This document shows positions 1-64,000 of a DNA stretch of 64,000 nucleotides, one piece after another. Each line of letters starts with the position of its first letter. Position 1 is the first letter of the stretch. Both the position numbers and the translations under genes were made by a program. The DNA comes from Chloroflexota bacterium (GTDB lineage: Bacteria > Chloroflexota > Anaerolineae > Anaerolineales > Villigracilaceae), in contig JAPLGS010000098.1 of NCBI GenBank assembly GCA_026390015.1, forward strand, positions 1-64,000, given 5' to 3'. A model generated the notes under the pieces. It saw only the letters and a program-made list of their open reading frames with translations. It did no database searches and was not told the origin of the DNA.

Positions 1-925
1 GAATATATTGATATTGTAATAGTGTGGGCGTGAGAGATGCCGAAAGCAACTGATTGGCCTTCGCTTCGGCCTCAGCATTGATCAAGCGCGCTTCTGCCGC
101 GCCTTTAGATGCGATCACAGCCGCGTCGGCCTGACCTTGCGCAGTCTGACGGGCTTGCTCGGCTTCCTGCTTCTTTGATTCCACGACGAACTTGGCCTGC
201 TGCGCCTGCTGTTCAGCAACCTGCTTTTGTTCGACCGCCGCGGCGTACTCATCGCTAAATCGGATATTGCGCAGCAGGAAATCAGACATGATGATGTTAT
301 TGGCTTGCAGTTTTATTTCGATCTCTGAACGGATCGCAGCCTCCAGTTCAGCGCGTTTCGTGCTGACCAGTTCTTCCACGCCAAATTGTGAAACCGCGTT
401 ACGGATGGCTGCGCGCGCCACAGGCCGCACTACATTTTCTTCATAACGATTCTGCCAGAGAGTGTGCAATTGTATCAATTGCTTTGGGTCTACCGCGTAA
501 ATGACTGAAGCGTCAATGAAGATCTGCTGACCGTCTTTTGTGCGCGCCTGAATCGAGTCGTCACCTTGCACTGCACCCTCGCCAGATGTGGTAGCCATGG
601 TATAAGTTTGCCGCGCAATGGAATATTTTTGCACGCTCTCCACGAATGGAATGATCCAATGCAGGCCTGGCGTCAACGCGATTTCACGATAACCCTTTGG
701 CGCGAAGGCCGAGATCACCACGCCGTATTCATTGGCTTGCAGGAATACCAATCCGGCGCCGGCCGTGGTTAACAAAACCGCCACAACGAGTAAAACAATT
801 ACGAGTGAACTTAATCCCTTTGCCGGTTGATTGCGGCTGGCGCGCATGAAGATCATAATTAACACGCCGATAAACCCGATCCAGGCAAAGGATGCAATCC
901 CCTGAAGTAAAGTCGAAATATTCAT
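1..925 (-). CDS. SPFH/prohibitin-type membrane protein (3' end outside window)
   Basis: Reading from the ATG at 925 gives a protein with two N-terminal hydrophobic segments, then an SPFH core (NEYGVVISAF, PGLHWIIPFV, DASVIYAV) and a long Ala/Gln/Glu-rich coiled coil containing EQQAQQAKFVVESKKQEAEQ. This is the order seen in prohibitin-like proteins, which form membrane-bound ring scaffolds that control proteases and membrane domains. A GGAGG ribosome site lies just upstream. The frame is open to base 1, so the C-terminus lies beyond the window. It is distinct from the slipin at 5910, so the genome has at least two SPFH proteins. Family call is firm; the cellular role is unknown. Confidence 0.88.
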   Translation of the reverse strand, partial: MNISTLLQGIASFAWIGFIGVLIMIFMRASRNQPAKGLSSLVIVLLVVAVLLTTAGAGLVFLQANEYGVVISAFAPKGYREIALTPGLHWIIPFVESVQKYSIARQTYTMATTSGEGAVQGDDSIQARTKDGQQIFIDASVIYAVDPKQLIQLHTLWQNRYEENVVRPVARAAIRNAVSQFGVEELVSTKRAELEAAIRSEIEIKLQANNIIMSDFLLRNIRFSDEYAAAVEQKQVAEQQAQQAKFVVESKKQEAEQARQTAQGQADAAVIASKGAAEARLINAEAEAKANQLLSASLTPTLLQYQYI

Positions 926-970
926 GGTTTCCTCCGAAACATAATTTTCATAATTATAACTCTCTTGCCT

Positions 971-1672
971 ATGCCCCAGATGCGTGTTAACATTTCTCCT
1001 ATGAAAATAGGAGAAGGGCAATTGCATGAGATTTATTTGAATTCCAGCGCGTGGATCATTTGTCCGCCCGAATTGATTCCATCTCCCGGGCAATATCTGC
1101 TTGCCCACGCGCACGGATCTGACTCACCGCTAGCGGTTCCACTTTTCTTCAGCGACTCTGCGCCGAATGGATTTCGCTGCGCCCCGCTGACGGATTCGTT
1201 GTGGAGTCCTGGCGCGCGCCTTTATGTACGCGGCCCGCTCGGTCATGGATTCTCGATCTCAACATTTGCGCGCAAAGTGGCCTTGATCGCATTTGATGAG
1301 TCACCTGCAAGATTGCGCGGGTTGATATCCATTGCGTTGAAACAAGCCGCCGAAGTGGTTCTCGTTTCCAACTTCGCAGTCGATGATATTCCTGAGGCTG
1401 TGGAAGTGCAGCCTTTGCAAGCCATGCTGGATATTTATCAATGGGCAGATTACGCCGCGTTCGATGTGGCGCGCGAGAATCTGAATCAGCTGAGAGAAAT
1501 GCTTGGGAAGATCGAGCAGGCGAAGTCCGCGCGTGAAGCGCAGGTTTTAGTCCGCGCTCCCATGCCGTGCGGCGCGCTCGCAGAATGCGGCATCTGCGCG
1601 TTGACCATCCGACACGAATGGAAGATGATCTGTAAAGATGGGCCGGTGTTCGCGATGGGGGAGTTGAAGTAG
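971..1672 (+). CDS. PyrK-like dihydroorotate dehydrogenase electron transfer subunit
   Basis: The C-terminus carries a four-cysteine [2Fe-2S] signature, MPCGALAECGIC followed by MICKDGPVF, the arrangement of PyrK subunits that pass electrons between NAD(P)H, FAD and the catalytic dihydroorotate dehydrogenase. A PGQYLLAH strand near residue 40 fits the FAD-binding barrel, but the usual RPYSI-type FAD motif is not obvious. No pyrD lies next to it, so the partner is elsewhere or the protein serves another reductase. The start is uncertain. ATG 971 and ATG 980 are possible; TTG 1022 has the best ribosome site (AGGAG at 1009-1013), which sits in a hairpin. It converges on the next gene with a 6-base gap. 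Confidence 0.72.
   Translation: MPQMRVNISPMKIGEGQLHEIYLNSSAWIICPPELIPSPGQYLLAHAHGSDSPLAVPLFFSDSAPNGFRCAPLTDSLWSPGARLYVRGPLGHGFSISTFARKVALIAFDESPARLRGLISIALKQAAEVVLVSNFAVDDIPEAVEVQPLQAMLDIYQWADYAAFDVARENLNQLREMLGKIEQAKSAREAQVLVRAPMPCGALAECGICALTIRHEWKMICKDGPVFAMGELK
994..1015 (+). promoter_or_regulatory. GAAA-capped hairpin covering a Shine-Dalgarno sequence
   Basis: TTCTCCTAT, GAAA, ATAGGAGAA forms a perfect 9-bp stem with a GNRA tetraloop at the 5' end of the PyrK-like gene. The 3' arm contains AGGAG, which is correctly spaced for a TTG start at 1022, so folding could limit translation. If translation begins at 971 or 980, the hairpin is only coding sequence. Confidence 0.35.
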
Positions 1673-1678
1673 TGAAGC

Positions 1679-2623
1679 CTAATACCAAATTCTAAAAGAT
1701 GTTTTTGTGTTCGCACTCAGATTATTGGAAACGCATGCCACATCGATGTTGATAAGGCTTCCCTGAGGTTGGTTTGTGAATGTGAGCGCCGCCAAACCGA
1801 CACCGTTGGAATTTGTCGAGATGATGTTTGAATCTACATGTCCATCTGCCCAGTGAACGGATGCGCTGCAATTTACATTGGCTACCGGCTGGAGCGCCTG
1901 ATCTTGTACGGTGATAAATACCTGTTGCGAATCAGCGGCCAGCGTGACGGCTTTCAAGACAAACGTGTGCACCTGTAAATGAGTGACGGTTTGAATGGTG
2001 TTATCAAGCGGTTTGACTTGCTGCAGCAGCGCCGGGTCTTCGCGGAGTTTATCAAAATAAATGCGCCCCAGGTCAGAAACCACAACGCGCTGGCCTTCTA
2101 TTTTCCACGGCTGCCATTCCAAACGCGCCTTTTCAAAATATTGAACCAGTTTGTTTTCATGATATTCAAACCCCGAGATCGGATAACCGAACTGCGCCAC
2201 TCCGTCATATTGATCGAAGAATTCAAGAAATGCAAGGCAAACCGAAAATCCTGTTTCTGAATAAGTGCGGCAGGCAAATGAATTATTAATGTTTAGTGGT
2301 CCGCTCGTCGTATATGTTTTGATGCCAAGCGGAGTGAGAACTACGCGCTGGCTTCCATCGAGTTCCACTTGAATTTCAAAACGGGCGCGCTGAAAATATT
2401 GCGCCGTTTTGCCATCTTTACTTTTGAATTCTTCTGTAACCGGATATCCATAAATATAAATTGCATTAGGAATGCTGTTATAAAATTTTAGAAAATCCCC
2501 TTTGACATTGTGGCCGGTCTCGCTGAAAAACTTAATCGTCTGAATCTGTTGCGCATGAACAGATGCCCAACTTGAGCTGAGAATACAAACCGCGGCGAAG
2601 AGTGCAAAAAGTTTGCGTAACAT
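1679..2623 (-). CDS. Secreted repeat protein with C-terminal Ig-like domain
   Basis: A signal peptide (MLRKLFALFAAVCILSSSWA, cleavage near VHAQ) is followed by two copies of a repeat. The first begins FFSETGHNVKGDFLKFY and continues YGYPVTEEF and AQYFQRARFE; the second has YSETGFSVCLAFLEFF, FGYPISGFE and VQYFEKARLE. Repeats of this kind are common in secreted Chloroflexi proteins and have no assigned function. From about residue 215 the sequence looks like a bacterial Ig-like fold (VFITVQDQALQPVANVNCSA). The product is probably extracellular or wall-associated. There is no visible enzyme motif, so I assign no activity. Confidence 0.8.
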   Translation of the reverse strand: MLRKLFALFAAVCILSSSWASVHAQQIQTIKFFSETGHNVKGDFLKFYNSIPNAIYIYGYPVTEEFKSKDGKTAQYFQRARFEIQVELDGSQRVVLTPLGIKTYTTSGPLNINNSFACRTYSETGFSVCLAFLEFFDQYDGVAQFGYPISGFEYHENKLVQYFEKARLEWQPWKIEGQRVVVSDLGRIYFDKLREDPALLQQVKPLDNTIQTVTHLQVHTFVLKAVTLAADSQQVFITVQDQALQPVANVNCSASVHWADGHVDSNIISTNSNGVGLAALTFTNQPQGSLINIDVACVSNNLSANTKTSFRIWY

Positions 2624-2673
2624 GATCTGGTATTTTTATTATACACAGAAATTTATGAGTTACATTAATTTTT

Positions 2674-3801
2674 TTACCGGTCGTAGCCAACAAGAACCTG
2701 AATTATTTTCTCCGCCGCATGACCGTCACCATACGGATTGACCGCTTTCGACATTTCTGCATAAGCGGCCGGATGATCCAAAAGTCGCTGCGCTTCCTCG
2801 ACGATGCGGCGGGTTTCTGTTCCAACAAGTTTGAGCGTCCCTGCGGCCACTCCCTCGGGGCGTTCGGTCACGTCGCGTAATACCAGAGTGGGGATTCCAA
2901 AAGCTGGCGCTTCTTCTTGAATACCGCCAGAATCCGTCAGGATGAGTGAGGCATGTTTCATCAAATGGACAAGCGGCAGATAATCTAATGGCGGCAGCAG
3001 CGTGATGTGATCCACTTCTTTGAGCAGGCGGTTGACAGGCTCCTGTACATTCGGATTCAAATGGACGGGATACACGATTTCGACATCTCCACGCTTTGCA
3101 ATTTCGATCAACGCAAGGCAAATATCATCCATGGGCGTTCCAAAATTCTCGCGGCGATGGGCGGTGACGAGAATTAGTTTATTCATCTCATTCTGAGGGG
3201 CGGAGCGGCGAAGCAACCTCCCGATTAGTTCAGTGATCTCACGTGGTTCAGCTTGCTTTGATACATGTTGCAGAGCGTCAATGACAGTATTCCCAGTAAC
3301 CTCGATAATGTTTTCATCAATTCCTTCACGTAATAAATTTTGCTTTGACCATTCTGTCGGCGCGAAATGCATATCTGCTGTTATACCTGCCACGCGGCGA
3401 TTGATCTCCTCGGGGAAGGGTTGCCATTTATCATGAGTGCGCAGTCCAGCTTCCACATGCCCGAATTTGATGCGATGATAATATGCCAACAGAGATGTGA
3501 TTGCGACCGTGGTTGTATCTCCCTGAGCCAAAACCCAGTCGGGTTTGAAATCTGTAAGTACAGGATCGAGATTGATAAAGATAGACGCGCTTAATTGCGC
3601 GAGAGATTGATTCTCGCGCATCAGGTCAAGATCATAATCAGTGTTGATCTCAAACAGTTTCAGCACCTGGTCGAGCATTTGCCGATGTTGCGCGGTGACG
3701 CAGACCCGCGCTTCAACTCCTGAGGTTGTCTTCAACAAGCGGACGATCGGTGCCATTTTCACGGCTTCTGGTCGTGTGCCAAATACAGAGAGGATCTTCA
3801 A
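2674..3801 (-). CDS. wecB: UDP-N-acetylglucosamine 2-epimerase (non-hydrolysing)
   Basis: This enzyme interconverts UDP-GlcNAc and UDP-ManNAc. The N-terminal motif FGTRPEAVKMAPIV, then HVEAGLRT, PEEINRR, TGNTVIDAL and DSGGIQEEAP are hallmarks of the family. The open frame runs upstream to 3894, but that part overlaps wecC and does not look like the family; the TTG at 3801 begins KILSVFGTRPEA and gives 375 residues, the usual length. It lies one base after the wecC stop, so the two are probably translationally coupled and act in sequence to make UDP-ManNAcA for a cell-surface polysaccharide. Confidence 0.93.
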   Translation of the reverse strand: MKILSVFGTRPEAVKMAPIVRLLKTTSGVEARVCVTAQHRQMLDQVLKLFEINTDYDLDLMRENQSLAQLSASIFINLDPVLTDFKPDWVLAQGDTTTVAITSLLAYYHRIKFGHVEAGLRTHDKWQPFPEEINRRVAGITADMHFAPTEWSKQNLLREGIDENIIEVTGNTVIDALQHVSKQAEPREITELIGRLLRRSAPQNEMNKLILVTAHRRENFGTPMDDICLALIEIAKRGDVEIVYPVHLNPNVQEPVNRLLKEVDHITLLPPLDYLPLVHLMKHASLILTDSGGIQEEAPAFGIPTLVLRDVTERPEGVAAGTLKLVGTETRRIVEEAQRLLDHPAAYAEMSKAVNPYGDGHAAEKIIQVLVGYDR

Positions 3802-3802
3802 T

Positions 3803-5131
3803 CTACAATTTCCGATTTTCGACTGGCGATTTGTTTTTGCCCAGACGCAATAGTGTAAAGCCGGCGTTTTCCCATGCTTCTTTTTTCCAACCATTCACAG
3901 TATCAACAACAATACGCGCGGATGTTTTCTTCGCGATCTCAAGCGGATTAAACTTCAAGAATTCGGCGTGCTTTACCAACAATACGATCGCATCTGCCTC
4001 TATGATCGCAGCTTCAAGTGAGGATGCCATGTCAATACCAGGCATGTTTGCATCAGGCTTAAACGGTTCCCACGCTTTTACCTGTGCGCCTTCATGCTGG
4101 AGGATTTGCGCCACTTCATTTGCGGGACTTTCGCGCAGATCGTCCACGTCTGGTTTATAGGCCAGGCCGAGAGCAGCAATTTTTTTTCCTTTAAGCGAGC
4201 CGAGCGCACGCTTGATAGTCTCCACAACAAAATGCGGCTGTGCATCATTCACCTGTCTTGAGTGATAAATTAGTGGAGTGATTTCCGGCGCGGCTTCCAC
4301 AAAGAACCACGGGTCTACGCTGATGCAATGTCCGCCGACACCGGGTCCGGGGCTGAGGATCTTCACGCGCGGATGCAAATTCGCAATCGAAATCGCCTCC
4401 CACACATCCACGCCGAATTTATCCGCGAGACGCGAGAATTCGTTGGCGATGGCGATGTTTACATCGCGATAGGTATTCTCCATCAACTTGACCATCTCTG
4501 CCGTGGTCGCATCAGTCTTGATGATCTGTCCTTTTACAAAGGTGCCATAAAGATCATAACCTGCTTGCGCTGACTCTGGAGTCACACCGCCGATGACGCG
4601 TGCGTTTTCTATCAACTCACGCAAAATTTGCCCCGGCAAAACTCGTTCGGGTGAATAAGCCAAATGAAAGTCGCGCCCAGCTTTAAGTCCAGAACGAGCG
4701 AGGATGGGTGCGACCAGATCCACAGTCGTACGCGGCGGGGAGGTTGATTCCAGCACGACCAGATTTCCCTTCCTCAAAAATGGCACGATCGATTCAGCGG
4801 CGGACGTCACCGCGCGCATGTCTGCCAGTTTGTATGTCAGGCCATTGTATTCGCCGAATTTATTTTCCTGGAATGGGGTTGGCACGGCAATGATGAAGGC
4901 ATCTGCGTCTTCAGGTTTGGTCGCGGCTCTGAAGTTTCCAGATTGAATGGCTTTCTGCACTTCTTCGAGCAAGCCCGGTTCGTGAATGTGGATCTGGCCC
5001 TTATTAATCGTTTCAATGATGTGCGGACTAATATCCACGCCGAGAACTTTGATGCCATGTGCGGCAAAAGTGGATGCGGTGGGCAGACCGATATAGCCGA
5101 GGCCGATGACACATATTTTTTGGAAGTTCAC
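3803..5131 (-). CDS. wecC: UDP-N-acetyl-D-mannosaminuronate dehydrogenase
   Basis: A 442-residue nucleotide-sugar dehydrogenase, which oxidises the C6 alcohol of a UDP-sugar to the acid using NAD+. It has the Rossmann motif VIGLGYIGLPTA, a central helix region with LMENTYRDVNIAIANEF, the catalytic-cysteine loop GPGVGGHCISVDPWF, and a C-terminal substrate domain (GLAYKPDVDDLRESPA). The adjacent wecB points to UDP-ManNAc as substrate rather than UDP-glucose. Start is GTG 5131 behind AAAGGAG. The last dozen residues (about KNKSPVENRKL) extend past the usual end and overlap the alternative upstream part of the wecB frame. Confidence 0.92.
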   Translation of the reverse strand: MNFQKICVIGLGYIGLPTASTFAAHGIKVLGVDISPHIIETINKGQIHIHEPGLLEEVQKAIQSGNFRAATKPEDADAFIIAVPTPFQENKFGEYNGLTYKLADMRAVTSAAESIVPFLRKGNLVVLESTSPPRTTVDLVAPILARSGLKAGRDFHLAYSPERVLPGQILRELIENARVIGGVTPESAQAGYDLYGTFVKGQIIKTDATTAEMVKLMENTYRDVNIAIANEFSRLADKFGVDVWEAISIANLHPRVKILSPGPGVGGHCISVDPWFFVEAAPEITPLIYHSRQVNDAQPHFVVETIKRALGSLKGKKIAALGLAYKPDVDDLRESPANEVAQILQHEGAQVKAWEPFKPDANMPGIDMASSLEAAIIEADAIVLLVKHAEFLKFNPLEIAKKTSARIVVDTVNGWKKEAWENAGFTLLRLGKNKSPVENRKL

Positions 5132-5279
5132 TGAGACTCCTTTAGGAGGGAATTTATTTTCAACGATCTTATTATACAGCCGTACGCGCCGATGTTCTTC
5201 AACACGAACATCTTAATCTGGCATTTCTCGTAAATAGAATCAAATTCACTCATCTGTTGTATAATCAAATGGAGGCACA

Positions 5280-5873
5280 ATGGACTTTCTATTGGAACCA
5301 AATATTGCGTATCTGATTCTGCTGGGCGGCATTTTGCTCAGCTTGATGGCAATCGTTACTCCAGGGACAGGCCTATTTGAAGTGGGGGCGTTTTTCTGTC
5401 TGGCGCTGGCGGGCTATGCTGTTTACAATATGTCTTTTAATTGGTGGGCGATTGTCTTACTTGGTTTGAGTATCGTGCCTTTCATCTATTCCATTCAAAA
5501 ACCAAAACGTGAACTTTATCTCGGGCTGTCTATTTTGTTACTCGTTGTGGGTTCAGTTTTTCTGTTTGCCATGGATGGCTGGAAACCTGCCGTCAATCCT
5601 TTTCTTGCGCTTGTCGCCTCGGGGTTGATGTTCATTTTTTTGTGGATCGTGGTGCGAAAAACTGTGCAAGCCGCGGGCGCGCGCCCGGTGCATGATCTTG
5701 AAACTCTTATTGGTTCAACCGGTGAAGCCAGATCAAATATCCACGAAGAAGGAAGTGTGTATATCTCAGGGGAGATGTGGTCTGCCAAAAGCGACGAGCT
5801 GATTTCCTCGGGCAGTACCATTCGTGTCGTCCGCCGCGAGGGTTTTATCCTCGTTGTTGAAAAAGCCGCTTAG
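5280..5873 (+). CDS. NfeD-like membrane protein
   Basis: A 197-residue protein with about four hydrophobic segments in the first 135 residues, starting PNIAYLILLGGILLSLMAIV and TPGTGLFEVGAFF, followed by a soluble OB-fold-like tail (LIGSTGEARS, VYISGEMWSAKS, TIRVVRREGFILVVE). This is the short NfeD architecture without a serine protease domain. NfeD proteins typically pair with an SPFH slipin, and one starts 36 bases downstream at 5910. The two probably form a membrane-quality or membrane-domain complex. Start ATG 5280 follows GGAGGCACA. Confidence 0.9.
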   Translation: MDFLLEPNIAYLILLGGILLSLMAIVTPGTGLFEVGAFFCLALAGYAVYNMSFNWWAIVLLGLSIVPFIYSIQKPKRELYLGLSILLLVVGSVFLFAMDGWKPAVNPFLALVASGLMFIFLWIVVRKTVQAAGARPVHDLETLIGSTGEARSNIHEEGSVYISGEMWSAKSDELISSGSTIRVVRREGFILVVEKAA

Positions 5874-5909
5874 TTAAACTCAAATTTTCTTTAGAAGGAG
5901 AAATAAAAT

Positions 5910-6824
5910 ATGAATAATCTTTTTGCAACTGGTGGTACCCTTTTTTGTCTTGTTGGTGCCGTGCTGATCATTGGTTTTGTATTTCTTGCCAATGCAATTC
6001 GAATCATTCCTGAATACCAACGTCTGGTTGTTTTTCGACTGGGCCGCGTATTGCCAGAGCCGAAAGGCCCCGGTATTGTCTTGTTGATACCGGTCATAGA
6101 CCGCGCGGTGAAAGTAGACCTTCGCGAGCAGATCCGCGAAGTACCGCATCAGGTATCGATCACCAAAGATAATGCGCCCATCTCAATTGACTTCCTGTGG
6201 TACTACAAAATCTTAGACCCAGCCATGTCCGTTTTGCAGGTTGGTAACTTTGAATTATCCGCGGCTGGAATAGCGGCCACCACATTACGCGCGGTCATCG
6301 GCGGCATTCCATTGGATGATGTGCTTTCAGAACGCGAGCATATCAACAACATGCTCCGCACCCGCTTGGATGAAGTGACCGAACGCTGGGGTGTTAAAGT
6401 AACCAATGTCGAAATCCGTGAGATCGTTCCGCCACGCGAAGTGCAGGATGCAATGAATCGCCAAATGACAGCCGAGCGTGTGCGCCGCGCGCTGGTAACA
6501 GAATCTATGGGTGACCAGGAAGCTGCCAAGAACCGCGCAGAAGGTACCAAGCAAGCCGCCATTCTGCAGGCACAAGGTGAGCGGGAATCCAACATCCTGC
6601 GCGCTGAAGGCGATAAGCAATCTCAGGCATTACGCGCGGAAGGTTTTGCCGTCGCCTTGGAAGCCATCTTCAACGCCGCCAAATCAGTTGACCAAAAGAC
6701 CATGACCTTGCAATATTTTGAAACCCTCAAGACCATCGGCTCCAGCCCATCCACCAAATTCATCTTCCCGATGGAATTCACCAGCATGCTGGATAACTTC
6801 CTCGGCAAAGATGCGAAGAAGTAA
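5910..6824 (+). CDS. Slipin, SPFH/band 7 family
   Basis: One N-terminal membrane segment (about residues 8-30) leads into a complete SPFH domain: IRIIPEYQRLVVFRLGRVL, GPGIVLLIPVIDRAVKVDLR, TKDNAPISIDFLWYYKI. A coiled coil follows (MTAERVRRALVTESMGDQEA), then a conserved tail ending in KFIFPMEFTSML. At 304 residues it matches bacterial slipins. It is the classical partner of the upstream NfeD-like gene, forming a two-gene operon with AGAAGGAG as ribosome site and a strong terminator after it. Confidence 0.94.
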   Translation: MNNLFATGGTLFCLVGAVLIIGFVFLANAIRIIPEYQRLVVFRLGRVLPEPKGPGIVLLIPVIDRAVKVDLREQIREVPHQVSITKDNAPISIDFLWYYKILDPAMSVLQVGNFELSAAGIAATTLRAVIGGIPLDDVLSEREHINNMLRTRLDEVTERWGVKVTNVEIREIVPPREVQDAMNRQMTAERVRRALVTESMGDQEAAKNRAEGTKQAAILQAQGERESNILRAEGDKQSQALRAEGFAVALEAIFNAAKSVDQKTMTLQYFETLKTIGSSPSTKFIFPMEFTSMLDNFLGKDAKK

Positions 6825-6846
6825 GCACGTAAATAAATAAAAAGAA

Positions 6847-6892
6847 AAAAGTGGAAAGTGGAGCAATGAAATTCCACTTTCCACTTTTTTAT
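6847..6892 (+). terminator. Rho-independent terminator after slipin
   Basis: A 16-base arm AAAAGTGGAAAGTGGA (6847-6862) pairs perfectly with TCCACTTTCCACTTTT (6873-6888), closing on a 10-base loop and followed by T residues. It ends the nfeD-slipin unit. Confidence 0.9.
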
Positions 6893-6910
6893 TGATACAA
6901 TCTCCCGTCT

Positions 6911-7360
6911 ATGGAAATTACCAAAGCCTCAATCCTTGATCTTAACGCGCTTCGCAAAATCGAACTGGAAAGTTTTGGGAAAGATGCGTGGCCTTTGTTT
7001 GATCTGATCGCCGTTTTAACTTTCAATGATGTGATCCGGCTTAAAGCTGTGGAGGATAACCAAATGGTCGGATTCGTAGCTGGAGATCCGCATCCGCGCG
7101 ACGGGTGGGGTTGGATCTCCACTATCGCAGTGGATCCACGCTTTAGGAGGCGTGGCATCGGGCTTGCCCTGCTGCATGCCTGCGAACGCAAATTGGGCGT
7201 GCCGCAATCCCGTTTGACGGTACGAATATCGAATCAAAGCGCGATCACGATGTATGAAAAAGATGGCTATCAAACCAGGGAGATTTGGAAGGCTTATTAC
7301 AATGATGGCGAAGACGGCATAGTAATGGAGAAGAACTTGAATCAACAGGAACACCATTGA
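6911..7360 (+). CDS. GNAT-family N-acetyltransferase, RimI-like
   Basis: A 149-residue single-domain acetyltransferase. The acetyl-CoA motif A is clear (WISTIAVDPRFRRRGIGLAL), followed by LLHACERKLGV, LTVRISNQSAITMYEKDGYQ and a C-terminal strand. The N-terminal ALRKIELESFGKDAW resembles RimI proteins, which acetylate protein N-termini, but the target cannot be read from sequence. It has its own short upstream region after the slipin terminator. Confidence 0.85.
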   Translation: MEITKASILDLNALRKIELESFGKDAWPLFDLIAVLTFNDVIRLKAVEDNQMVGFVAGDPHPRDGWGWISTIAVDPRFRRRGIGLALLHACERKLGVPQSRLTVRISNQSAITMYEKDGYQTREIWKAYYNDGEDGIVMEKNLNQQEHH

Positions 7361-7401
7361 AGCAACTCATTCACTTTATTAAAGGTTTATAATCAGCCAA
7401 T

Positions 7402-8538
7402 ATGCCTGAAATATTAAAACCCCCTGTTTGGGTAAACACAAAACAATTACTACAAAAAATGATGGATGATCTTGTCACACAAAACCGTGTGGCTGTGGAT
7501 ACTGAATCCAACAGCCTGCATGCTTTTCGTGAGCAGGTTTGTCTCATACAGTTCTCCTCAACCAATGCGGACTATCTCGTTGATCCGCTGGTGTTGAAAG
7601 ATTTGAGTATTCTCGCGCCTATTTTTTCAGACCCAAAGATCGAGAAGATCTTCCACGCCGCGGAATATGATCTGGTTTGTTTGCGGCGCGATTTTCATTT
7701 CTCATTCGCCAACCTATTCGATACAATGCAAGCCGCGCGCATACTGGGTTATCCCGCCGTTGGCTTGGATCGGCTACTGGGCGATAAATTCAAGATCCAA
7801 ACCGATAAGCGCCACCAAAAAGCAAATTGGGCCGCCCGCCCGCTGACGAAAGAACAGATCCATTATGCGCGCCTCGATACACATTATCTCTTTGCCTTGC
7901 GTGATATCCTTGAAGATGAGTTGGAAAAAAAAGGTCGCCTCGTATCTGCAAAGGAAGATTTCGCGCGCGCCTGTCTTTTTGAGGAACACAAACAAAAAGA
8001 GATCGGCGAATCATGGGGACGGTTCGCAACGCGCAAAGACCTTTCTCTGCGGGAGTTAACCATCCTGGCATTTTTATGCAAATGGCGTGATACAGAAGCA
8101 GAGAAGTTAAATCGCCCACCTTATAAAGTGATTATGGATGATGTCTTTGTTTTATTAGTCAAGAATCCCCCTCAGCAAAAAGTGGATCTTTCCGCCATGG
8201 GACTGAGCGAGCGGCAGATCGGCCTGTGGGGTGACGGGGTCTTGGCTGCGATACGGCGCGGAGTTGCGGCTCCACTGGTTGAACGGAAACAGGTCGAGGC
8301 GAAGAATGATGCGTTCCTTCGTCGCCTCGAAAAAATAAAGGCGTGGAGAAAAAATCTCGGGCTGGAATTGGGCGTCGAGTCAGATGTCATTCTGCCCAAA
8401 CCGTATTTATCAGCGCTGGCGGAAAATCCGCCGAAGAATGCAGCAGAACTGGCGCTTATCATGAAAGACACTCCCTCGCGCGTGGAAAAATATGGCGCGC
8501 AAATTTTGAAGTTATTCGGAGTCAATAATGCGAATTAA
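7402..8538 (+). CDS. rnd: Ribonuclease D
   Basis: A 3'-5' exoribonuclease of the DEDD superfamily that trims tRNA and other small RNAs. The four acidic residues are visible in VAVDTESNSLHAF (Exo I), HAAEYDLVCLRRDF (Exo II) and HYARLDTHYLFALRD (Exo III), and GLDRLLGDKF is typical of RNase D. After about residue 205 there are two HRDC-like helical segments (LTILAFLCKWRDTEAEKLNR; LEKIKAWRKNLG). The 378-residue length is normal. The stop overlaps the start of the beta-CASP nuclease gene by 11 bases, so two RNA-processing enzymes are likely co-translated. Confidence 0.93.
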   Translation: MPEILKPPVWVNTKQLLQKMMDDLVTQNRVAVDTESNSLHAFREQVCLIQFSSTNADYLVDPLVLKDLSILAPIFSDPKIEKIFHAAEYDLVCLRRDFHFSFANLFDTMQAARILGYPAVGLDRLLGDKFKIQTDKRHQKANWAARPLTKEQIHYARLDTHYLFALRDILEDELEKKGRLVSAKEDFARACLFEEHKQKEIGESWGRFATRKDLSLRELTILAFLCKWRDTEAEKLNRPPYKVIMDDVFVLLVKNPPQQKVDLSAMGLSERQIGLWGDGVLAAIRRGVAAPLVERKQVEAKNDAFLRRLEKIKAWRKNLGLELGVESDVILPKPYLSALAENPPKNAAELALIMKDTPSRVEKYGAQILKLFGVNNAN

Positions 8539-9922
8539 TTTTCATGGCGCGGCCCATACGGTAACAGGCAGCCAACATTTGTTGGAGATCAACGAATCGA
8601 AGTTGCTTTTGGATTGCGGGTTGTATCAAGGGAAACGCGCAGAAACATACGAGCGCAATTTGAATTTCGCTTATGACGTGAAGACTGTGAACGCGGTGAT
8701 CCTTTCTCACGCGCATATTGATCACGCGGGGAATTTGCCCAATCTTGTCAAACAGGGCTATCAAGGACATATCTTCGCCACACACGCCACAGTGGATTTG
8801 GCCAGTTTGATGATCCTCGACTCGGCACATATTCAAGAGTCAGATGCGCAGTTTGTAAATAAGAAGCGCGCCCAGCGCGGTGAGACGCCCATCGAACCAT
8901 TGTATACAACTGAAGATGCAGAAGATGTTGTGTCCATGTTCAAAGGCGTGGATTATGGCGAGGCGTTTGAGCCTATCCCCGGTGTGGTGGCGCGTCTTTT
9001 CGAAGCGGGGCATATTCTTGGCTCGGCTGGTGTTTCACTGGAGATCGAAGAGAAAGGCCGCAAGACCCGCTTGTGGTTCTCCGGCGATATTGGCAGATAT
9101 CGAATGCCATTATTGCGTGACCCAATTCTGCCTGACGCAGTGGACACCTTGATCATGGAATCCACCTATGGCGACAAATCGCATAGCGACCCGGAAAAAG
9201 CTTTTATCGAATTTCGGGATGTTGTCAAACGTACCATCGAACGCGGCGGAAAAGTGATCGTGCCCGCCTTCGCTGTGGGACGCACTCAGGAATTGGTTTA
9301 TAACTTAAATGAGATGATGCAATCTGGCGATGTGCCGCGCGTGCCAGTCTATGTGGATAGTCCGCTGGCGGTAAACGCAACGCAAGTTTTCAAGAATCAC
9401 ACTGAATGTTTTGATGAAGAGACTCGTCAGTTTGTGATGGAAGCGCGTCACCCCGCACTGGATTTCAAGATGTTGACTTATGTGAAATCTGTAGATGAAT
9501 CGAAAGCCTTGAATGAACGCAAAGATCCCATGATCATTATCTCCGCTTCGGGTATGGCCGAAACTGGGCGCATCGTGCATCATATCCGCAATAATATTGA
9601 TAACCCTAAAAATACAATTTGTATTGTCTCGTGGCAGGCTCCCAACACGATGGGACGCAGATTGGCAGATCGCGAACCGCAAGTAAATATCTTTGGCGAA
9701 ATTTATCAACGCAAATGTGATGTGGCAACCATCGGCGGACTCTCCGGTCACGCGGGGCAGGACTTGCTCATGAAATACGCGCTGGACGTCAAAGATACAG
9801 TCAAACAAATATTTTTGGTGCACGGTGAAGAAAAACAAGCCATGACCTTGAAGGGACTTTTGAACGAACAAAAATTGAGTCAGGTGCATTATCCTAAACT
9901 GCACGAGAGCGTGGAACTGTAA
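8528..9922 (+). CDS. Beta-CASP metallo-beta-lactamase-fold ribonuclease
   Basis: Metal-binding residues are in VILSHAHIDHAGNLP (HxHxDH), AGHILGSAG and FSGDIGR. The beta-CASP insertion follows (VPAFAVGRTQELVYNL, YVDSPLAVNATQVF) and the C-terminal metallo domain has SGMAETGRIVHH, GHAGQDLL and FLVHGEE. This is the CPSF73-like RNA-specificity family. At 464 residues it is shorter than RNase J, lacks the RNase J C-terminal domain, and fits the bacterial YsaC/TTHA0252-type group. It probably acts as an endo- or exoribonuclease with RNase D, whose gene it overlaps. Confidence 0.9.
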   Translation: MRINFHGAAHTVTGSQHLLEINESKLLLDCGLYQGKRAETYERNLNFAYDVKTVNAVILSHAHIDHAGNLPNLVKQGYQGHIFATHATVDLASLMILDSAHIQESDAQFVNKKRAQRGETPIEPLYTTEDAEDVVSMFKGVDYGEAFEPIPGVVARLFEAGHILGSAGVSLEIEEKGRKTRLWFSGDIGRYRMPLLRDPILPDAVDTLIMESTYGDKSHSDPEKAFIEFRDVVKRTIERGGKVIVPAFAVGRTQELVYNLNEMMQSGDVPRVPVYVDSPLAVNATQVFKNHTECFDEETRQFVMEARHPALDFKMLTYVKSVDESKALNERKDPMIIISASGMAETGRIVHHIRNNIDNPKNTICIVSWQAPNTMGRRLADREPQVNIFGEIYQRKCDVATIGGLSGHAGQDLLMKYALDVKDTVKQIFLVHGEEKQAMTLKGLLNEQKLSQVHYPKLHESVEL

Positions 9923-9979
9923 AGCCATCCGCAGATTCGCCAGTTTTTTTTCGGTTATAATTCCGCCGCTTCACAAATT

Positions 9980-10066
9980 GGGGAGGTGCCAGAGTGGCTG
10001 AATGGGATAGTCTCGAAAACTATTGTGGGCTCCGGTCCACCGAGGGTTCGAATCCCTCCCTCCCCG
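9980..10066 (+). tRNA. tRNA-Ser (anticodon CGA)
   Basis: The 7-bp acceptor stem GGGGAGG/CCTCCCC, anticodon stem ATAGT/ACTAT with loop CTCGAAA (anticodon CGA, reading UCG), a long variable arm built on GTGG/CCAC, and T-arm GAGGG-TTCGAAT-CCCTC are all present. The discriminator is G and there is no encoded CCA. The long variable arm identifies a class II serine tRNA. A terminator follows at once. Confidence 0.95.
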
Positions 10067-10070
10067 CTAA

Positions 10071-10102
10071 AAAGCCTAACCGAAACGGTTGGGTTTTTTT
10101 TT
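10071..10102 (+). terminator. Terminator after tRNA-Ser
   Basis: CCTAACCG-AAA-CGGTTGGG forms an 8-bp stem (10075-10093) followed by nine T residues. The same AAAAGCCTA...GGGTTTTT design recurs at 35409, so it is a favoured terminator form in this genome. Confidence 0.88.
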
Positions 10103-10153
10103 CCACCGAGCGCCCCCATTATGGGGATGATATTCGAATCCCTCCCTCCCCGC
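10102..10153 (+). repeat. Partial duplicate of the tRNA-Ser 3' end
   Basis: TCCACCGAG from the tRNA (10036-10044) recurs at 10102-10110, and the T-loop-to-acceptor stretch running from TTCGAATCC to CTCCCCGC (21 bases, 10047-10067) recurs exactly at 10133-10153. The second copy is broken by a 22-base insert containing GCGCCCCCATTATGGGG and has no 5' half, so it cannot be a working tRNA. It looks like a remnant of integration or slippage at the tRNA end. Confidence 0.75.
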
Positions 10154-10159
10154 AGCAAC

Positions 10160-10190
10160 GACCCTAAAGGTTTTCAAAACCTTTAGGGTC
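10160..10190. repeat. Perfect 31-base palindromic hairpin
   Basis: GACCCTAAAGGTTTT, one C, then AAAACCTTTAGGGTC form a perfect 15-bp fold-back followed by TAATTTTTAA. It could be a bidirectional terminator or a copy of a dispersed palindromic repeat. It sits 27 bases before the next gene on the plus strand, where a terminator for a second time after the tRNA would be redundant. Confidence 0.6.
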
Positions 10191-10216
10191 TAATTTTTAA
10201 TGGTAAGATTCGCTCA

Positions 10217-11068
10217 ATGAAACTAAACCTCGCGCTTGCACAGATCAACACCAAATTAGGGGATGTGGATGCAAACCTCGCCAAGCATTTAGATTACATT
10301 AAACAAGCGAAATCTCAAAAATCGGATTTGCTCGTTTTCCCGGAACTTTCTTTAGCTGGATATGTCTTGCGGGAGTTGTTTGCCTCGGTCGCACACAAGC
10401 CGACAGAGGATGACCCCGTCTTCAAGCACCTACTAAAAGAGAGTCATAATCTCGACCTGGTGGTTGGATTCGTTGACGAGGATTCTCGTCATCGCTTCTA
10501 CATCGCCTCTGCCTATCTTTCCGGTGGAAAAGTTCTACATGTGCACCATAAAATTTATTTACCAACCTACGGCCTCTTCGACGAAGGCCGCTTCTTTGCA
10601 TGGGGAGATTCGATCCGCGCTTTTGATACCCGTTTTGGCCGTGTGGGCATGTTGATCTGTGAAGATTTCTGGCACGCTTCCCCGCCATATTTACTCTGGC
10701 TCGACGGCGCAGACATTATGCTTTTTTCCTCCGCCTCGCCCGGACGCGGCCTAAACGACAAAGAGAAACTTGAATCCGCGCGCTGGGTGGAACGCGTGAC
10801 CAAAGCCTACGCGAGTATGTTCACTTCGTTTGTCGCGCATGCCAACCGCGTAGGCTATGAAGACGGCCTGCACTTCTGGGGTGGAGCGACACTTTTTGAC
10901 CCGAATGGAGAAGAGATCGCCATCGGTCCATACAATGAAGAAGCCCTAACCTTCGCCCAAATGGATCTAAATCAACTACGCCGCACACGCGCCCGTTTGC
11001 CATTGTTGCGTGATGAACGCACCAGTCTTGTGCAAAAAGAATTGGGCAGGATACTTTCCCGTGATTGA
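10217..11068 (+). CDS. Nitrilase-superfamily amidase, probable glutaminase partner of NadE
   Basis: A 283-residue carbon-nitrogen hydrolase with the Glu-Lys-Cys triad in FPELSLAGY, HHKIYLPTYGLFDEGRFF and GMLICEDFWHASPP. YLPTYGLFDEGRFF and the ICEDFW context are close to the N-terminal glutaminase domain of glutamine-dependent NAD synthetases, which releases ammonia from glutamine. Its stop overlaps the NAD synthetase start (GTG 11061), so the two halves, fused in many bacteria, appear here as separate coupled genes. I infer that it feeds ammonia to NadE; a free-standing amidase is the alternative. Confidence 0.82.
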   Translation: MKLNLALAQINTKLGDVDANLAKHLDYIKQAKSQKSDLLVFPELSLAGYVLRELFASVAHKPTEDDPVFKHLLKESHNLDLVVGFVDEDSRHRFYIASAYLSGGKVLHVHHKIYLPTYGLFDEGRFFAWGDSIRAFDTRFGRVGMLICEDFWHASPPYLLWLDGADIMLFSSASPGRGLNDKEKLESARWVERVTKAYASMFTSFVAHANRVGYEDGLHFWGGATLFDPNGEEIAIGPYNEEALTFAQMDLNQLRRTRARLPLLRDERTSLVQKELGRILSRD

Positions 11069-11888
11069 TTTGACTCTCTCCATCAACACAGACCTGGCGC
11101 GTGAAATCCTCACAGGATTTATTAAATCCGAAGTGACACGCATTGGAATGTCTCACGCAGTCGTCGGGCTTTCAGGCGGGCTTGATTCCGCGCTTTCCTG
11201 TGTTTTGGCCGCCGAAGCACTCGGCGCTGAAAATGTGCTCGCGGTGCGGATGCCATATAAGGCATCCAGTAAAGATTCTCTTGACCATGCTCAGTTGTTG
11301 ATCGATCAACTTGGGGTGCAAAGTAAAACAGTTGAGATCACAGATATGGTCGAACCGCTCTTTAAACTTGATCCTGATATTTCAAAAATGCGTATGGGCA
11401 ATATCATGGCGCGTGAACGCATGATCGTATTGTTCGATCAAAGCGAAGTTTTTAAAGGACTCGTCATCGGCACGAGCAACAAGACCGAGATATTACTCGG
11501 CTACAGCACGCATTACGGAGACGCTGCCAGCGCAATGAATCCCATCGGCGACTTATACAAGACCCAGGTTCGCCAACTTTCACACGCTTTGAATATTCCC
11601 GCTCCCATCATTGACAAGCCGCCTTCAGCGGATCTATGGGAAGGTCAAACAGATGAAAGTGAATTGGGATTCACATACGAAGAAGTGGATAAAATCCTCT
11701 ACCTGCTCGTTGACCAGCGCTACAGCCCACTGGAAGCCATGGAAGTGGGCTTTGACGAAAAATTTATCAATGCTGTCATGACCCGTATTCGACGCAATCA
11801 ATTCAAACGCATGCAGCCGCCGATCGCAAAAATAAGCAACCGCACCATTGGATACGACTTTTTATACCTTCGCGATTGGGGGACTTAA
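11061..11888 (+). CDS. nadE: NAD+ synthetase
   Basis: The enzyme adenylates nicotinic acid adenine dinucleotide and amidates it to NAD+. The PP-loop AVVGLSGGLDSALSCVLAAE is plain, with GTSNKTEILLGYSTHYGDAA and KPPSADLWEGQTDESELGF as conserved loops, and a C-terminal RNQFKRMQPPIAKI. The frame opens at 11010, but the first 17 codons overlap the upstream gene; GTG 11061 gives 275 residues, the normal length for a stand-alone NadE, and overlaps the preceding stop by eight bases. Confidence 0.93.
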   Translation: MIDLTLSINTDLAREILTGFIKSEVTRIGMSHAVVGLSGGLDSALSCVLAAEALGAENVLAVRMPYKASSKDSLDHAQLLIDQLGVQSKTVEITDMVEPLFKLDPDISKMRMGNIMARERMIVLFDQSEVFKGLVIGTSNKTEILLGYSTHYGDAASAMNPIGDLYKTQVRQLSHALNIPAPIIDKPPSADLWEGQTDESELGFTYEEVDKILYLLVDQRYSPLEAMEVGFDEKFINAVMTRIRRNQFKRMQPPIAKISNRTIGYDFLYLRDWGT

Positions 11889-11894
11889 ATTTAA

Positions 11895-13130
11895 TTGAAA
11901 ATAAAAATCCCACCTGCTTTAAAACATTATCGTTATCGTTATTTGTGGTTTGGCTTATTGATCTCGATTGCCGGGTCGCAGATGCAGAGCGCCGCCATTC
12001 ATTGGCACATCCGCGACCTGAGCGGTGTCCCTGACCCGATGGCGCTTGGCGGAATTGGCCTCGCGCGCATCCTGCCCGTCATCATTTTTTCCATCCTCGG
12101 CGGAGCAGTTGCGGATAATTACAACCGCCGCAATATTTTATTTGTCACACAAAGTATATTGGCTTTGCAGGCGCTTGTTCTCGCATACCTAACTTTTAGC
12201 GGATCGATCACCATCCAATATATTTATATCTTGACCGCGATCCAAGCCTCCGCCATGGCGTTTGATCTGCCCGCCAGACAATCTCTCGTACCGAATTTGG
12301 TTCCACGTGACATCCTGCCTTCCGCCTTTAGCATGAACACCATCGCCTTCAATGTTGGAGCGATCGGCGGACCGCTGCTTTTTGGCTTCGTCCCTGAAGG
12401 CGCGCTGGGCTATGCTTATATTATCAATTCGATTTCGTTTGTCGCGGTGCTCATCGCTTTATTTTTAATGGGAGATGTCCCGCAAAATGTAAATCAGGCG
12501 GGCGGAATTAAATTTTCCGCCATGTGGGATGGCGTCCGATTTATTTTCAAACGCCCGTTGATTTCTTCCACCATGCTGATGGATTTCATCGCCACATTTT
12601 TTGCGTCCGCCAACACCATGCTCCCGATCGTGGCGCGCGATATTTTGAATGTCGGCAAAACTGGTTTTGTCTGGCTTACCTCTGCTCAAGCGATCGGTTC
12701 AGTTGGCGCGGGATTGGTAGTTTCTCAATTTCCAAAAATACGCAAACAAGGCCAGTTATTTTTCGGGTCAATTCTTATCTTCGGACTTGCGACCATCTTG
12801 TTTGGTTTCAGCACAACTTTTACCCTTGCGATGATCGCGTTATTCCTGATCGGGGCGGCCGACGCGGTCAGCACGGTCATCCGCAACACGATCCGACAAA
12901 TGCAAACCCCCGATCATATCCGCGGACGAATGACCAGCGTATCTCAGATCTTTTTTATGGGAGGCCCTCAACTTGGTGAAGTGGAGGCGGGCTTGGTGGC
13001 TGTTGCATTCGGTGTGCCATTCGCGATCATCAGCGGCGGAGTTGGCTGTATTCTTGGGCTGGGATTTGTCGCGTGGAAGTGGCCGCAGTTATCCAAATAC
13101 AACGGCGATGAGCCAACCCCCGCTGATTAA
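11895..13130 (+). CDS. MFS transporter, EntS-like
   Basis: A 411-residue membrane protein with about 12 hydrophobic segments. The loop after the second helix (GGAVADNYNRRNILFVTQ) is the MFS signature, and RQSLVPNLVPRDILPSAFSM together with RNTIRQMQTPDHIRGRMTSV matches the EntS/MFS_3 exporter group. Such proteins export siderophores or drugs, but there is no siderophore gene nearby, so the substrate is unknown. Start is TTG 11895, six bases after the nadE stop, suggesting co-transcription with the NAD genes. Confidence 0.87.
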   Translation: MKIKIPPALKHYRYRYLWFGLLISIAGSQMQSAAIHWHIRDLSGVPDPMALGGIGLARILPVIIFSILGGAVADNYNRRNILFVTQSILALQALVLAYLTFSGSITIQYIYILTAIQASAMAFDLPARQSLVPNLVPRDILPSAFSMNTIAFNVGAIGGPLLFGFVPEGALGYAYIINSISFVAVLIALFLMGDVPQNVNQAGGIKFSAMWDGVRFIFKRPLISSTMLMDFIATFFASANTMLPIVARDILNVGKTGFVWLTSAQAIGSVGAGLVVSQFPKIRKQGQLFFGSILIFGLATILFGFSTTFTLAMIALFLIGAADAVSTVIRNTIRQMQTPDHIRGRMTSVSQIFFMGGPQLGEVEAGLVAVAFGVPFAIISGGVGCILGLGFVAWKWPQLSKYNGDEPTPAD

Positions 13131-14009
13131 CTACACCTTCGCCAAAAAATCCATCTGATGAGCAATATAGACCAACTCGCCGCGTTCAATTTGAGCGCGG
13201 CGTTCTTTTATCCAATTTGCAAACGCAGCCGTATTTAATTCAGCATGACCCGCCAGCGACTCTTCAAAGAAATGTAAAATGAAATGCAGGAAATATGCCT
13301 CGTCGGCAGGATACTTTCTATTCACAGAATGCACCACCCAATCAGACGCGCCCGCGGCCAGCACTTGAGCGCCAGCCATTTGCAGGTGGCTGAACAAATG
13401 CCGCCCCGCGCGGCTATCGCCGCCCGTCGGGCGCGCATCCATCGTCGCGTGATACAAACGCTCGATCTGTTCATCCAACGCTGAATCAATGGATGGCTCA
13501 AGCGAAGTCACTCCGTCGAAATTAATTGTCAGCCACGCTAAATTTTTTGTGAGAGTAAGCAGCTTCGGCATACTTTCAGGCATCGGCAGCAGATCCAAAA
13601 ACGCATGCGCGATCAAGAGGTACGCAGGAGTGGAATTTTTTTTTATGAAATCGAAGACATCTGCGCACTCAAAGCGGATGAGGACATCGCGAGTCTGATC
13701 GAACACTCGAAGTTGATCCTGCTCGATTGTTTCCACGCTCAAGCCTGCTTCGACAGCCCAAAGTGGAATCCACTCTTTGGCAGATTCAATGTTCTCTGAC
13801 ATTTCGTCTACGAGAATGTAATTAGCTTTTGCAAGCAGTTCCCAGCGCACCAGACGCGTCAGCATTGTCCCGATCCCCGCGCCGACTTCGATGATCCGAA
13901 TCGGCGCGGAGGGTAAATTCGCCTTCAAAGAATCGAAGACGGTTTGGTTAAGCGCGCGGTCATCCACGCTTTGTTTGGATAGTAAATAATGAGGGAAGGA
14001 ATATTCCAT
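13131..14009 (-). CDS. Class I SAM-dependent methyltransferase
   Basis: Motif I is RIIEVGAGIGTMLTRL (about residues 38-53), followed by YILVDEMSENIESA as the ribose-binding acidic strand, and AYLLIAHAFLDLLP as the later core strand. The C-terminal half, with GRHLFSHLQMAGAQVLAAG and a histidine-rich FLHFILHFFEESLAGH, is not one I can assign to a named subfamily. The stop abuts the convergent MFS gene. The start overlaps the stop of the upstream small membrane protein by one base, so they share an operon. Substrate unknown. Confidence 0.78.
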   Translation of the reverse strand: MEYSFPHYLLSKQSVDDRALNQTVFDSLKANLPSAPIRIIEVGAGIGTMLTRLVRWELLAKANYILVDEMSENIESAKEWIPLWAVEAGLSVETIEQDQLRVFDQTRDVLIRFECADVFDFIKKNSTPAYLLIAHAFLDLLPMPESMPKLLTLTKNLAWLTINFDGVTSLEPSIDSALDEQIERLYHATMDARPTGGDSRAGRHLFSHLQMAGAQVLAAGASDWVVHSVNRKYPADEAYFLHFILHFFEESLAGHAELNTAAFANWIKERRAQIERGELVYIAHQMDFLAKV

Positions 14010-14386
14010 TAAGGTTTTTCAGACCACAAAAGCCAAAGCAGCGCAGCTTCCGCGATCTTGGCAGGCACACCGTAAATGGAATCATGCCCGAAGAAAGGCT
14101 CGCCGCTGATGATGACATATTGGATGACCCAAATAAAGATCCAGGCCGCGATGGTCAGGATAATGTAGCCGAATAAACCTTGCCATACCAATTTGTGACG
14201 ATCCTGAAAAAATTTGATCGGTAAAAAATAAGCGCCGAGTAAACCTAGAAAGCCCAATCCATTTAAAATAAACAGTGGATCTGGGGAGGAGGGAAAAAGC
14301 ACCTTATCAAAAGCCGCGGCAAGATGTAACAGCGCGGTGAAAATAACCAGCACGACGATCCCAATTTGTTTACTATTAAGTTTCAT
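14009..14386 (-). CDS. Small four-helix membrane protein
   Basis: A 125-residue protein with four predicted membrane spans: IGIVVLVIFTALLHLAAAF, FILNGLGFLGLLGAYFLPI, LVWQGLFGYIILTIAAWIFI and the C-terminal AEAALLWLLWSEKP. Only short loops separate them. I do not recognise a named family. It lies 56 bases downstream of the flippase-like gene behind an AAGGAG ribosome site and overlaps the methyltransferase start, so it is part of the clpS-to-methyltransferase unit. Confidence 0.72.
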   Translation of the reverse strand: MKLNSKQIGIVVLVIFTALLHLAAAFDKVLFPSSPDPLFILNGLGFLGLLGAYFLPIKFFQDRHKLVWQGLFGYIILTIAAWIFIWVIQYVIISGEPFFGHDSIYGVPAKIAEAALLWLLWSEKP

Positions 14387-14442
14387 AATTGATCTCCTTA
14401 TAAAATAAAGTTTTTTACTAGACGGAATTACATCTCATATTA

Positions 14443-15459
14443 TTACTTCATAACCCCGCGGCCTGCCAAAAGTAACCCCAATCCGCCGATCAAAATATCA
14501 CGGGCGCGAATGAGCAGCGTGACGCCGATCGCGGATGCCGCTGAAATTCCAAATGCGCCCAGCGCAAATACTTGACTCGCTTCCAGAGCGCCCAATCCGC
14601 CGGGCAATGGGACGAGGAACGCCAGCCAGCCTGCCGTCCACGCGGCGATGGTTTGCCAGAACGATAAATTGATTCCGAGGAATGATGTGATCAGAAAAAA
14701 TTCGCTGACCATTCCCAGCGCGGCAAGAATGGAAACAAAAATTGCAGATACCAATGATGATAAATGTCTGCGGCAAAATGTGCCCGCCATTCGTTCTGAG
14801 GCCGCGATAAAGCGCACCGTTTTATTTTTTGAAAATTTTCGCAGGATTGCTGATACTGGATATTTTCCCTTGTACAATAAAATGATATGGATGGGCGGCC
14901 ATAATAACAGGACGACCAATCCGCTCAGACTCAGCAGGGATTTGCTTCCGCTTGCAGAAAATATCCCAGCTTGAAGGATCGCCGTTAGCCCAACGCTGAG
15001 CAAAATAAAGTTTGCTAGAAACTCCAACAGCTTATCCATCACAACCGTGGATGTGGCGCGCGTGTACGTCATGCTGTATTTGCGTTCCAAATATAAAACT
15101 TGAAGCGGTTCTCCGCCCACCTGCGGCCCAAGTGTAAAGTAGCTAACACCAAAGACCGAAAGCCGAATTGCCAGCAAAGGAAAAAATGAAATACTCTTTT
15201 TTTCGGCGCGGACGATCAGCCACCAGCGTAAGGTGATGAGCAGGTATATGACAATATTAATTCCCAACAACGCGAGTATTTGCCAGAGTTGTAGATTTTT
15301 CAGGGAATTCCAAATACCCGACAACGGCGCATTGCGCAGGGCAAAATAAAGTAAGGCGGCCAGAACCAGATAGATGACGAAGGTGCGCGCCTTCACCCTG
15401 ATCCTCTCCCCAAGCGTGAGGGTCTGATTCCCTTCCGGGGATGAGGGAGAGTTTTTCAT
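14443..15459 (-). CDS. Lysylphosphatidylglycerol synthase TM-region family protein
   Basis: A 338-residue integral membrane protein with about eight spans. Markers of the family are FFPLLAIRLSVFGVSYFTLG, PQVGGEPLQVLYL, TRATSTVVMDKLLEFLANF and LVPLPGGLGALEASQVFALG. This is the flippase-like half of MprF without the lysyl-transferase domain; stand-alone copies are thought to move lipids or glycolipids across the membrane. It starts inside the last codons of the acyltransferase gene (4-base overlap), which supports a shared membrane-lipid role. Substrate is not readable. Confidence 0.87.
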   Translation of the reverse strand: MKNSPSSPEGNQTLTLGERIRVKARTFVIYLVLAALLYFALRNAPLSGIWNSLKNLQLWQILALLGINIVIYLLITLRWWLIVRAEKKSISFFPLLAIRLSVFGVSYFTLGPQVGGEPLQVLYLERKYSMTYTRATSTVVMDKLLEFLANFILLSVGLTAILQAGIFSASGSKSLLSLSGLVVLLLWPPIHIILLYKGKYPVSAILRKFSKNKTVRFIAASERMAGTFCRRHLSSLVSAIFVSILAALGMVSEFFLITSFLGINLSFWQTIAAWTAGWLAFLVPLPGGLGALEASQVFALGAFGISAASAIGVTLLIRARDILIGGLGLLLAGRGVMK

Positions 15460-16340
15460 AGTACGTTAACACCTTCGCCTGCAGGTGGGTTTTCTATGAG
15501 ACGTGTCATTTCTGCGAGCACCGCCTGATGAATAACCTTCGCATCGGTTGTTCCCAATTCTTTCACAGTGATCGGTTTTCCAATTTGCACAGTCACACTG
15601 ACAGGTTTTACGTTCCATACGATCATGGCTAATAATTGGAACGCGGCGGCTAATTTCTCTCTTTCAACTTTTGTCTTTTTTATCTTGAGCAATGGAGAAT
15701 TCGCGGCTTTGTCCCAGATCACGTTTCTGACCAGCATAGGCAGAATGGCAGCCTCAGGAGCCATGCGGATAAAGATGCCGACGCTGTCTGTCCACGATTG
15801 CAGGGATTCTGTCGCACCAGGATATACCTGCGGGTCGGGTTCGATCTCGCCTGCGGGGAAGGTCAACGCCGAGCCGCCTGAACGTAAATATCCACTGACC
15901 TGACGGATAAGCGCCATGCGTGAAGTGGGATCATCTTTTACAAAAAATAGTTGTTTGCTCATGTTGGGAAGCGCGATCAGGAAGGGACGGTCAAGCGCGA
16001 TGATCTTTAGCTGTGGGATATTAAGCGCGCAAAAAATGGAGACGGTGTCGGTCATGCCTGGGTGGTTGGATAATGCCAGAAAAGCCGAATCAGGAATCAG
16101 GTCAAGACCAAAGACACGTATATCTTTGACGAAGTGTTTTGCAATCTGACGCGAAGCATCCACCAAGCCTTGTTCTTCGACAGCGTTGTCAAATTCCGCA
16201 ACGTGTTTTGCCAAAGTTCGCGCGGGCTTGAGGAAAAGTTTTCGCAACAAACGCGCCAGAAGCGGGCGTTGCTGCCAGACAAAAGAGGAGACGAGATCGT
16301 CGAGGTTAATGGAAGTGAGGAGATCGAGGTTGGATGTCAT
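15456..16340 (-). CDS. Lysophospholipid acyltransferase (PlsC-like)
   Basis: The HX4D catalytic motif is present as ALSNHPGMTD (about residues 90-99), followed by an acceptor-site block FPAGEIEPDP where PlsC proteins have FPEGTRS. Upstream text (LLRKLFLKPARTLAKHVAEF) is amphipathic. Proteins of this group acylate glycerol-phosphate or related lipids at the inner membrane face. The EGTR-like block is changed to AGEI, so the acceptor may differ from lysophosphatidic acid. Four-base overlaps tie it to clpS upstream and to the flippase-like gene downstream. Confidence 0.83.
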   Translation of the reverse strand: MTSNLDLLTSINLDDLVSSFVWQQRPLLARLLRKLFLKPARTLAKHVAEFDNAVEEQGLVDASRQIAKHFVKDIRVFGLDLIPDSAFLALSNHPGMTDTVSIFCALNIPQLKIIALDRPFLIALPNMSKQLFFVKDDPTSRMALIRQVSGYLRSGGSALTFPAGEIEPDPQVYPGATESLQSWTDSVGIFIRMAPEAAILPMLVRNVIWDKAANSPLLKIKKTKVEREKLAAAFQLLAMIVWNVKPVSVTVQIGKPITVKELGTTDAKVIHQAVLAEMTRLIENPPAGEGVNVL

Positions 16341-16642
16341 TCAGGTTCGATTGAAAAATGAAGAGGAAAGCCTTCAAGCCCCGCCGCGAAATGCGCTTTG
16401 TTGATGCGCTTCTCTGCTTCAGCTTTGGGGAGTGTTTGCACATAAGCCGCGCCGTTGAAATGCGCGACGAGCATGGTGTCCATTGCGCCAGACTGGCTGA
16501 GGCAGAAAATGGAAGTGAGCACATTCACAACAAAATCCATCGGCGTGACATCATCATTGTGGATGATGACTCGGTAAAGTGGCTCAAGTTCGGTTTTTGT
16601 TTCTTCGGTGCTCTCGATTTCAGGAGTGATTTGTAGATTCAT
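16337..16642 (-). CDS. clpS: ATP-dependent Clp protease adaptor ClpS
   Basis: A 101-residue protein with the ClpS core YRVIIHNDDVTPMDFVVNVL and the binding-pocket region AHFNGAAYVQTLPKAEAEKR. ClpS delivers N-end-rule substrates to ClpAP or ClpCP. The N-terminal 20 residues are acidic and probably disordered, as in other family members. It heads an operon that continues into lipid genes with 4-base overlaps, an unusual partner set. About 180 bases upstream on the same strand lies the terminator of the kor operon. Confidence 0.93.
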   Translation of the reverse strand: MNLQITPEIESTEETKTELEPLYRVIIHNDDVTPMDFVVNVLTSIFCLSQSGAMDTMLVAHFNGAAYVQTLPKAEAEKRINKAHFAAGLEGFPLHFSIEPE

Positions 16643-16826
16643 AATTTAAACACAAAGGGCTCAAAATTTTTTGAAAAGCAAAATCGCGCTATGTGCGAGG
16701 ATTTTCTGGGTTTTCGGCATTTTGAAAAGTTAATAAGCGGTCTGTTTATAGTATAGTCGCCATTTCCCCATTAAAGATGAATTGATGGTTTGGTACTATA
16801 CCACCAATCTTTGATATTTAAATAAC

Positions 16827-16862
16827 ACAAAAGCCCGCCTCTTACAAGACGGGCTTCCTTTA
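16827..16862 (-). terminator. Terminator of the kor operon
   Basis: AAGCCCG (16831-16837) pairs with CGGGCTT (16850-16856) with extra inner TCTT/AAGA pairing. On the minus strand it is followed by TTTTGTGTTATT, consistent with the end of the operon running from 19683 to 16870. Confidence 0.75.
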
Positions 16863-16869
16863 TGCTAGA

Positions 16870-17427
16870 TTACACCGCAACTGACATTTGCTCCTTCGCG
16901 GATTCGAATCCCCGGCGCAACGCTTCATAATTCTTCGGGAGTAAATGCTGATGCCTCGCTGGTAAATGCGCCTTCAGCGCGGCTTCAATTGTTTCCAGAG
17001 CCAATTCAGGCAAAGCAGCCAGCAGCGCGCCGACGGTTACCATGTTGGTTAATTTCCTGTCGCCGATCTGTTCCGCGATCTCATTCGCTGGGATAAAGAT
17101 TGTATTGATGTCTGCGCGTTTTGCGCCGCGATCGATCATGGATTGATTGACAACCAACGTCCCACCTGTTTGCATCATGGTTTCATATTTATTATACGAA
17201 GGCAGATTGAGGGCGATGACCAGCGGCGGATTCTTCACCAGCGGCGAACCAATTTCATGGTCGGCAATGACGACGGTGCAGTTCGCTGTGCCTCCGCGCA
17301 TTTCGGGTCCGTAGGATGGGATCCACGTTACTTGCTTGCCCGAATCCATGGCCGCATAAGCAATGACCTGACCTGCGAACAACACTCCCTGTCCGCCAAA
17401 ACCTGAGATGATGATTTCTTTTTGCAT
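16870..17427 (-). CDS. korC: 2-oxoacid:acceptor oxidoreductase, gamma subunit
   Basis: A 185-residue gamma subunit with the typical start [20 protein letters not shown], then [20 protein letters not shown] and [14 protein letters not shown]. This subunit forms the interface of ferredoxin-dependent 2-oxoacid oxidoreductases that convert a 2-oxoacid and CoA to acyl-CoA, CO2 and reduced ferredoxin. It is the last gene of a four-gene minus-strand operon (ferredoxin, alpha, beta, gamma), the order usual for 2-oxoglutarate or branched-chain types. An 80-base gap separates it from beta. Which 2-oxoacid is used cannot be settled from the sequence. Confidence 0.9.
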
Positions 17428-17507
17428 GTGTTTTCCTCTTTATTTAAATACCAAGGAGGCAAAGGTCACGAAGTTTTTTTTCATTCTTCATAACTTATCC
17501 TTCAGCT

Positions 17508-18275
17508 TTATACTTTTATTTGCTTTATTGCTTCGCTGATCTTGTAATCACCGAGCGGATAAAATGGAACCATGTGTTCTTCCACAAACTTCAACGAGTT
17601 GACAGGTGTTATGCCCCAGTTGGTTGGGCAGGTGGAAAGCAGTTCAACCATCGAGAAGCCAAGTCCGCGCGACTGAGTTTCAAACGCCATGCGGATCGCT
17701 TTCTTCGCGAGGCGAATATTTTTTGGGTCATGTAATGAGCGCCGTACGCAATAACCAACGCCATCTAATGTCGAAAGCATTTCAGCCACTTTGATCGGGT
17801 AGCCTTGTGTTTCCACATCACGGCCATTCGGTGAAGATGTGGTCTTCATCCCCGGCAAAGTCGTTGGCGCCATCTGTCCGCCGGTCATGCCGAAGTTTGC
17901 GTTGTTGATGAAGATCACGGTGATGTTCTCACCGCGCGCGGCGGCATGTACAATTTCGCCCATGCCGATCGAAGCCAGATCACCGTCGCCTTGATAGGTG
18001 AAAACGATTCTGTCAGGCATTACACGCTTTACACCGGTTGCCATCGCAGGCGCACGTCCGTGCGGGGCTTCCACAAAATCAGTATCAAAATAATTGTAAG
18101 CAAACACCGAACAGCCCACAGGCGCGACGCCGATCGTTTTTTCGAGCACACCCATCTCTTCCAATACTTCCGCCACCAAACGATGAGCCACTCCATGTGT
18201 ACAGCCGGGGCAATAATGGGTGGGCGTATCTGTAAATCCTTCGGGTCTATCGTAGACTAAATTTTCAGTTGCCAT
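17508..18275 (-). CDS. korB: 2-oxoacid:ferredoxin oxidoreductase, beta subunit (TPP-binding)
   Basis: The 255-residue subunit that binds thiamine pyrophosphate. Visible features are [20 protein letters not shown] near the N-terminus, [15 protein letters not shown], the TPP motif [20 protein letters not shown] with [16 protein letters not shown], and [13 protein letters not shown]. It starts 8 bases after the alpha subunit stop. The alpha and beta subunits together carry the decarboxylation of the 2-oxoacid. Strong family match; substrate range open. Confidence 0.93.
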
Positions 18276-18283
18276 GTTTACCT

Positions 18284-19396
18284 CTAAGCGTGCGCCATAC
18301 GTTCAAGCCACGCGTCGCGCGGATGAACATCTAAACTTAATTTGCTTTTTGCCATGCGATGGATCTCGTTTAGGATCTCATCCGGGAATGGGACGACTCC
18401 GCCGAGCCTCCCATAGAATTCGACGGGCACGCGGCCTTTTACAGCCAGGCGGACATCTTCCAGCATTTGACCTGAATTCATCTCTGTGACAAGGAACGCA
18501 TCCGCCCGCGCTGTGAGCTGGTCAATCACCTCATAGGGAAACGGGCTGACAGTGATCGGTCTTAACAAACCTACCTTAATTCCCTCAGTGCGTGCTTCAC
18601 GGACTGCCGACAATGCGATGCGTCCAGCCGTGCCAAAGCCAACGACGACAATTTCTGCATCATCGAGGAAATATTCTTTATAACGAACTTCTTTGGCTTC
18701 GATGGTTCGCCAGCGATTAAGAACCCGTAGATTCATCTTCTCTTCTTCTGCGGGCTCAATGTAGATCGAGGAAAGAACCCGCCGTTCGCGTTTGCCCATT
18801 TTGGCGTCAGTATTCCAATCCCAATTTTCGCGATGGACAGGTTTCATCTCAGGCATTTCCGCGGGCTCCATCATTTGCCCCACACAGCCGTCGAGGATGA
18901 CCATGCAAATTGCGCGGTATTTCTCTGCCAGGTCAAAGGAAAGAGCCGTTAGGTCAATGGCTTCCTGCACAGACGCGGGCGCGAGCACGATCGGTTGATA
19001 GTCACCATGTCCACCGCCGTGGACTGCCTGGTTGTAATCGCCTTGGGCTGGTGCGATGTTGCCGAGACCTGGTCCGCCGCGCATCACGTTGACCAAGACT
19101 GCGGGCACTTCTGTTCCCGCGATGTAGGAAATTCCTTCCATCATCAAACTCATCCCTGGGCTGGAAGAGGATGACATGACACGCACGCCTGTGCAAGCCG
19201 CGCCGTAGACCATGTTGATCGCACCGAGTTCAGATTCAGCTTGCACGAAAGTTCTTCCAAGTTCGGGCATTCGCCGCGAGAGGTATTCCAAAATTTCTGT
19301 TTGCGGGGTGATGGGATAACCGAAGTAAGCCTCAAGCCCCGCGCGAACAGCGGCTTCGGCAATGGCTTCGTTTCCTTTCCATAATTCTTTTGGCAT
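18284..19396 (-). CDS. korA: 2-oxoacid:ferredoxin oxidoreductase, alpha subunit (VorB/KorA-like)
   Basis: A 370-residue alpha subunit. The N-terminal pyrimidine-binding domain begins [20 protein letters not shown] and [14 protein letters not shown], followed by [20 protein letters not shown]. The C-terminal transketolase-like domain has [15 protein letters not shown] and ending [17 protein letters not shown]. This version resembles VorB (3-methyl-2-oxobutanoate) and KorA (2-oxoglutarate) sequences alike. It lies 38 bases after the small ferredoxin gene. Confidence 0.92.
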
Positions 19397-19434
19397 TTTA
19401 TCTCCGTGAAAATTTTAAATACAAAGGAATTCTT

Positions 19435-19683
19435 TCATCCTTGCATTACAACAGCCGCTTTTGAGGTCACTTCGCGATATACCGTGATCGCCGCATCTGG
19501 ACAAACCAGCGCGCAAATAGCACACCCCGTGCAACCGTCTTTGAACGTGTGCGCGGGGTGGTAGCCCTTGGGAGTGAGATGTGACATATTGAGCTCCATC
19601 ACATCTTGCGGGCAGGCGCTAATGCAAAGTTCACATCCTTTGCAATAAGTATCACTGACTTCGATCCAACCTTTTGCAGGCAT
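19435..19683 (-). CDS. korD: 4Fe-4S ferredoxin subunit of the 2-oxoacid oxidoreductase
   Basis: An 82-residue protein with two CxxCxxCxxxCP clusters: CKGCELCISACPQDV and CTGCAICALVCPDAA, each giving a [4Fe-4S] site. It is the first gene of the korDABC operon and acts as the electron-carrying delta subunit. Start ATG 19683 follows AAAAGGAG. The upstream 300 bases divide it from the divergent sulfatase gene and must contain both promoters. Confidence 0.92.
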   Translation of the reverse strand: MPAKGWIEVSDTYCKGCELCISACPQDVMELNMSHLTPKGYHPAHTFKDGCTGCAICALVCPDAAITVYREVTSKAAVVMQG

Positions 19684-19986
19684 TCAGGCTCCTTTTGTTT
19701 ATTTGAGAAGTTAGACAGTAATTAGCGGGAATGCCCGCCAGCCTGATTATGGCTCTTAGTGCAGGTTGTTGCCAGTGTAAAGCGTCACAAAGGATAGCGC
19801 CGAAGGTCATTGCTTTTTACCTTATGAATTGCTCGAGATTTTCCTTCAATCTCTCTGCTTGATTTTTTATTCATCGACTTAAATTATTGCCCCGCAGGTT
19901 TACCGGGTAACCCCATCCCGTTGATGGCTGGAATGTGTTCGGCTTTTAGTGTAAGCCAATGCGCTGAAGTGGTAGAATTAAATCCC
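19684..19986. other. Divergent intergenic region between korD and the sulfatase
   Basis: No convincing gene. A possible -10 TAGAAT sits at 19973-19978 before the sulfatase but lacks a good -35, and GCGGGAATGCCCGC near 19727-19740 is a short hairpin. An in-frame upstream extension of the sulfatase (from 19921) has no coding character. Confidence 0.5.
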
Positions 19987-21399
19987 ATGAAAATACATAA
20001 ACTATTGGTTATTTCTCTTCTGTGCACCTTATCGTTGTTTTCGGTGGGCTCTCTTGTTGCTTGCTCATCTTCAACGGCTATGCCTCATGCAGACAAACCC
20101 AATATTATCCTGATCCTCACAGATGACCAGCCGTATCACACTTTGCAATACATGCCCACCGTGCAGAAGGAATTGGTGGCGAAGGGAGTGAATTTTACGA
20201 ACGCTTATGTTACTACGCCTTTGTGCTGCCCAAGCCGTTCAAGTATTCTCACCGGATTATTTGCCCATAATCATGGCGTAAAGACCAACCGGGCTCCCAT
20301 CGGTGGTGCGACTGTGTTTAAGGATTCATCTACGCTGCCGGTGTGGATGCAAAGTGCGGGGTATCGTACTGCATTGATGGGTAAATATTTAAATGATTAT
20401 GACGCTCTCCCCGAAGGATATATCCCTCCGGGTTGGAATGAGTGGCATGCATTTGTCAAAAAAGACCCTGCCAAGGATTTCTACTTCGGCTACACTCTCG
20501 ATGAAAACGGGAAGACAGTCCAATATGGATTTGATTCCAAGGATTACAGTACCGATGTTTTGGGCGACAAGGCTGTTAATTTCATAAAAGAAAATCGAGG
20601 CGTACCTTTTTTTCTAATGTTTACACCTTATTCTCCTCATCAACCTTATATGGCGGCAGACCGTCATAAGGATCTGTTCAAAACATACGATACATTTTCC
20701 CCGTACACCCCGCCCAATTATTTTGAAGCGGATATCCGCGATAAGCCAGCCTGGCTCAATTCCTACGAACCGCAAACCGAGGATTATATTGAAAAGGTTT
20801 ATCAACGCATGTTGCGCTCCCTCATGGGCGTAGATGATGCAGTAGCTGGGATAATAGCTGCGCTAGAGAAAGAAGGAATTCGAGATAACACGATCATCAT
20901 CTTTATGTCTGATAATGGGTTGGCGCTGGGAGATCATCGACTGATCGGGAAAGCCTGCCCGTACGACATCTGTATTCATGTTCCTTTTGTTGTTTCATAT
21001 CCAGATAAAATATCTGCCGCTCGCGTAGATTTGAACATGGTCCTGAATATAGATATTGCCCCCACCCTGACTGAGCTCGTCGGCATCTCCAATATTTCCG
21101 CTTTCGATGGGCAAAGTTTCCTGCCCTTACTAACGGATCCGTCTGCACAATTCCGCGATGGATTCCTATTCGAGCAATATCAGGATGATAGTGAAGACCG
21201 CAGTATGACTTCACTCGTGCCTGCTTATGTTGGTTTTCGTACCAATGAATGGAAGTATGTTGAATATGAAACAGGTGAGCAGGAGCTCTATGATCTTAAG
21301 AATGACCCGTACGAAATGGAAAACCTTATCAGCAAGCCTGGTTACGATGATGTGATTTCAAATTTGCAGAAGAGAATTAATCAATTGCGGAGCAAATAG
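19987..21399 (+). CDS. Sulfatase, lipoprotein-type
   Basis: Starts at ATG 19987 with a lipoprotein signal (ISLLCTLSLFSVGSLVACSS, lipobox LVAC). NIILILTDDQPYHTL supplies the metal-binding aspartates, and TTPLCCPSRSSILTG contains the CxPxR motif, whose first cysteine is converted to formylglycine. HNHGVKTNR, MGKYLNDY and SDNGLALGDHRLIGK complete the alkaline-phosphatase-like site. The CCPSRSSILTG context resembles N-acetylglucosamine-6- and iduronate-type sulfatases, so a sulfated glycan is a likely substrate, although no glycoside hydrolase is nearby. A formylglycine-generating enzyme must be encoded elsewhere. Confidence 0.9.
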   Translation: MKIHKLLVISLLCTLSLFSVGSLVACSSSTAMPHADKPNIILILTDDQPYHTLQYMPTVQKELVAKGVNFTNAYVTTPLCCPSRSSILTGLFAHNHGVKTNRAPIGGATVFKDSSTLPVWMQSAGYRTALMGKYLNDYDALPEGYIPPGWNEWHAFVKKDPAKDFYFGYTLDENGKTVQYGFDSKDYSTDVLGDKAVNFIKENRGVPFFLMFTPYSPHQPYMAADRHKDLFKTYDTFSPYTPPNYFEADIRDKPAWLNSYEPQTEDYIEKVYQRMLRSLMGVDDAVAGIIAALEKEGIRDNTIIIFMSDNGLALGDHRLIGKACPYDICIHVPFVVSYPDKISAARVDLNMVLNIDIAPTLTELVGISNISAFDGQSFLPLLTDPSAQFRDGFLFEQYQDDSEDRSMTSLVPAYVGFRTNEWKYVEYETGEQELYDLKNDPYEMENLISKPGYDDVISNLQKRINQLRSK

Positions 21400-21404
21400 T
21401 TTTG

Positions 21405-23036
21405 ATGAAAAAACATACAGTGGTTTTATTGATTTTGATTTTACTGGGAGCAGGGTATTTCTTTTTATTCTGGTTGCCAAACTCCACCGGTGCGCGTGAT
21501 TTCAATATGACTTTTATCTTTGAGCAGGATGAACCCGCCCAATATCCACATGTGATAAGGATGCTTGAACCCGGCAAAACACTGGCGCGTACAGTGTATC
21601 GATTTTTTGCCTATCAGCACTACTATTTTGGCTTCCCATATTATTTTTATTCAGCGATGATCTTGTTACCGGCAAAATTTCTCGGCGGTTGGGAAAATGT
21701 CTCTCTCAACATGCTGCTTCTCAGGCAGTTTGTAAGTGTCCTGCCAATGCTTTTCGCAATCACCATCCTGGTGTATTTGCAGACTAGATTTCGATCCTAT
21801 CTTGAATCCATTTCACTGTTTTTGATCCTTTTGGCTGTCCCTGCGGTTGTATTCAACAATATGTGGATCCATCCGGATAGCCTCGTTTTTTTGTTTATTG
21901 TCCTAACCTTTTTCTTTCTCGATAGGGATGATTTGCACTTTGGGAAAAATTTTTATTTCGCTGCGTTAGCTTGCGGGTTCGCGGTAGCAACCAAGTTGAT
22001 TGGCTTGTTCTTCTTCCTTGCCATTCCCTACTATATTTTCCTTGGCTGGCATCAGAGACGGATCGATCTACGCAAGGCGTTGATCAGCGCAACTTTTTTC
22101 GTCATCATAATGTTCTCGACTTTTGTACTGGCAAACCCATTCCTTTATTGGGCCTCTGAGAGAGTCTTTGCGTTCAAGACCCAGGCCAATCTTCATGAAG
22201 CAATGGGCAGTGGATTTATCGTCACGTACAATAACGGCCCGTTGTTATGGTTACAGGTCTTCGAAAAATGGTATGGATTGCTTATCTTTATCCTCTTTGC
22301 ACTTGTCTCGGCCTTGATCGGTGCTTTCAAAGGGGAAAGGCGACTTCTAAACCAGTTGATCCTGTTTTGGTCTTTGCCGTTTATGGCATACATTGCTTTT
22401 GCTTTGGTGATTCGCGCCAAACATTTTCCGCTTCCCATTCTTTTGCCGCTTTTTTCTGCCTTACCCGCTTATTTCACTTTTTTTGGCCTGCAGAAATTCA
22501 CAAATCCATTTCGTGAATATCTAAGGGAAAATTCATTCCGCCTGGCATTGACTCTAATTGGGTTGGCGATAGCCGGTGCACAGGTGGTTTTCAGTTTCGG
22601 GAAGAGCATACCGCTTTATTTGGATAATCTCCATCGCGAAGAGACCAGCCTGCCCCTTCAATTTTATTCACGGCTTGAGCAGGACTATCTCTCGAAAATC
22701 ATTCTGGATCGCAATATTGTTATTTTTCGCGACGTGATGATGTATATCCCCAATCTGTCTAAGTATGAAGACCACTTCAAGTGGGGTGTATCCAATTATG
22801 AGATCGCCACAAAGCAAAACCCTGATCTATTGATATTGAACAAACAGCATTTATATGATTACACTCAAGCGGGTCAGTTAGAGGGTGCCAAAAACCCTGA
22901 TTTTGTATTTACGGTTGAATTTTACAAAAATGTTCTTAATGGAACTGTGAAAGGCTACACACTTCTTTACCAGGATGATTTTGGTATTGTTTATTTGAGC
23001 ACGCCTTTGTATGAGCATTTTTTTACATCAAATTAA
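21405..23036 (+). CDS. Membrane glycosyltransferase, PMT/GT39-like
   Basis: A 543-residue protein with about ten hydrophobic segments and an extracytoplasmic C-terminal region (from about residue 405). After the first span a loop starts FNMTFIFEQDEPAQYPHVIR, with acidic residues where GT-C enzymes keep a catalytic Asp/Glu, followed by YYFGFPYYFYSAMILLPAKF. The layout is that of dolichyl-phosphate-mannose type or ArnT-like transferases, but no diagnostic motif pins the family. The ATG at 21405 is preferred over TTG 21402. It follows the sulfatase by five bases and is probably co-transcribed. Confidence 0.7.
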   Translation: MKKHTVVLLILILLGAGYFFLFWLPNSTGARDFNMTFIFEQDEPAQYPHVIRMLEPGKTLARTVYRFFAYQHYYFGFPYYFYSAMILLPAKFLGGWENVSLNMLLLRQFVSVLPMLFAITILVYLQTRFRSYLESISLFLILLAVPAVVFNNMWIHPDSLVFLFIVLTFFFLDRDDLHFGKNFYFAALACGFAVATKLIGLFFFLAIPYYIFLGWHQRRIDLRKALISATFFVIIMFSTFVLANPFLYWASERVFAFKTQANLHEAMGSGFIVTYNNGPLLWLQVFEKWYGLLIFILFALVSALIGAFKGERRLLNQLILFWSLPFMAYIAFALVIRAKHFPLPILLPLFSALPAYFTFFGLQKFTNPFREYLRENSFRLALTLIGLAIAGAQVVFSFGKSIPLYLDNLHREETSLPLQFYSRLEQDYLSKIILDRNIVIFRDVMMYIPNLSKYEDHFKWGVSNYEIATKQNPDLLILNKQHLYDYTQAGQLEGAKNPDFVFTVEFYKNVLNGTVKGYTLLYQDDFGIVYLSTPLYEHFFTSN

Positions 23037-23051
23037 CTTGGAGGATACCAA

Positions 23052-24272
23052 ATGTCTGCTATGTCAAATCCTGTCATCATAGATGCAATTCGCACGCCGA
23101 TCGGCGCATTGGGGGGTGTACTCGCCTCCATTCGCCCTGACGATATGGCTGCGCATGTTATCAAAGCCATTCTTGAACGTAATCAAATTGACCCTGTGCT
23201 TATAGAAGAAGTATTTTTTGGATGCGCGAATCAAGCTGGTGAAGATAATCGCAACGTGGCGCGTATGGCGGCTCTGTTATCTGGTCTGCCGCTTGAAGTA
23301 GGAGGCGTGACTGTGAATCGTTTGTGCGCCTCAGGTCTGAATGCGATCAATCAAGCTGCGCGCGCTATCAGAGCGGGCGAGGGGGATGTATATATTGCGG
23401 GCGGAGTCGAATCTATGAGCCGCGCACCCTACTCACTTCCAAAAGCGGAAGCGGGTTATTCATTCGGAAATTTAACAGCTTATGACACAGCCCTCGGCTG
23501 GCGTTATCCAAATCCAAAAATGAAAGAAATGTATGGCACCGATTCAATGGGCGAGACTGCCGAGAACATCGCGAAGGAACGTCCACACATTACGCGCGAG
23601 ATGCAGGATTCGTTTTCTGTACGTTCACATCAACGTGCGATTGCGGCAATTGATTCAGGCAGATTTAAACAAGAGATCATCCCCCTTTCCATTCCACAAA
23701 AAAAAGGTGACCCAAAGATCGTGGATACAGACGAACGTCCACGTCGGGATACTACAATGGAATCACTTGCCAGGCTCAAGCCTGCTTTTGCAAAGGAGGA
23801 CGGAACTGTTACAGCTGGAAATTCGTCTGGATTAAATGATGGCGCTTCTGCTTTACTGATCATGAGCGAGGAGAGGGCGAATGGATTGAATCTTAAGCCG
23901 CTTGCGCGCATCGTGACTTCTGCTTCGGCGGGTGTGCCTCCGCGAGTGATGGGATATGGCCCCATCCCCGCGACGAAGAAGGCCTTGGAGCGGGCTGCTT
24001 TGCAAATGAAAGATATCGGCTTGATGGAATTGAACGAAGCCTTCGCTATTCAATCCCTCGCAGTGATCGAAGGTTTGGAAATTGATCCTGAGTTTGTCAA
24101 CGTCAATGGCGGCGCGATCGCCATCGGGCATCCGCTTGGCTGTTCGGGTGCGCGCCTCGTCACAACACTTGTGCATGAAATGAAACTGCGCGGCAATGTG
24201 AAGTTTGGCATAGCAACTCTCTGCGTTGGGGTTGGCCAGGGTGAAGCGACTGTACTTGAGTATCTTGGATAG
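23052..24272 (+). CDS. Thiolase (acetyl-CoA acyltransferase)
   Basis: A 406-residue thiolase: acyl-CoA plus CoA to shortened acyl-CoA plus acetyl-CoA, or the reverse. The acyl-accepting cysteine is in [19 protein letters not shown], the histidine in [18 protein letters not shown] and the second cysteine in [28 protein letters not shown] is also typical. The sequence cannot separate fadA, atoB and pcaF-like roles, and no beta-oxidation partners lie nearby. Start ATG 23052 follows GGAGG. Confidence 0.93.
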
Positions 24273-24310
24273 TTATAAATTGGATGTCTTTACTGATTAA
24301 AAGGATTACC

Positions 24311-25408
24311 ATGAAAAAAATAATAATCCCCATTTCATTTTTGATCCTTGCTGCGGTTGCTTGCAGTTTATCTTCGAGGTCGAATCTTTTACCAGTGCCG
24401 CCAACGATAAATCCTGTAGCGGCTACTGCGGTAGTAATGCCAACCCTAAAGCCTGTCTCGGCTACGAAGGTAGTTACTCCAACCTTAAATCCTACCTCGG
24501 CCGCTTTGGTAGTTACACCAACCCAAACTTTTCAACCCCCCACGTTTACTTCTGTTGCGCCTGTTCAACCTGATTCATCAAATACAATTCGATTTGACGC
24601 TGGTGGCACGTGGATGGATTTGTTGGATAATATCAATCCGGGCGCCAGCAAGATCTACACCTTGAATGCCACCAAGGGACAGATCATGTCTGTTTCCATT
24701 CTTGGCGCGAATCAAGCCGGCGTCTGGGGATATTTTCCAATTGAAATTAAGGGAAGCGATGGAAAGATCCTTTGTCCTGTTTTCAAGGATACTGAATGTA
24801 GTTTTTGGCGCGGTAAATTACCTTTGTCTCAGGATTATTTCATAAAGGTCACGCCAGCCGGTGACCTGACGGATTTCATTCTGCGCGTTGCCATTAACCC
24901 GCCTGGAAAATCGGAGCAACTCTTTCAATACAAAAATCCCGCCACGGGACTTTCGCTCACTTATTCCGATCAATTTGGTCCCGCTCGTTTTCCATCATCA
25001 GCCAATAACAAAACAAATTCAGAATTGGTGCTCCAATTTATTGATACGAATTCCTATGTAAAAACAAATCTGAGCGAGGTATATTTCCTGCTTGGCTCAT
25101 CGGCTGATCCGCAGATCGTGGCATCCTGCACGGATGTCAACCAAAGCTTCGAGCCTGAACAATTGGACGGGAATGAAGTCATTAATGGTTATACCTTTGT
25201 CCACAGCAGTTCGGACGGCGCGGGTGCGGGCAACTATTATCAGCAGGAAATTTATCGCATGGTCAATAAGAACGTGTGCTATGAAGTGATCTATTTCATC
25301 CATTACACGAATATCGGCAATTACACGCCCGGCCAGGTAACAGAATTTGACATGAATGGATTATTGCAGAAGTTCAATACGATCCTTTCCACATTTAGTT
25401 TGAAGTGA
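24311..25408 (+). CDS. Lipoprotein with Pro/Thr repeat linker
   Basis: ATG 24311 gives a lipoprotein signal, IIIPISFLILAAVACSLSS, with lipobox AVAC. It is followed by a low-complexity linker with three copies of a unit like NPVAATAVVMPT, KPVSATKVVTPT and NPTSAALVVTPT. From about residue 85 there is a beta-rich domain (FDAGGTWMDLLDNINPGASK, GQIMSVSILGANQAGVWGYF), resembling bacterial pre-peptidase C-terminal or carbohydrate-binding folds, then a second domain to residue 365. No catalytic residues seen. Probably a surface-exposed protein; function unknown. Confidence 0.75.
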   Translation: MKKIIIPISFLILAAVACSLSSRSNLLPVPPTINPVAATAVVMPTLKPVSATKVVTPTLNPTSAALVVTPTQTFQPPTFTSVAPVQPDSSNTIRFDAGGTWMDLLDNINPGASKIYTLNATKGQIMSVSILGANQAGVWGYFPIEIKGSDGKILCPVFKDTECSFWRGKLPLSQDYFIKVTPAGDLTDFILRVAINPPGKSEQLFQYKNPATGLSLTYSDQFGPARFPSSANNKTNSELVLQFIDTNSYVKTNLSEVYFLLGSSADPQIVASCTDVNQSFEPEQLDGNEVINGYTFVHSSSDGAGAGNYYQQEIYRMVNKNVCYEVIYFIHYTNIGNYTPGQVTEFDMNGLLQKFNTILSTFSLK

Positions 25409-25444
25409 TTCCTGATTGTTCTGTCTTTGATGTAAAATTGTTGT

Positions 25445-26068
25445 ATGCCAAAACTAAAATATTATGTAGTTTGGAAAGGGCGAAAAACAGGTATCTTTAC
25501 TTCATGGGCGGAGTGCGAAAAACAAGTAAAAGGTGTTGTTGACGCACAGTTTAAAGCCTTTGAAAGTGAAGCTGAAGCGGAGGCCGCATTCCTTGGCAGG
25601 TATGATGATTACCAGGGAAAATCATCTTCCAGTGGAAAATGGAAGACAGCCAGTGTCCAACCCGTTTTTCCTTCCATTTGCGTGGATGCGGCCTGCAGTG
25701 GTTCGCCTGGCAAAGTGGAATACCGTGGAGTGAATACAAAAACAGGTGAGGATATCTTTCATGCCGGACCGTTTGCTCAGGGAACGAATAATGTGGGTGA
25801 GTTCCTCGCGATCGTTCACGCCTTGACTTGGGAGGGAAAGCATAACTCGCATGTCACCATTTATTCTGATTCGCAAAACGCGATCTCCTGGGTGATCACA
25901 GGTATTTGTAAAACCAATCTTAATCACACACAAAAAAATGCCCTGCTCTTTGCCCTCATTCACAGCGCAGAGAATTGGCTGGCCGAGAACGAACTTCCTG
26001 AGAATAAGATATTGAAATGGGATACCAAATTATGGGGCGAGAATCCCGCAGACTTTGGACGCAAGTGA
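25445..26068 (+). CDS. rnhA: Ribonuclease HI with N-terminal viroplasmin domain
   Basis: Residues 1-50 form a viroplasmin/caulimovirus-type RNA-DNA-hybrid binding module (YYVVWKGRKTGIFTSWAECE, FKAFESEAEAEAAFLG). The catalytic RNase H domain follows with the four acidic residues in CVDAACSGSP, VGEFLAIVHAL, IYSDSQNAISW and NPADFGRK. It removes RNA primers and R-loops. At 207 residues it is normal for this two-domain type. Confidence 0.93.
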   Translation: MPKLKYYVVWKGRKTGIFTSWAECEKQVKGVVDAQFKAFESEAEAEAAFLGRYDDYQGKSSSSGKWKTASVQPVFPSICVDAACSGSPGKVEYRGVNTKTGEDIFHAGPFAQGTNNVGEFLAIVHALTWEGKHNSHVTIYSDSQNAISWVITGICKTNLNHTQKNALLFALIHSAENWLAENELPENKILKWDTKLWGENPADFGRK

Positions 26069-26096
26069 ATCACAGAGGATCAATGGGTAATTTAAG

Positions 26097-27689
26097 ATGA
26101 AGTGGCTATCGTGGTCATGGACATTTGGCCGCATACGCGGCGTGGATATCCGCTTCCATTTTTCCATGTTGTTCAGCATACCGATTGCGTATTATCTCTT
26201 TCAGCCGATCAATCTGAGGGAAATAATAGTCGCACTTTTTTGGGTGTTTGGATTCCTAGTCTGCATTTTCCTGCATGAATTTGGTCACATGCTTGCCGCC
26301 CAGCTGGTAGGCGTTGAAGTAAAAAGCATCGTGATCTGGCTCTTGGGTGGATTCACGAACCTCAGTCGCAAAGCTGAAAAGCCATTGCATCATTTACTGA
26401 TCTCCGCAGCGGGGCCATTGGTCAATATGTTTCTGGCTTTCTTATGCGTCCTTTTTTATATTATTTTATCTTTTGTGCTTTTACCAAGCTTTCAAAACGT
26501 GGAACATTTTTTGTGGGTACAGACAATTGTCAATTTATTATTTTCCCTGACGCTTGTAAATCTTATTCTGGTTGCTTTCAATATTTTACCCATCTATCCA
26601 TTGGATGGAGGAAATATCCTTCATTCCATAATGGAGATATTCTTCGGTAAATCAAATGCAGATCTGATTACCCTCATCATCAGCATACCCATTTTATTTG
26701 GCTTGATCATCTTCGGCCTACTCACCCACGATTATTTACTCCTCTCCTCCTGTGTTTTGATCGGACTCGCGATCAGCACACTTAACCGTTCATCGCAACA
26801 ATGGATTAATCTAGGCATCAACTTTCTTTTTAAACGTTCCGTCTATTATTATCTGCAAGGTGATTTTGAACGCGCCATTCAATATTACACCCGTGATATT
26901 GAACGCGAGCCTGATCAACCCACTCATTATCTGGCACGGGCGGCTTGTTATTTGAATCTTCTACATAAAGAAAAAGCTCTTGCAGATGTGGAACGCGCCT
27001 TAAAGCTTGCTCCGAAGAATGCCGTTGCACTTCAGTTGCGCGGCGAGTTGTATTCAATGGATAAAGATTTCGAACCTGCCCTGGAGTTTTTCACGCGCGC
27101 ACAGGAGATCAATCCGAATTGGGCGGTTCCTTATTTTGACCGTGGGTCTGTTCTGATGGATAAAAAGGAATACACGCTCGCCTTGGAAGAGTTGAAAAAA
27201 GCCATCGCGCTTCATGGACAATTCGCCCTGTTCTATGTGGTCCGTTCACAGGCGTATTTCAGGCTTGGGAACCTCGGCGCCGCGCACAAAGATCAGGATC
27301 AAGCTGTCAGCCTCTCTGAAAAAGATGCATTGACAATGGTCGAAGTGAACATGCAAATTTATGAAGGTTACCTCGATTGGGCTGAAGACTATTATGCGGG
27401 CGTGCTATTAAAATATCCAAACTCATGGTATGCCTATCAGGGCCGCGCAGACGCATACCGCACAAACAAAATTTATGATAAAGCGGTATTAGATTACACG
27501 CGCGCGATTACCATAAATCCGCGTGAGGCGCACTTGTATCTTGCCCGTGGAAAATCCCATGCAGCGCTCAATGAGGTTGGAAAAGCCAAGGCGGATTTTC
27601 AAAAGAGCTTGACGGTGACGGATAAACTGCATTTAAAAAAACAGGCCGAAGATTTGTTGCAATTGGTAGCTGCGTCTCAGCTACCCTAA
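26097..27689 (+). CDS. Site-2 protease (M50) fused to TPR repeats
   Basis: The first 225 residues are a membrane metalloprotease with about six spans: HEFGH at residues 60-64 gives the zinc ligands, and IYPLDGGNIL near residue 172 supplies the Asp/Gly motif. LISAAGPLVNMFLAFL is conserved in S2P proteins. From about residue 240 to the end there are at least six TPRs (for example YLQGDFERAIQYYTRDIERE, DFEPALEFFTRAQEINPNWA, YDKAVLDYTRAITINPREAH). Site-2 proteases cut membrane proteins in regulated proteolysis, and here the TPR tail replaces the usual PDZ or CBS domains as a likely docking unit. ATG 26097 lies 28 bases after rnhA. Confidence 0.9.
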   Translation: MKWLSWSWTFGRIRGVDIRFHFSMLFSIPIAYYLFQPINLREIIVALFWVFGFLVCIFLHEFGHMLAAQLVGVEVKSIVIWLLGGFTNLSRKAEKPLHHLLISAAGPLVNMFLAFLCVLFYIILSFVLLPSFQNVEHFLWVQTIVNLLFSLTLVNLILVAFNILPIYPLDGGNILHSIMEIFFGKSNADLITLIISIPILFGLIIFGLLTHDYLLLSSCVLIGLAISTLNRSSQQWINLGINFLFKRSVYYYLQGDFERAIQYYTRDIEREPDQPTHYLARAACYLNLLHKEKALADVERALKLAPKNAVALQLRGELYSMDKDFEPALEFFTRAQEINPNWAVPYFDRGSVLMDKKEYTLALEELKKAIALHGQFALFYVVRSQAYFRLGNLGAAHKDQDQAVSLSEKDALTMVEVNMQIYEGYLDWAEDYYAGVLLKYPNSWYAYQGRADAYRTNKIYDKAVLDYTRAITINPREAHLYLARGKSHAALNEVGKAKADFQKSLTVTDKLHLKKQAEDLLQLVAASQLP

Positions 27690-27788
27690 ATTGGGCAAGC
27701 CGAAACCAAGAAGATTTAAAACTCTCGTACACTGATTTAGTTGATAATTGCCCGGAAGATTTGACGCACTTTTTCACTGGAGATTTTT

Positions 27789-28346
27789 ATGAAAACAGCA
27801 TTACTGGTAATAGACATTCAAAAGGATTATTTCCCCGGTGGCAAAATGGAGCTGGTGAATCCCCTTGAAGCTGCGAAGAAAGCCTATATGCTTCTTCAAT
27901 GCTTCCGCGAACATGGCGGGCAACATGTTCACATTCAGCATATTGCTCTCAAACCTGACGCGCCTTTTTTTGTGAGAGGGACAGCCGGCTCGGATATTCA
28001 TGATTCCACCGCGCATTTCGAAGGCGAGCCGATCGTGTACAAGCATTATCCCAATTCATTCCGTGAGACAAATCTGCTTGAGATGTTGAAAGACTGGGGA
28101 ATTGAGCGCGTTGTAATCTCGGGCATGATGACCCACATGTGCGTGGATGCCACTGCCCGCGCTGCTACAGATTTCGGCTTTCAAGTGTGGGTGGCGGAAG
28201 ATGCCTGCGCTACACGCGATCTGAAATATGGCGAAACAACCATCAGCGCAGATCATGTCCACAAAGCTTTTTTAGCAGCTTTGAAATCCTATGGGCAAGT
28301 GATGACCTCTGAGCAGATCATCGCGCAATTGGCGGCAGAGCAATAA
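27789..28346 (+). CDS. Isochorismatase-family cysteine hydrolase
   Basis: A 185-residue single-domain hydrolase with the Asp-Lys-Cys triad: LLVIDIQKDYFPGGKM (Asp), IVYKHYPNSFRET (Lys) and VISGMMTHMCVDATARAATD (Cys). The cis-peptide-forming SGMMTHMCV loop is typical of nicotinamidase and other amide or thioester hydrolases of this fold. The exact substrate is not readable. AAGDWATTTTTATG-like upstream spacing is ordinary; the gene is followed by a hairpin at 28357. Confidence 0.85.
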   Translation: MKTALLVIDIQKDYFPGGKMELVNPLEAAKKAYMLLQCFREHGGQHVHIQHIALKPDAPFFVRGTAGSDIHDSTAHFEGEPIVYKHYPNSFRETNLLEMLKDWGIERVVISGMMTHMCVDATARAATDFGFQVWVAEDACATRDLKYGETTISADHVHKAFLAALKSYGQVMTSEQIIAQLAAEQ

Positions 28347-28356
28347 GGGGATTTTG

Positions 28357-28377
28357 GACTCTATCCTCAATAGAGTC
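28357..28377. terminator. Hairpin downstream of the isochorismatase-like gene
   Basis: GACTCTAT-CCTCA-ATAGAGTC is a perfect 8-bp stem just after the stop and before the convergent lipid-kinase gene. There is no strong T-run, so it may act as a weak terminator or only as an RNA 3'-end stabiliser. Confidence 0.45.
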
Positions 28378-28481
28378 GATTGAGAGGAAGAAGCGGGCCG
28401 TGATCTGCTCATCGCTCATGATCGTAAGCAGTTGCTACCAACATACGATTGAGCCAGTTCAACCAGTGATTATTTTTTTAT

Positions 28482-29387
28482 TTATGGGACAAGCATTTGA
28501 ACAGCAGCTGGGAAAATCTTGTATTCCAGATCAGTCACCCAGCTATCAAAGATCTCACCGTCTGTATGAGCGGGGGAAGGTTTATCGAGATGGATGCTCA
28601 GGCGCGTGCAATTGAACTCATTGATCCCGTCCATTTCAACCATGTTTCCTTTGCCGGGTTTCATGGCGCTGGGTAAGACCTGAAAAAGCCCCATGCGCGT
28701 ACTGCGATAGCCGTGCACAAAAGTAAGTTTCCCGTCGAATGGGTCGGCGTGCGGGGCCATGAAAAAGACTCCGCCCGTTCGAGCCCCATTGCCCACAGAA
28801 ACCAGGCTAAGCGGCCCCTCATACGAACCGCCATCCCAATCCAATCTGGCGTTCCAACTCGGCCCATCCATGATCCCCTGTACCGCCGCGACGAGGTAGC
28901 GCGGGATTCCGGAGAGCCATGCTATTTTCTCCTGTTTTGTAGAGACATACGGCTCCAGCCCGGCCGCAGAGTTGTTCAGGAAGTAGCGCTCATTGCACTT
29001 GCCCAGATCCATGCCGCGCATTTTTCCTTTTGCAATCGTTTGCACAGCGGCGGCAAGGTCAAGGGGAATTCCGACGTTGACGCACAGATCATTCGCCGTG
29101 CCCAACGGAATGACGCCCAGTGTAATTTTGAAAGGAGATGTTTCATCCCAGCCTCGCGCCGCGCCATTCAGGATTTCCCCAATGGAACCGTCGCCGCCGG
29201 CAATGATCAGTGTGGTAAAACCTTGTTGAACAGCTTCAGCAGCCAGTTCCACGAGATGATCGGCGTGTTCTGAAATGGAAAGATCAAAATCAACACCTGC
29301 GGCGCACAAAGCGTTTTCCGCTTCAGGCCAGCGCTTCTTTGAATTCCAACGATTTGAATAAGGGTTAAGCAGGATTTTTGTTTTCAT
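28482..29387 (-). CDS. Diacylglycerol/lipid kinase family protein
   Basis: A 301-residue soluble lipid kinase of the DagK/YegS type. ILLNPYSNRWNSKKRW is the first strand, TLIIAGGDGSIGEILNGAAR the ATP-binding GGDGT-like motif, GVIPLGTANDLCVNVGIPLD the substrate loop, and HTDGEIF near the end the GE/DGE motif. These enzymes phosphorylate diacylglycerol, ceramide or phosphatidylglycerol-like lipids. Its start lies inside the end of the methyltransferase gene (23-base overlap), suggesting translational coupling. Confidence 0.88.
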   Translation of the reverse strand: MKTKILLNPYSNRWNSKKRWPEAENALCAAGVDFDLSISEHADHLVELAAEAVQQGFTTLIIAGGDGSIGEILNGAARGWDETSPFKITLGVIPLGTANDLCVNVGIPLDLAAAVQTIAKGKMRGMDLGKCNERYFLNNSAAGLEPYVSTKQEKIAWLSGIPRYLVAAVQGIMDGPSWNARLDWDGGSYEGPLSLVSVGNGARTGGVFFMAPHADPFDGKLTFVHGYRSTRMGLFQVLPSAMKPGKGNMVEMDGINEFNCTRLSIHLDKPSPAHTDGEIFDSWVTDLEYKIFPAAVQMLVP

Positions 29388-30141
29388 CTTCCTCCGCGAT
29401 ATTATTGATTTTACCTGAAATCCATTTTGTGATCAGCATCTTCACACGCACCCGTACGCGCGCATCGGCGTTTGCCATTGTCCACGCCGATTTCACCGCG
29501 CTGAAAACACTTTCATCCAATTTCTCGAAGCCTTCCCATTCCTCATCCATGAAATCCTTCATCTCAGAGGGCGTATCCCAATAATAGAAGTAGGAAAATT
29601 CCCCTTCCTTTTCTTTGAAAAACCAGCCTTTGGATTCGACTTCCCGCATGGCATGGAACGCCGCTTGGTCATCTGCCAGCGCAATGGGCACATCGGTCAA
29701 CCTGCCTGCAACCTGATAGCCAGTTGACGCATTCACTTCCACCGGCCAATTCTCTTCGACCGGTCGGATGTCTATCAAGACTCCGTTCGGCTTGAGCGTT
29801 CTTCGAATTTCATCCAGAGCATGCACCATGCTCTCATGTTCCAGTCATCACAATGACCAGGCCAGAATGGCGATATCAAAGCTCTCGTTTGCAAATGGAA
29901 TGTCTCGCGCGCTCGCTTCTGCAAAGTGGACGTTCTTTTGCATATCATGTGGAGCGTCTGCACGCGCGATGCGCAAGGCATCATGGTCAGAATCAAATCC
30001 AACGGTCAGCGCTGATGCGGCGGCGTATTTCCATGTCAGACGTCCTTCACCACATCCAATTTCAAGAATGCGCTGTCCTGCGAAGTCTGCAAATTTATGC
30101 AGGTACTTGCGCTCGGATCCTTCAGGGTCTTTTAGCGTCAT
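29365..30141 (-). CDS. Class I methyltransferase interrupted by two in-frame TGA codons
   Basis: The frame from ATG 30141 to the stop at 29365 spans 258 codons. It reads as one methyltransferase except for tandem TGA TGA at 29850-29845. Before the stops lie ILEIGCGEGRLTWKYAAA (motif I), VGFDSDHDALRIARADA and FDIAILAWSL. After them come LEHESMVHALDEIRRTLKPN and GVLIDIRPVE, the expected continuation. No shift of frame is needed. An AGAGCATG-GTG-CATGCTCT hairpin follows the TGAs at a SECIS-like distance. Options are selenocysteine (or other UGA) recoding, two nonsense mutations, or a sequence error. The start has a 4-base ATGA overlap with the DUF1801 gene, and the end overlaps the lipid kinase. 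Confidence 0.72.
29816..29834 (-). promoter_or_regulatory. SECIS-like hairpin downstream of tandem TGA
   Basis: On the coding strand AGAGCATG, GTG, CATGCTCT form a perfect 8-bp stem with a 3-base loop. It starts 10 bases after the second TGA. The loop-proximal GGT lies 17 bases after that TGA. Bacterial SECIS elements are stem-loops directly 3' of UGA with a G/GU in the apical loop at about this distance. It might still be chance within coding sequence. Confidence 0.4.
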
Positions 30142-30548
30142 AACTTCTTCGCCGCTTTGACCGACTGCTTGATGAGTTCTTTCAAAACTTTGACATCCAC
30201 ATCTCTCAATTTGTTGATGTACAAACAACCTACTCCAGTTTTGTGCCTGCCAAGTTTTTCCAATAATTCAACATGCGGGTTATAACTTCCCGTCACATAT
30301 AAAGTCAGATTTTGTTTGCGCGGAGAGAAACCTGTGATGAACCAATCGCCTTCACGTCCACTTTCATAAACATAATGCGTATGACCAAAGCCGACGATGC
30401 TTGATCCCCACATCCTCGGCTCCTGTTTTGTGGCTTGCTTCATTAACTTTAATATCTCAAAACTATCCGCGCGTTTTTCTTCATCTTCGATGGTATTAAG
30501 AAAATCAGTGACGCTATCGTTGTTGACTTTTGTTTTTAATTCAGCCAT
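30138..30548 (-). CDS. DUF1801 domain protein
   Basis: A 136-residue protein with the DUF1801 features SVTDFLNTIEDEEKRADSFE, MWGSSIVGFGHTHYVYESGR, WFITGFSPRKQNLTLYVTG and KTGVGCLYINKLRDVDVKVL. The fold is related to YdhG/YyaD-like small proteins; function is unknown. It leads a three-gene minus-strand unit (DUF1801, methyltransferase, lipid kinase) linked by overlapping ends. Confidence 0.88.
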   Translation of the reverse strand: MAELKTKVNNDSVTDFLNTIEDEEKRADSFEILKLMKQATKQEPRMWGSSIVGFGHTHYVYESGREGDWFITGFSPRKQNLTLYVTGSYNPHVELLEKLGRHKTGVGCLYINKLRDVDVKVLKELIKQSVKAAKKL

Positions 30549-30605
30549 GCGTTTCTCCTTTACCGATAAGATAGAATCTAAAGTCTTCTGACTTCGGAGG
30601 ATTTT

Positions 30606-32257
30606 TTATTCAGGCAAAAACTTATAATACACCCTCGGTTCTTTACGTTCCAACACTTTTTCCGCATTAACTGCGAGACGCAATAAAGTGTGTTCTTCCC
30701 AGGCGCGTCCCATGGCTTGCATGCCGATCGGTAATCCATTTTTGGTGTAGCCAACACAAAGCGCATGATCTCGATCGTTGTGGTTAAGTCAGAGTTGCCA
30801 TCGGGCAGGGCATCCTTCGGAATGGCTGGCGCAGTGATGGCGGTGGTGGGCGTGAGGATCAAATCCACTTGATTGAAAACGCGCTTGAAATTATTGATGA
30901 TGCGCGTGCGTGCGCGCTGTGCCAAAAGATAATCTTGTGAACTGGTTGCTCGGGCTAATGCGAGATTGAGACGCACATCCAGTCCATGTTCTTTGTGATG
31001 ATCCGGGTAGGTGTAGCTCATGGCTTGAGACATTTCCGCGAGAATGGTTACGGAGTGCGCGATGCGGTTCAACTCCAGATCAGGGATTGTGATCTCGACG
31101 ATCTCGGCGCCCATATCTTCGAACCGCCTGAGCATGGTATCGCAAGCCGCCACAACTTCGGCATCTGCGTGTTGGAACCATTGTTTATAGACGCCAAGTT
31201 TTAATCCATTTAAATTAAGTTGATCCCAATTCTCAAGCGAAGGCAAAGGTTGATGTAATGTGTTTGGGTCACGCAGGTCGGGGCCAGCCATGACAGCGTA
31301 GGCTAAAGCTGTGTCGGTGGCTGTGGCAGCTATCGGCCCGAGATGAGCGACGCTCCAGCATAACGGCGCCGCGCCATACTCGCTGACCCGTCCAAAAGTG
31401 GATTTCAATCCGAACACTCCGCAGAATGAAGCGGGGACGCGAATCGATCCGCCGCCGTCCGCGCTGATGGCAACGGGCACAAGCCCCGCCGCCACGGCTG
31501 TCGCTGATCCGCTGGAACTTCCGCCTGTGAAATGATCTGTGTTATAGGGATTGCGTGTTGTGCCGTGATGTGGATTTAATCCCGTCACATTGATGCCGAT
31601 CTCGTGCATGTTGGCTTTGCCGATCAACAATGCGCCAGCTGTGCGCATTCGCGTCACAATGGTCGCATCTTCTTTCGCAGGGGATTTACCGAGGAAAGAT
31701 GTGCCGACAGTTGTGGGGTAGGGCAGCATATCCACTTCATCTTTGACTGCGACAGGTACCCCGTCAAAGATGCTGAGCGGTTTACCCGCTTTGATTCGTT
31801 CCGTTGCTTCGCGTGCCTGTCTAATCACATCGTTGCGGTTAACGGCGATCATGGCCCGCAGAGGCGGCGTGGAGGAATCGCTGGCTTCGATCGCATCCAA
31901 TAGTTTGACCGCAACTTCTTCGGGCGTGGTCTTGCCATCGCGATAGGCTTTGGCATAATCAAATACTGTCGCGAACTGAAATCCTTGTGCATAGATTGCG
32001 GCTGCTCTCGGCCATTCTTTTTCCGGGACAGCCAGATCTTTATCAGCGAGTGAGTCAGTGAAGTGGATCGGCAGCGGAGTCGGCGCTTCGTCAATGACCT
32101 GTTTGCGCAGCCAGTTAATTCCCGCGCTTTCGAACAAACTTGGTATGAGTAATCCACTGAGCGGACCTTCGATGAAAGAGGCAAAGATGCGCAATAATCC
32201 GCCTGAGAGATAAGGCAGTTTTACAGACTTCAGATCGTACACATTTTTGTTTTCCAT
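30606..32257 (-). pseudogene. Amidase-signature enzyme with C-terminal frameshift
   Basis: The first about 500 residues are an amidase: IDGVPV-type block (FDGVPVAVKDEVDMLPYPTT, catalytic Lys), [16 protein letters not shown] (Gly/Ser loop) and [20 protein letters not shown] (nucleophile Ser region). After TTTIEIMRF at about 30760 the frame becomes unlike the family. The next frame then reads HALCVGYTKNGLPIGMQAMG and continues to VYYKFLPE and a stop at 30606, the proper C-terminus. The window therefore lacks a short piece, roughly 26-28 bases by comparison with the usual family spacing, and the frame is broken. The unshifted frame runs to 30578. ATG 32257 lies 2 bases after the upp stop. Non-functional gene or assembly error. 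Confidence 0.82.
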
Positions 32258-32259
32258 TT

Positions 32260-32886
32260 TTATCCTGTTCCAAATTGTCTGTCGCCGGCATCGCCGAGTC
32301 CGGGCACGATATAGGCGCGTTCATTTAAGTGGTCATCGATCGCGGCAAGAAAAATATCAATATCGGGGTGCACGGTTTGCATGGCTTGGATGCCTTCGGG
32401 CGCGCCGATCAGCCCCACAAATTTTATTTTCTTAACGCCCCATCTTTTGAGAATATCGGCAGTCGCAATTGCGGAGCCGCCTGTCGCGAGCATCGGGTCA
32501 AGAATTAAACAAACAGATACGCGCGGGTCAATGGGAAGTTTGTTGTAATACTCCACAGGCTGTAATGTGTGTTCATCACGATACAAGCCGATGTGCCAGA
32601 CCTCGGCGCTGGGCATGAGTTCCCAAATGCCTTCCACCATACCAAGTCCCGCCCGCAGAATGGGGATCAATCCGATCTTTTCTTTTAATTGATGCGCCTG
32701 CATTTTTGTCAGAGGGGTTTCAATTTCAACGGGAATGATTTGTAGATCCGCTGTCGCTTCGTAGGCAAGAAGTCCCGCGATTTCTCGGACGAGTTCACGG
32801 AATTTCTTTGGTTCAGTATTCTTATCACGCAAGCGTGATAGTTTGTGGGCGATCAACGGATGGCTGGATGCTTGAACATTTGACAT
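32260..32886 (-). CDS. upp: Uracil phosphoribosyltransferase
   Basis: Converts uracil and PRPP to UMP. The PRPP loop [20 protein letters not shown], the N-terminal [37 protein letters not shown] and the C-terminal [17 protein letters not shown] are the family hallmarks. The 208-residue length is exact for Upp. It heads a unit with the broken amidase gene. ATG 32886 follows an AGGAGGTT-type ribosome site. Confidence 0.96.
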
Positions 32887-33214
32887 GTGGGAACCTCCTG
32901 AATGTGGCGTTATTATAGCTTACACGAGATATTTGACACATGCCTCTTGGGTTATTTATTCACTATGTTTTTATATGAATAGTCCAGGAATGTGTCGATG
33001 GATAGATGCCGAGTAAACTTCAGGAAGTTCAGTAACATTAAGAATTTTAAGCAATTCTCATAATGACTATCCAAAGCAGGTCAGGGCTTTACCAGCCTTC
33101 CAGCGAAATTTGCGAATTCTGTGTGTAAAACATGAGTTACTGGAATGTTTTGCCCCATTTTCAATTTTATAGGCGAATAGCTATATTAATTTGATTCTCA
33201 TATAACAAAATTAC
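32887..33214. other. Gene-free region upstream of the riboswitch
   Basis: About 330 AT-rich bases between upp (leftward) and the riboswitch promoter (rightward). I see no open frame with coding character. It must contain the upp promoter, but no strong match stands out. Confidence 0.5.
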
Positions 33215-33243
33215 TTGACTCTCTCCCGCCTTACTGGTAAAAT
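33215..33243 (+). promoter_or_regulatory. Sigma70-type promoter of the riboswitch transcript
   Basis: TTGACT (33215-33220), a 17-base spacer and TAAAAT (33238-33243) match the vegetative consensus closely. Transcription would begin near 33250, a few bases before the riboswitch. Confidence 0.8.
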
Positions 33244-33253
33244 TTTTACACTT

Positions 33254-33360
33254 GAAAAAGGCAAACCCATTGTGAAGTGGGGGCGCAAAGTTATGGATCT
33301 GCACCCTGCGGGGTTAGACCGCCAAACCGCTCAAACCGCTCAAACCGCTCAGACCGCCAG
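33254..33360 (+). promoter_or_regulatory. Cyclic di-GMP-I (GEMM-I) riboswitch aptamer
   Basis: The conserved GEMM-I core GGCAAACC...GGCGCAAAG is at 33260-33290. The P2 hairpin CCCATT-GTGA-AGTGGG (33266-33281) has a GNRA tetraloop, and the P3 part TTATGGATCT...AGACC follows. These are the defining elements of class I riboswitches that bind cyclic di-GMP. The aptamer is followed by a 9-bp tandem repeat and an intrinsic terminator, so ligand binding would choose between termination and read-through into the lipoprotein at 33606. Whether c-di-GMP turns it on or off cannot be read without folding. Confidence 0.85.
33314..33358 (+). repeat. 9-bp tandem repeat between aptamer and terminator
   Basis: CAAACCGCT occurs three times exactly (33323-33349), flanked by degenerate units TTAGACCGC (33314) and CAGACCGCC (33350). 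It sits between the aptamer and the terminator stem, where copy number could change the spacing or folding of the expression platform. Confidence 0.85.
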
Positions 33361-33402
33361 ACTACCAAGCGATGTATATGCTTAGGTAGTTTTTGTTTTT
33401 TT
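33361..33402 (+). terminator. Riboswitch expression-platform terminator
   Basis: ACTACC-A-AGC (33361-33370) pairs with GCT-T-AGGTAGT (33380-33390) and is followed by TTTTGTTTTTTT. It sits about 200 bases before the lipoprotein start. Confidence 0.82.
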
Positions 33403-33605
33403 ACAGCTGGAATAAGGCTGTAAAAATTTTATCTTCCGATTGTGAAAATTTTCATTTGTCCATAAAAATTACCGCATTTGTCTAAATACCATAATACCCA
33501 GGCATAGATAAAAATATATGTGGTGATGTTGGCGTATAACGCCATGGAAAGATCGTTCGTGATGATCAAAATAGATTCAAAAAATATATCAAGGAGAATC
33601 AAGCT

Positions 33606-34571
33606 ATGAAAATCGAATCACATCAGGTACCAAAGGCGCGTGTCAATCAAATTCTGAAATTGCCAACGGTTCTTGCCGTAATCATTATTTTGCTGGTGCT
33701 TATCGGGTGCACTCCAAAAGTGGTGCAGCCGATTCAGCCCGAAAATACGGCGGTCTCGCCTGAGGCAACAGCGGCTCCGTCTTATATCTACCAGGCTGTT
33801 CTTGATCAAAAAGAACCGATCGTGGCTGGGAAACGCACAGCGCTCAACATCCAGATCGTTGACGAATTTGGCAAGGTAGTCAACGACCTCGAAGCAAGGG
33901 GCTATGGCAAACTTATATATTATGCCTATATTGCAGTTGCTTCTCGCGATCTTTCTTCGCTACAGGCAGACCCGGTTGTTGTGGATCCTTTCTTTATTCC
34001 GATCGTTCTTCAGGGAATGGAGCAGATGAATCCAGCCAACCCAACGGATATGCCCCCGGGAACTGCGATGCCGCTCGCCGATGTAGAGGATATCAAACTT
34101 CAGCCGAAATTCGTGTTTCCATCGGATGGGCAATATATCCTGTTCGTGGATATCAGACCCCCGCATGGCGACCCGCTCACGCTAACCTTGCCAATCGATG
34201 TTGGGTCCGCAAAGACGCAAGCAGCTGTGTTAACACCAGATACAGAGCTTACCAAGTCGGTCGGTGATGTTAAGGTTACCTTGAAGGTTGATGGGGAATT
34301 GAAAGCTGGTAAATCTATTAATCTTGTTTTTGAGGTAGTCGATGCTCAGGGCAAGGTGATTACGGAAGAAATAGAACCCCAGTCTGGAGAGAATTGTGTC
34401 GTGTATGTTATTGATGAAGAAATGAAAATGTTTCTAAGGCCGGATTTCACCGATCATGCACAATTGCAATTTTCAGTTAATTTCCCAAATCCTGGCAAGT
34501 ATAAACTTTGGTTTGAGTTTATCTCTGGAGACCAACCGCTGCAGACTGAATTTGTCCTTGATGTTAAGTAA
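33606..34571 (+). CDS. Lipoprotein with two YtkA/FixH-like beta domains
   Basis: The first 36 residues end in a lipoprotein signal (VLAVIIILLVLIGCTPK, lipobox LIGC), preceded by a long charged leader. Two domains follow. The first (about residues 60-200) reads LNIQIVDEFGKVVNDLEARG, YIAVASRDLSSLQADPV and FVFPSDGQYILFVDIRPPHG. The second (about 215-320) reads INLVFEVVDAQGKVITEEIE, LRPDFTDHAQLQFSVNFPNP and GKYKLWFEFISGDQ. This resembles copper-chaperone-like YtkA/FixH domains, but their usual ligand histidines are mostly absent. It is the first gene behind the c-di-GMP riboswitch. ATG 33606 follows AAGGAG. Confidence 0.72.
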   Translation: MKIESHQVPKARVNQILKLPTVLAVIIILLVLIGCTPKVVQPIQPENTAVSPEATAAPSYIYQAVLDQKEPIVAGKRTALNIQIVDEFGKVVNDLEARGYGKLIYYAYIAVASRDLSSLQADPVVVDPFFIPIVLQGMEQMNPANPTDMPPGTAMPLADVEDIKLQPKFVFPSDGQYILFVDIRPPHGDPLTLTLPIDVGSAKTQAAVLTPDTELTKSVGDVKVTLKVDGELKAGKSINLVFEVVDAQGKVITEEIEPQSGENCVVYVIDEEMKMFLRPDFTDHAQLQFSVNFPNPGKYKLWFEFISGDQPLQTEFVLDVK

Positions 34572-34589
34572 ATAGCCTGCCATAATTTT

Positions 34590-34644
34590 GCCGCAGAGTT
34601 GCAGAGAAACTTTATAAGCTGCTTCTCTGCGGCGGGAATTTTTT
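34590..34644 (+). terminator. Terminator after the riboswitch-controlled lipoprotein
   Basis: GCCGCAGAG (34590-34598) pairs with CTCTGCGGC (34625-34633); the inner GCAGAGAA/TTCTCTGC can pair in an alternative register. GGGAATTTTTT follows. It closes the lipoprotein transcript before the regulator gene. Confidence 0.78.
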
Positions 34645-34727
34645 GACGCAAGACCATCACCATGTAAGAAGGTGACTAGTGGAGCATAGCTTGCTATTTG
34701 ACTATCGTTCGCTTGCAAAAAACAAAT

Positions 34728-35366
34728 ATGAAAATATTAATTGTTGATGACCATATTATCTTTCGCGAAGGATTGGCTTCCATTATTCGCGCCGAACCTG
34801 ATATTGAAATTGCAGGAATGGCCGGGTCTGTCCGTGAAGCTGTTGCGATGGCAGGCAGGATAAAGCCGGACATCATTTTGATGGATTTTTCGTTGCCGGA
34901 TGGAACCGGAGCTGACGCCACCCGTCAAATCCTTGGTGAGCATGCCGATTGTAAGATACTTTTTCTAACCATGTCTGAAGAGGATGACGATCTGTTTGCC
35001 GCAATTCGGAGCGGTGCCAAGGGATATCTACTTAAAGATATGCATCCGACAAAGCTTGTTTCTGCAATACGGTCAGTGCATAAAGGGGAGAGTGTCCTGT
35101 CAGGTCCCATGACCCTGCAATTAATGAAGGAAATATCCGAGTCAAAGAGTTCCGTTTTCCATCAAGAAGGATTGCCCACGCTTACTCCGAGGGAATTGGA
35201 AGTGATACGGGAGATAGCGAAAGGGAAGAGTAACGAGGATGTTGGGCAGGAGCTTTCCCTTTCCGTGAACACAGTTAAATATTATGTACATTCAATCCTT
35301 GAGAAACTCGAGCTCAAAAATCGAAGAGAGGCTGTTGCTTATGCAAGAAGGCATGGCCTGATTTAG
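34728..35366 (+). CDS. NarL/FixJ-family response regulator
   Basis: A 212-residue regulator from ATG 34728. The receiver domain has the acidic pair in LIVDDHIIFREGL, the phospho-acceptor Asp in IILMDFSLPDGTGAD, and the conserved Lys in GYLLKDMHPTKL. The C-terminal LuxR-type HTH reads LTPRELEVIREIAKGKSNED and NTVKYYVHSILEKLELKNRR. No histidine kinase is adjacent, so it is an orphan. Upstream codons from 34698 have no ribosome site. Its position between the riboswitch lipoprotein and the oxidase suggests a role in the same locus, but this is inference. Confidence 0.92.
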   Translation: MKILIVDDHIIFREGLASIIRAEPDIEIAGMAGSVREAVAMAGRIKPDIILMDFSLPDGTGADATRQILGEHADCKILFLTMSEEDDDLFAAIRSGAKGYLLKDMHPTKLVSAIRSVHKGESVLSGPMTLQLMKEISESKSSVFHQEGLPTLTPRELEVIREIAKGKSNEDVGQELSLSVNTVKYYVHSILEKLELKNRREAVAYARRHGLI

Positions 35367-35408
35367 AAGGATTAAGAAGGATTAAAAAAGGATTAACTCT
35401 TTTGCCTT

Positions 35409-35436
35409 AAAAGCCTACCCGAGATGGATAGGGTTT
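35409..35436 (+). terminator. Terminator after the response regulator
   Basis: AAAAGCCTACCC-GAGA-TGGATAGGGTTTTT repeats the design of the terminator at 10071. The stem has one bulged base. Confidence 0.72.
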
Positions 35437-35632
35437 TTCTATCCCACATGAGTGGGTAAGGTGGATGTTCAATAGCTTTGTGATGCGATATTCTTAGGCT
35501 GTGAAAGATATATTTTCAGTGGTTTAGAGCTGTTTATAAAAAAGGAAACGGAGGTAAAACGAAACTATAACAATAAAAATAACAACTGGCATATCGATAA
35601 ACATCATTTATTTATTTATCAATGGAGAAAAT
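35437..35632 (+). other. Leader region of the multicopper oxidase gene
   Basis: About 200 AT-rich bases with no gene. GGAGGTAA at 35549 is not followed by a start in the oxidase frame. A good ribosome site GGAGA at 35624-35628 precedes ATG 35633. Confidence 0.5.
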
Positions 35633-35651
35633 ATGAAAAAACAATACACTA
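35633..35651 (+). other. A6 tract placing the best start out of frame with the oxidase
   Basis: ATG 35633 has a proper ribosome site and is followed by AAAAAA (35636-35641). In the sequence as given its frame ends soon after. With five A's it would read MKNNTLMIFALMFGGFGQAQ and run on into the oxidase, forming an ideal signal peptide. The tract may be a phase-variable or slippage site, or a sequencing error. Confidence 0.6.
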
Positions 35652-38600
35652 ATGATCTTCGCCCTCATGTTTGGAGGCTTTGGTCAGGCGCAAGCGCAGG
35701 GACAAACTGCGTTGCCCAAGCAGAACGCCCTCGCGGCTCCTGCTGCGGTTACCTTCACCGAGACGGATGTGACTAAGGTACCGCATTACTTCGGACCCTT
35801 CCCGAACTATGCCAACAGCCCGCAGACAGTTCCTAATGCTATTGTTGCGATCGCTCCCCCCGTTGCAGGTACGACGGCGACGGCCAATGCAATAGTCAAC
35901 CCTGTGGATGGTTCCATTTCAGGGTTCACCATTACAAATCCTGGCGGCGGCTATACCGTTGCTCCACTCGTCTCGATCACGGGATTAGGCACGCTGGCAG
36001 CAGCGACCGCCGTGGTTGACCCCACCGGTATCGTTAACTCGATTACTCCGGATGTGGGTGGAGCTGGATCTGGATACACTGCTCCCTCTGTCGCCATCAC
36101 GGGCGGCGGCGCGACTACAGACGCGACTGCCACCGCTACCGGTGGCGTTGATGCTCTCATTAACATTACTAACGGAGGCACTGGTTTCACCCAGCAGCCT
36201 ATGGTTACTTTCTCCCTTCCCAATGATCCGGCAGGTATACAAGCTACCGGGTCCGCGACGATGAACCTACTTGGCGTAGTTGACTCGATCACGGTTGTGG
36301 AGCCGGGCTCCGGATATACATCCGCCCCAGATGTGACGATTACCGATGGAATCGGGCCGATTTTCGGAAACGGAACAGGCGCGACCGCCACGGCAACCTT
36401 GCACATCACCGGATTCACCATGAACACCTTTGGCACCGGATATACATCTGCCCCACTCGTGACAATCAGCGATGATATTTTGCTCGGTGGCATTGGTTTA
36501 GGCGCTACTGCCACACCCACGATGACCTATGGATCCATCACGGGCTTTACCATTACTAACCCTGGCTCCGGCTATCTCACTCCGGGCATTAAGAAGTTCG
36601 TTGATACGCTGCCAGGTTTGGGAGCCGCAGGGGCGAACAACCTCGGCAATTATATTTCGATCGCCGTCGCGGATACCACTACGTATCCGGGCACCGATTA
36701 CTACGAGATCGCGGTTGTCCAGTACCGACAGCGGATGTCCAGCAGCCTGCCAGGGCAGGGGACGCTTCTGCGCGGCTACGTTCAGCTTTCGACAGCTGTG
36801 GTTCCGGGCGCGCATGTTCAACTGACCAACGCAAATCTTGATCCGAATATTGCCCCTACTGATATCGTCGGATACTTTGGCGTAGACAGTCCACGCTATC
36901 TTGGAGCGACGATCGTCGCCCAAAGGGATAGGCCCGTTCGAATTCTGTTCCGTGACCTGCTTCCAACAGGCGTTGCCGGGGACTTGTTCCTGCCGGTCGA
37001 CACCACAGTTATGGGCTCAGGTCCGGGACCCCTTGCTAGTATGGCGGCTCCTCTGAATAATGGTACCGTCGTGGATGAAATTCGCAACCCGATATGTAAT
37101 GCGGGATTTAATGCGGCCGCGCCGAACGAGTGCTATACACAAAACCGCGCCACCCTGCATCTTCACGGTGGAATTACCCCGTGGATCAGCGATGGCACCC
37201 CGCACCAATGGATCACACCTGCTGGCGAGAATACCTCCTATCCACAGGGCGTCAGCGTAAGCAACGTTCCCGATATGCCCGATCCAGGCCCCGGGGCGCA
37301 GACCTTCTTCTACACCAATCAGCAAAGCGCGCGTTTGATGTTCTATCACGACCACTCCTGGGGCATTACCCGCCTGAACGTTTACGCGGGTGAGGCTGCC
37401 GGCTACGTGCTGACCGACTCAACCGAGGCGGCGCTGATGGCTGGCCCACTCAAGAGTGTTGGCCTCGGCATTCCACTCATCATCCAGGATAAAACCTTCG
37501 TGCCGAGCCCGACAGAGCTTGCCAGGCAAGACCCGACCTGGAACGCTGCTCTTTGGGGTGGCGAGGGAAATCTGTGGTTACCGCACGTCATGATGCCCGC
37601 GCAGAACCCAGGTTCCAGCACAGGCCAAAGTAATTTTGGCCGCTGGATGTATGGCCCATGGTTCTGGCCGCCCGCTTCACCAAAATATGGCCCGATCGCC
37701 AACCCGTACTTCGACCCGTTCTGTGACCCCAATCTAATCCTTGCGGATGGGAGCAACCAGTTCTGTGAGCCTCCATTGATCCCTGGCGTCCCGAATCTGT
37801 CAGTAGGCATGGAAGCGTTCAACGATACCCCCATCGTCAACGGTGTGGCTTATCCAACAGTTACACTTGACCCGAAGCCTTACCGCTTCCGCATTCTCAA
37901 TGCAGCCAATGATCGCTTCATGAACCTGCAATGGTATGTGGCTGATTCCGCCACAGCTAGCACTGGTCTAAACGCACTGGGCCAGCCCATCGGCGGCACC
38001 GAGGTCGCTCTGAACGCCGCTGAAGTAGCTGCCGCTCAGACTAACCCGGATATCTCCCCGACTCCAAACACACTCGCCAGCCCGGTAGGACCCAATTGGG
38101 TTCAGATCGGCACCGAGGGCGGCTTCCTGCCGACCCCGACGGTTGTCAGTGGCAGTCAGATAACCACTTTTATCACCAATCCGACCCGCTTCGATGTGGG
38201 CAACGTTGATAAGCACTCACTCCTGCTGGGAACAGCTGAGAGAGGTGACGTTATTGTTGACTTCTCGAAGTACTCAGGCAAGACCCTGATCCTCTATAAC
38301 GATGCCCCGGCAGCTTTCCCGGCACGCGTCGCCAACTATGACTACTATACAGGTGGCCCAGACTTGACCGGCTCAGGCGGAGCTCCAACCACCCTGGCTG
38401 GCTACGGCCCCAATACCCGCACCATTATGCAGGTCAAGATCGCTGCGAAACCTGCCGCTGCCGCCTTCAATATGGTTCCTCTCAATGCGGCTTTCGCGCA
38501 TCATAATGATGCTGCCGGGAAACCCGCTGGCGTGTTTGAATCCTCACAGGACCCGATCATCGTCGGTCAGGCCGCCTACAACACAGCTTACGGCACCGCG

Positions 38601-41600
38601 TTCCGCAGTGCGGCCCCCAATGATGGGTTTGCCAGAATTAATGACATGTCCCTCACGTTCAACACCCTGTTGACCGGTGGTACACCCACTGCAACACCTT
38701 TGAACACATTAACCATCCCGTTCGAGAACAAGGGCATGCACGACGAGATGAACTCGGCTGTCTTTGATGAGTTTGGCAGAATGAGCGCCAACCTCGGCCT
38801 GGAAGCGCCGGGCGCCACGCCTCTCACACAGAATATCATCCTATACCCATACATCAACCCGACATCTGAGTTTATGACGGGGATCGAGCTGCCTTACGGC
38901 GCCTCGGGCACCCTAAAGGCGGCCAAGATCTCTTCGGCTGCTGATGGGACCGAGATCTGGAAGATCACGCACAACGGCGTGGATACGCACCCGATCCACT
39001 TCCATCTGTTCAACGTGCAGATCCTCAACCGCATCACGTGGGACAACATCATCATCAAACCCGAAGCAAGTGAACTCGGTTGGAAGGACACCATCAGGGT
39101 AAGCCCGCTCGAAGATACCATCATCGCTCTGCGTCCGATCGTGCCCAAGAGTCCCTTCGGTTTGTGGGACAGTATCCGGCCCCTGAACCCGGCCATGCCG
39201 ATCGGTGACAAATCGGGCTTCAACAACACAGACTTCAAAGGCAATCCTCTGACCGGCGTGAATATCATCTCTAACCAGATGACCAACTTCGGCTGGGAGT
39301 ATGTTTGGCACTGCCACATCCTCGGCCACGAAGAGATGGATATGATGCGCCCGATCAAGGTTGACGTATCGCGTGCCATGCCGGCAGCCCCTGTATTAAG
39401 TTCTACAGGAAGCTCAGGAGGTAAGGTCAATCTGTCCTGGACAGATGGCACTCCAATCGACTATAACGCTCTCAATCCCGCTTCCTGGGGTGATCCCTCT
39501 GCTGAAATTGGCTACCGGGTTGAACGGTCAGACCATGGCGCAAATGTTTTTGCTACAACATGGAAAGCCCTTGCCAATCAAACCAGCCTCCCCGATGCGA
39601 CAACGAATCAATTCAACTCGTATGATTATCGTGTGGTTGTTTATAACGTTGCCGGAGAAGCTACATCCAATGTCATAACAGTGGATCCGGCTCCCCTGGG
39701 CGCACCAACCTTTTTGGTAGCAACAGCGTTCAGTTCGAACCAGATCAATTTGACCTGGGTCAACAATGCCTCTACCCAAATTGGTTTTACAGTTGAACGC
39801 GCGCCGGTTACAGCTGGAATACCAGGTGCCTTCGTAACCATTGGTACAGTTCCTTCATTAGATCCTTTAGGTGCCACTATCGCTTTTAGCGATGGCACCC
39901 CACCGCTTACACCCAAGACAACCTATGCTTACCAGGTGAACGCTTACAACGCTATAGTTGGGCCGTCGTCCAACGTCGCCACAGCCACTACATTTGATTT
40001 GGCTCCGACCGCTCCGACCGCTCTGACTGCCTCAGTATTCAGCACGACCCAGGTGAATTTGGCCTGGACTGATACTTCCAGCAATGAGACCAACTTTGTT
40101 CTCGAGCGCGCTGTCAACGGTGCAGCTTTCGCGGTACTCGCCACGCTGCCTGCTAATACGAAAACCTACAATGATACAGCGGTCGCCGCTGGCAATGACT
40201 ACGCTTACCAGGTGAAGGCTATCAATTTAGGAGGCTCATCGCCTTATTCGAACACTGCCAGCGTCAGCATCATCGCCGCTCCGATAGCGCTGACCGCCAC
40301 CGCGGTTAGTGCAAGCCAGGTGAATCTAACCTGGTCTGATACATCCACCAATGAGACTGGCTTCAGCATCGAACGCTGCGCTGGCGCTAGCTGCACCACC
40401 TTCCTCCAGGTTGGAACTGTGGCCGCAAATGTCGCAAATTACAGTGACATGACGACCGCTCCTGTTACAACTTATGTTTATCAGGTGATCGCAACCAACT
40501 TACTTGGTGTCTCCAAGCCATCCAGTACTGCTACAGTTACCACGCTGGATGTGCCGCCCGCCGCTCCCACTGCTTTGAGTGCGCTCCTGGTGAATGGCCC
40601 GCAGGTTGCCCTGACTTGGACCGATAATGCCACTAACGAAACCGGCATGGTGGTCGAAAGTTCTCTCAATGGCGCAGCTTTCACAGTAATCGCTACGCTC
40701 CCTGCCAACACGGTCAGCTACACAGACCTTACAGTGATCGGTGGCAATACCTACGTTTACCAGGTGAAGGCTACCAATTCAGGAGGCTCATCGGCTTATT
40801 CAAACACAGCCACGATGATTGTCCCCATTCCTCCGGCAGCTCCAACAGTGCTGACAGCAACATTGCTCGGCAACCCAACGAGCGTCCAGTTGAGGTGGAC
40901 AGATAACGCCACTACCGAAACCGGCTTTGTGGTTGAGCGTTGCGCAGGCGTTGGCTGTACCACGTTCGCCTTGATTACGACTGTCGCAGCCAGAAATGGC
41001 ACAGGCAATGTGACCTTCACAGACGGCACCGTATTGTTAGGTACCAGCTACTCTTACCGGGTATTTGCTATAAACGCAGGCGGCTCGTCACTTCCCTCGA
41101 ACGTAGCTACCCTGACCATTGGCAGCCTTCCCGCTGCTCCAACCGCCCTGACTTACACTTTGGGTACCAACCCGCTTCGAGTTCGCCTGACCTGGTTTGA
41201 TAACGCCATAGACGAGACCAATTTCGTTCTGGAACGTTCCATCAATGGTGGAGCTTTCACAACACTCGCCACCGTTGGAGCCCTCCAGGGCACAGGCACC
41301 AGGAACTATACAGACGGTACGGTTTTGGCTGGCAACACCTATGCTTACAGAGTGAAGGCAGTCAATTTGGTAGGCTCATCGGCTTACTCGAACGTATTAT
41401 CTGTCAGTCTCTTGCTCCCAGCTGCTCCCTCAAGCGCAAACGCCTCCGCAATTCTGGTTGGCACTAGCGACCGGGTGACCTTGACATGGGTTGACAATGC
41501 CAATAACGAAACCAGCTTCACGATCCAGCGTGCCACCAACGCGACATTCACAGCCGGGTTGGGAAACACCTCTGTAGCTGCAAACGCCACCACTTTTGGA

Positions 41601-41708
41601 AGTACCGTTAATCGTGGTCGAACGTACTACTACCGCATTCAGACGGTCAATGCAATCGGTGTATCTGCCTGGGTGAATTTCACACCCTTCCCGATCGTCA
41701 CTCCGTAA
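35652..41708 (+). CDS. Giant secreted multicopper oxidase with FN3 repeats
   Basis: In the given sequence the frame starts at ATG 35652; a +1 correction in the A6 tract adds the natural start at 35633. Residues 1-17 form the rest of a signal peptide. Residues 75-320 hold at least six GSGYTSAPxVTI-type beta repeats. The oxidase core follows with all four copper motifs: HLHG (503-506), HDH (566-568), HPIHFH (1113-1118) and HCHILGHEEM (1220-1229, Cys as T1 ligand with Met axial). From about 1240 to 2018 there are eight fibronectin type III domains, such as NLTWSDTSTNETGFSIERCA. It probably oxidises metal ions or phenolics at the cell surface; Mn(II) oxidation is one candidate. The FN3 tail may bind sugars or the wall. 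Confidence 0.9.
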   Translation: MIFALMFGGFGQAQAQGQTALPKQNALAAPAAVTFTETDVTKVPHYFGPFPNYANSPQTVPNAIVAIAPPVAGTTATANAIVNPVDGSISGFTITNPGGGYTVAPLVSITGLGTLAAATAVVDPTGIVNSITPDVGGAGSGYTAPSVAITGGGATTDATATATGGVDALINITNGGTGFTQQPMVTFSLPNDPAGIQATGSATMNLLGVVDSITVVEPGSGYTSAPDVTITDGIGPIFGNGTGATATATLHITGFTMNTFGTGYTSAPLVTISDDILLGGIGLGATATPTMTYGSITGFTITNPGSGYLTPGIKKFVDTLPGLGAAGANNLGNYISIAVADTTTYPGTDYYEIAVVQYRQRMSSSLPGQGTLLRGYVQLSTAVVPGAHVQLTNANLDPNIAPTDIVGYFGVDSPRYLGATIVAQRDRPVRILFRDLLPTGVAGDLFLPVDTTVMGSGPGPLASMAAPLNNGTVVDEIRNPICNAGFNAAAPNECYTQNRATLHLHGGITPWISDGTPHQWITPAGENTSYPQGVSVSNVPDMPDPGPGAQTFFYTNQQSARLMFYHDHSWGITRLNVYAGEAAGYVLTDSTEAALMAGPLKSVGLGIPLIIQDKTFVPSPTELARQDPTWNAALWGGEGNLWLPHVMMPAQNPGSSTGQSNFGRWMYGPWFWPPASPKYGPIANPYFDPFCDPNLILADGSNQFCEPPLIPGVPNLSVGMEAFNDTPIVNGVAYPTVTLDPKPYRFRILNAANDRFMNLQWYVADSATASTGLNALGQPIGGTEVALNAAEVAAAQTNPDISPTPNTLASPVGPNWVQIGTEGGFLPTPTVVSGSQITTFITNPTRFDVGNVDKHSLLLGTAERGDVIVDFSKYSGKTLILYNDAPAAFPARVANYDYYTGGPDLTGSGGAPTTLAGYGPNTRTIMQVKIAAKPAAAAFNMVPLNAAFAHHNDAAGKPAGVFESSQDPIIVGQAAYNTAYGTAFRSAAPNDGFARINDMSLTFNTLLTGGTPTATPLNTLTIPFENKGMHDEMNSAVFDEFGRMSANLGLEAPGATPLTQNIILYPYINPTSEFMTGIELPYGASGTLKAAKISSAADGTEIWKITHNGVDTHPIHFHLFNVQILNRITWDNIIIKPEASELGWKDTIRVSPLEDTIIALRPIVPKSPFGLWDSIRPLNPAMPIGDKSGFNNTDFKGNPLTGVNIISNQMTNFGWEYVWHCHILGHEEMDMMRPIKVDVSRAMPAAPVLSSTGSSGGKVNLSWTDGTPIDYNALNPASWGDPSAEIGYRVERSDHGANVFATTWKALANQTSLPDATTNQFNSYDYRVVVYNVAGEATSNVITVDPAPLGAPTFLVATAFSSNQINLTWVNNASTQIGFTVERAPVTAGIPGAFVTIGTVPSLDPLGATIAFSDGTPPLTPKTTYAYQVNAYNAIVGPSSNVATATTFDLAPTAPTALTASVFSTTQVNLAWTDTSSNETNFVLERAVNGAAFAVLATLPANTKTYNDTAVAAGNDYAYQVKAINLGGSSPYSNTASVSIIAAPIALTATAVSASQVNLTWSDTSTNETGFSIERCAGASCTTFLQVGTVAANVANYSDMTTAPVTTYVYQVIATNLLGVSKPSSTATVTTLDVPPAAPTALSALLVNGPQVALTWTDNATNETGMVVESSLNGAAFTVIATLPANTVSYTDLTVIGGNTYVYQVKATNSGGSSAYSNTATMIVPIPPAAPTVLTATLLGNPTSVQLRWTDNATTETGFVVERCAGVGCTTFALITTVAARNGTGNVTFTDGTVLLGTSYSYRVFAINAGGSSLPSNVATLTIGSLPAAPTALTYTLGTNPLRVRLTWFDNAIDETNFVLERSINGGAFTTLATVGALQGTGTRNYTDGTVLAGNTYAYRVKAVNLVGSSAYSNVLSVSLLLPAAPSSANASAILVGTSDRVTLTWVDNANNETSFTIQRATNATFTAGLGNTSVAANATTFGSTVNRGRTYYYRIQTVNAIGVSAWVNFTPFPIVTP

Positions 41709-41720
41709 TTCGTATCACAC

Positions 41721-41751
41721 TTACGGCGTCAGTCTCTGGCTGACGCCGTAA
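41721..41751 (+). terminator. Strong hairpin after the multicopper oxidase
   Basis: TTACGGCGTCAG pairs perfectly with CTGACGCCGTAA around a 7-base loop, 13 bases after the stop. There is no T-run on either side, so it could be a transcript-end stabiliser as much as a terminator. Confidence 0.65.
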
Positions 41752-41778
41752 GAAGATCACAACTTAACTAATATCGAT

Positions 41779-41818
41779 TGTCGCCATTCTTTTCTCTAAG
41801 GAGCAATGAATGGCGACA
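41779..41818 (+). promoter_or_regulatory. Two consecutive hairpins in the leader of the next gene (first)
   Basis: TGTCGCCATTC (41779-41789) pairs with GAATGGCGACA (41808-41818), an 11-bp perfect stem. The second hairpin begins at 41842. They precede the secreted protein gene at 41900. Confidence 0.5.
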
Positions 41819-41841
41819 TTTGATTTGATGTAATTATGCTG

Positions 41842-41879
41842 GCTATTGCCAGGGCTGCTGGTCAGCCCGGGCAATGGCA
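41842..41879 (+). promoter_or_regulatory. Second leader hairpin before the secreted protein gene
   Basis: GCTATTGCC-A-GGGCTG, loop CTGGT, CAGCCC-G-GGCAATGGC gives a 15-bp stem with one mismatch and one G-T pair. It ends 21 bases before ATG 41900, close to the ribosome site AAGGAGG. Confidence 0.55.
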
Positions 41880-41899
41880 GGAATGTTTAAGGAGGCTAT

Positions 41900-42796
41900 A
41901 TGTTATCCAGATCACTTCGGTTTTTTGTGTTCTTTTTGATCGTGGCTGGCTTGCTGTCTTTAGGGAACTTTCCCAACAATGTTCAGGCGCAAGCCTCTAC
42001 GGGTAAATTGAATTTAGAGGTCAACGCTCCAGCCTTTCAGACAGGTTCCATTTTTACCCAGCCTGTCGACCCGGCGGGTAAGCTTTTCCAATCTTCATGG
42101 TTGGACCCAGACGGCAGTGATTATGATCAGTATGTCTGGGATAATTTCACGCTCCAGTCAGACCAATCCATTACTGAAATTGACTGGTTCGGTGGATACG
42201 ACCCGGCGAAGTTCGGTGCTGGCGGAGCCGTGCTTGACTTTAGCGTTGAGATATTTGCTTCCAGCGCCGCTGGCTTACAACCAGATGTGGCTAATCCGCC
42301 ACTGGCGCAATATCAAACCGGGGGGAAGGCAGGCGAAGTTTCGATTGGGGTGGTCGGCGGAACGCCAATGTATTCTTATGCATTTAGCCTACCGACACCA
42401 TTTACAGCCACGGCAGGCGTCAAATATTGGGTGCAGATCGAAGCCTTCCAACACGGCGCCCCTGATTGGGGGATCGCGGCAGGAACGGGTGGAAACGGAA
42501 GTTATTTCCGCAAGACAGCCAGTCCCGGTGGGGATGGCTTGTATCAGAGCATGCCGGGAGACTCCGCCTTTACTTTGCTGGCTCCAACGACCGATACGAT
42601 CACCTCGACTCCACCGGCTACCGAAACAGCCACTTTAACGGTAGCGCCGATATCAACATCCACAGAGATGCCCGTTGATATATCCACGGCGACTACGGCG
42701 CCAATAAATACCCCGACCCCGACACCGAAGCCTCCCATACTTCCATGCCTCGGGCTGATCTTGTTGGTATTCCTCGCTCTGGTAACGCGCCGCTGA
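41900..42796 (+). CDS. Secreted protein with Thr/Pro stalk and C-terminal membrane anchor
   Basis: A signal peptide (LRFFVFFLIVAGLLSLGNFP, cleavage near VQAQ) is followed by a beta-rich domain (FQSSWLDPDGSDYDQYVWDN, ITEIDWFGGYDPAKFGAGGA, KYWVQIEAFQHGAPDWGIA). A Thr/Pro-rich stalk of about 45 residues (for example PATETATLTVAP, TPTPTPKPP) follows. The end, ILPCLGLILLVFLALVTRR, is one membrane span with a basic tail, as in C-terminally anchored surface proteins. I do not recognise the ectodomain. It follows the oxidase by about 190 bases and may belong to the same surface locus. Confidence 0.75.
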   Translation: MLSRSLRFFVFFLIVAGLLSLGNFPNNVQAQASTGKLNLEVNAPAFQTGSIFTQPVDPAGKLFQSSWLDPDGSDYDQYVWDNFTLQSDQSITEIDWFGGYDPAKFGAGGAVLDFSVEIFASSAAGLQPDVANPPLAQYQTGGKAGEVSIGVVGGTPMYSYAFSLPTPFTATAGVKYWVQIEAFQHGAPDWGIAAGTGGNGSYFRKTASPGGDGLYQSMPGDSAFTLLAPTTDTITSTPPATETATLTVAPISTSTEMPVDISTATTAPINTPTPTPKPPILPCLGLILLVFLALVTRR

Positions 42797-42815
42797 CAAT
42801 TCAATTTATATCTCT

Positions 42816-43084
42816 TATACTCCAAACGGGCAGGTTTTTAACTTTTCAAAACACTGAAAACACCCGAAAATTGTAATAGTCAGCAATAGGTTGAACATTT
42901 TTTGAACCACTGAGGCACGAAGCCGCTGAGAAAAGCAAGGTGCAAACTCCGTGTCTCAGGGACTCCGTGGTAAAAGGTTTTTGTTCAACCGTTATCTGAC
43001 CATTACAGAAAACACCCGAAAATGCTCGCAAATAGCGCATCTTTTGGCTTTCCAAAGATTAAGATTTCACCCGTTTGGAGTATA
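42816..43084. repeat. Fold-back element with 15-bp terminal inverted repeats
   Basis: TATACTCCAAACGGG (42816-42830) is inverted exactly as CCCGTTTGGAGTATA (43070-43084). The 269 bases between encode nothing and themselves contain a second inverted-repeat element (42872-43007). This nested layout suggests non-autonomous mobile elements. Confidence 0.68.
42872..43007. mobile_element. Putative 136-bp MITE with 16-bp direct repeats
   Basis: Ends TGTAATAGTCAG... and ...CTGACCATTACA are imperfect inverted repeats (extended to about 24 bases including GGTTGAAC/GTTCAACC). Directly outside them GAAAACACCCGAAAAT is repeated (42856-42871 and 43008-43023), as a target-site duplication would be. The inner sequence, with CCACTGAGGCACGAAG and GGGACTCCGTGGTAA, is a fold-back of the CACGGAG-type. 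No gene is inside. Confidence 0.62.
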
Positions 43085-43200
43085 TAAGGAGAGGACTCGG
43101 CTCCTATAAGGAGAAGACTCGGCTCCTGTGAGGAGAAGACTCGGCTCCTGTGAGGAGAAGACTCGGCTCCTGTGAGGAGAGGACTTGGCTCCTATAAGGA
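43083..43200 (+). repeat. Five 22-bp tandem repeats with internal GGAG/CTCC hairpins
   Basis: The unit is TGTGAGGAGAAGACTCGGCTCC. Units start at 43083, 43105, 43127, 43149 and 43171, with a partial sixth from 43193. Variants are TATA/TGTG at the start, GAAG/GAGG in the middle and CTTG for CTCG in unit 5. Each unit folds as GGAG...CTCC. The unit resembles no gene, and no spacers separate units, so it is not a CRISPR. Confidence 0.9.
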
Positions 43201-43235
43201 AAAATTATTTTCTAGTAAAGAAAAATTATTTTCTA
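43199..43235 (+). repeat. Two copies of an AT-rich 21-bp-period repeat
   Basis: GAAAAATTATTTTCTA occurs at 43199-43214 and 43220-43235, next to the 22-bp array. The rest of the region up to 43519 holds a CACAGAG.../...CTCTGTG inverted pair near 43270-43327 but no gene. Confidence 0.7.
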
Positions 43236-43519
43236 TACCAAGCACGGGCATAAATTACGCTTTTCACAGGGTAATAAGCGCACAGAGAAAAATGAGATTT
43301 TAAGAGGTTTTCCTCAAAGCTCTCTGTGGCAAAAGTTTGGGGAGGCAAAACCTCAGTCCTTTGCCTGTTGGGCGGGATGGAATTTTTGCTAAAACAACAA
43401 GTCGCTTCAGTTGAGAGGCAAAGTGAAAGTTGATACCTTTCAAATAACTTGGCGTAAGTTTTGAATAATCAAAGCTTTGAGATAAAATCTGGATATTCCA
43501 ATTTGCGAGGAGCATATCC

Positions 43520-45508
43520 ATGACAGAACAATTTTCTTTCGGCGGCGATATTGTTTGGAGACCAACTCCCGAGCATATTGAGCACGCGAATTTAACTGCT
43601 TTCATGCGCGTACATGCGATAAAAAATTTTGAGGAACTCATGCAGAGATCCACGAAGGATGTGGCATGGTTCACAGATGCGGTCTTGAAATTTTTGGATA
43701 TTCAATTTTACGAACCATATACAAATGTCGTTGATCTCACCGATGGAATTCAATTCCCAAAATGGTGTGTGAATGGGAAAATGAACATTGTCCATAATTG
43801 TGTCGATAAATGGCAGAATACAGAAAGCAGAAATCAAAGGGCAGTTGTGTTTGAGGGAGAAGAGGGGATCACTAAAACCTTAACCTACGAAGAACTTTAC
43901 AAGCAAGTAAATAAAACCGCGAACGCATTGCTCTCTCTTGGCTTCGGCAAAGGAGATGCCATTGGAATTTTCATGCCAATGACTCCTGAGATCGTGACCG
44001 CTCTTCTTGCCATCGCGAAAATAGGCGGGATTATTCTTCCGTTATTCTCCGGCTATGGCGCCGGCGCAATTGTCTCGCGATTGCAGGATGCAAATGCGAA
44101 AGCCTTATTCGCGTCTGATGGAGCGTTTCGGCGCGGCAAGGCTGTCGAGATGAAATCCATAGCGGATGAGGCGGCTGATCAGGTGGCCTCATTGAAGCAC
44201 ATGATCGTACTAAAGCGGACAGGACAGGATGTGAAAATGAAAGCGGGACGAGATCACTGGTGGCACGATCTGATCGCGCCTCAGCTTGATACTGCTTCGA
44301 CAGAGATCACCTCCGCTGAAGACCCGCTGATGATCATCTACACTTCCGGCACAACTGGAAAACCGAAAGGCGCCGTCCACACACACTGCGGATTTCCTGT
44401 CAAAGCCGCGCAGGATATGGCCTTCGGGACCGACGTACACGGGTGGCGGTCGAGTAGTGAAAGCATACCGAGATCAGATGTTATTTATTGGATGACCGAC
44501 ATGGGCTGGATGATGGGACCGTGGCAGGTATTCGGAAGTCTTTTGCTTGGAGCGACGATGTTCATCTATGACGGCGCGCCAGATTTCCCCGCGCCGAATC
44601 GATTATGGGAGTTGGTTGAAAAGTATAAGATCAATCAAATGGGAGTCTCGCCAACTTTGATCCGTTCGTTGATTCCGCAGGGTGATGGACATTTTACCAA
44701 ACATGATCTTTCTTCCATCAAGTGTTTTGCGTCCACTGGCGAGCCATGGAATCCCGACCCGTGGATGTGGCTGTTTGAACATGTGGGGGAGAGCAAACGA
44801 CCGATAATAAATTATTCTGGCGGTACTGAGATCTCCGGCGGTATTGTAATGGGAAACCCGCTGCTGCCTTTGAAATCATGCTCATTTTCAGCCGCCTGCC
44901 CCGGTATGGATGCGGATGTGGTGGACGAAAGCGGAGAGTCTGTTCGAAACGCGGTGGGCGAGTTGATCATTAAATCGCCATGGATCGGTATGACGCGCGG
45001 ATTTTGGAAGGACAACCAGCGCTATCTTGACACCTATTGGTCGCGTTGGGAAAATATTTGGGTGCATGGTGATTTCGCCGCAATCGGCAGCGACGGATTA
45101 TGGTACATCCTTGGCCGCTCGGATGATACGATAAAGATCGCGGGGAAACGATTGGGGCCTGCTGAAGTTGAGTCCATTCTCGTGAGGCATAATGATATTG
45201 TGGAGGCGGCCGCCATCGGGGTGCCGCACGAGGTCAAAGGCAGCGAATTGATCCTTTTCGCAGTGACCAGGCCCGGGCTGAGTCCGACTGATGCACTTCG
45301 TCAGGAATTAATAAAAATGGTAATTGCTGAAATGGGTAAAGCGCTCGCGCCAAAAGCCATCCTTTTTGTCTCTGACCTGCCGAAGACGCGTAATGCCAAG
45401 GTGATGAGGCGCGTGATCCGCTCGGCGTATTTGGGTCTGGAGTTGGGTGATATTTCGTCGCTGGTCAATCCACTCGCGGTGGATGAGGTTAGAAAGGCAA
45501 ACCAGTAG
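43520..45508 (+). CDS. AMP-dependent acyl-CoA synthetase (acetyl-CoA synthetase-like)
   Basis: A 662-residue adenylate-forming ligase: carboxylate plus ATP plus CoA to acyl-CoA, AMP and PPi. The P-loop-like MIIYTSGTTGKPKGAVHTH is the A3 motif, SIKCFASTGEPWNPDPWMWL and INYSGGTEISGG are A5, HGDFAAIGSDGLWYILGRSD is A7-A8, and KTRNAKVMRRVIRSAYLG near the end holds the catalytic lysine region. The N-terminal part with AWFTDAVLKFLDIQFYEPYT matches acetyl-CoA and acetoacetyl-CoA synthetase relatives. The true acid is not readable. The K in TRNAKVMRR is the acetylation-controlled lysine of the family. Confidence 0.92.
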   Translation: MTEQFSFGGDIVWRPTPEHIEHANLTAFMRVHAIKNFEELMQRSTKDVAWFTDAVLKFLDIQFYEPYTNVVDLTDGIQFPKWCVNGKMNIVHNCVDKWQNTESRNQRAVVFEGEEGITKTLTYEELYKQVNKTANALLSLGFGKGDAIGIFMPMTPEIVTALLAIAKIGGIILPLFSGYGAGAIVSRLQDANAKALFASDGAFRRGKAVEMKSIADEAADQVASLKHMIVLKRTGQDVKMKAGRDHWWHDLIAPQLDTASTEITSAEDPLMIIYTSGTTGKPKGAVHTHCGFPVKAAQDMAFGTDVHGWRSSSESIPRSDVIYWMTDMGWMMGPWQVFGSLLLGATMFIYDGAPDFPAPNRLWELVEKYKINQMGVSPTLIRSLIPQGDGHFTKHDLSSIKCFASTGEPWNPDPWMWLFEHVGESKRPIINYSGGTEISGGIVMGNPLLPLKSCSFSAACPGMDADVVDESGESVRNAVGELIIKSPWIGMTRGFWKDNQRYLDTYWSRWENIWVHGDFAAIGSDGLWYILGRSDDTIKIAGKRLGPAEVESILVRHNDIVEAAAIGVPHEVKGSELILFAVTRPGLSPTDALRQELIKMVIAEMGKALAPKAILFVSDLPKTRNAKVMRRVIRSAYLGLELGDISSLVNPLAVDEVRKANQ

Positions 45509-45873
45509 TGAATGGTTTCAACGGGAAGTTTGTAGTAATTATTATTGACATATTTATATTATTCTCATAAAATAGACAAAAATTACCATCTTTAGCGATT
45601 AGCCAATAATAATGGCTGGTTGGCGTAAATCGGATATTTATTGAATATAGGATCTATGAAGTTCAAATTCTATTAGCCGCGAAATTCGTGGCAGTTTTTG
45701 TGGTCTTGCGTAAGTTCTGGAAAAGATGAAAAAATAAATAAAGGCATATATGTCTAAACATACTAGATTCTTCGGAAGAAGAGGAGTATGTTTTCTGTTT
45801 TCATATTCATTTTTTTATTAACCAGGAGTTCAGTGCCAATGTCGGCTCTGAATATTAGTGGTAGGAGTAAATT
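45509..45873 (+). other. Leader region of the giant surface protein
   Basis: About 365 AT-rich bases with no gene. Features are a hairpin at 45756-45793 and a GTAGGAGTAA ribosome site just before ATG 45874. GGCTGGTTGGCG (45611) and CAGTGCCAATGTCGGCTCTG (45832) show no further structure. Confidence 0.5.
45756..45793 (+). terminator. Hairpin upstream of the giant surface protein gene
   Basis: AAACATACT (45756-45764) pairs with AGTATGTTT (45785-45793). The inner TTC-TTCG-GAA forms a stable UUCG tetraloop. TTTTCTGTTTTC follows, so it reads as an intrinsic terminator. It may stop acyl-CoA synthetase read-through, or act as an attenuator for the gene 80 bases downstream. Confidence 0.6.
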
Positions 45874-48800
45874 ATGTTTAAAACAATCAGGTCTTTATTT
45901 TTATTAATTACTGTGGTTGCATCTTTGTTCATGTACCCGCTGCAGTCGGTTTATGCTTTAGCCATTCCCGCAGAGATCAATAAACAATTCAACCCGATTT
46001 TGATCGATGCGGGTGGAACATCGGTGTTACGGGTTACGATATTTAACCCGAACACATTCCCATTAACAAACGCATCCTGGACTGATAACCTGATCGGTGT
46101 ACAGACGGGTCTGAAGATTGCAAACCCCAATGGCTTAAACGTTACCTGTGTTGGTGGTTCCGTTACAGCCGTGCCTGATACAACCACTTTATCTTTAAGC
46201 GGAGGGATTGTTCCCGCTCAGGTTGGCGCTGTGCCTGGTGAATGCTTTGTTGAAATTAATGTCACATCTACTACTGCCGGCAATCTGATCAATACAATTC
46301 CTGCGAATAATTTAAAGGCATCAGGCAATGATGGGGGAACGCCCGTAGCAATTTCAAACACTACGCCTGCAAGCGCAACGTTGACTGTCGTTGCTGTTGT
46401 ACCACCTACGTTGAGCAAAGGTTTTGCGCCAAACACAATATCGATGGGAAATGTCAGTACGCTAGCCATTACGATCAATAATAATGATACAAATACAAAT
46501 CTGACCGGGACTTCATTCACTGATACCCTGCCTGCCAATGTCATCCTTGCCACCCCGGCAGTTGGAGTAACTCCACTTACCAATTGCGGTGCTTCAGCCT
46601 CATTGGCTGTGACCGCCGGGGGGAATTCAATAGCTTTGACAAACGCCACTGTTACCCCAGGCCTAAACTGTGTGGTTACCGTAAATGTTACCTCGGCTAT
46701 ACAGGGTGTTTATATCAACACCATCCCGGCTGGACCCGGCAACCCCGGCTCGATCGTGACCCAGCAAGGGGTCACGAATGGCAGCCCAGCCAGTGCTACC
46801 TTGAATGTTCAGCCGATTAATATTGCCAAACAATTTAATCCCATATCTTTTCAAGCTGGTGGAACGAGTACTTTGACGATCACGCTTCAAAACCCAACAG
46901 CTTCCGCTTACACTGGCGTGAATTTAACGGATACCCTGCCCATTCTTCCCAATTCCAACCTGACTTATGTTGCCGCATCTTCAGCGACAACCTGTGCCCC
47001 TGGAACGGCATCCAATACCAGCACAACTGTTACTTTGACTGGCGGTACCATCCCAGCTAATTCTTCGTGTACTATCACTGTCAATGTCACCACAACAGTT
47101 AATGCACCTGTCGCAACTTATAGAAATACCATCCCCGCAGGTGCTGTCTTCATCGGAAGTAACCCAACGTTGACTAATGGAATTCCAGCAATTGCGGATG
47201 TTAGTGTGTATGCAATCGGGACCGGCATGGTTGGAAGTGTTAAATCATTTTCAATCGATCCAATTGACGCAGGTCAAAACACACGCTTGAGAATTGATCT
47301 CTTTGCGCCGGCTGATACGAACCTGACGAATTTTTCCATGACTGATAACCTGCCGGTGGGCGTCACTATAACCAATGTGAACTCACTAGGTGTTGCAACA
47401 CCACCAGCAATAAGCGGCTGTGGAGTAGCGCCACCTCGTGTGCTAACTGCCAACACTGGAACTGCCATCATTTCCCTTTCAGGTGGAACCATCCTTGCAG
47501 GAGCTCGCTGTCGGATCGATGTTTGGGTAACCAGCAGCACACCCGGGACTGTTACCAATACCATTTCCCCCGCTGACATATCCAATACGGAAAATCGCCA
47601 CCCTTCCGGTAATCTCACTGACACGTTGACTGTAAATAGTGCGGAAAACCTCTCGGTCACTAAAGACTTCAACCCGCCCACAGTTAACCCGGGTGGTTTA
47701 TCCATACTGACAATCACACTTCGAAATACGTACCCGTCTCCGCTAGTCAACACATCGCTTACTGATAACCTGCCGGGTACGGTTGCAAATGGAGTTGTAG
47801 TTGCGCCTGTTCCAAACGCCAGCACCACATGTACCGGTGGGATCATTACTGCAGTCCCAGGATCGCAAGCAATTACCATGACAGGAGGGACTGTTCCTGC
47901 ACAGGCTGGAGGCGTGCCGGGAATATGTACGATTACTGTCACTGTTCAGGGTAATGACAGTAATGCTACTCCGAGTAATCGCGATAATACAATTCCAACT
48001 GCCAATGTTTCAGGCACAGTTCAAAGTACAGGCGCAGCGATTGCTCCAATAGCCGATGCGGTAGCTCGTCTTAGAACTGAGATTCTCACTATCGGCGTGG
48101 TTAAGGGATTTAATCCTGTGCTTGTATTCGGTGGGGCATTTTCGACCATGAGTGTTCAGCTGGTAAATCCCAATACCATAGCGTTAACAGGTATTGCTTT
48201 TACAGACGATATGACTTTGCTCGGTACGGGCATGGAATTGGCCAACCCTGTTACTTTTAATACCGGTACTTGTGGCGGCGTTCTTACTGGAAATCCTGGT
48301 GCTTCTTCTTTTTCATTTACTGGTGGTACTTTACCTGCAAACTCAAACTGTACCCTGACCTTGCGCGTTGTCATGGCTGTAAATGGGAATCTCACCAATC
48401 GAATTCCAGCCGGCGCTGTTACTACTTTTAATGGGATTAGTAGCACTCAACCTACCGAAGCATCCTTGACAAATCTCCCCGGAGCGAGCGTCTCTAAGAG
48501 TTTTAATCCCAACACCATCCTGACTGGCGGGTTCTCTACATTGACGATCACCATTAAGAATACCAGTAACATTCCGCTTGTCGGCATGGCGTTGACAGAT
48601 AATTTACCCGGAACCCTTCCCATCGGACTGGAAGTTGCGGGAGGTTCAGCTCCTGCGCCTGTCAATAATTGTGGCGGCGCTTTTTCAGCGCCAATTGGTT
48701 CTCAAACAATTGCATTAACTGGTGGAACCCTGGCAGGAAGTGCCAGTTGTACGATCACTGTTAGTGTTACAAGTAGTATGCCTGGCACCTATGTGAATCT

Positions 48801-51459
48801 CATTCCAGCCGGGGGCTTAACTGCAACAGCGGGTGGTTCCCCAGTTAGCAATACTACCCCCACTTCAGACACTTTGGTGGTGAATCCTGGTGGATACAGC
48901 CTTGGAAACCGGGTGTGGTTTGACACGGATAACAGCGGCACGATCAATGGCGCAGAAGTTGGGATTAGCAATGTGCGCGTCGAGTTGTATCAGGATAATG
49001 GAAATGGTATATACGATGCTGGAGATACCTTCCTATCCTTTGCGACAACAGATGCGAGCGGCTATTATCGCTTTGATAATCTGGCTGCCGGGGATTACGT
49101 GGTGCTCATCCCTGCAGATAACTTCCGCAACGTGGGCGCGGGTGACAAAATCGCCGGCGACCCGTTGTCGGGGTATTGGAGCAGCGGCACTAACATTGCA
49201 AATAATGGCACAGTCAGTGACAGCATAGGGCCAGATGCAGATGCGACACCGGCAGACAGCGATGATAACGGTGTAACAAGTTTTACAAGCAATGCGGTCA
49301 ACTTCGTTGCGGCGCAGGCGGTCACCCTTGGCCCTGGTGCATCTGAGCCAGTAGGTGAGACAGATAAATCCGGCACTTCCGGCGAAGCGCCGGACGCGTT
49401 CAGCAATCTGACAGTGGATTTTGGATTTTATCGTCAGGAACTTGGAAATCTGGTCTTTATTGATGCGAATAATAATGGAAAATTTGACGCCGGAGATAGC
49501 TTGCTTTCCGGAGCGACAGTGCGGTTGTTTGCCGGCAATGGAACGACCGAGATCGAGGTCGGCCCTGACGGTATCCTGGGCACATCGGACGATGCAACTG
49601 GCGGTGTTACAACCGGCGCTGGAGGCACCTATCTATTTAAAGGCTTGCCGCAGGGCGATTACATTGTAAAAGTTACTCCTCCAGTTGGATATACCAGCGC
49701 AGTGGACACAGCCAACATCGGCGACACAACAACCCCGAATAATAATATTGATAATAATGATAATGGCATCGGCACAGCCACGGGTTTAGTAATAAGTAAT
49801 TTGGTAACCCTAACCCCGGGCAGCCTCGGCGCGGCTTCAAATAACGTGGTCAGTAATTCAAGCGGAACAACCACGAATCCGACAATGGACTTTGGATTTG
49901 TTGCGTCAAGCGGCCTATCCAAAATAATTGTGGATACCAATCAATCCTTTACCAGCGGGAATGATGTGGCGATTGGAGAGATCGTAACATATCAGGTTTC
50001 GATTAATCTTCCTGTTGGAGTGTCTCTTGAAAATGTAACCATTACAGACCTCATGGATAAGGGTCTCGCGTATGTGAATTGTTTATCGGTCAATGTGGGC
50101 GGCGTAGATTTGACATCTACGATTTGCCCATCGGCAGTCGTCTCAGCCATTACCGACCCTGCAGATTTAGATTCCAACCCCGCCAACCCGGGCAGACAGG
50201 TGATTTTCAACCTGGGGAATATTGCCGCACTGAATGAAGTCCCACAGATCGTCATTCAATATCGGGCTGTTGTGCTTGATGTGATCGAGAATCAACGCGG
50301 TATTAATTTGAATAATAACGTCGTCTGGGCATGGACTGGCGGCTCATTCACAACAAGTGCCCCTGATGTAACCATTGTTGAGCCCAATCTCACGATAGCA
50401 AAAACCGCCAACGTAAACTTTATAGCGAACGGCTCGGCGGCTACTTTTACTCTTGTAATTTCCCATACACCATCAAGCAATGCTGACGCTTTCGATATTG
50501 TAATATCGGATGTTTTACCACCAGGCCTGGATTATGTTGCAAATTCAATTAATTGTGACTCTGGCGAACAAGACCCCGATGTTGGCTCTTGTGTTTATGA
50601 TGCCGGAACCCGTACAATTAAGGCTCAATGGAGTGCATTCACACAATTACCAGCCAATGCCCGGGGTATCATTCGATTTGACGTAGTTGGAAATGAATCC
50701 ATTCCTGCAAATGGCAGTCTAACCAATATAGCAAATGTTGAATGGACAAGCCTCCCTGGTAATCAAATTACTACTCAGTCGCTCTTCAATAAGTTTGCAA
50801 CAGAGCGGTTTTACGATCCGGCCGACCGGATCAATTTTTATAATGCCAGCGCATCACTTTCGCTTACACCGCTTGGCGGTGGAGGTAATGGCGGAGGCAG
50901 AGGCATTAAGATAAATAATGTTTCTGTTTTTCGTGCTGGTGGATTTCTTATTCCGGTAACAGGTTTTGCGCCTAATGCTGTGACAACCTTGGATTCAATG
51001 CTTCGCCCAGCTTACAACTCAACGAGTCTGACCATAGAGATTCCTGTGATCAAAATTAAAACTTCGATCGTTGGCGTTCAACTAAAGAATCGAAATTGGG
51101 ATGTTTCCTGGCTTCAAGATCAAGTAGGGTGGTTAAATGGAACTGCATACCCATCATGGGAGGGTAATAGTGTTCTCACGGCTCATTCTGTTAATTCAGA
51201 TGGAAAACCCGGAATATTTTCAAACCTGAGAAGCTTGAATGCAGGCGAATATATCTTTGTGTATAACCTGGGCTATCGCTACACCTATAAAGTTATTTCA
51301 AATAAATACGTGCAGCCTGATGACATTACTGTGCTAAAGCATGAAGAAGAAGCGCATCTCACTCTAATTACATGCGATGCCTTTGATGAAAAGACGGGCA
51401 CTTATCTTCGCCGAGTTGTGGTGCGGGCCATACTCGTGGATGTTCAGGAAATAAAGTAA
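45874..51459 (+). CDS. Giant DUF11/SdrD-B surface protein with sorting-like motif and C-terminal sortase domain
   Basis: A signal peptide (LFLLITVVASLFMYPLQSVY, cleavage after about residue 30) leads into about eight DUF11-like repeats (each with a DNLPG/TDTLP motif and ILTGGFSTLTITIKN-like strands). Two SdrD B-type domains follow (GNRVWFDTDNSGTINGAEVG; NLVFIDANNNGKFDAGDSLL), then two longer DUF11 domains. A glycine linker (GGGGNGGGRG) and FLIPVTGF at residues 1691-1698 precede a sortase domain with LTAHSV (His1771), LTLITCDAF (Cys1834) and an Arg in RRVVVRA (near 1847). The protein thus carries a candidate LPxTG-type signal and its own transpeptidase. No membrane span follows. ATG 45874 follows GGAG. 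Confidence 0.9.
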   Translation: MFKTIRSLFLLITVVASLFMYPLQSVYALAIPAEINKQFNPILIDAGGTSVLRVTIFNPNTFPLTNASWTDNLIGVQTGLKIANPNGLNVTCVGGSVTAVPDTTTLSLSGGIVPAQVGAVPGECFVEINVTSTTAGNLINTIPANNLKASGNDGGTPVAISNTTPASATLTVVAVVPPTLSKGFAPNTISMGNVSTLAITINNNDTNTNLTGTSFTDTLPANVILATPAVGVTPLTNCGASASLAVTAGGNSIALTNATVTPGLNCVVTVNVTSAIQGVYINTIPAGPGNPGSIVTQQGVTNGSPASATLNVQPINIAKQFNPISFQAGGTSTLTITLQNPTASAYTGVNLTDTLPILPNSNLTYVAASSATTCAPGTASNTSTTVTLTGGTIPANSSCTITVNVTTTVNAPVATYRNTIPAGAVFIGSNPTLTNGIPAIADVSVYAIGTGMVGSVKSFSIDPIDAGQNTRLRIDLFAPADTNLTNFSMTDNLPVGVTITNVNSLGVATPPAISGCGVAPPRVLTANTGTAIISLSGGTILAGARCRIDVWVTSSTPGTVTNTISPADISNTENRHPSGNLTDTLTVNSAENLSVTKDFNPPTVNPGGLSILTITLRNTYPSPLVNTSLTDNLPGTVANGVVVAPVPNASTTCTGGIITAVPGSQAITMTGGTVPAQAGGVPGICTITVTVQGNDSNATPSNRDNTIPTANVSGTVQSTGAAIAPIADAVARLRTEILTIGVVKGFNPVLVFGGAFSTMSVQLVNPNTIALTGIAFTDDMTLLGTGMELANPVTFNTGTCGGVLTGNPGASSFSFTGGTLPANSNCTLTLRVVMAVNGNLTNRIPAGAVTTFNGISSTQPTEASLTNLPGASVSKSFNPNTILTGGFSTLTITIKNTSNIPLVGMALTDNLPGTLPIGLEVAGGSAPAPVNNCGGAFSAPIGSQTIALTGGTLAGSASCTITVSVTSSMPGTYVNLIPAGGLTATAGGSPVSNTTPTSDTLVVNPGGYSLGNRVWFDTDNSGTINGAEVGISNVRVELYQDNGNGIYDAGDTFLSFATTDASGYYRFDNLAAGDYVVLIPADNFRNVGAGDKIAGDPLSGYWSSGTNIANNGTVSDSIGPDADATPADSDDNGVTSFTSNAVNFVAAQAVTLGPGASEPVGETDKSGTSGEAPDAFSNLTVDFGFYRQELGNLVFIDANNNGKFDAGDSLLSGATVRLFAGNGTTEIEVGPDGILGTSDDATGGVTTGAGGTYLFKGLPQGDYIVKVTPPVGYTSAVDTANIGDTTTPNNNIDNNDNGIGTATGLVISNLVTLTPGSLGAASNNVVSNSSGTTTNPTMDFGFVASSGLSKIIVDTNQSFTSGNDVAIGEIVTYQVSINLPVGVSLENVTITDLMDKGLAYVNCLSVNVGGVDLTSTICPSAVVSAITDPADLDSNPANPGRQVIFNLGNIAALNEVPQIVIQYRAVVLDVIENQRGINLNNNVVWAWTGGSFTTSAPDVTIVEPNLTIAKTANVNFIANGSAATFTLVISHTPSSNADAFDIVISDVLPPGLDYVANSINCDSGEQDPDVGSCVYDAGTRTIKAQWSAFTQLPANARGIIRFDVVGNESIPANGSLTNIANVEWTSLPGNQITTQSLFNKFATERFYDPADRINFYNASASLSLTPLGGGGNGGGRGIKINNVSVFRAGGFLIPVTGFAPNAVTTLDSMLRPAYNSTSLTIEIPVIKIKTSIVGVQLKNRNWDVSWLQDQVGWLNGTAYPSWEGNSVLTAHSVNSDGKPGIFSNLRSLNAGEYIFVYNLGYRYTYKVISNKYVQPDDITVLKHEEEAHLTLITCDAFDEKTGTYLRRVVVRAILVDVQEIK

Positions 51460-51475
51460 ATTTACGCTTTGAATC

Positions 51476-51511
51476 AAAAAAGGTTGGCCCGATTTTTGAC
51501 CAGCCTTTTTT
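51476..51511 (+). terminator. Terminator after the giant surface protein
   Basis: AAAAAAGGTTGG (51476-51487) pairs with CCAGCCTTTTTT (51500-51511). The stem ends in A/T runs on both sides, so it can serve the minus-strand aminotransferase as well. Confidence 0.85.
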
Positions 51512-51531
51512 AATTGTTTTTAGCGAGATTT

Positions 51532-52854
51532 TTAGCCTACTTCTTTTTCCGCTATTGTCAACGTCTCTTCGAACAGCCTCAAGCCCTCGTCCATTTCACT
51601 CTTACTCATCGAGAGCGGCGGGGCAATTCGTATCACGCTTTTTCCACAGGACAGCATAAGTAGGCCGCGTTCAAATCCAAGATCTACTACGCGTTCAGTA
51701 AGTTCCTTGGCAGGTTCTTTTGTTTCGCGGTCTTTCACAAATTCAACACCAATCATTAATCCCTTGCCGCGGACTTCCCCAATACTCGGGTGACGGGATT
51801 GGATCTCATGCAATGCGTCCAGCGCATACGAGCCGACTTCCGCTGCATTCGCCATGTATTCATTTTCGATCAGATCCATCGTTGCTAGCGCGGCCACGCA
51901 TGAAATCGGGTTACCACCGTACGTATTGCCGTGTGTGCCGATTTCCCAATTCATTACAGACTTACGCGCCACGCACGCACCAAGTGGCATACCGGATGCA
52001 ATGCCTTTGGCAGTTGTCAGCATATCTGGTTCCACGCCGAAATGCTCAATGGCCCACCATTTGCCAGTGCGGCCCATACCCGATTGCACTTCATCCACGA
52101 TCAGCAGGATTCCGTGTTTGTCGCATAATTTCCGCAGGGCTGGAAAAAAGCCGTCTGGCGGAATCAAGTACCCACCCTCGCCTTGGATCGACTCAACTAA
52201 AATGCCAGCTACATCCTTGGGCGGCATGATCTGATTGAGTATCTCTTCTTCGATATAACGAACGGTTGCTTCACCGTAATCTTCACCTTTGCGGCGTTCG
52301 AGCACCGGTCGGTATGGATTCGGAAATGGAGCATGCGTCACCCCGTTCATGAGCGGATAAAATCCGCCGTGATATTTTGCCTTGCTGGCTGTAAATGTTA
52401 CTGCTCCCATCGTGCGCCCGTGGAACGCGCCAGTGAAGCCAATGAAATTCATGCGCTTGGTGTGGTAGCGGGCTAGCTTGATTGCAGTCTCCACGGCTTC
52501 GGTGCCCGAATTCGTCATGAATGAAAGAGCATCTTCTTTAAATGGGGCGATCTCATCCAGCTTCTCGGCCAGTTTGACCCAGTTCTCGTGGTAAAAGTCC
52601 GAAGAAATATGAATGAATTTTTCAGCCTGTTCTTGAATTGCCTTTACTACTTTCGGGTGTGAATATCCAGTTGATACCACCGCGATGCCGCCCATAAAAT
52701 CCAAAAATCGATTGCCGTCCACATCCCATACTTCGCTGCCTTTGCCGTGATCCATCACGAATGGGTACCCACGCGGATAGGAAGGCGAGATCACCTTGTG
52801 ATCTCGCTCGATGAGCGACCTGGCCTTAGGCCCGGGTAAATTATTTGTTGCCAT
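51532..52854 (-). CDS. Class III aminotransferase (acetylornithine/GABA type)
   Basis: A 440-residue PLP enzyme. Features: VWDVDGNRFLDFMGGIAVVS, FMTNSGTEAVETAIKLARYH, GFTGAFHGRTMGAVTFTASK, ILLIVDEVQSGMGRTGKWWA (cofactor Asp) and LTTAKGIASGMPLGACVARK, with the Schiff-base lysine in TAKG. The acetyl ornithine and 4-aminobutyrate groups are close to each other, and neither arg genes nor gabD lie nearby, so the amino donor is undecided. ATG 52854 follows AAAAGGAG. Confidence 0.92.
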   Translation of the reverse strand: MATNNLPGPKARSLIERDHKVISPSYPRGYPFVMDHGKGSEVWDVDGNRFLDFMGGIAVVSTGYSHPKVVKAIQEQAEKFIHISSDFYHENWVKLAEKLDEIAPFKEDALSFMTNSGTEAVETAIKLARYHTKRMNFIGFTGAFHGRTMGAVTFTASKAKYHGGFYPLMNGVTHAPFPNPYRPVLERRKGEDYGEATVRYIEEEILNQIMPPKDVAGILVESIQGEGGYLIPPDGFFPALRKLCDKHGILLIVDEVQSGMGRTGKWWAIEHFGVEPDMLTTAKGIASGMPLGACVARKSVMNWEIGTHGNTYGGNPISCVAALATMDLIENEYMANAAEVGSYALDALHEIQSRHPSIGEVRGKGLMIGVEFVKDRETKEPAKELTERVVDLGFERGLLMLSCGKSVIRIAPPLSMSKSEMDEGLRLFEETLTIAEKEVG

Positions 52855-52910
52855 ACATTCTCCTTTTAACTTTTTTTATCAAAAAGGTGCGTCAGCCAGG
52901 ATCAATGACG

Positions 52911-53849
52911 TTATTTCTGTAGTTTCAATTCAGCCAATGCACGTGCACCGAGAAGGCCCGAATCGTCACCCAATTCAGCTTTTGTGATCACCAAGCCATC
53001 CAAATATCGTGGATGAATGACTTGTTCCTTCAAACTTACTTCAAAAGAGTCAAATAGAAGTGGCCCGCTTTGCGAAACCCCTCCTCCAAATATCACAATG
53101 GATGGATCGAATGCGTGCAGGAAGTTTGCCACACCGATCCCTAAATATTTACCCGCAATAGAATAGGCTTCGATGGCTAAAGCATCGCCCTGTTTCGCCG
53201 CTTCGGAGATCATATAGGCAGAATTCTTTTTTGTCGGATTAAGTACCGATTCACGCCCCGCGTTGAGCTGCTCTGCCACGAAGCGCTCGATCCCTGTCCC
53301 CGAGGAGAACGACTCGAGATGTCCACGCTTTCCACAGCCGCACAGCGGACCATCCACCTGTATAGTCGAATGCCCTAGTTCAGCGGCCAGGCCGTGATAT
53401 CCCTGTAAGAGGCGGTCTTCAATGATCACCCCGCCACCGACGCCTGTGCTCACGGTCAAATATAAAACATTATGATGCCCGCGTCCCGCGCCGAACTTCC
53501 ATTCTGCAAGCCCCGCGAGGTTCGCATCGTTATCCACCCAGGCTGGAATGCCGAAATGTTCCGTTAATTTTTCGGTGAGTGGGAAATCGTGCCATTCCTT
53601 GATGTTTGGTGTAACCATTACAATACCCGTATGCGGGTCAACTGGCCCCGGAGTGGAAACCCCGATCGCGTCCACTTTTTCATTTTGTGGCCAAATATCC
53701 TCGATCACTTTTATCAAGCGGCTAAATGCGTTTGGCTCACTGGCTTTGGTTTCAACTCGTTTGTACGCAATAGGTTGGAACTGGTTATGATTGTATGCGG
53801 CAGCTCGCAAATGGGTTCCGCCAATATCAACTGCGACAATAATACTCAT
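52911..53849 (-). CDS. ROK-family sugar kinase (glucokinase-like)
   Basis: From ATG 53849 the protein has 312 residues. The ATP-binding start is IIVAVDIGGTHLRAAAYNHN, the catalytic region DNDANLAGLAEWKFGAGRGH and STGVGGGVIIEDRLLQGYHG, and the ROK zinc motif LCGCGKRGHLESFSSGTGIE. In the usual motif (CxCGxxGCxE) the third cysteine is here a histidine. Upstream in-frame codons to 53897 lack a ribosome site. It lies 56 bases downstream of the aminotransferase start but on the same strand, so it is upstream in transcription. Confidence 0.9.
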   Translation of the reverse strand: MSIIVAVDIGGTHLRAAAYNHNQFQPIAYKRVETKASEPNAFSRLIKVIEDIWPQNEKVDAIGVSTPGPVDPHTGIVMVTPNIKEWHDFPLTEKLTEHFGIPAWVDNDANLAGLAEWKFGAGRGHHNVLYLTVSTGVGGGVIIEDRLLQGYHGLAAELGHSTIQVDGPLCGCGKRGHLESFSSGTGIERFVAEQLNAGRESVLNPTKKNSAYMISEAAKQGDALAIEAYSIAGKYLGIGVANFLHAFDPSIVIFGGGVSQSGPLLFDSFEVSLKEQVIHPRYLDGLVITKAELGDDSGLLGARALAELKLQK

Positions 53850-53947
53850 AAGCGCCATTATACCGTATGACGATTTCCCTTCGAGGAAGAGCCTCAACGC
53901 GAATTGTGCGTCTTTTGATGAAAAATAAAAAAAACCGCATTCCCGAG

Positions 53948-54481
53948 TTAATGAATTGCAAGAAATTCCTCACGCGCGATCTGATAGCGGAACATTTCCA
54001 TGTCAAAATATTTGGCTTGATAAGTAAAATTCATTCCGCATTTAAGTAGGACCCGCTGCGATGCAGTATTTTCTGGATGTGTCAATCCAACGATCTGATC
54101 GAGTCTGAGATTTTTGAATCCATACTTCAATCCCGCGCACGCGCCTTCTGTGGAATATCCTTTGCCCCAAAACGTTCTGCTTAACATGTAACCCACTTCC
54201 GTTTCATTTGTTTCAGGCAAATATTGCAATCCATTCCAGCCGGCCAACTCCGTCTCGCCATGTGGGACGACAGCCCACCAACCCAAGCCATATTCCCGCC
54301 AATGTTGAATTTGGTTTTCGATCATCTTTTGCACACGATCGATCGTGGGCGGGTTGGGGTTTGGAAAATATTTCAGAATGTCTGGTTCGCTGAAGACGCG
54401 GAACATGGGGTCGAGATCTTTCATCGTCAGGGGACGTAAGGTCAGATGTTCGGTTGTGATCGTGGGGATATTAGTTCGCAT
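53948..54481 (-). CDS. RimJ-like GNAT acetyltransferase
   Basis: A 177-residue acetyltransferase of the RimJ/RimL group. TEHLTLRPLTMKDLDPMFRV opens the domain, WWAVVPHGETELAGWNGLQY is the central strand pair, and EVGYMLSRTFWGKGYSTEGA the acetyl-CoA motif, then HPENTASQRVLLKCGMNFTY. ATG 54481 is chosen; TTG 54508 is the upstream in-frame alternative. Target unknown. Confidence 0.86.
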   Translation of the reverse strand: MRTNIPTITTEHLTLRPLTMKDLDPMFRVFSEPDILKYFPNPNPPTIDRVQKMIENQIQHWREYGLGWWAVVPHGETELAGWNGLQYLPETNETEVGYMLSRTFWGKGYSTEGACAGLKYGFKNLRLDQIVGLTHPENTASQRVLLKCGMNFTYQAKYFDMEMFRYQIAREEFLAIH

Positions 54482-54511
54482 GGTTTCTCTTTTCCATTTT
54501 TTATTCAAGCA

Positions 54512-54541
54512 AAAGTCCCAAGGTTTTATGCCTTGGGACTG
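54512..54541 (-). terminator. Terminator of the degV transcript
   Basis: AGTCCCAAGG pairs with CCTTGGGACT around a 10-base spacer; on the minus strand the stem is followed by TTTTGCTTG. It lies between the degV stop and the acetyltransferase start. Confidence 0.82.
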
Positions 54542-54572
54542 ATTATATTCTTTTGTTTAATTCTATTCTTAA

Positions 54573-55436
54573 CTACCCCGCCAGGTCGCTCATCAAATCC
54601 ATCGGCACAATTGCAGCGCCAACAATGCCCGGACCAGTATGAACACCCAAAACGGGGGAGATGCGCGCAACTTCCAGTTTTGCGATATTTAATTTTTCCT
54701 TGAATTCAGCTGAAAGCACATCCGCTTTTTCAGCGAAGCGGCCATGCAACACAGTGACCCAAACTGGGGTATTCCCATATTTCTCGCGCATATTATCCGC
54801 GATCATTGCCATCGACTTGCTTAATGTGCGTCCATTGCCAACCGTGCTGTACTTGCCGTCTGAATCCACGCGGATGACTGGTTTGAGATTGAGCAATGCC
54901 CCCGCCAAAGCCTTGACCCGTCCAATGCGGCCGCCGCGCGCGAGATATTCCAACGTATCGAGTGTGTAGATCACTTCCGTGTTTTCGCGGATTTTTTTCA
55001 GGCGTTCCTGAACCGCATCCATGGCCCAGCCCGCTTTAATGGCGAGCGCCGCCGCCATCACTTGAAAACGCTCGCCGCCTGAAAGGGTAAGCGTATCCCA
55101 AAAATTGACGTTCGCTGAGGGCGCAACCTGCCCACCGCCATCATGGGCTGAGTTGATCGTTCCGCTCAAACCTGATGAAATATGGATCGAAAAAATATCC
55201 TTGTCTTTTTCAGCGAGCTTGCGGTATAACTCCGCAAAGATCCCAGCGGATGGCTGCGCCGTGGTGGGGATGGCGGGTCGCATGGCTTCAAGTCGATTAT
55301 AAAAATCATCCGCTGAAATTTCAGTGGCATTGATCTCGCCTTCAGGGAAGTTGATGAACAACGGCGCTGCAGTTACGCCAAGCTGTTCAAGTTCTTCGGC
55401 AGACATATCTGCCGCGCAATCAGTTACTATTTTCAT
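54573..55436 (-). CDS. DegV-family fatty-acid-binding protein
   Basis: From ATG 55436 (ribosome site AAAGGAG) the protein has 287 residues. MKIVTDCAADMSAEELEQLG, APLFINFPEG, TTAQPSAGIFAELYRKLAE, IHISSGLSGTINSA and TLEYLARGGRIGRVKALAGA are the DegV markers. DegV-like FakB proteins hold a fatty acid in a deep pocket and hand it to the FakA kinase; no fakA lies here. The open frame upstream to 55508 has no ribosome site. Confidence 0.9.
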   Translation of the reverse strand: MKIVTDCAADMSAEELEQLGVTAAPLFINFPEGEINATEISADDFYNRLEAMRPAIPTTAQPSAGIFAELYRKLAEKDKDIFSIHISSGLSGTINSAHDGGGQVAPSANVNFWDTLTLSGGERFQVMAAALAIKAGWAMDAVQERLKKIRENTEVIYTLDTLEYLARGGRIGRVKALAGALLNLKPVIRVDSDGKYSTVGNGRTLSKSMAMIADNMREKYGNTPVWVTVLHGRFAEKADVLSAEFKEKLNIAKLEVARISPVLGVHTGPGIVGAAIVPMDLMSDLAG

Positions 55437-55530
55437 AATTATCTCCTTTGATTTAATAGGTCTTTGCGAAGGCTCTCTTGTACCGTCCTTCAGGGCAGGT
55501 GCGCCCAAAGCATTTTCCTCGAATTGATGA

Positions 55531-56502
55531 TCATTTCTTTTCCAAAAACCACTTTACTGTATCTTTAATACTCTCATACAATGAACGCGGCGAATAGCCT
55601 AATTCCTTTGTCGCTTTTGCATGGCTGATGTTTGAGTTACTCTGCAAAACTTCCAAAGAATAGGGAGTAAAACGCGGTGTTGCTTTTGCAAGTTGATAAT
55701 ACATCGGAGTAAACAAAGCTGCAAACTTTGCCAGATCAAATGGGATCTTCATCTGAAAGAAATTTTTGCCGGTAATTTCGCGCACGGTTTCGAGCATGTA
55801 GCGCACTGTAATTTTTTGTCCCGACAAAATATAACTTTCGCCGCGTTCACCATTTTCAGCCGCCGCGATCAATCCGTCGGCAACATCGCGCACATCCACG
55901 AAATCATAGGCGCCGTCTACATATAAGGTCGGTTTCGCCGCCGCCGCATCATGGATGACCGCGCCCATCATCGATCCACGAAAATCATAAGGGCCGATCA
56001 CGCCGGTCGGGCAGACCACAACAGCGTCAAATCCTGCATGAGCTGCGTTTAGCACCTCCAGCGTAGCCTCCGCTTTTGAGCGGTCATACGCGCCATAAGG
56101 ATTATCCATATCGTAAGGTAGAGTCTCATCGATCATGCCGTTTTCCACGCGCTGTATTGCATGGATCGAGGAAGTATAAATTAATTTGTCAATTCCTTTT
56201 TTCATGGCGGCGTGTAAAATATTTTTTGTGCCACTCACGTTGACTTTATGCACAAACGGATTTGGTCCCGGCATGATAGAGATGACGCCTGCCAGATGGA
56301 AGATCCCTTTAATCCCTTGCATGGATTCGAATACAGAATCCAAATTGAGCACATCGCCCTCGAATGCATCCACATTTAATCCCTGAATTGATTCGCGGCT
56401 TTCGCCAGGCAGAAGCAATGCGCGTACTTTTTCACCGCGTTCCAAAAGTTTTCGTACCAGAACATTTCCAACGTGTCCTGTCGCACCAGTTACTAGCCAC
56501 AT
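55531..56502 (-). CDS. Extended SDR (NAD-dependent epimerase/dihydroflavonol-reductase-like)
   Basis: A 323-residue Rossmann-fold enzyme. WLVTGATGHVGNVLVRKLLE binds the nucleotide, GIFHLAGVISIMPG and LIYTSSIHAIQRVENGMIDE are conserved strands, and YGAYDRSKAEATLEVL contains the YxxxK catalytic pair. The C-terminal half resembles dihydroflavonol reductases and 3-beta-HSD-like enzymes. Substrate not readable. It is downstream of the TetR gene, 55 bases away, and may be its target. Confidence 0.88.
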   Translation of the reverse strand: MWLVTGATGHVGNVLVRKLLERGEKVRALLLPGESRESIQGLNVDAFEGDVLNLDSVFESMQGIKGIFHLAGVISIMPGPNPFVHKVNVSGTKNILHAAMKKGIDKLIYTSSIHAIQRVENGMIDETLPYDMDNPYGAYDRSKAEATLEVLNAAHAGFDAVVVCPTGVIGPYDFRGSMMGAVIHDAAAAKPTLYVDGAYDFVDVRDVADGLIAAAENGERGESYILSGQKITVRYMLETVREITGKNFFQMKIPFDLAKFAALFTPMYYQLAKATPRFTPYSLEVLQSNSNISHAKATKELGYSPRSLYESIKDTVKWFLEKK

Positions 56503-56557
56503 ACTACTACTCCTCTTTTCCCCTCCTTCCGGGAGAGGGCTAAGGTGAGGGGGTACC

Positions 56558-57142
56558 TCACTTTTTTAATAAGCTATTGACCAGCAAGGTTGTGCTATCG
56601 CGTGCCACCTTTTCCCATTTTGCACCTTTGGGGTCGAGCAGACTTTGCAGCAACAAACCCATAGCTGTGGACATGATCATTCGCGAAGCAAGCTCAGGAT
56701 CCACATCGACGAATGAGCCTTCATCCACGCCTTTCTTGATGAGTGTAGTGAAGTACTTATGGTAGCGTCGATAGGGGGCAATACTTGCCTGCCATATCTT
56801 TTCATCGCGACTGGCTTGCAGCCAGAATTCAAGAAACATGGGCAGTCCTTCGCCTGCAGTTTCGAAAATATAAGGAAAGGCTTCGGTCATTTGCGTAAAA
56901 GTATCTGGGGCAGTTTTATCTTTTGAAGCATCTATGGCGTTATCGATGGTTTTTAACCAGCCGTCGAGCAAGGCGAGAAAAAGTGCTTGTTTATTTTCAA
57001 AGTGATGGTAGAACGCGCCCTTGCTGATTTTTGCGCCTTTGCAGATATCATCCACGCTGGCGGCGTTATACCCGTGCATGGAAAATAACCTGATTGCTGA
57101 CTCAAGGATCTTCGCTCGAGTTTCTTCACTGCGTTGTTGCAT
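56558..57142 (-). CDS. TetR/AcrR-family repressor
   Basis: A 194-residue repressor. The HTH is at residues 8-45, with RAKILESAIRLFSMHGYNAA, SVDDICKGAKISKGAFYHHF and ENKQALFLALLDGWL. The C-terminal effector domain is variable and shows no ligand signature. It probably controls itself and the SDR gene downstream through the palindrome at 57164, which lies 21 bases upstream of its start. Confidence 0.92.
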   Translation of the reverse strand: MQQRSEETRAKILESAIRLFSMHGYNAASVDDICKGAKISKGAFYHHFENKQALFLALLDGWLKTIDNAIDASKDKTAPDTFTQMTEAFPYIFETAGEGLPMFLEFWLQASRDEKIWQASIAPYRRYHKYFTTLIKKGVDEGSFVDVDPELASRMIMSTAMGLLLQSLLDPKGAKWEKVARDSTTLLVNSLLKK

Positions 57143-57163
57143 ATTGCCTCTTAAAATAAAAAA

Positions 57164-57177
57164 ACCGACTAGTCGGT
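57164..57177. promoter_or_regulatory. Palindromic TetR-type operator
   Basis: ACCGACTAGTCGGT is a perfect 14-bp palindrome just upstream of the TetR gene start (57142), a position and form expected for the repressor's own binding site. Confidence 0.75.
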
Positions 57178-57287
57178 ATGTTTTTACACGCTTAAGATTG
57201 TGCTGTCAAGGTGACAAAATTCACAAAGTTGTTAAATCAAAACGAGATGGTATTGCTCCATCCCGTTTTGATGAAAAGCGATTTTGT

Positions 57288-58085
57288 TTATGCAGGTTTG
57301 TAGGCAGTGATCTTGGCGCTAAAAACTGCTTTATAGACATCGTCGCGTGAAATGGAACTTAAGTCAAGTTCGTCGCCCATATCAGCAAGAGCGGCATCCA
57401 CGGTTTCCTTGTCGAAGAAAACTGGTTTGACGGATATATCCGTGAAGCCGACGGATTGCATCATGCCGATATAATCATCAGCTTCGACTGCGCCTGCTAC
57501 ACATCCAGCCCACGCACTTAAACTTATTTTGATTGGCTCAGGAAGCGGGCCGTCGGTGACAATATCAGAGACCGCTAGCTTGCCGCCTGGTGCGAGCACA
57601 CGAAAAGCTTCTGTGAATACTTTGGCTTTATCGGGCGAGAGGTTGATGACGCAGTTTGAGATGATGACATCCACAGTGTTGCTATCAACGGGAAGCTCTT
57701 CAAGATAACCCTGCCTGAATTCGACATTGGTTGCGTTGACTCGCTTTGCGTTGACTTGCGCACGTTCGATCATTTCGGGGGTCATATCCACGCCGATGAC
57801 GCGGCCTGTCTCTCCAACTTTTTGGGCGGCGAGAAGGCAATCTAGACCTGCGCCTGAGCCGAGGTCAAGTACGGTTTGACCCGGTTTCAGAGAGGCGAGA
57901 GTGATCGGGTCGCCGCAGCCGTAGCTGGTGCTGGCAATATCGGTGGGGACGGTGGTGAGAAGATCTATCGGGTAGAGATTGTTTTCGGGACTGCAGCAAT
58001 TGTCAGCGCAGCAGGAAGCGCTGCTCTTAATCCGCTCAGCGTAATGCTCGCGGACAGTCTCGTGGATGGGATTTGAAGTTGACAT
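57288..58085 (-). CDS. arsM: Arsenite S-adenosylmethyltransferase
   Basis: A 265-residue class I methyltransferase that methylates As(III). VLDLGSGAGLDCLLAAQKVG is motif I, RVIGVDMTPEMIERAQVN the SAM ribose site, and VDVIISNCVINLSPDK carries one of the arsenic-binding cysteines; a second is in SAWAGCVAGAVEADDYIG. The N-terminal SSASCCADNCCSPEN is cysteine-rich. Paired with an ArsR gene and shared operator sites at 58101 and 58504. Confidence 0.92.
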   Translation of the reverse strand: MSTSNPIHETVREHYAERIKSSASCCADNCCSPENNLYPIDLLTTVPTDIASTSYGCGDPITLASLKPGQTVLDLGSGAGLDCLLAAQKVGETGRVIGVDMTPEMIERAQVNAKRVNATNVEFRQGYLEELPVDSNTVDVIISNCVINLSPDKAKVFTEAFRVLAPGGKLAVSDIVTDGPLPEPIKISLSAWAGCVAGAVEADDYIGMMQSVGFTDISVKPVFFDKETVDAALADMGDELDLSSISRDDVYKAVFSAKITAYKPA

Positions 58086-58100
58086 TTTATATCTCCTTAT

Positions 58101-58116
58101 ATAGATAATTGTCTAT
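58101..58116. promoter_or_regulatory. ArsR-type operator upstream of arsM
   Basis: ATAGATAATTGTCTAT is an inverted repeat (ATAGA...TCTAT), 16 bases upstream of the arsM start. It matches the half-sites of the site at 58504, so both are likely bound by the ArsR protein. Confidence 0.7.
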
Positions 58117-58165
58117 GTATGTTGCTAAAAAAATGGGACATGTCTCGGCCGAAGACGCATCCCGT

Positions 58166-58477
58166 TTAAGCCTTGAGGGTGTTGAGAAGTTTTTCGGTGG
58201 TGATGCTTTCGGGCGCGAACTTGATCATCAATTGCCCGCAGCAGATGGCGATGTTTTCCTGATTGAGCGAATAGAAAGTTTGCTTGCCATCCTCGCGCAC
58301 GGTGACGAGGTCTGCCTCGCGCAGGATGGCGAGGTGATGCGAAACGGTGGGCTGGGAGACATCCAGCTTTTCAACGATCTCGCTGACGGAGAGCGAATCG
58401 CAGCAGCAGATGTTCATGATCTTCTGACGGGTTTCGTCTGAGATGGCTTTGGCAAAGAGCACAGGGTTAAATTTCAT
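58166..58477 (-). CDS. arsR: ArsR-family metalloregulator
   Basis: A 103-residue winged-helix repressor: SETRQKIMN-like start (FAKAISDETRQKIMNICCCD), then SLSVSEIVEKLDVSQPTVSH and HLAILREADLVTVREDGKQT. A cysteine cluster, ICCCDSL, occupies the place of the ELCVCDL metal site of ArsR, and IAICCGQLM adds further thiols. It senses As(III) or Sb(III) and releases the operators at 58101 and 58504. The gene is upstream of arsM on the same strand. Confidence 0.9.
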   Translation of the reverse strand: MKFNPVLFAKAISDETRQKIMNICCCDSLSVSEIVEKLDVSQPTVSHHLAILREADLVTVREDGKQTFYSLNQENIAICCGQLMIKFAPESITTEKLLNTLKA

Positions 58478-58503
58478 ATTGATGACCTTCTATTTGATAT
58501 TAT

Positions 58504-58519
58504 ATAGATAAACATCTAT
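58504..58519. promoter_or_regulatory. ArsR-type operator upstream of arsR
   Basis: ATAGATAAACATCTAT (inverted repeat ATAGAT...ATCTAT), 27 bases upstream of the arsR start, with the same half-sites as 58101. Autoregulation is expected. Confidence 0.75.
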
Positions 58520-58545
58520 TTGTCAAGAGGCTGCATTAATATAAT

Positions 58546-59589
58546 TCAATCAATAACTGCATTCTCAAGAATTTTGAATTGCTGCGTATTGCAATCGATC
58601 TCTGCTTTTACGCCATATGGCAAGATAAACATTGGAGCGGTATGCCCGAAATCCATGTGTGTGATAATGGGCAGGTCGGATAACCCTTCTTCCTCAGTTA
58701 CAACTAACTTAAGAACTTCATCATATTCCTTGAAGCAATCTTGTGAGATGTTTCCGCCTGGACGGCCAAATAAAATGCCAGAAAGTTTTTTCAATATTCC
58801 CATGGAAGCATAACTTCGCAAGGCATATTTCAATGCACTTGGCGGCGGGGCATCTTCAGACGTTTCAAGAAATAAGATCGCATTTTCCCATGAAGTTAGA
58901 TCAGGCCAGTAAGTAGTGCCTCGCAGGAATTCAAAAACATCAAGGCAGCCTCCTATTAAACGACCTTGATGAAGGCCATTGCCTTGTAGAAATTTCCATC
59001 CAGTGGATGGATTAAGTTTGCGCTTACGATTTTGATTTTCAGGGTTTCCCCACTCCAGCGTTTCAACAGTCCAGCCGTTTGTACAAGGTTGGATAATGCC
59101 GGCTTTTTTGGATGAAAAAAGTGATTTTCGAATTGAATCGATCACGTATGGGAATATCCCTCCATTTTCTGCGAACTCAGCCATGATCGTAGGACCATAA
59201 AAAGAAACAAGGTCTGCCTTGAAACAGGCCATGTGAGTAATTGTCGTATCAGAGTAGCCCATAAAGATCTTTGGGTTTGACCGTATCAACTCCAAATCAA
59301 TATAAGGGAGAATTCGAATGGAATCATCGCCGCCAATGGTGGCGATGATCGCTTTAACCGAAGGGTCAGCAAATGCATTCATCAAATCCTCGGCCCTCGC
59401 TTTTGGATTTTTGTGGAGCCATGCGGCGTCTCGCAGGGCGTGAGGCGTTTCAATGACTTTTAGATCAAATTCTTTTTGCAGTTGTTGTTTTCCCACTTCG
59501 TATCTTTGTGGGAAGGTTCCTGGACCTCCCCACGATAGGCTAATTGTTGCTATGGTATCACCAGGTTGAAGTTTTTTTGGTTTATACAT
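58546..59589 (-). CDS. S66-family LD-carboxypeptidase/MccF-like serine peptidase
   Basis: From ATG 59589, 347 residues. YKPKKLQPGDTIATISLSWG opens the fold, ATIGGDDSIRILPYIDLELI and FMGYSDTTITHMACFKADLV hold the nucleophile Ser (in GYSD), and the Glu/His part is in GRLIGGCLDVFEFLRGTTYW, FLETSEDAPPPSALKYALRS and IITHMDFGHTAPMF. The family trims muropeptides or degrades microcin C-type compounds. Its ATG lies one base from the left end of an IS element. On the far side of the IS, AGTTGTGAGGCTAT is the probable former ribosome site. So expression now depends on sequence supplied by the IS. Confidence 0.88.
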   Translation of the reverse strand: MYKPKKLQPGDTIATISLSWGGPGTFPQRYEVGKQQLQKEFDLKVIETPHALRDAAWLHKNPKARAEDLMNAFADPSVKAIIATIGGDDSIRILPYIDLELIRSNPKIFMGYSDTTITHMACFKADLVSFYGPTIMAEFAENGGIFPYVIDSIRKSLFSSKKAGIIQPCTNGWTVETLEWGNPENQNRKRKLNPSTGWKFLQGNGLHQGRLIGGCLDVFEFLRGTTYWPDLTSWENAILFLETSEDAPPPSALKYALRSYASMGILKKLSGILFGRPGGNISQDCFKEYDEVLKLVVTEEEGLSDLPIITHMDFGHTAPMFILPYGVKAEIDCNTQQFKILENAVID

Positions 59590-59590
59590 A

Positions 59591-61399
59591 TGACTCCACT
59601 GCAAAAAGGTAATCATACCCTATCGGAAAGCGCAAAAATTTAATATACTCAGCGCATGTTCAGAAAAAACATCAAACACCAACAGCCTGCATTAATTAGC
59701 GCCGCCAGCGAACTGCCCGAGAAGCAGCGCAAACGTCTGGAAAACTCCTGGGCAGGCGCCTTCTACACAGAATTCTTTAGCCGCATTGATGAACAGTCTT
59801 TTGCCGTCCTGTATTCAGAAAAAGACTCGCGACCGAATGTGCCCGTGAATGTGCTGGTTGGATTGGAAGCACTGAAAGCCGGTTTCGGCTGGAGCGACCA
59901 GGAATTGTACGAGCATTTTTGCTACGACCTGCAAGTGCGCTATGCCTTGGGCTATGATCGCTTAGGCGATGGCGACTTTGAAATCCGCTCGCTGTACTAC
60001 TTTCGAGAACGGCTCAGCAAATACAATGCGGATCACGGCATCAATCTGTTGGAAAAAGCCTTTGAGCAAATCACGGATGCCCAGATCATGGATCTGAAAG
60101 TTCGAACCGGAATGCAAAGAATGGATTCCACGCAAATCGCCAGCAACATTGTCTCAGCCAGCCGACGACAACTATTGGTGGAAGCCGTCCAGCGCGTGGA
60201 GCGAATTTTGACCGAAGCGGATCGGGCGCGCCTGAGCGAAACCTTTGCGCCCTACATCAAAGACAGCGCCGGACATTACAGCTACCGCGTCAAAGGCAAG
60301 CAAGCCGTGCAGGAACATCTGCAGAAGATCGGGCAAACCATACACACGCTATTGCAGGATTTGAAAAGCGACTACGCCGCCGAACTTGCCTATCAGATCT
60401 TGGAGCGCATTTTCGCAGACAATTTCAACCTGCTGGAAACGGGTCCACGCGCCAAAGAAAATACTGAGATCACTTCTGACTGCCTGCAATCGGTGGATGA
60501 CCTCGAAGCCACTTATCGCACGAAAGGCACAGGACATTACAAAGGTTACGTCGCCAACATCACGGAAACTTGCGACCCCAAAAATGAGATTCAACTGATT
60601 ACCAAAGTACAAGTGGCGACCAACAATGTGGATGACGGACAACTATTGGCAGAAGCCCTGCCCAATTTGAAAGAGCGCACCTCCATCGAGACCATGATCA
60701 CCGACGGCGGCTACGGCAGTGAAATCAGCGATGCCGCCCTGCAAGAGCAAGAGGTCACCCTGGTTCAAACTGCTATTCGCGGCGCACAGCCCGACCCAAA
60801 CAAATTTAGTCTCTCCGACTTTGTCATTGAGCAAAATGAAAAAGGCGACCCCAACTTGCTCACCTGCCCACAGGGACAAACTGTTCCCGTCCTGACAGGA
60901 CGCACCACGGGTTGGCAGGCTCGCTTTGACCCGACGCTCTGCTCCACTTGTCCGTTCCAACTGGATGGACGTTGTCGCACCCAACCTCAAAAGCGCGACC
61001 CGCGTTATCTGCTGACTTTCACCACTGTCGAAGTTCGGAGCGCTAAACGGCGCAAAGAATATCTGGCGCATAAAGGCGACAGCCACAATTTACGCTCTGC
61101 TGTCGAAGCCACCGTGCGCTCGGTGAAACATCCATTTCCGGCAGGCAAGTTGCCGGTGCGTGGACAGTTCAGAGTCACCTGCATGGCAATCGCATCCGCC
61201 GCCACAACGAATGTGCGCAGGATCCAACGCTACCAGATTGCCAAAATAAAGCAGGCGAAAGCGGCAATCAGCCTGCACAGCGAAGCCGTACCCGCCGCCG
61301 TGGCTTCTGTTTTTGTTTTTTTGACGCGCTGGCTACGCTCTCGGCTCGTTTTCACTCCGAGTTTCGGTTATTAAAGTACGGCTTCTTGCAGTGGAGTCA
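59591..61399 (+). mobile_element. IS1182-like insertion sequence
   Basis: Terminal inverted repeats TGACTCCACTGCAAAAAG (59591-59608) and CTTCTTGCAGTGGAGTCA (61382-61399) match at 17 of 18 positions. CATA lies directly outside both ends (59587-59590 and 61400-61403), a 4-bp target duplication. One transposase gene fills the element. Length 1809 bp. Confidence 0.9.
59656..61374 (+). CDS. IS1182-family transposase
   Basis: A 572-residue DDE transposase. The N-terminal domain has SRPNVPVNVLVGLEALKAGF and QELYEHFCYDLQVRYALGYD, the catalytic residues are in GMQRMDSTQIASNI (Asp), METMITDGGYGSEI (Asp, in context SIETMITDGGYG) and NLRSAVEATVRSVKHPF (Glu). A Cys-rich segment CSTCPFQLDGRC is also typical. 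Frame is intact, so the element may be active. ATG 59656 is at an IS-internal start. Confidence 0.93.
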   Translation: MFRKNIKHQQPALISAASELPEKQRKRLENSWAGAFYTEFFSRIDEQSFAVLYSEKDSRPNVPVNVLVGLEALKAGFGWSDQELYEHFCYDLQVRYALGYDRLGDGDFEIRSLYYFRERLSKYNADHGINLLEKAFEQITDAQIMDLKVRTGMQRMDSTQIASNIVSASRRQLLVEAVQRVERILTEADRARLSETFAPYIKDSAGHYSYRVKGKQAVQEHLQKIGQTIHTLLQDLKSDYAAELAYQILERIFADNFNLLETGPRAKENTEITSDCLQSVDDLEATYRTKGTGHYKGYVANITETCDPKNEIQLITKVQVATNNVDDGQLLAEALPNLKERTSIETMITDGGYGSEISDAALQEQEVTLVQTAIRGAQPDPNKFSLSDFVIEQNEKGDPNLLTCPQGQTVPVLTGRTTGWQARFDPTLCSTCPFQLDGRCRTQPQKRDPRYLLTFTTVEVRSAKRRKEYLAHKGDSHNLRSAVEATVRSVKHPFPAGKLPVRGQFRVTCMAIASAATTNVRRIQRYQIAKIKQAKAAISLHSEAVPAAVASVFVFLTRWLRSRLVFTPSFGY

Positions 61400-61438
61400 C
61401 ATATAGCCTCACAACTTTTACTGACCTACACTAAGATT

Positions 61439-61591
61439 TTATTTCCCAGTCAACATTTCCAGCCGTTCAATGTAACTGCCCAACACCTCAAACGCGTCTT
61501 CGATGGGTTGGGTGCTGGTCATATCCACGCCAGCGATTTTGAACAAATTCCTCGGGAAATCACCTCCCGCCAAACCCTTCCCAAGGAGAAA
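61439..61591 (-). pseudogene. C-terminal remnant of an M3 oligoendopeptidase (pepF-like)
   Basis: Only the last about 50 codons survive: FLLGKGLAGGDFPRNLF, KIAGVDMTSTQPIEDAFEVL and YIERLEMLTGK then a stop. This is the conserved end of PepF-type M3 peptidases (an AGVDM...P...AF pattern). The zinc motif and the rest of the gene are missing; the remnant ends against the hairpin repeats at 61595. It lies just outside the right IS end. Confidence 0.6.
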
Positions 61592-61594
61592 ACA

Positions 61595-61678
61595 AACACT
61601 TCTAAATGTCTTTTGTAAGACATTTAGAAGTGTTGGGAAAAACATTTAGAAGTGTTGGAGAAAACTTTTAGAAGTGTT
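61595..61678. repeat. Hairpin and direct repeats of a 16-bp unit
   Basis: AACACTTCTAAATGTCTT, TTGT, AAGACATTTAGAAGTGTT form a perfect 18-bp fold-back (61595-61634). The arm recurs as AACATTTAGAAGTGTT (61641-61656) and AACTTTTAGAAGTGTT (61663-61678). The block abuts the stop of the HU-like gene and may be its terminator as well as a repeat element. Confidence 0.8.
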
Positions 61679-62058
61679 TACGCCTTCTCGAACTCAATCG
61701 TGGCTAGTATCTTCTTGAATTCCTTGCCTGGGATAAAGCGCGGCAGAAGTGTGCTAATTTGGCTGCTGTGCACGCTTTCGGCGGCATCTGCACCTTCGGC
61801 AGTGGTTTTTAGCCAGAAATTGCCAAAGTCGCCTAATTCCACGATATTTCCATCAGCCAGTTCCTGCGGGATGATGGTCAGCAAGGCTTCCAGCACCGCC
61901 ATGGTATCCACGCTCGAAACGGTGGAAATCTCCGAAATACGATTCGCCATTTGGCGCATGGTCTTGCGTCCGCTGGATTCGCTGGACGGGTAGAACTTCT
62001 TCGGCGCTTCCTGGTTGGATGGGTTGCCGCGTTGTACAACATTGAACTTGACGGTCAT
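61678..62058 (-). CDS. HU-like DNA-binding protein of the Bacteroidetes type
   Basis: A 126-residue protein. TVKFNVVQRGNPSNQEAPKK, FYPSSESSGRKTMRQMANRI, SEISTVSSVDTMAVLEALLT, ELADGNIVELGDFGNFWLKT and TLLPRFIPGKEFKKILATIE match the HU-related family abundant in Bacteroidetes. The long N-terminal strand extension is characteristic. It would bend or bind DNA; role not known. It is rare outside Bacteroidetes, so horizontal transfer is likely. Start ATG 62058 has AGGAGGCTACC as ribosome site. Confidence 0.8.
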   Translation of the reverse strand: MTVKFNVVQRGNPSNQEAPKKFYPSSESSGRKTMRQMANRISEISTVSSVDTMAVLEALLTIIPQELADGNIVELGDFGNFWLKTTAEGADAAESVHSSQISTLLPRFIPGKEFKKILATIEFEKA

Positions 62059-62260
62059 GGTAGCCTCCTTTGGCTTTGAAAATAGGTTGGCTTTGGGGGC
62101 GTTGCTTATTTCCCCACGATTAAGAAAAGTATAGCATAAAAATACTCACAGAAACGGTAATACAAGTTGTTGGGTGTGCGTCAGAATTTTGGAAGTTTCT
62201 GTTTTGCCGCGAATGACGCAGATTTTCACAAATTTACGCTCACCGCTATAATTTTGGTAC

Positions 62261-62289
62261 TTGTAACTCATTTTGAAACGTGTTATATT
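62261..62289 (+). promoter_or_regulatory. Candidate promoter of greA
   Basis: TTGTAA (62261-62266), 17-base spacer, TATATT (62284-62289). A second, weaker set lies upstream (TTTCAC at 62224, 17 bases, TATAAT at 62247). Either could drive greA about 95 bases downstream. Confidence 0.55.
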
Positions 62290-62333
62290 AGCGCCACTTT
62301 TTCGGATGTCGACAACGGAATAATTTTTATAAC

Positions 62334-62358
62334 TTGCATCCCTGATTCAGGGATGCAA
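62334..62358 (+). promoter_or_regulatory. Perfect hairpin in the greA leader
   Basis: TTGCATCCCTGA-T-TCAGGGATGCAA is a 25-base perfect palindrome 27 bases before ATG 62385. It lacks a T-run. It could be an operator or an RNA element limiting translation or elongation. Confidence 0.6.
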
Positions 62359-62384
62359 AATTCTATATAATAGGACAAATCTCC

Positions 62385-62855
62385 ATGACAACCAATTTCC
62401 TTACCAAAGAGGGTTTTCAAAAGCTTCAAGAGGAACTGGATCATTTACGCACCACCAAGCGACAGGAAGTGGCCGCTCGTTTACACGAGGCCATGGAAGG
62501 TGGGGAACTGATCGAGAACGCCGAATACGAAGCTGCCAAGAATGAGCAGGCTTTCGTTGAGGGGCGTATCCAGGAGCTGGATCTTTTGCTTGCCACAGCG
62601 CATATCATTGAAGAAAATGGCAAACCTAAGAAAAATGATGCCATACAAGTCGGTACAAAGGTGACCATTAAAGAAGGAAACTTCGAGGCTGAATCTTTTG
62701 TTATCATTGGTGCGGCAGAAGCCAATCCGCGTGAGGGTAAGATCTCAAATGAGTCGCCGATCGGCAAGGCTATTTTGGGGCATAAAGCAGGAGAAACCGT
62801 CAAAGTGGAAACACCCGGCGGCACCTATAACGTTAAGATAATTAAAGTTGGCTAG
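62385..62855 (+). CDS. greA: Transcription elongation factor GreA
   Basis: A 156-residue protein that rescues backtracked RNA polymerase. FLTKEGFQKLQEELDHLRTT and AMEGGELIENAEYEAAKNEQ form the coiled coil with the acidic tip, VEGRIQELDLLLATAHIIEE follows, and the C-terminal domain has SPIGKAILGHKAGETVKVET and PGGTYNVKIIKVG. Length and residues are normal. Confidence 0.96.
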   Translation: MTTNFLTKEGFQKLQEELDHLRTTKRQEVAARLHEAMEGGELIENAEYEAAKNEQAFVEGRIQELDLLLATAHIIEENGKPKKNDAIQVGTKVTIKEGNFEAESFVIIGAAEANPREGKISNESPIGKAILGHKAGETVKVETPGGTYNVKIIKVG

Positions 62856-62875
62856 GAAATAAGGCGCGCCCATTT

Positions 62876-62907
62876 TGCCCCGCGTCTAAAAAACGTGGGG
62901 CTTTTTT
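62876..62907 (+). terminator. Terminator after greA
   Basis: GCCCCGCGT (62877-62885) pairs with ACGTGGGGC (62893-62901) and T6 follows. The next gene starts 26 bases later, so this may also act as an attenuator of lysS. Confidence 0.88.
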
Positions 62908-62932
62908 AATTTATAGCAGGAAGAACAATAGC

Positions 62933-64000
62933 ATGTCAGAATACACTACACTTGAAAAAATTCGTTTGCAGAAAATCGAAGAACTCCGCGCCGAAGGGAT
63001 CGATCCATACCCCACGCGCGCCGAGCGTTCACATACCAGCACTCAGATCACCGCGGAATTTGAAACCGCCGAAGCAGGCGCTTCACCTGATTCAACACTG
63101 GAGGTGAAAGCCACTCTTGCAGGACGTATCCGCGCCAGCCGCGCCATGGGCAAGGTTTCTTTTGCTCACATCGAAGACCGCGACGGCAAAATACAGTTAT
63201 TCTTCCGAGTTAATGAATTGGGCAAAGAGCGGGTGGATTTATTCAACAAGATGTTTGATCTGGGTGATTTTATTCAGGCAACGGGAGTCATGTTCCGCAC
63301 AAAGACAGGCGAGATTACGCTTCATGTCCACGACTTCAAACTGCTTGCAAAATCTGTGACACCGCTTCCCGCTGACAAGGATGTCACCCAGGAAGATGGC
63401 ACTGTCAAACGTTATGCCGCGCTCGAGTCGGCTGAAATCCGCGCTCGGCAGCGTTACGCCGATCTGGCTGTCAACCCGCAAGTGCGTGAGACCTTCCGCA
63501 AGCGCGCCACGTTGATCAAGTCTCTGCGAACTTTCCTCGACGACCACGAATTCCTCGAAGTGGAAACACCGATCCTGCAGCCGTTATACGGCGGCGCGGC
63601 GGCGCGTCCATTCACAACACATCACAACGAACTTGAGCAGGATATGTATTTGCGCATCTCGTTCGAGTTGTATCTCAAACGTCTGCTCGTCGGCAACATG
63701 GAACGTGTCTATGAGATCGGACGCGATTTTCGTAATGAAGGCGTTTCGTTCAAACACAATCCTGAATTCACTCAACTTGAGTTTTACTGGGCGTATGCTG
63801 ATTACCTGCAAGTAATGGAGTTGACCGAACAGATGGTGGCCTATGCCGCTGAAAAAGTGACTGGCTCCACTAAAGTCAAATATGGTGAGCATGAGTTGGA
63901 ATTTAAACCGCCCTGGAAGCGTGTCGAAATGCGCGCAGGAATTCTCGAAGCCAGTGGAATTGACATTGCACAGCACAAGACCGCTGAAGATCTTCTCAAA
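62933..64000 (+). CDS. lysS: Lysyl-tRNA synthetase (3' end outside window)
   Basis: The first 356 codons of a class II LysRS, frame open to the edge. N-terminal OB-fold (ATLAGRIRASRAMGKVSFAH, IEDRDGKIQLFFRVNELGKE) then motif 2 with ISFELYLKRLLVGNMERVYE and IGRDFRNEGVSFKHNPEFTQ. FLDDHEFLEVETPILQPLYG is motif 1. GRDFRNEG is the ATP/Arg motif. Motif 3 lies beyond the window. ATG 62933 follows AGGAAGAA. Confidence 0.95.
   Translation, partial: MSEYTTLEKIRLQKIEELRAEGIDPYPTRAERSHTSTQITAEFETAEAGASPDSTLEVKATLAGRIRASRAMGKVSFAHIEDRDGKIQLFFRVNELGKERVDLFNKMFDLGDFIQATGVMFRTKTGEITLHVHDFKLLAKSVTPLPADKDVTQEDGTVKRYAALESAEIRARQRYADLAVNPQVRETFRKRATLIKSLRTFLDDHEFLEVETPILQPLYGGAAARPFTTHHNELEQDMYLRISFELYLKRLLVGNMERVYEIGRDFRNEGVSFKHNPEFTQLEFYWAYADYLQVMELTEQMVAYAAEKVTGSTKVKYGEHELEFKPPWKRVEMRAGILEASGIDIAQHKTAEDLLK

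Follow-up and report, generated by a model that had tools for sequence, protein, structure and literature searches.

A gene for a class I SAM-dependent methyltransferase, found in a 64,000-nucleotide stretch of Chloroflexota DNA (the window), very probably encodes a selenoprotein with two adjacent selenocysteine (Sec) residues in the loop after strand beta-4, both specified through one shared SECIS hairpin. This assignment rests on sequence comparison and structure prediction. The gene is also likely to represent a phylum-wide family of Sec-Sec methyltransferases in which no all-Cys form was found among 81 loci and in which a single SECIS serves both codons.

The methyltransferase gene

The coordinates of the gene, of the two TGA codons, of the hairpin and of the flanking genes are listed in Table 1. 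The methyltransferase frame (30141..29365, minus strand) contains exactly two internal stops, TGA TGA at 29850..29845, and no other lesion. With TGA read as Cys, the Pfam domain Methyltransf_25 matched across the stops and over its cut-off (residues 25-120, E 1.9e-19). The translation and this match bear out the initial annotation of the window, in which the 258-codon methyltransferase frame was held to be intact on both sides of the TGA codons. Mechanical ORF finding splits the gene into 30228..29848 and 29829..29365, so that Chloroflexota genome annotations probably give it in truncated form or lack it.

Table 1. Features of the methyltransferase locus in the window
Feature	Coordinates	Strand	Remarks
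Class I SAM-dependent methyltransferase gene with two in-frame TGA	29365..30141	-	258 residues, stop TAA
First in-frame TGA, residue 98, proposed Sec	29848..29850	-	TGA in 79/81 loci, TGT (Cys) in 2/81
Second in-frame TGA, residue 99, proposed Sec	29845..29847	-	TGA in 64/81 loci, TGC (Cys) in 11, TGT (Cys) in 6
Bacterial SECIS-type hairpin	29816..29834	-	Folding, covariation, covariance model
Hairpin, 5' arm	29834..29827	-	
Hairpin, loop GTG	29826..29824	-	
Hairpin, 3' arm	29823..29816	-	
Upstream DUF1801 protein gene	30138..30548	-	TGA acts as the stop and overlaps the methyltransferase start (ATGA)
Downstream diacylglycerol/lipid kinase gene	28482..29387	-	Start lies inside the 3' end of the methyltransferase gene

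The codon pair in relatives

The GTDB genome collection was scanned with the window protein; 17 stretches matched and 4 were confirmed as relatives (97, 86, 54 and 52% identity), all titled Chloroflexi, Anaerolineae or Anaerolineales and all with TGA TGA at the same place (4/4). The range beyond Chloroflexota was probed by this one scan and by plasmids and viral contigs, and the family may well extend further. In plasmids, generic methyltransferase matches were found in 143 records, none of them covering 80% of the query, and the viral contigs gave no exact match to one element pattern.

Profiles in which the TGA sites were read as Cys, with a slight bias toward Sec/Cys members, were searched against overlapping samples of genomes, the phylum of which was deduced from named near relatives. 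Among 400 genomes of the phylum, 21 yielded 22 matches (E <= 1e-40), each containing one or two TGA; among 396 genomes of the class, 46 yielded 48 matches (E <= 1e-25), every one of which contained TGA, as did the matches from 3 of 47 genomes of another class. With an enlarged profile, TGA was present at this site in 52/52 matches from 400 phylum genomes (E <= 4.1e-35). The E values then showed a gap from 4.1e-35 to 7.8e-21, and 97 of the 98 weaker matches listed (7.8e-21 to 6.8e-14) were without a stop. The sole TGA-bearing match among these was half of a frameshift-split copy, which by eye reads SLUU; its other half is one of the stop-free 97. In this copy (L143, G027:C26) the frameshift lies upstream of the intact UU site, and may reflect either assembly error or decay.

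After merging of duplicates, 81 distinct loci (54 + 27; the window and 80 relatives) were available for comparison of the codon pair. TGA-TGA (UU) was present in 62, TGA-Cys (UC) in 17 and Cys-TGA (CU) in 2, with neither Cys-Cys nor any other pair at the two codons in the 81 loci. The alignment of homologues suggested in the initial annotation thus returned only Sec or Cys codons at both positions (81/81 loci), and the Cys-Cys homologues that had been expected there did not appear. Eight weaker matches from outside the family, inspected by eye, had neither Sec nor Cys-Cys at the loop; two of them (L146 and L149) have one Cys nearby. In 54 members down to 28% identity, both sites are among the seven invariant columns (Sec and Cys pooled).

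A quick maximum-likelihood tree was built with both codon positions masked. The fewest Sec/Cys changes on this tree were 14 (position 1, 2; position 2, 12), an exact count that is soft, 21 of the 78 inner branches being open; no fewer than 9 changes (UU versus the rest) follow from the well-supported branches by themselves. If UGA and Cys repeatedly replace each other at two adjacent codons, to the exclusion of all other residues, this marks both as Sec positions. Since no all-Cys (CC) member was found, this argument rests on the UC and CU members.

Selection was estimated for the 22 closest members as the median pairwise dN/dS (ungapped Nei-Gojobori), which was 0.18 before the pair (25 codons at most; 115/231 usable pairs) and 0.16 after it (140/231). 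As the value after the TGA codons is about that before them, the downstream half is constrained as protein.

The family occurs in two copies in G064 (L099), G387, G207, G087 and G369. The copies are two UC genes about 5 kb apart in G064, one UU and one CU in G387, and one UU and one UC in G087.

The hairpin downstream of the codons

The hairpin AGAGCATG-GTG-CATGCTCT (29834..29816, minus strand) begins ten bases past the second TGA. The distance from the TGA to the start of its apical loop is 18 nt for the second codon and 21 nt for the first, and the 43 nt counted from the first TGA fold with -11.6 kcal/mol (z = -2.6 against shuffles). The limits given for bacterial SECIS elements in the available text of PMC13188914 are a loop of 3-9 nt, an upper stem of 4-16 bp, a G among the first two nucleotides of the loop, a UGA-to-loop spacing of 16-37 nt and an energy of -7.5 kcal/mol or below. 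With its 3-nt loop, 8 bp and first-loop G, the window hairpin lies within these limits, as do both spacings and the energy. The SECIS-like geometry that the initial annotation had ascribed to an 8-bp stem ten bases past the second TGA is therefore upheld. The first loop G is invariant (81/81 loci). One of seven members that were folded, the CU member L039, has an A-C mismatch and an energy of -3.9 kcal/mol, outside the limit.

The TGATGA motif alone proves nothing because the hexamer is common (68 observed in the window versus 50 expected); the proof is carried by conservation. At 81 distinct loci, counting that of the window, an in-frame TGA, tandem or single, has a hairpin downstream of it in the same position. 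In the alignment of these loci (79 distinct rows), 93% of the cells of the eight-pair stem are paired and 7 of the 8 pairs show compensatory changes. In a shuffle control, which ignores relatedness of the loci, the 31 doubly changed stem cells compared with a mean of 7.0; the observed pairing, doubly changed pairs or cells, and covariation score were matched in 0/500 shuffles, and the observed count of further pair types was reached in 11/500. When the stem partner was slid by 1-3 columns, pairing fell to 21-58%. The outermost pair and the loop-closing pair are each formed in 58 of the 79 distinct rows. In L116 and L117 the letters of the stem are quite different and pairing is still full.

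Constraint at the RNA level is also supported by the codons used, which follow the pairing. The Ala codon of the 3' arm is GCC (58) or GCT (21) and never GCA or GCG, which make up 54% of the 2066 Ala codons elsewhere in the family genes. Its third base pairs with its partner in 80/81 loci (G-C 58, A-T 22, A-C 1). A single TTG Leu codon (L041) stands opposite an A, so that the pair is kept. The third bases of the Val codon in the loop and of the Leu codon at the stem end vary.

A covariance model was run against the 4.3-Mb genome. The site scored 62.3 bits and the next best candidate 20.7 bits, with 150 of 1576 first-look candidates scored.

Selenocysteine machinery and TGA usage

A search for the sel genes, also suggested initially, recovered selA, selB, selC and selD from the assembly, all over their cut-offs (selA 555.6 bits, selB 360.2, selD 356.1 and the tRNA-Sec of selC 64.4). 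By reading, the anticodon loop of the tRNA-Sec contains UCA. The selD gene of the window genome (L052, G000:C38) has an in-frame TGA in the context ACAG-U-ASKL. As this context fits the UxxK motif listed for SelD in the available text of PMC13188914, it provides a second, well-known UGA site in the same genome, the SelD of which is probably itself a selenoprotein.

In the class, selA (E <= 1e-60) was detected in 45/46 genomes bearing the methyltransferase gene versus 273/350 others (Fisher one-sided p 2.9e-4), a modest test of co-occurrence because 80% of the class has selA anyway. The exception, G690 (90% complete, 630 contigs), has the gene and no selA match at that threshold. TGA is not generally reassigned in the window, since it ends 8/36 hand-picked ORFs. 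General reassignment of TGA was ruled out by these ORFs and by the TGA stop of the DUF1801 gene just upstream.

By comparison of the loci and genomes it was established that the two codons are translated through, that Sec and Cys are exchanged at both, that an RNA hairpin follows them and that the machinery for Sec is present. All computational hallmarks of a bacterial selenoprotein that were tested were found except an all-Cys homologue, which is supportive and not required. Physical insertion of Sec at both sites is what we infer. Each UGA would be decoded by Sec-tRNA delivered by SelB bound to the one shared coding-region hairpin, whose loop would be at a workable distance (18 and 21 nt) from both codons. 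The UC and CU members would be natural single-codon versions of this arrangement, and from their existence it seems that the hairpin may work for either position. Decoding UGA twice in a row is expected to be inefficient, which counts against a tandem-Sec reading.

Within the family, one site next to a single SECIS has switched repeatedly between Sec-Sec and Sec-Cys. The family thus makes testable how one SelB-binding hairpin lets the ribosome read two consecutive UGAs and whether the spacings of 18 and 21 nt are equally efficient, with the UC and CU members as ready-made controls. The effect of a selenolate or diselenide pair on the chemistry of a methyltransferase can likewise be tested. If the Sec-Sec reading is true, this would be the first bacterial Sec-Sec family and a natural system for the decoding of tandem UGA by SelB; it might also be the first case of a SAM enzyme with a vicinal diselenol/diselenide.

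Fold and predicted role

The protein was modelled with AlphaFold2 from a 54-row alignment, with Cys standing for Sec (mean pLDDT 94.7, pTM 0.89). The best neighbours of the model in the PDB are SAM methyltransferases (TTHA0223, 2yr0; Z 18.1, 215 residues, 3.5 A), and comparison with the SAM-bound structure of TTHA0223 (2yqz) gave Z 17.8. SAM-binding motif I (GxGxG) is kept in the 54 members, with G28, G30 and G32 invariant and E26 and C29 conserved in at least 90%. The Rossmann-like fold and the GxGxG motif are those of the class I SAM-dependent methyltransferases.

The pair is found at model residues 97-98, between strand 87-93 and helix 101-114 (the loop after beta-4), in the local motif SL-U-U, followed by five residues and then usually MVHAL. 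In class I methyltransferases the loop after beta-4 borders the methyl group. The enzymatic role is likewise inferred: tentatively, a selenolate pair near the methyl group of SAM might bind or activate a soft substrate (a thiol, a selenol or a metal(loid)), possibly under the control of an Se-Se switch. A redox switch through an Se-Se bond would be an equal partner in this guess.

Alternative explanations

The initial annotation named double nonsense mutation and sequence error as alternatives. Two stops within a coding frame, in an assembly of 177 contigs for a 4.3-Mb genome, could be taken for either of these or for a decaying gene, but the probability of such an origin is now negligible. 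A read error is excluded because TGA TGA is found in separate records (97, 86, 54 and 52% identity), and the same codons recur in further assemblies whose identity ranges from 97% to about 28%. Double nonsense is excluded by the purifying selection downstream and by the fact that no member has a sense codon other than Cys at the pair; the window copy, moreover, has no other lesion. Sequence error and a pseudogene are thus refuted by codon conservation together with selection. Another possibility is that the tandem UGA acts as a conserved, selenium-sensitive point of termination, with the 97-residue N-terminal half as the main product and the full-length protein as a minor or conditional one. 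Release factor 2 competes with the decoding of UGA, and tandem stops can firm up termination; both count in favour of such a role. The tandem stop is not, however, the conserved thing, because a Cys codon stands at position 2 in 17 loci and at position 1 in 2. The C-terminal half has a dN/dS of about 0.16, and in the model the rest of the fold lies past the pair. Termination as the main outcome is accordingly held to be extremely unlikely.

The exchange with Cys codons at both sites would also fit the reading of the TGAs as Cys, or as another residue, by a suppressor tRNA, for example a tRNA-Cys of the selC* type with a UCA anticodon, and selC* tRNA-Cys with opal anticodons are described for some anaerobic bacteria in the available text of PMC7609411. 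Chloroflexota are not among the phyla named for selC* in that text, and a single match to the tRNA-Sec model was over the cut-off among the 10 matches listed. A complete Sec system is encoded in the genome, including a tRNA-Sec over its cut-off and a SelD with an in-frame TGA, and a plain suppressor tRNA would have no use for a covarying SECIS hairpin; this explanation is accordingly very unlikely. An alternative that accepts Sec at both UGAs is that the protein is a redox or metal-binding protein in which methylation has been lost. Most uncharacterized selenoproteins are likely redox proteins according to the available text of PMC13188914. Two Sec side by side would be apt for a diselenide switch or for binding a soft metal. 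Against this stand the retention of motif I in the 54 members and the match of the model to a SAM-bound methyltransferase (TTHA0223, 2yqz), and loss of methylation is considered unlikely, though worth keeping in view. The preferred reading is that of a SAM methyltransferase with Sec at both positions.

Relation to known families

The window protein and a second member (L003) were searched against NCBIfam release 20.0, and none of the best 25 models was over its cut-off. A scan of all 54 members returned families named for other proteins. The best-scoring model was CpaM, the corrinoid protein-associated methyltransferase (NF043040), which matched 52/54 members at E <= 1e-8; its scores of 70.2 bits (window protein) and 53.5 bits (L003) are below the cut-off of 180 bits, the match is confined to residues 16-123, and no link of CpaM to Sec was found here.

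Among named selenoproteins, MduS (NF045649; credited to Haft and Tolstoy 2025 in the available text of PMC13188914) resembles the window protein in having a methyltransferase domain and two Sec. The domain match is weak (36.8 bits for the window protein and 31.5 for L003, against a cut-off of 380), the MduS profile has 338 positions, and the same text gives MduS two Sec and the motif CxxU rather than Sec-Sec. The Methyltransferase/UXPK-star double selenoprotein (NF047649) and two ArsM fusions (NF041536 and NF041537) are likewise bacterial and combine a methyltransferase domain with at least two Sec. They are, however, named as fusions with other domains, their motifs are UxxG or UxxG/CxxU (PMC13188914, available text), and two members scored 24.8-34.6 bits against cut-offs of 460-575.

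With the arsenite methyltransferase ArsM (NF008823) the SAM-binding region is in common, and the window gene scores 21.9 bits versus a cut-off of 263. The window carries an ArsM gene of its own at 57288..58085 (minus strand), about 27 kb away, which is over the NF008823 cut-off (307.7 bits). In a profile alignment of 100 columns, the first Sec stands opposite the Cys of the SNCVINL loop of this ArsM, in a register made unsure by a 3-residue gap beside it. The alignment stops at residue 122, leaving the C-terminal half of the methyltransferase unmatched.

The initial annotation had regarded a double-Sec methyltransferase as new. This was sustained for the family. Table 1 of PMC13188914, with 119 families or subfamilies, gives as methyltransferase selenoproteins MduS, the UXPK-star double selenoprotein, ArsM and the two ArsM fusions; the available part of that source contains neither a Sec-Sec motif nor a family like this methyltransferase. 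The motifs in this 2026 table include CU, UxxU and UxxxxU, the motif column being empty for some two-Sec entries, and most prokaryotic selenoproteins carry one Sec according to the same portion of the source. Consecutive Sec as such has a precedent, the algal PDI_e with GUGUU, reported in 2020 and, in the accessible text of PMC7539508, described by its authors as the first selenoprotein with consecutive Sec. This was the sole published Sec-Sec claim found in the open-licence literature, in the portions of the sources available. PDI_e shares two consecutive Sec with the window protein, but it is eukaryotic and thioredoxin-like in fold, whereas the window protein is a bacterial methyltransferase with SLUU, and its hairpin lies within the coding region, directly behind the codons. 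A published case of tandem UGA in the L gene of Ebola virus is, from the accessible text, not comparable here. As far as these sources go, the selenoprotein family is new, and new through its tandem Sec-Sec.

Gene neighbourhood and other features of the window

Neighbouring genes were clustered over 41 loci, which gave no functional lead. Relatives of the DUF1801 gene are upstream of the family gene in 11/41 loci. DUF1801, amidase and UPRTase genes (named by domain search) and genes for a zinc dehydrogenase and a C69-like peptidase (named by reading of the sequences) recur in the family to which the window belongs and in two named close relatives of it; in other families the neighbours mostly differ. 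At one locus (L096, G332) three DUF1801-like ORFs stand upstream of the methyltransferase gene in the same direction, which suggests local duplication. The window also contains two very long ORFs on the plus strand, at 35652-41708 (2018 codons) and 45874-51459 (1861 codons).
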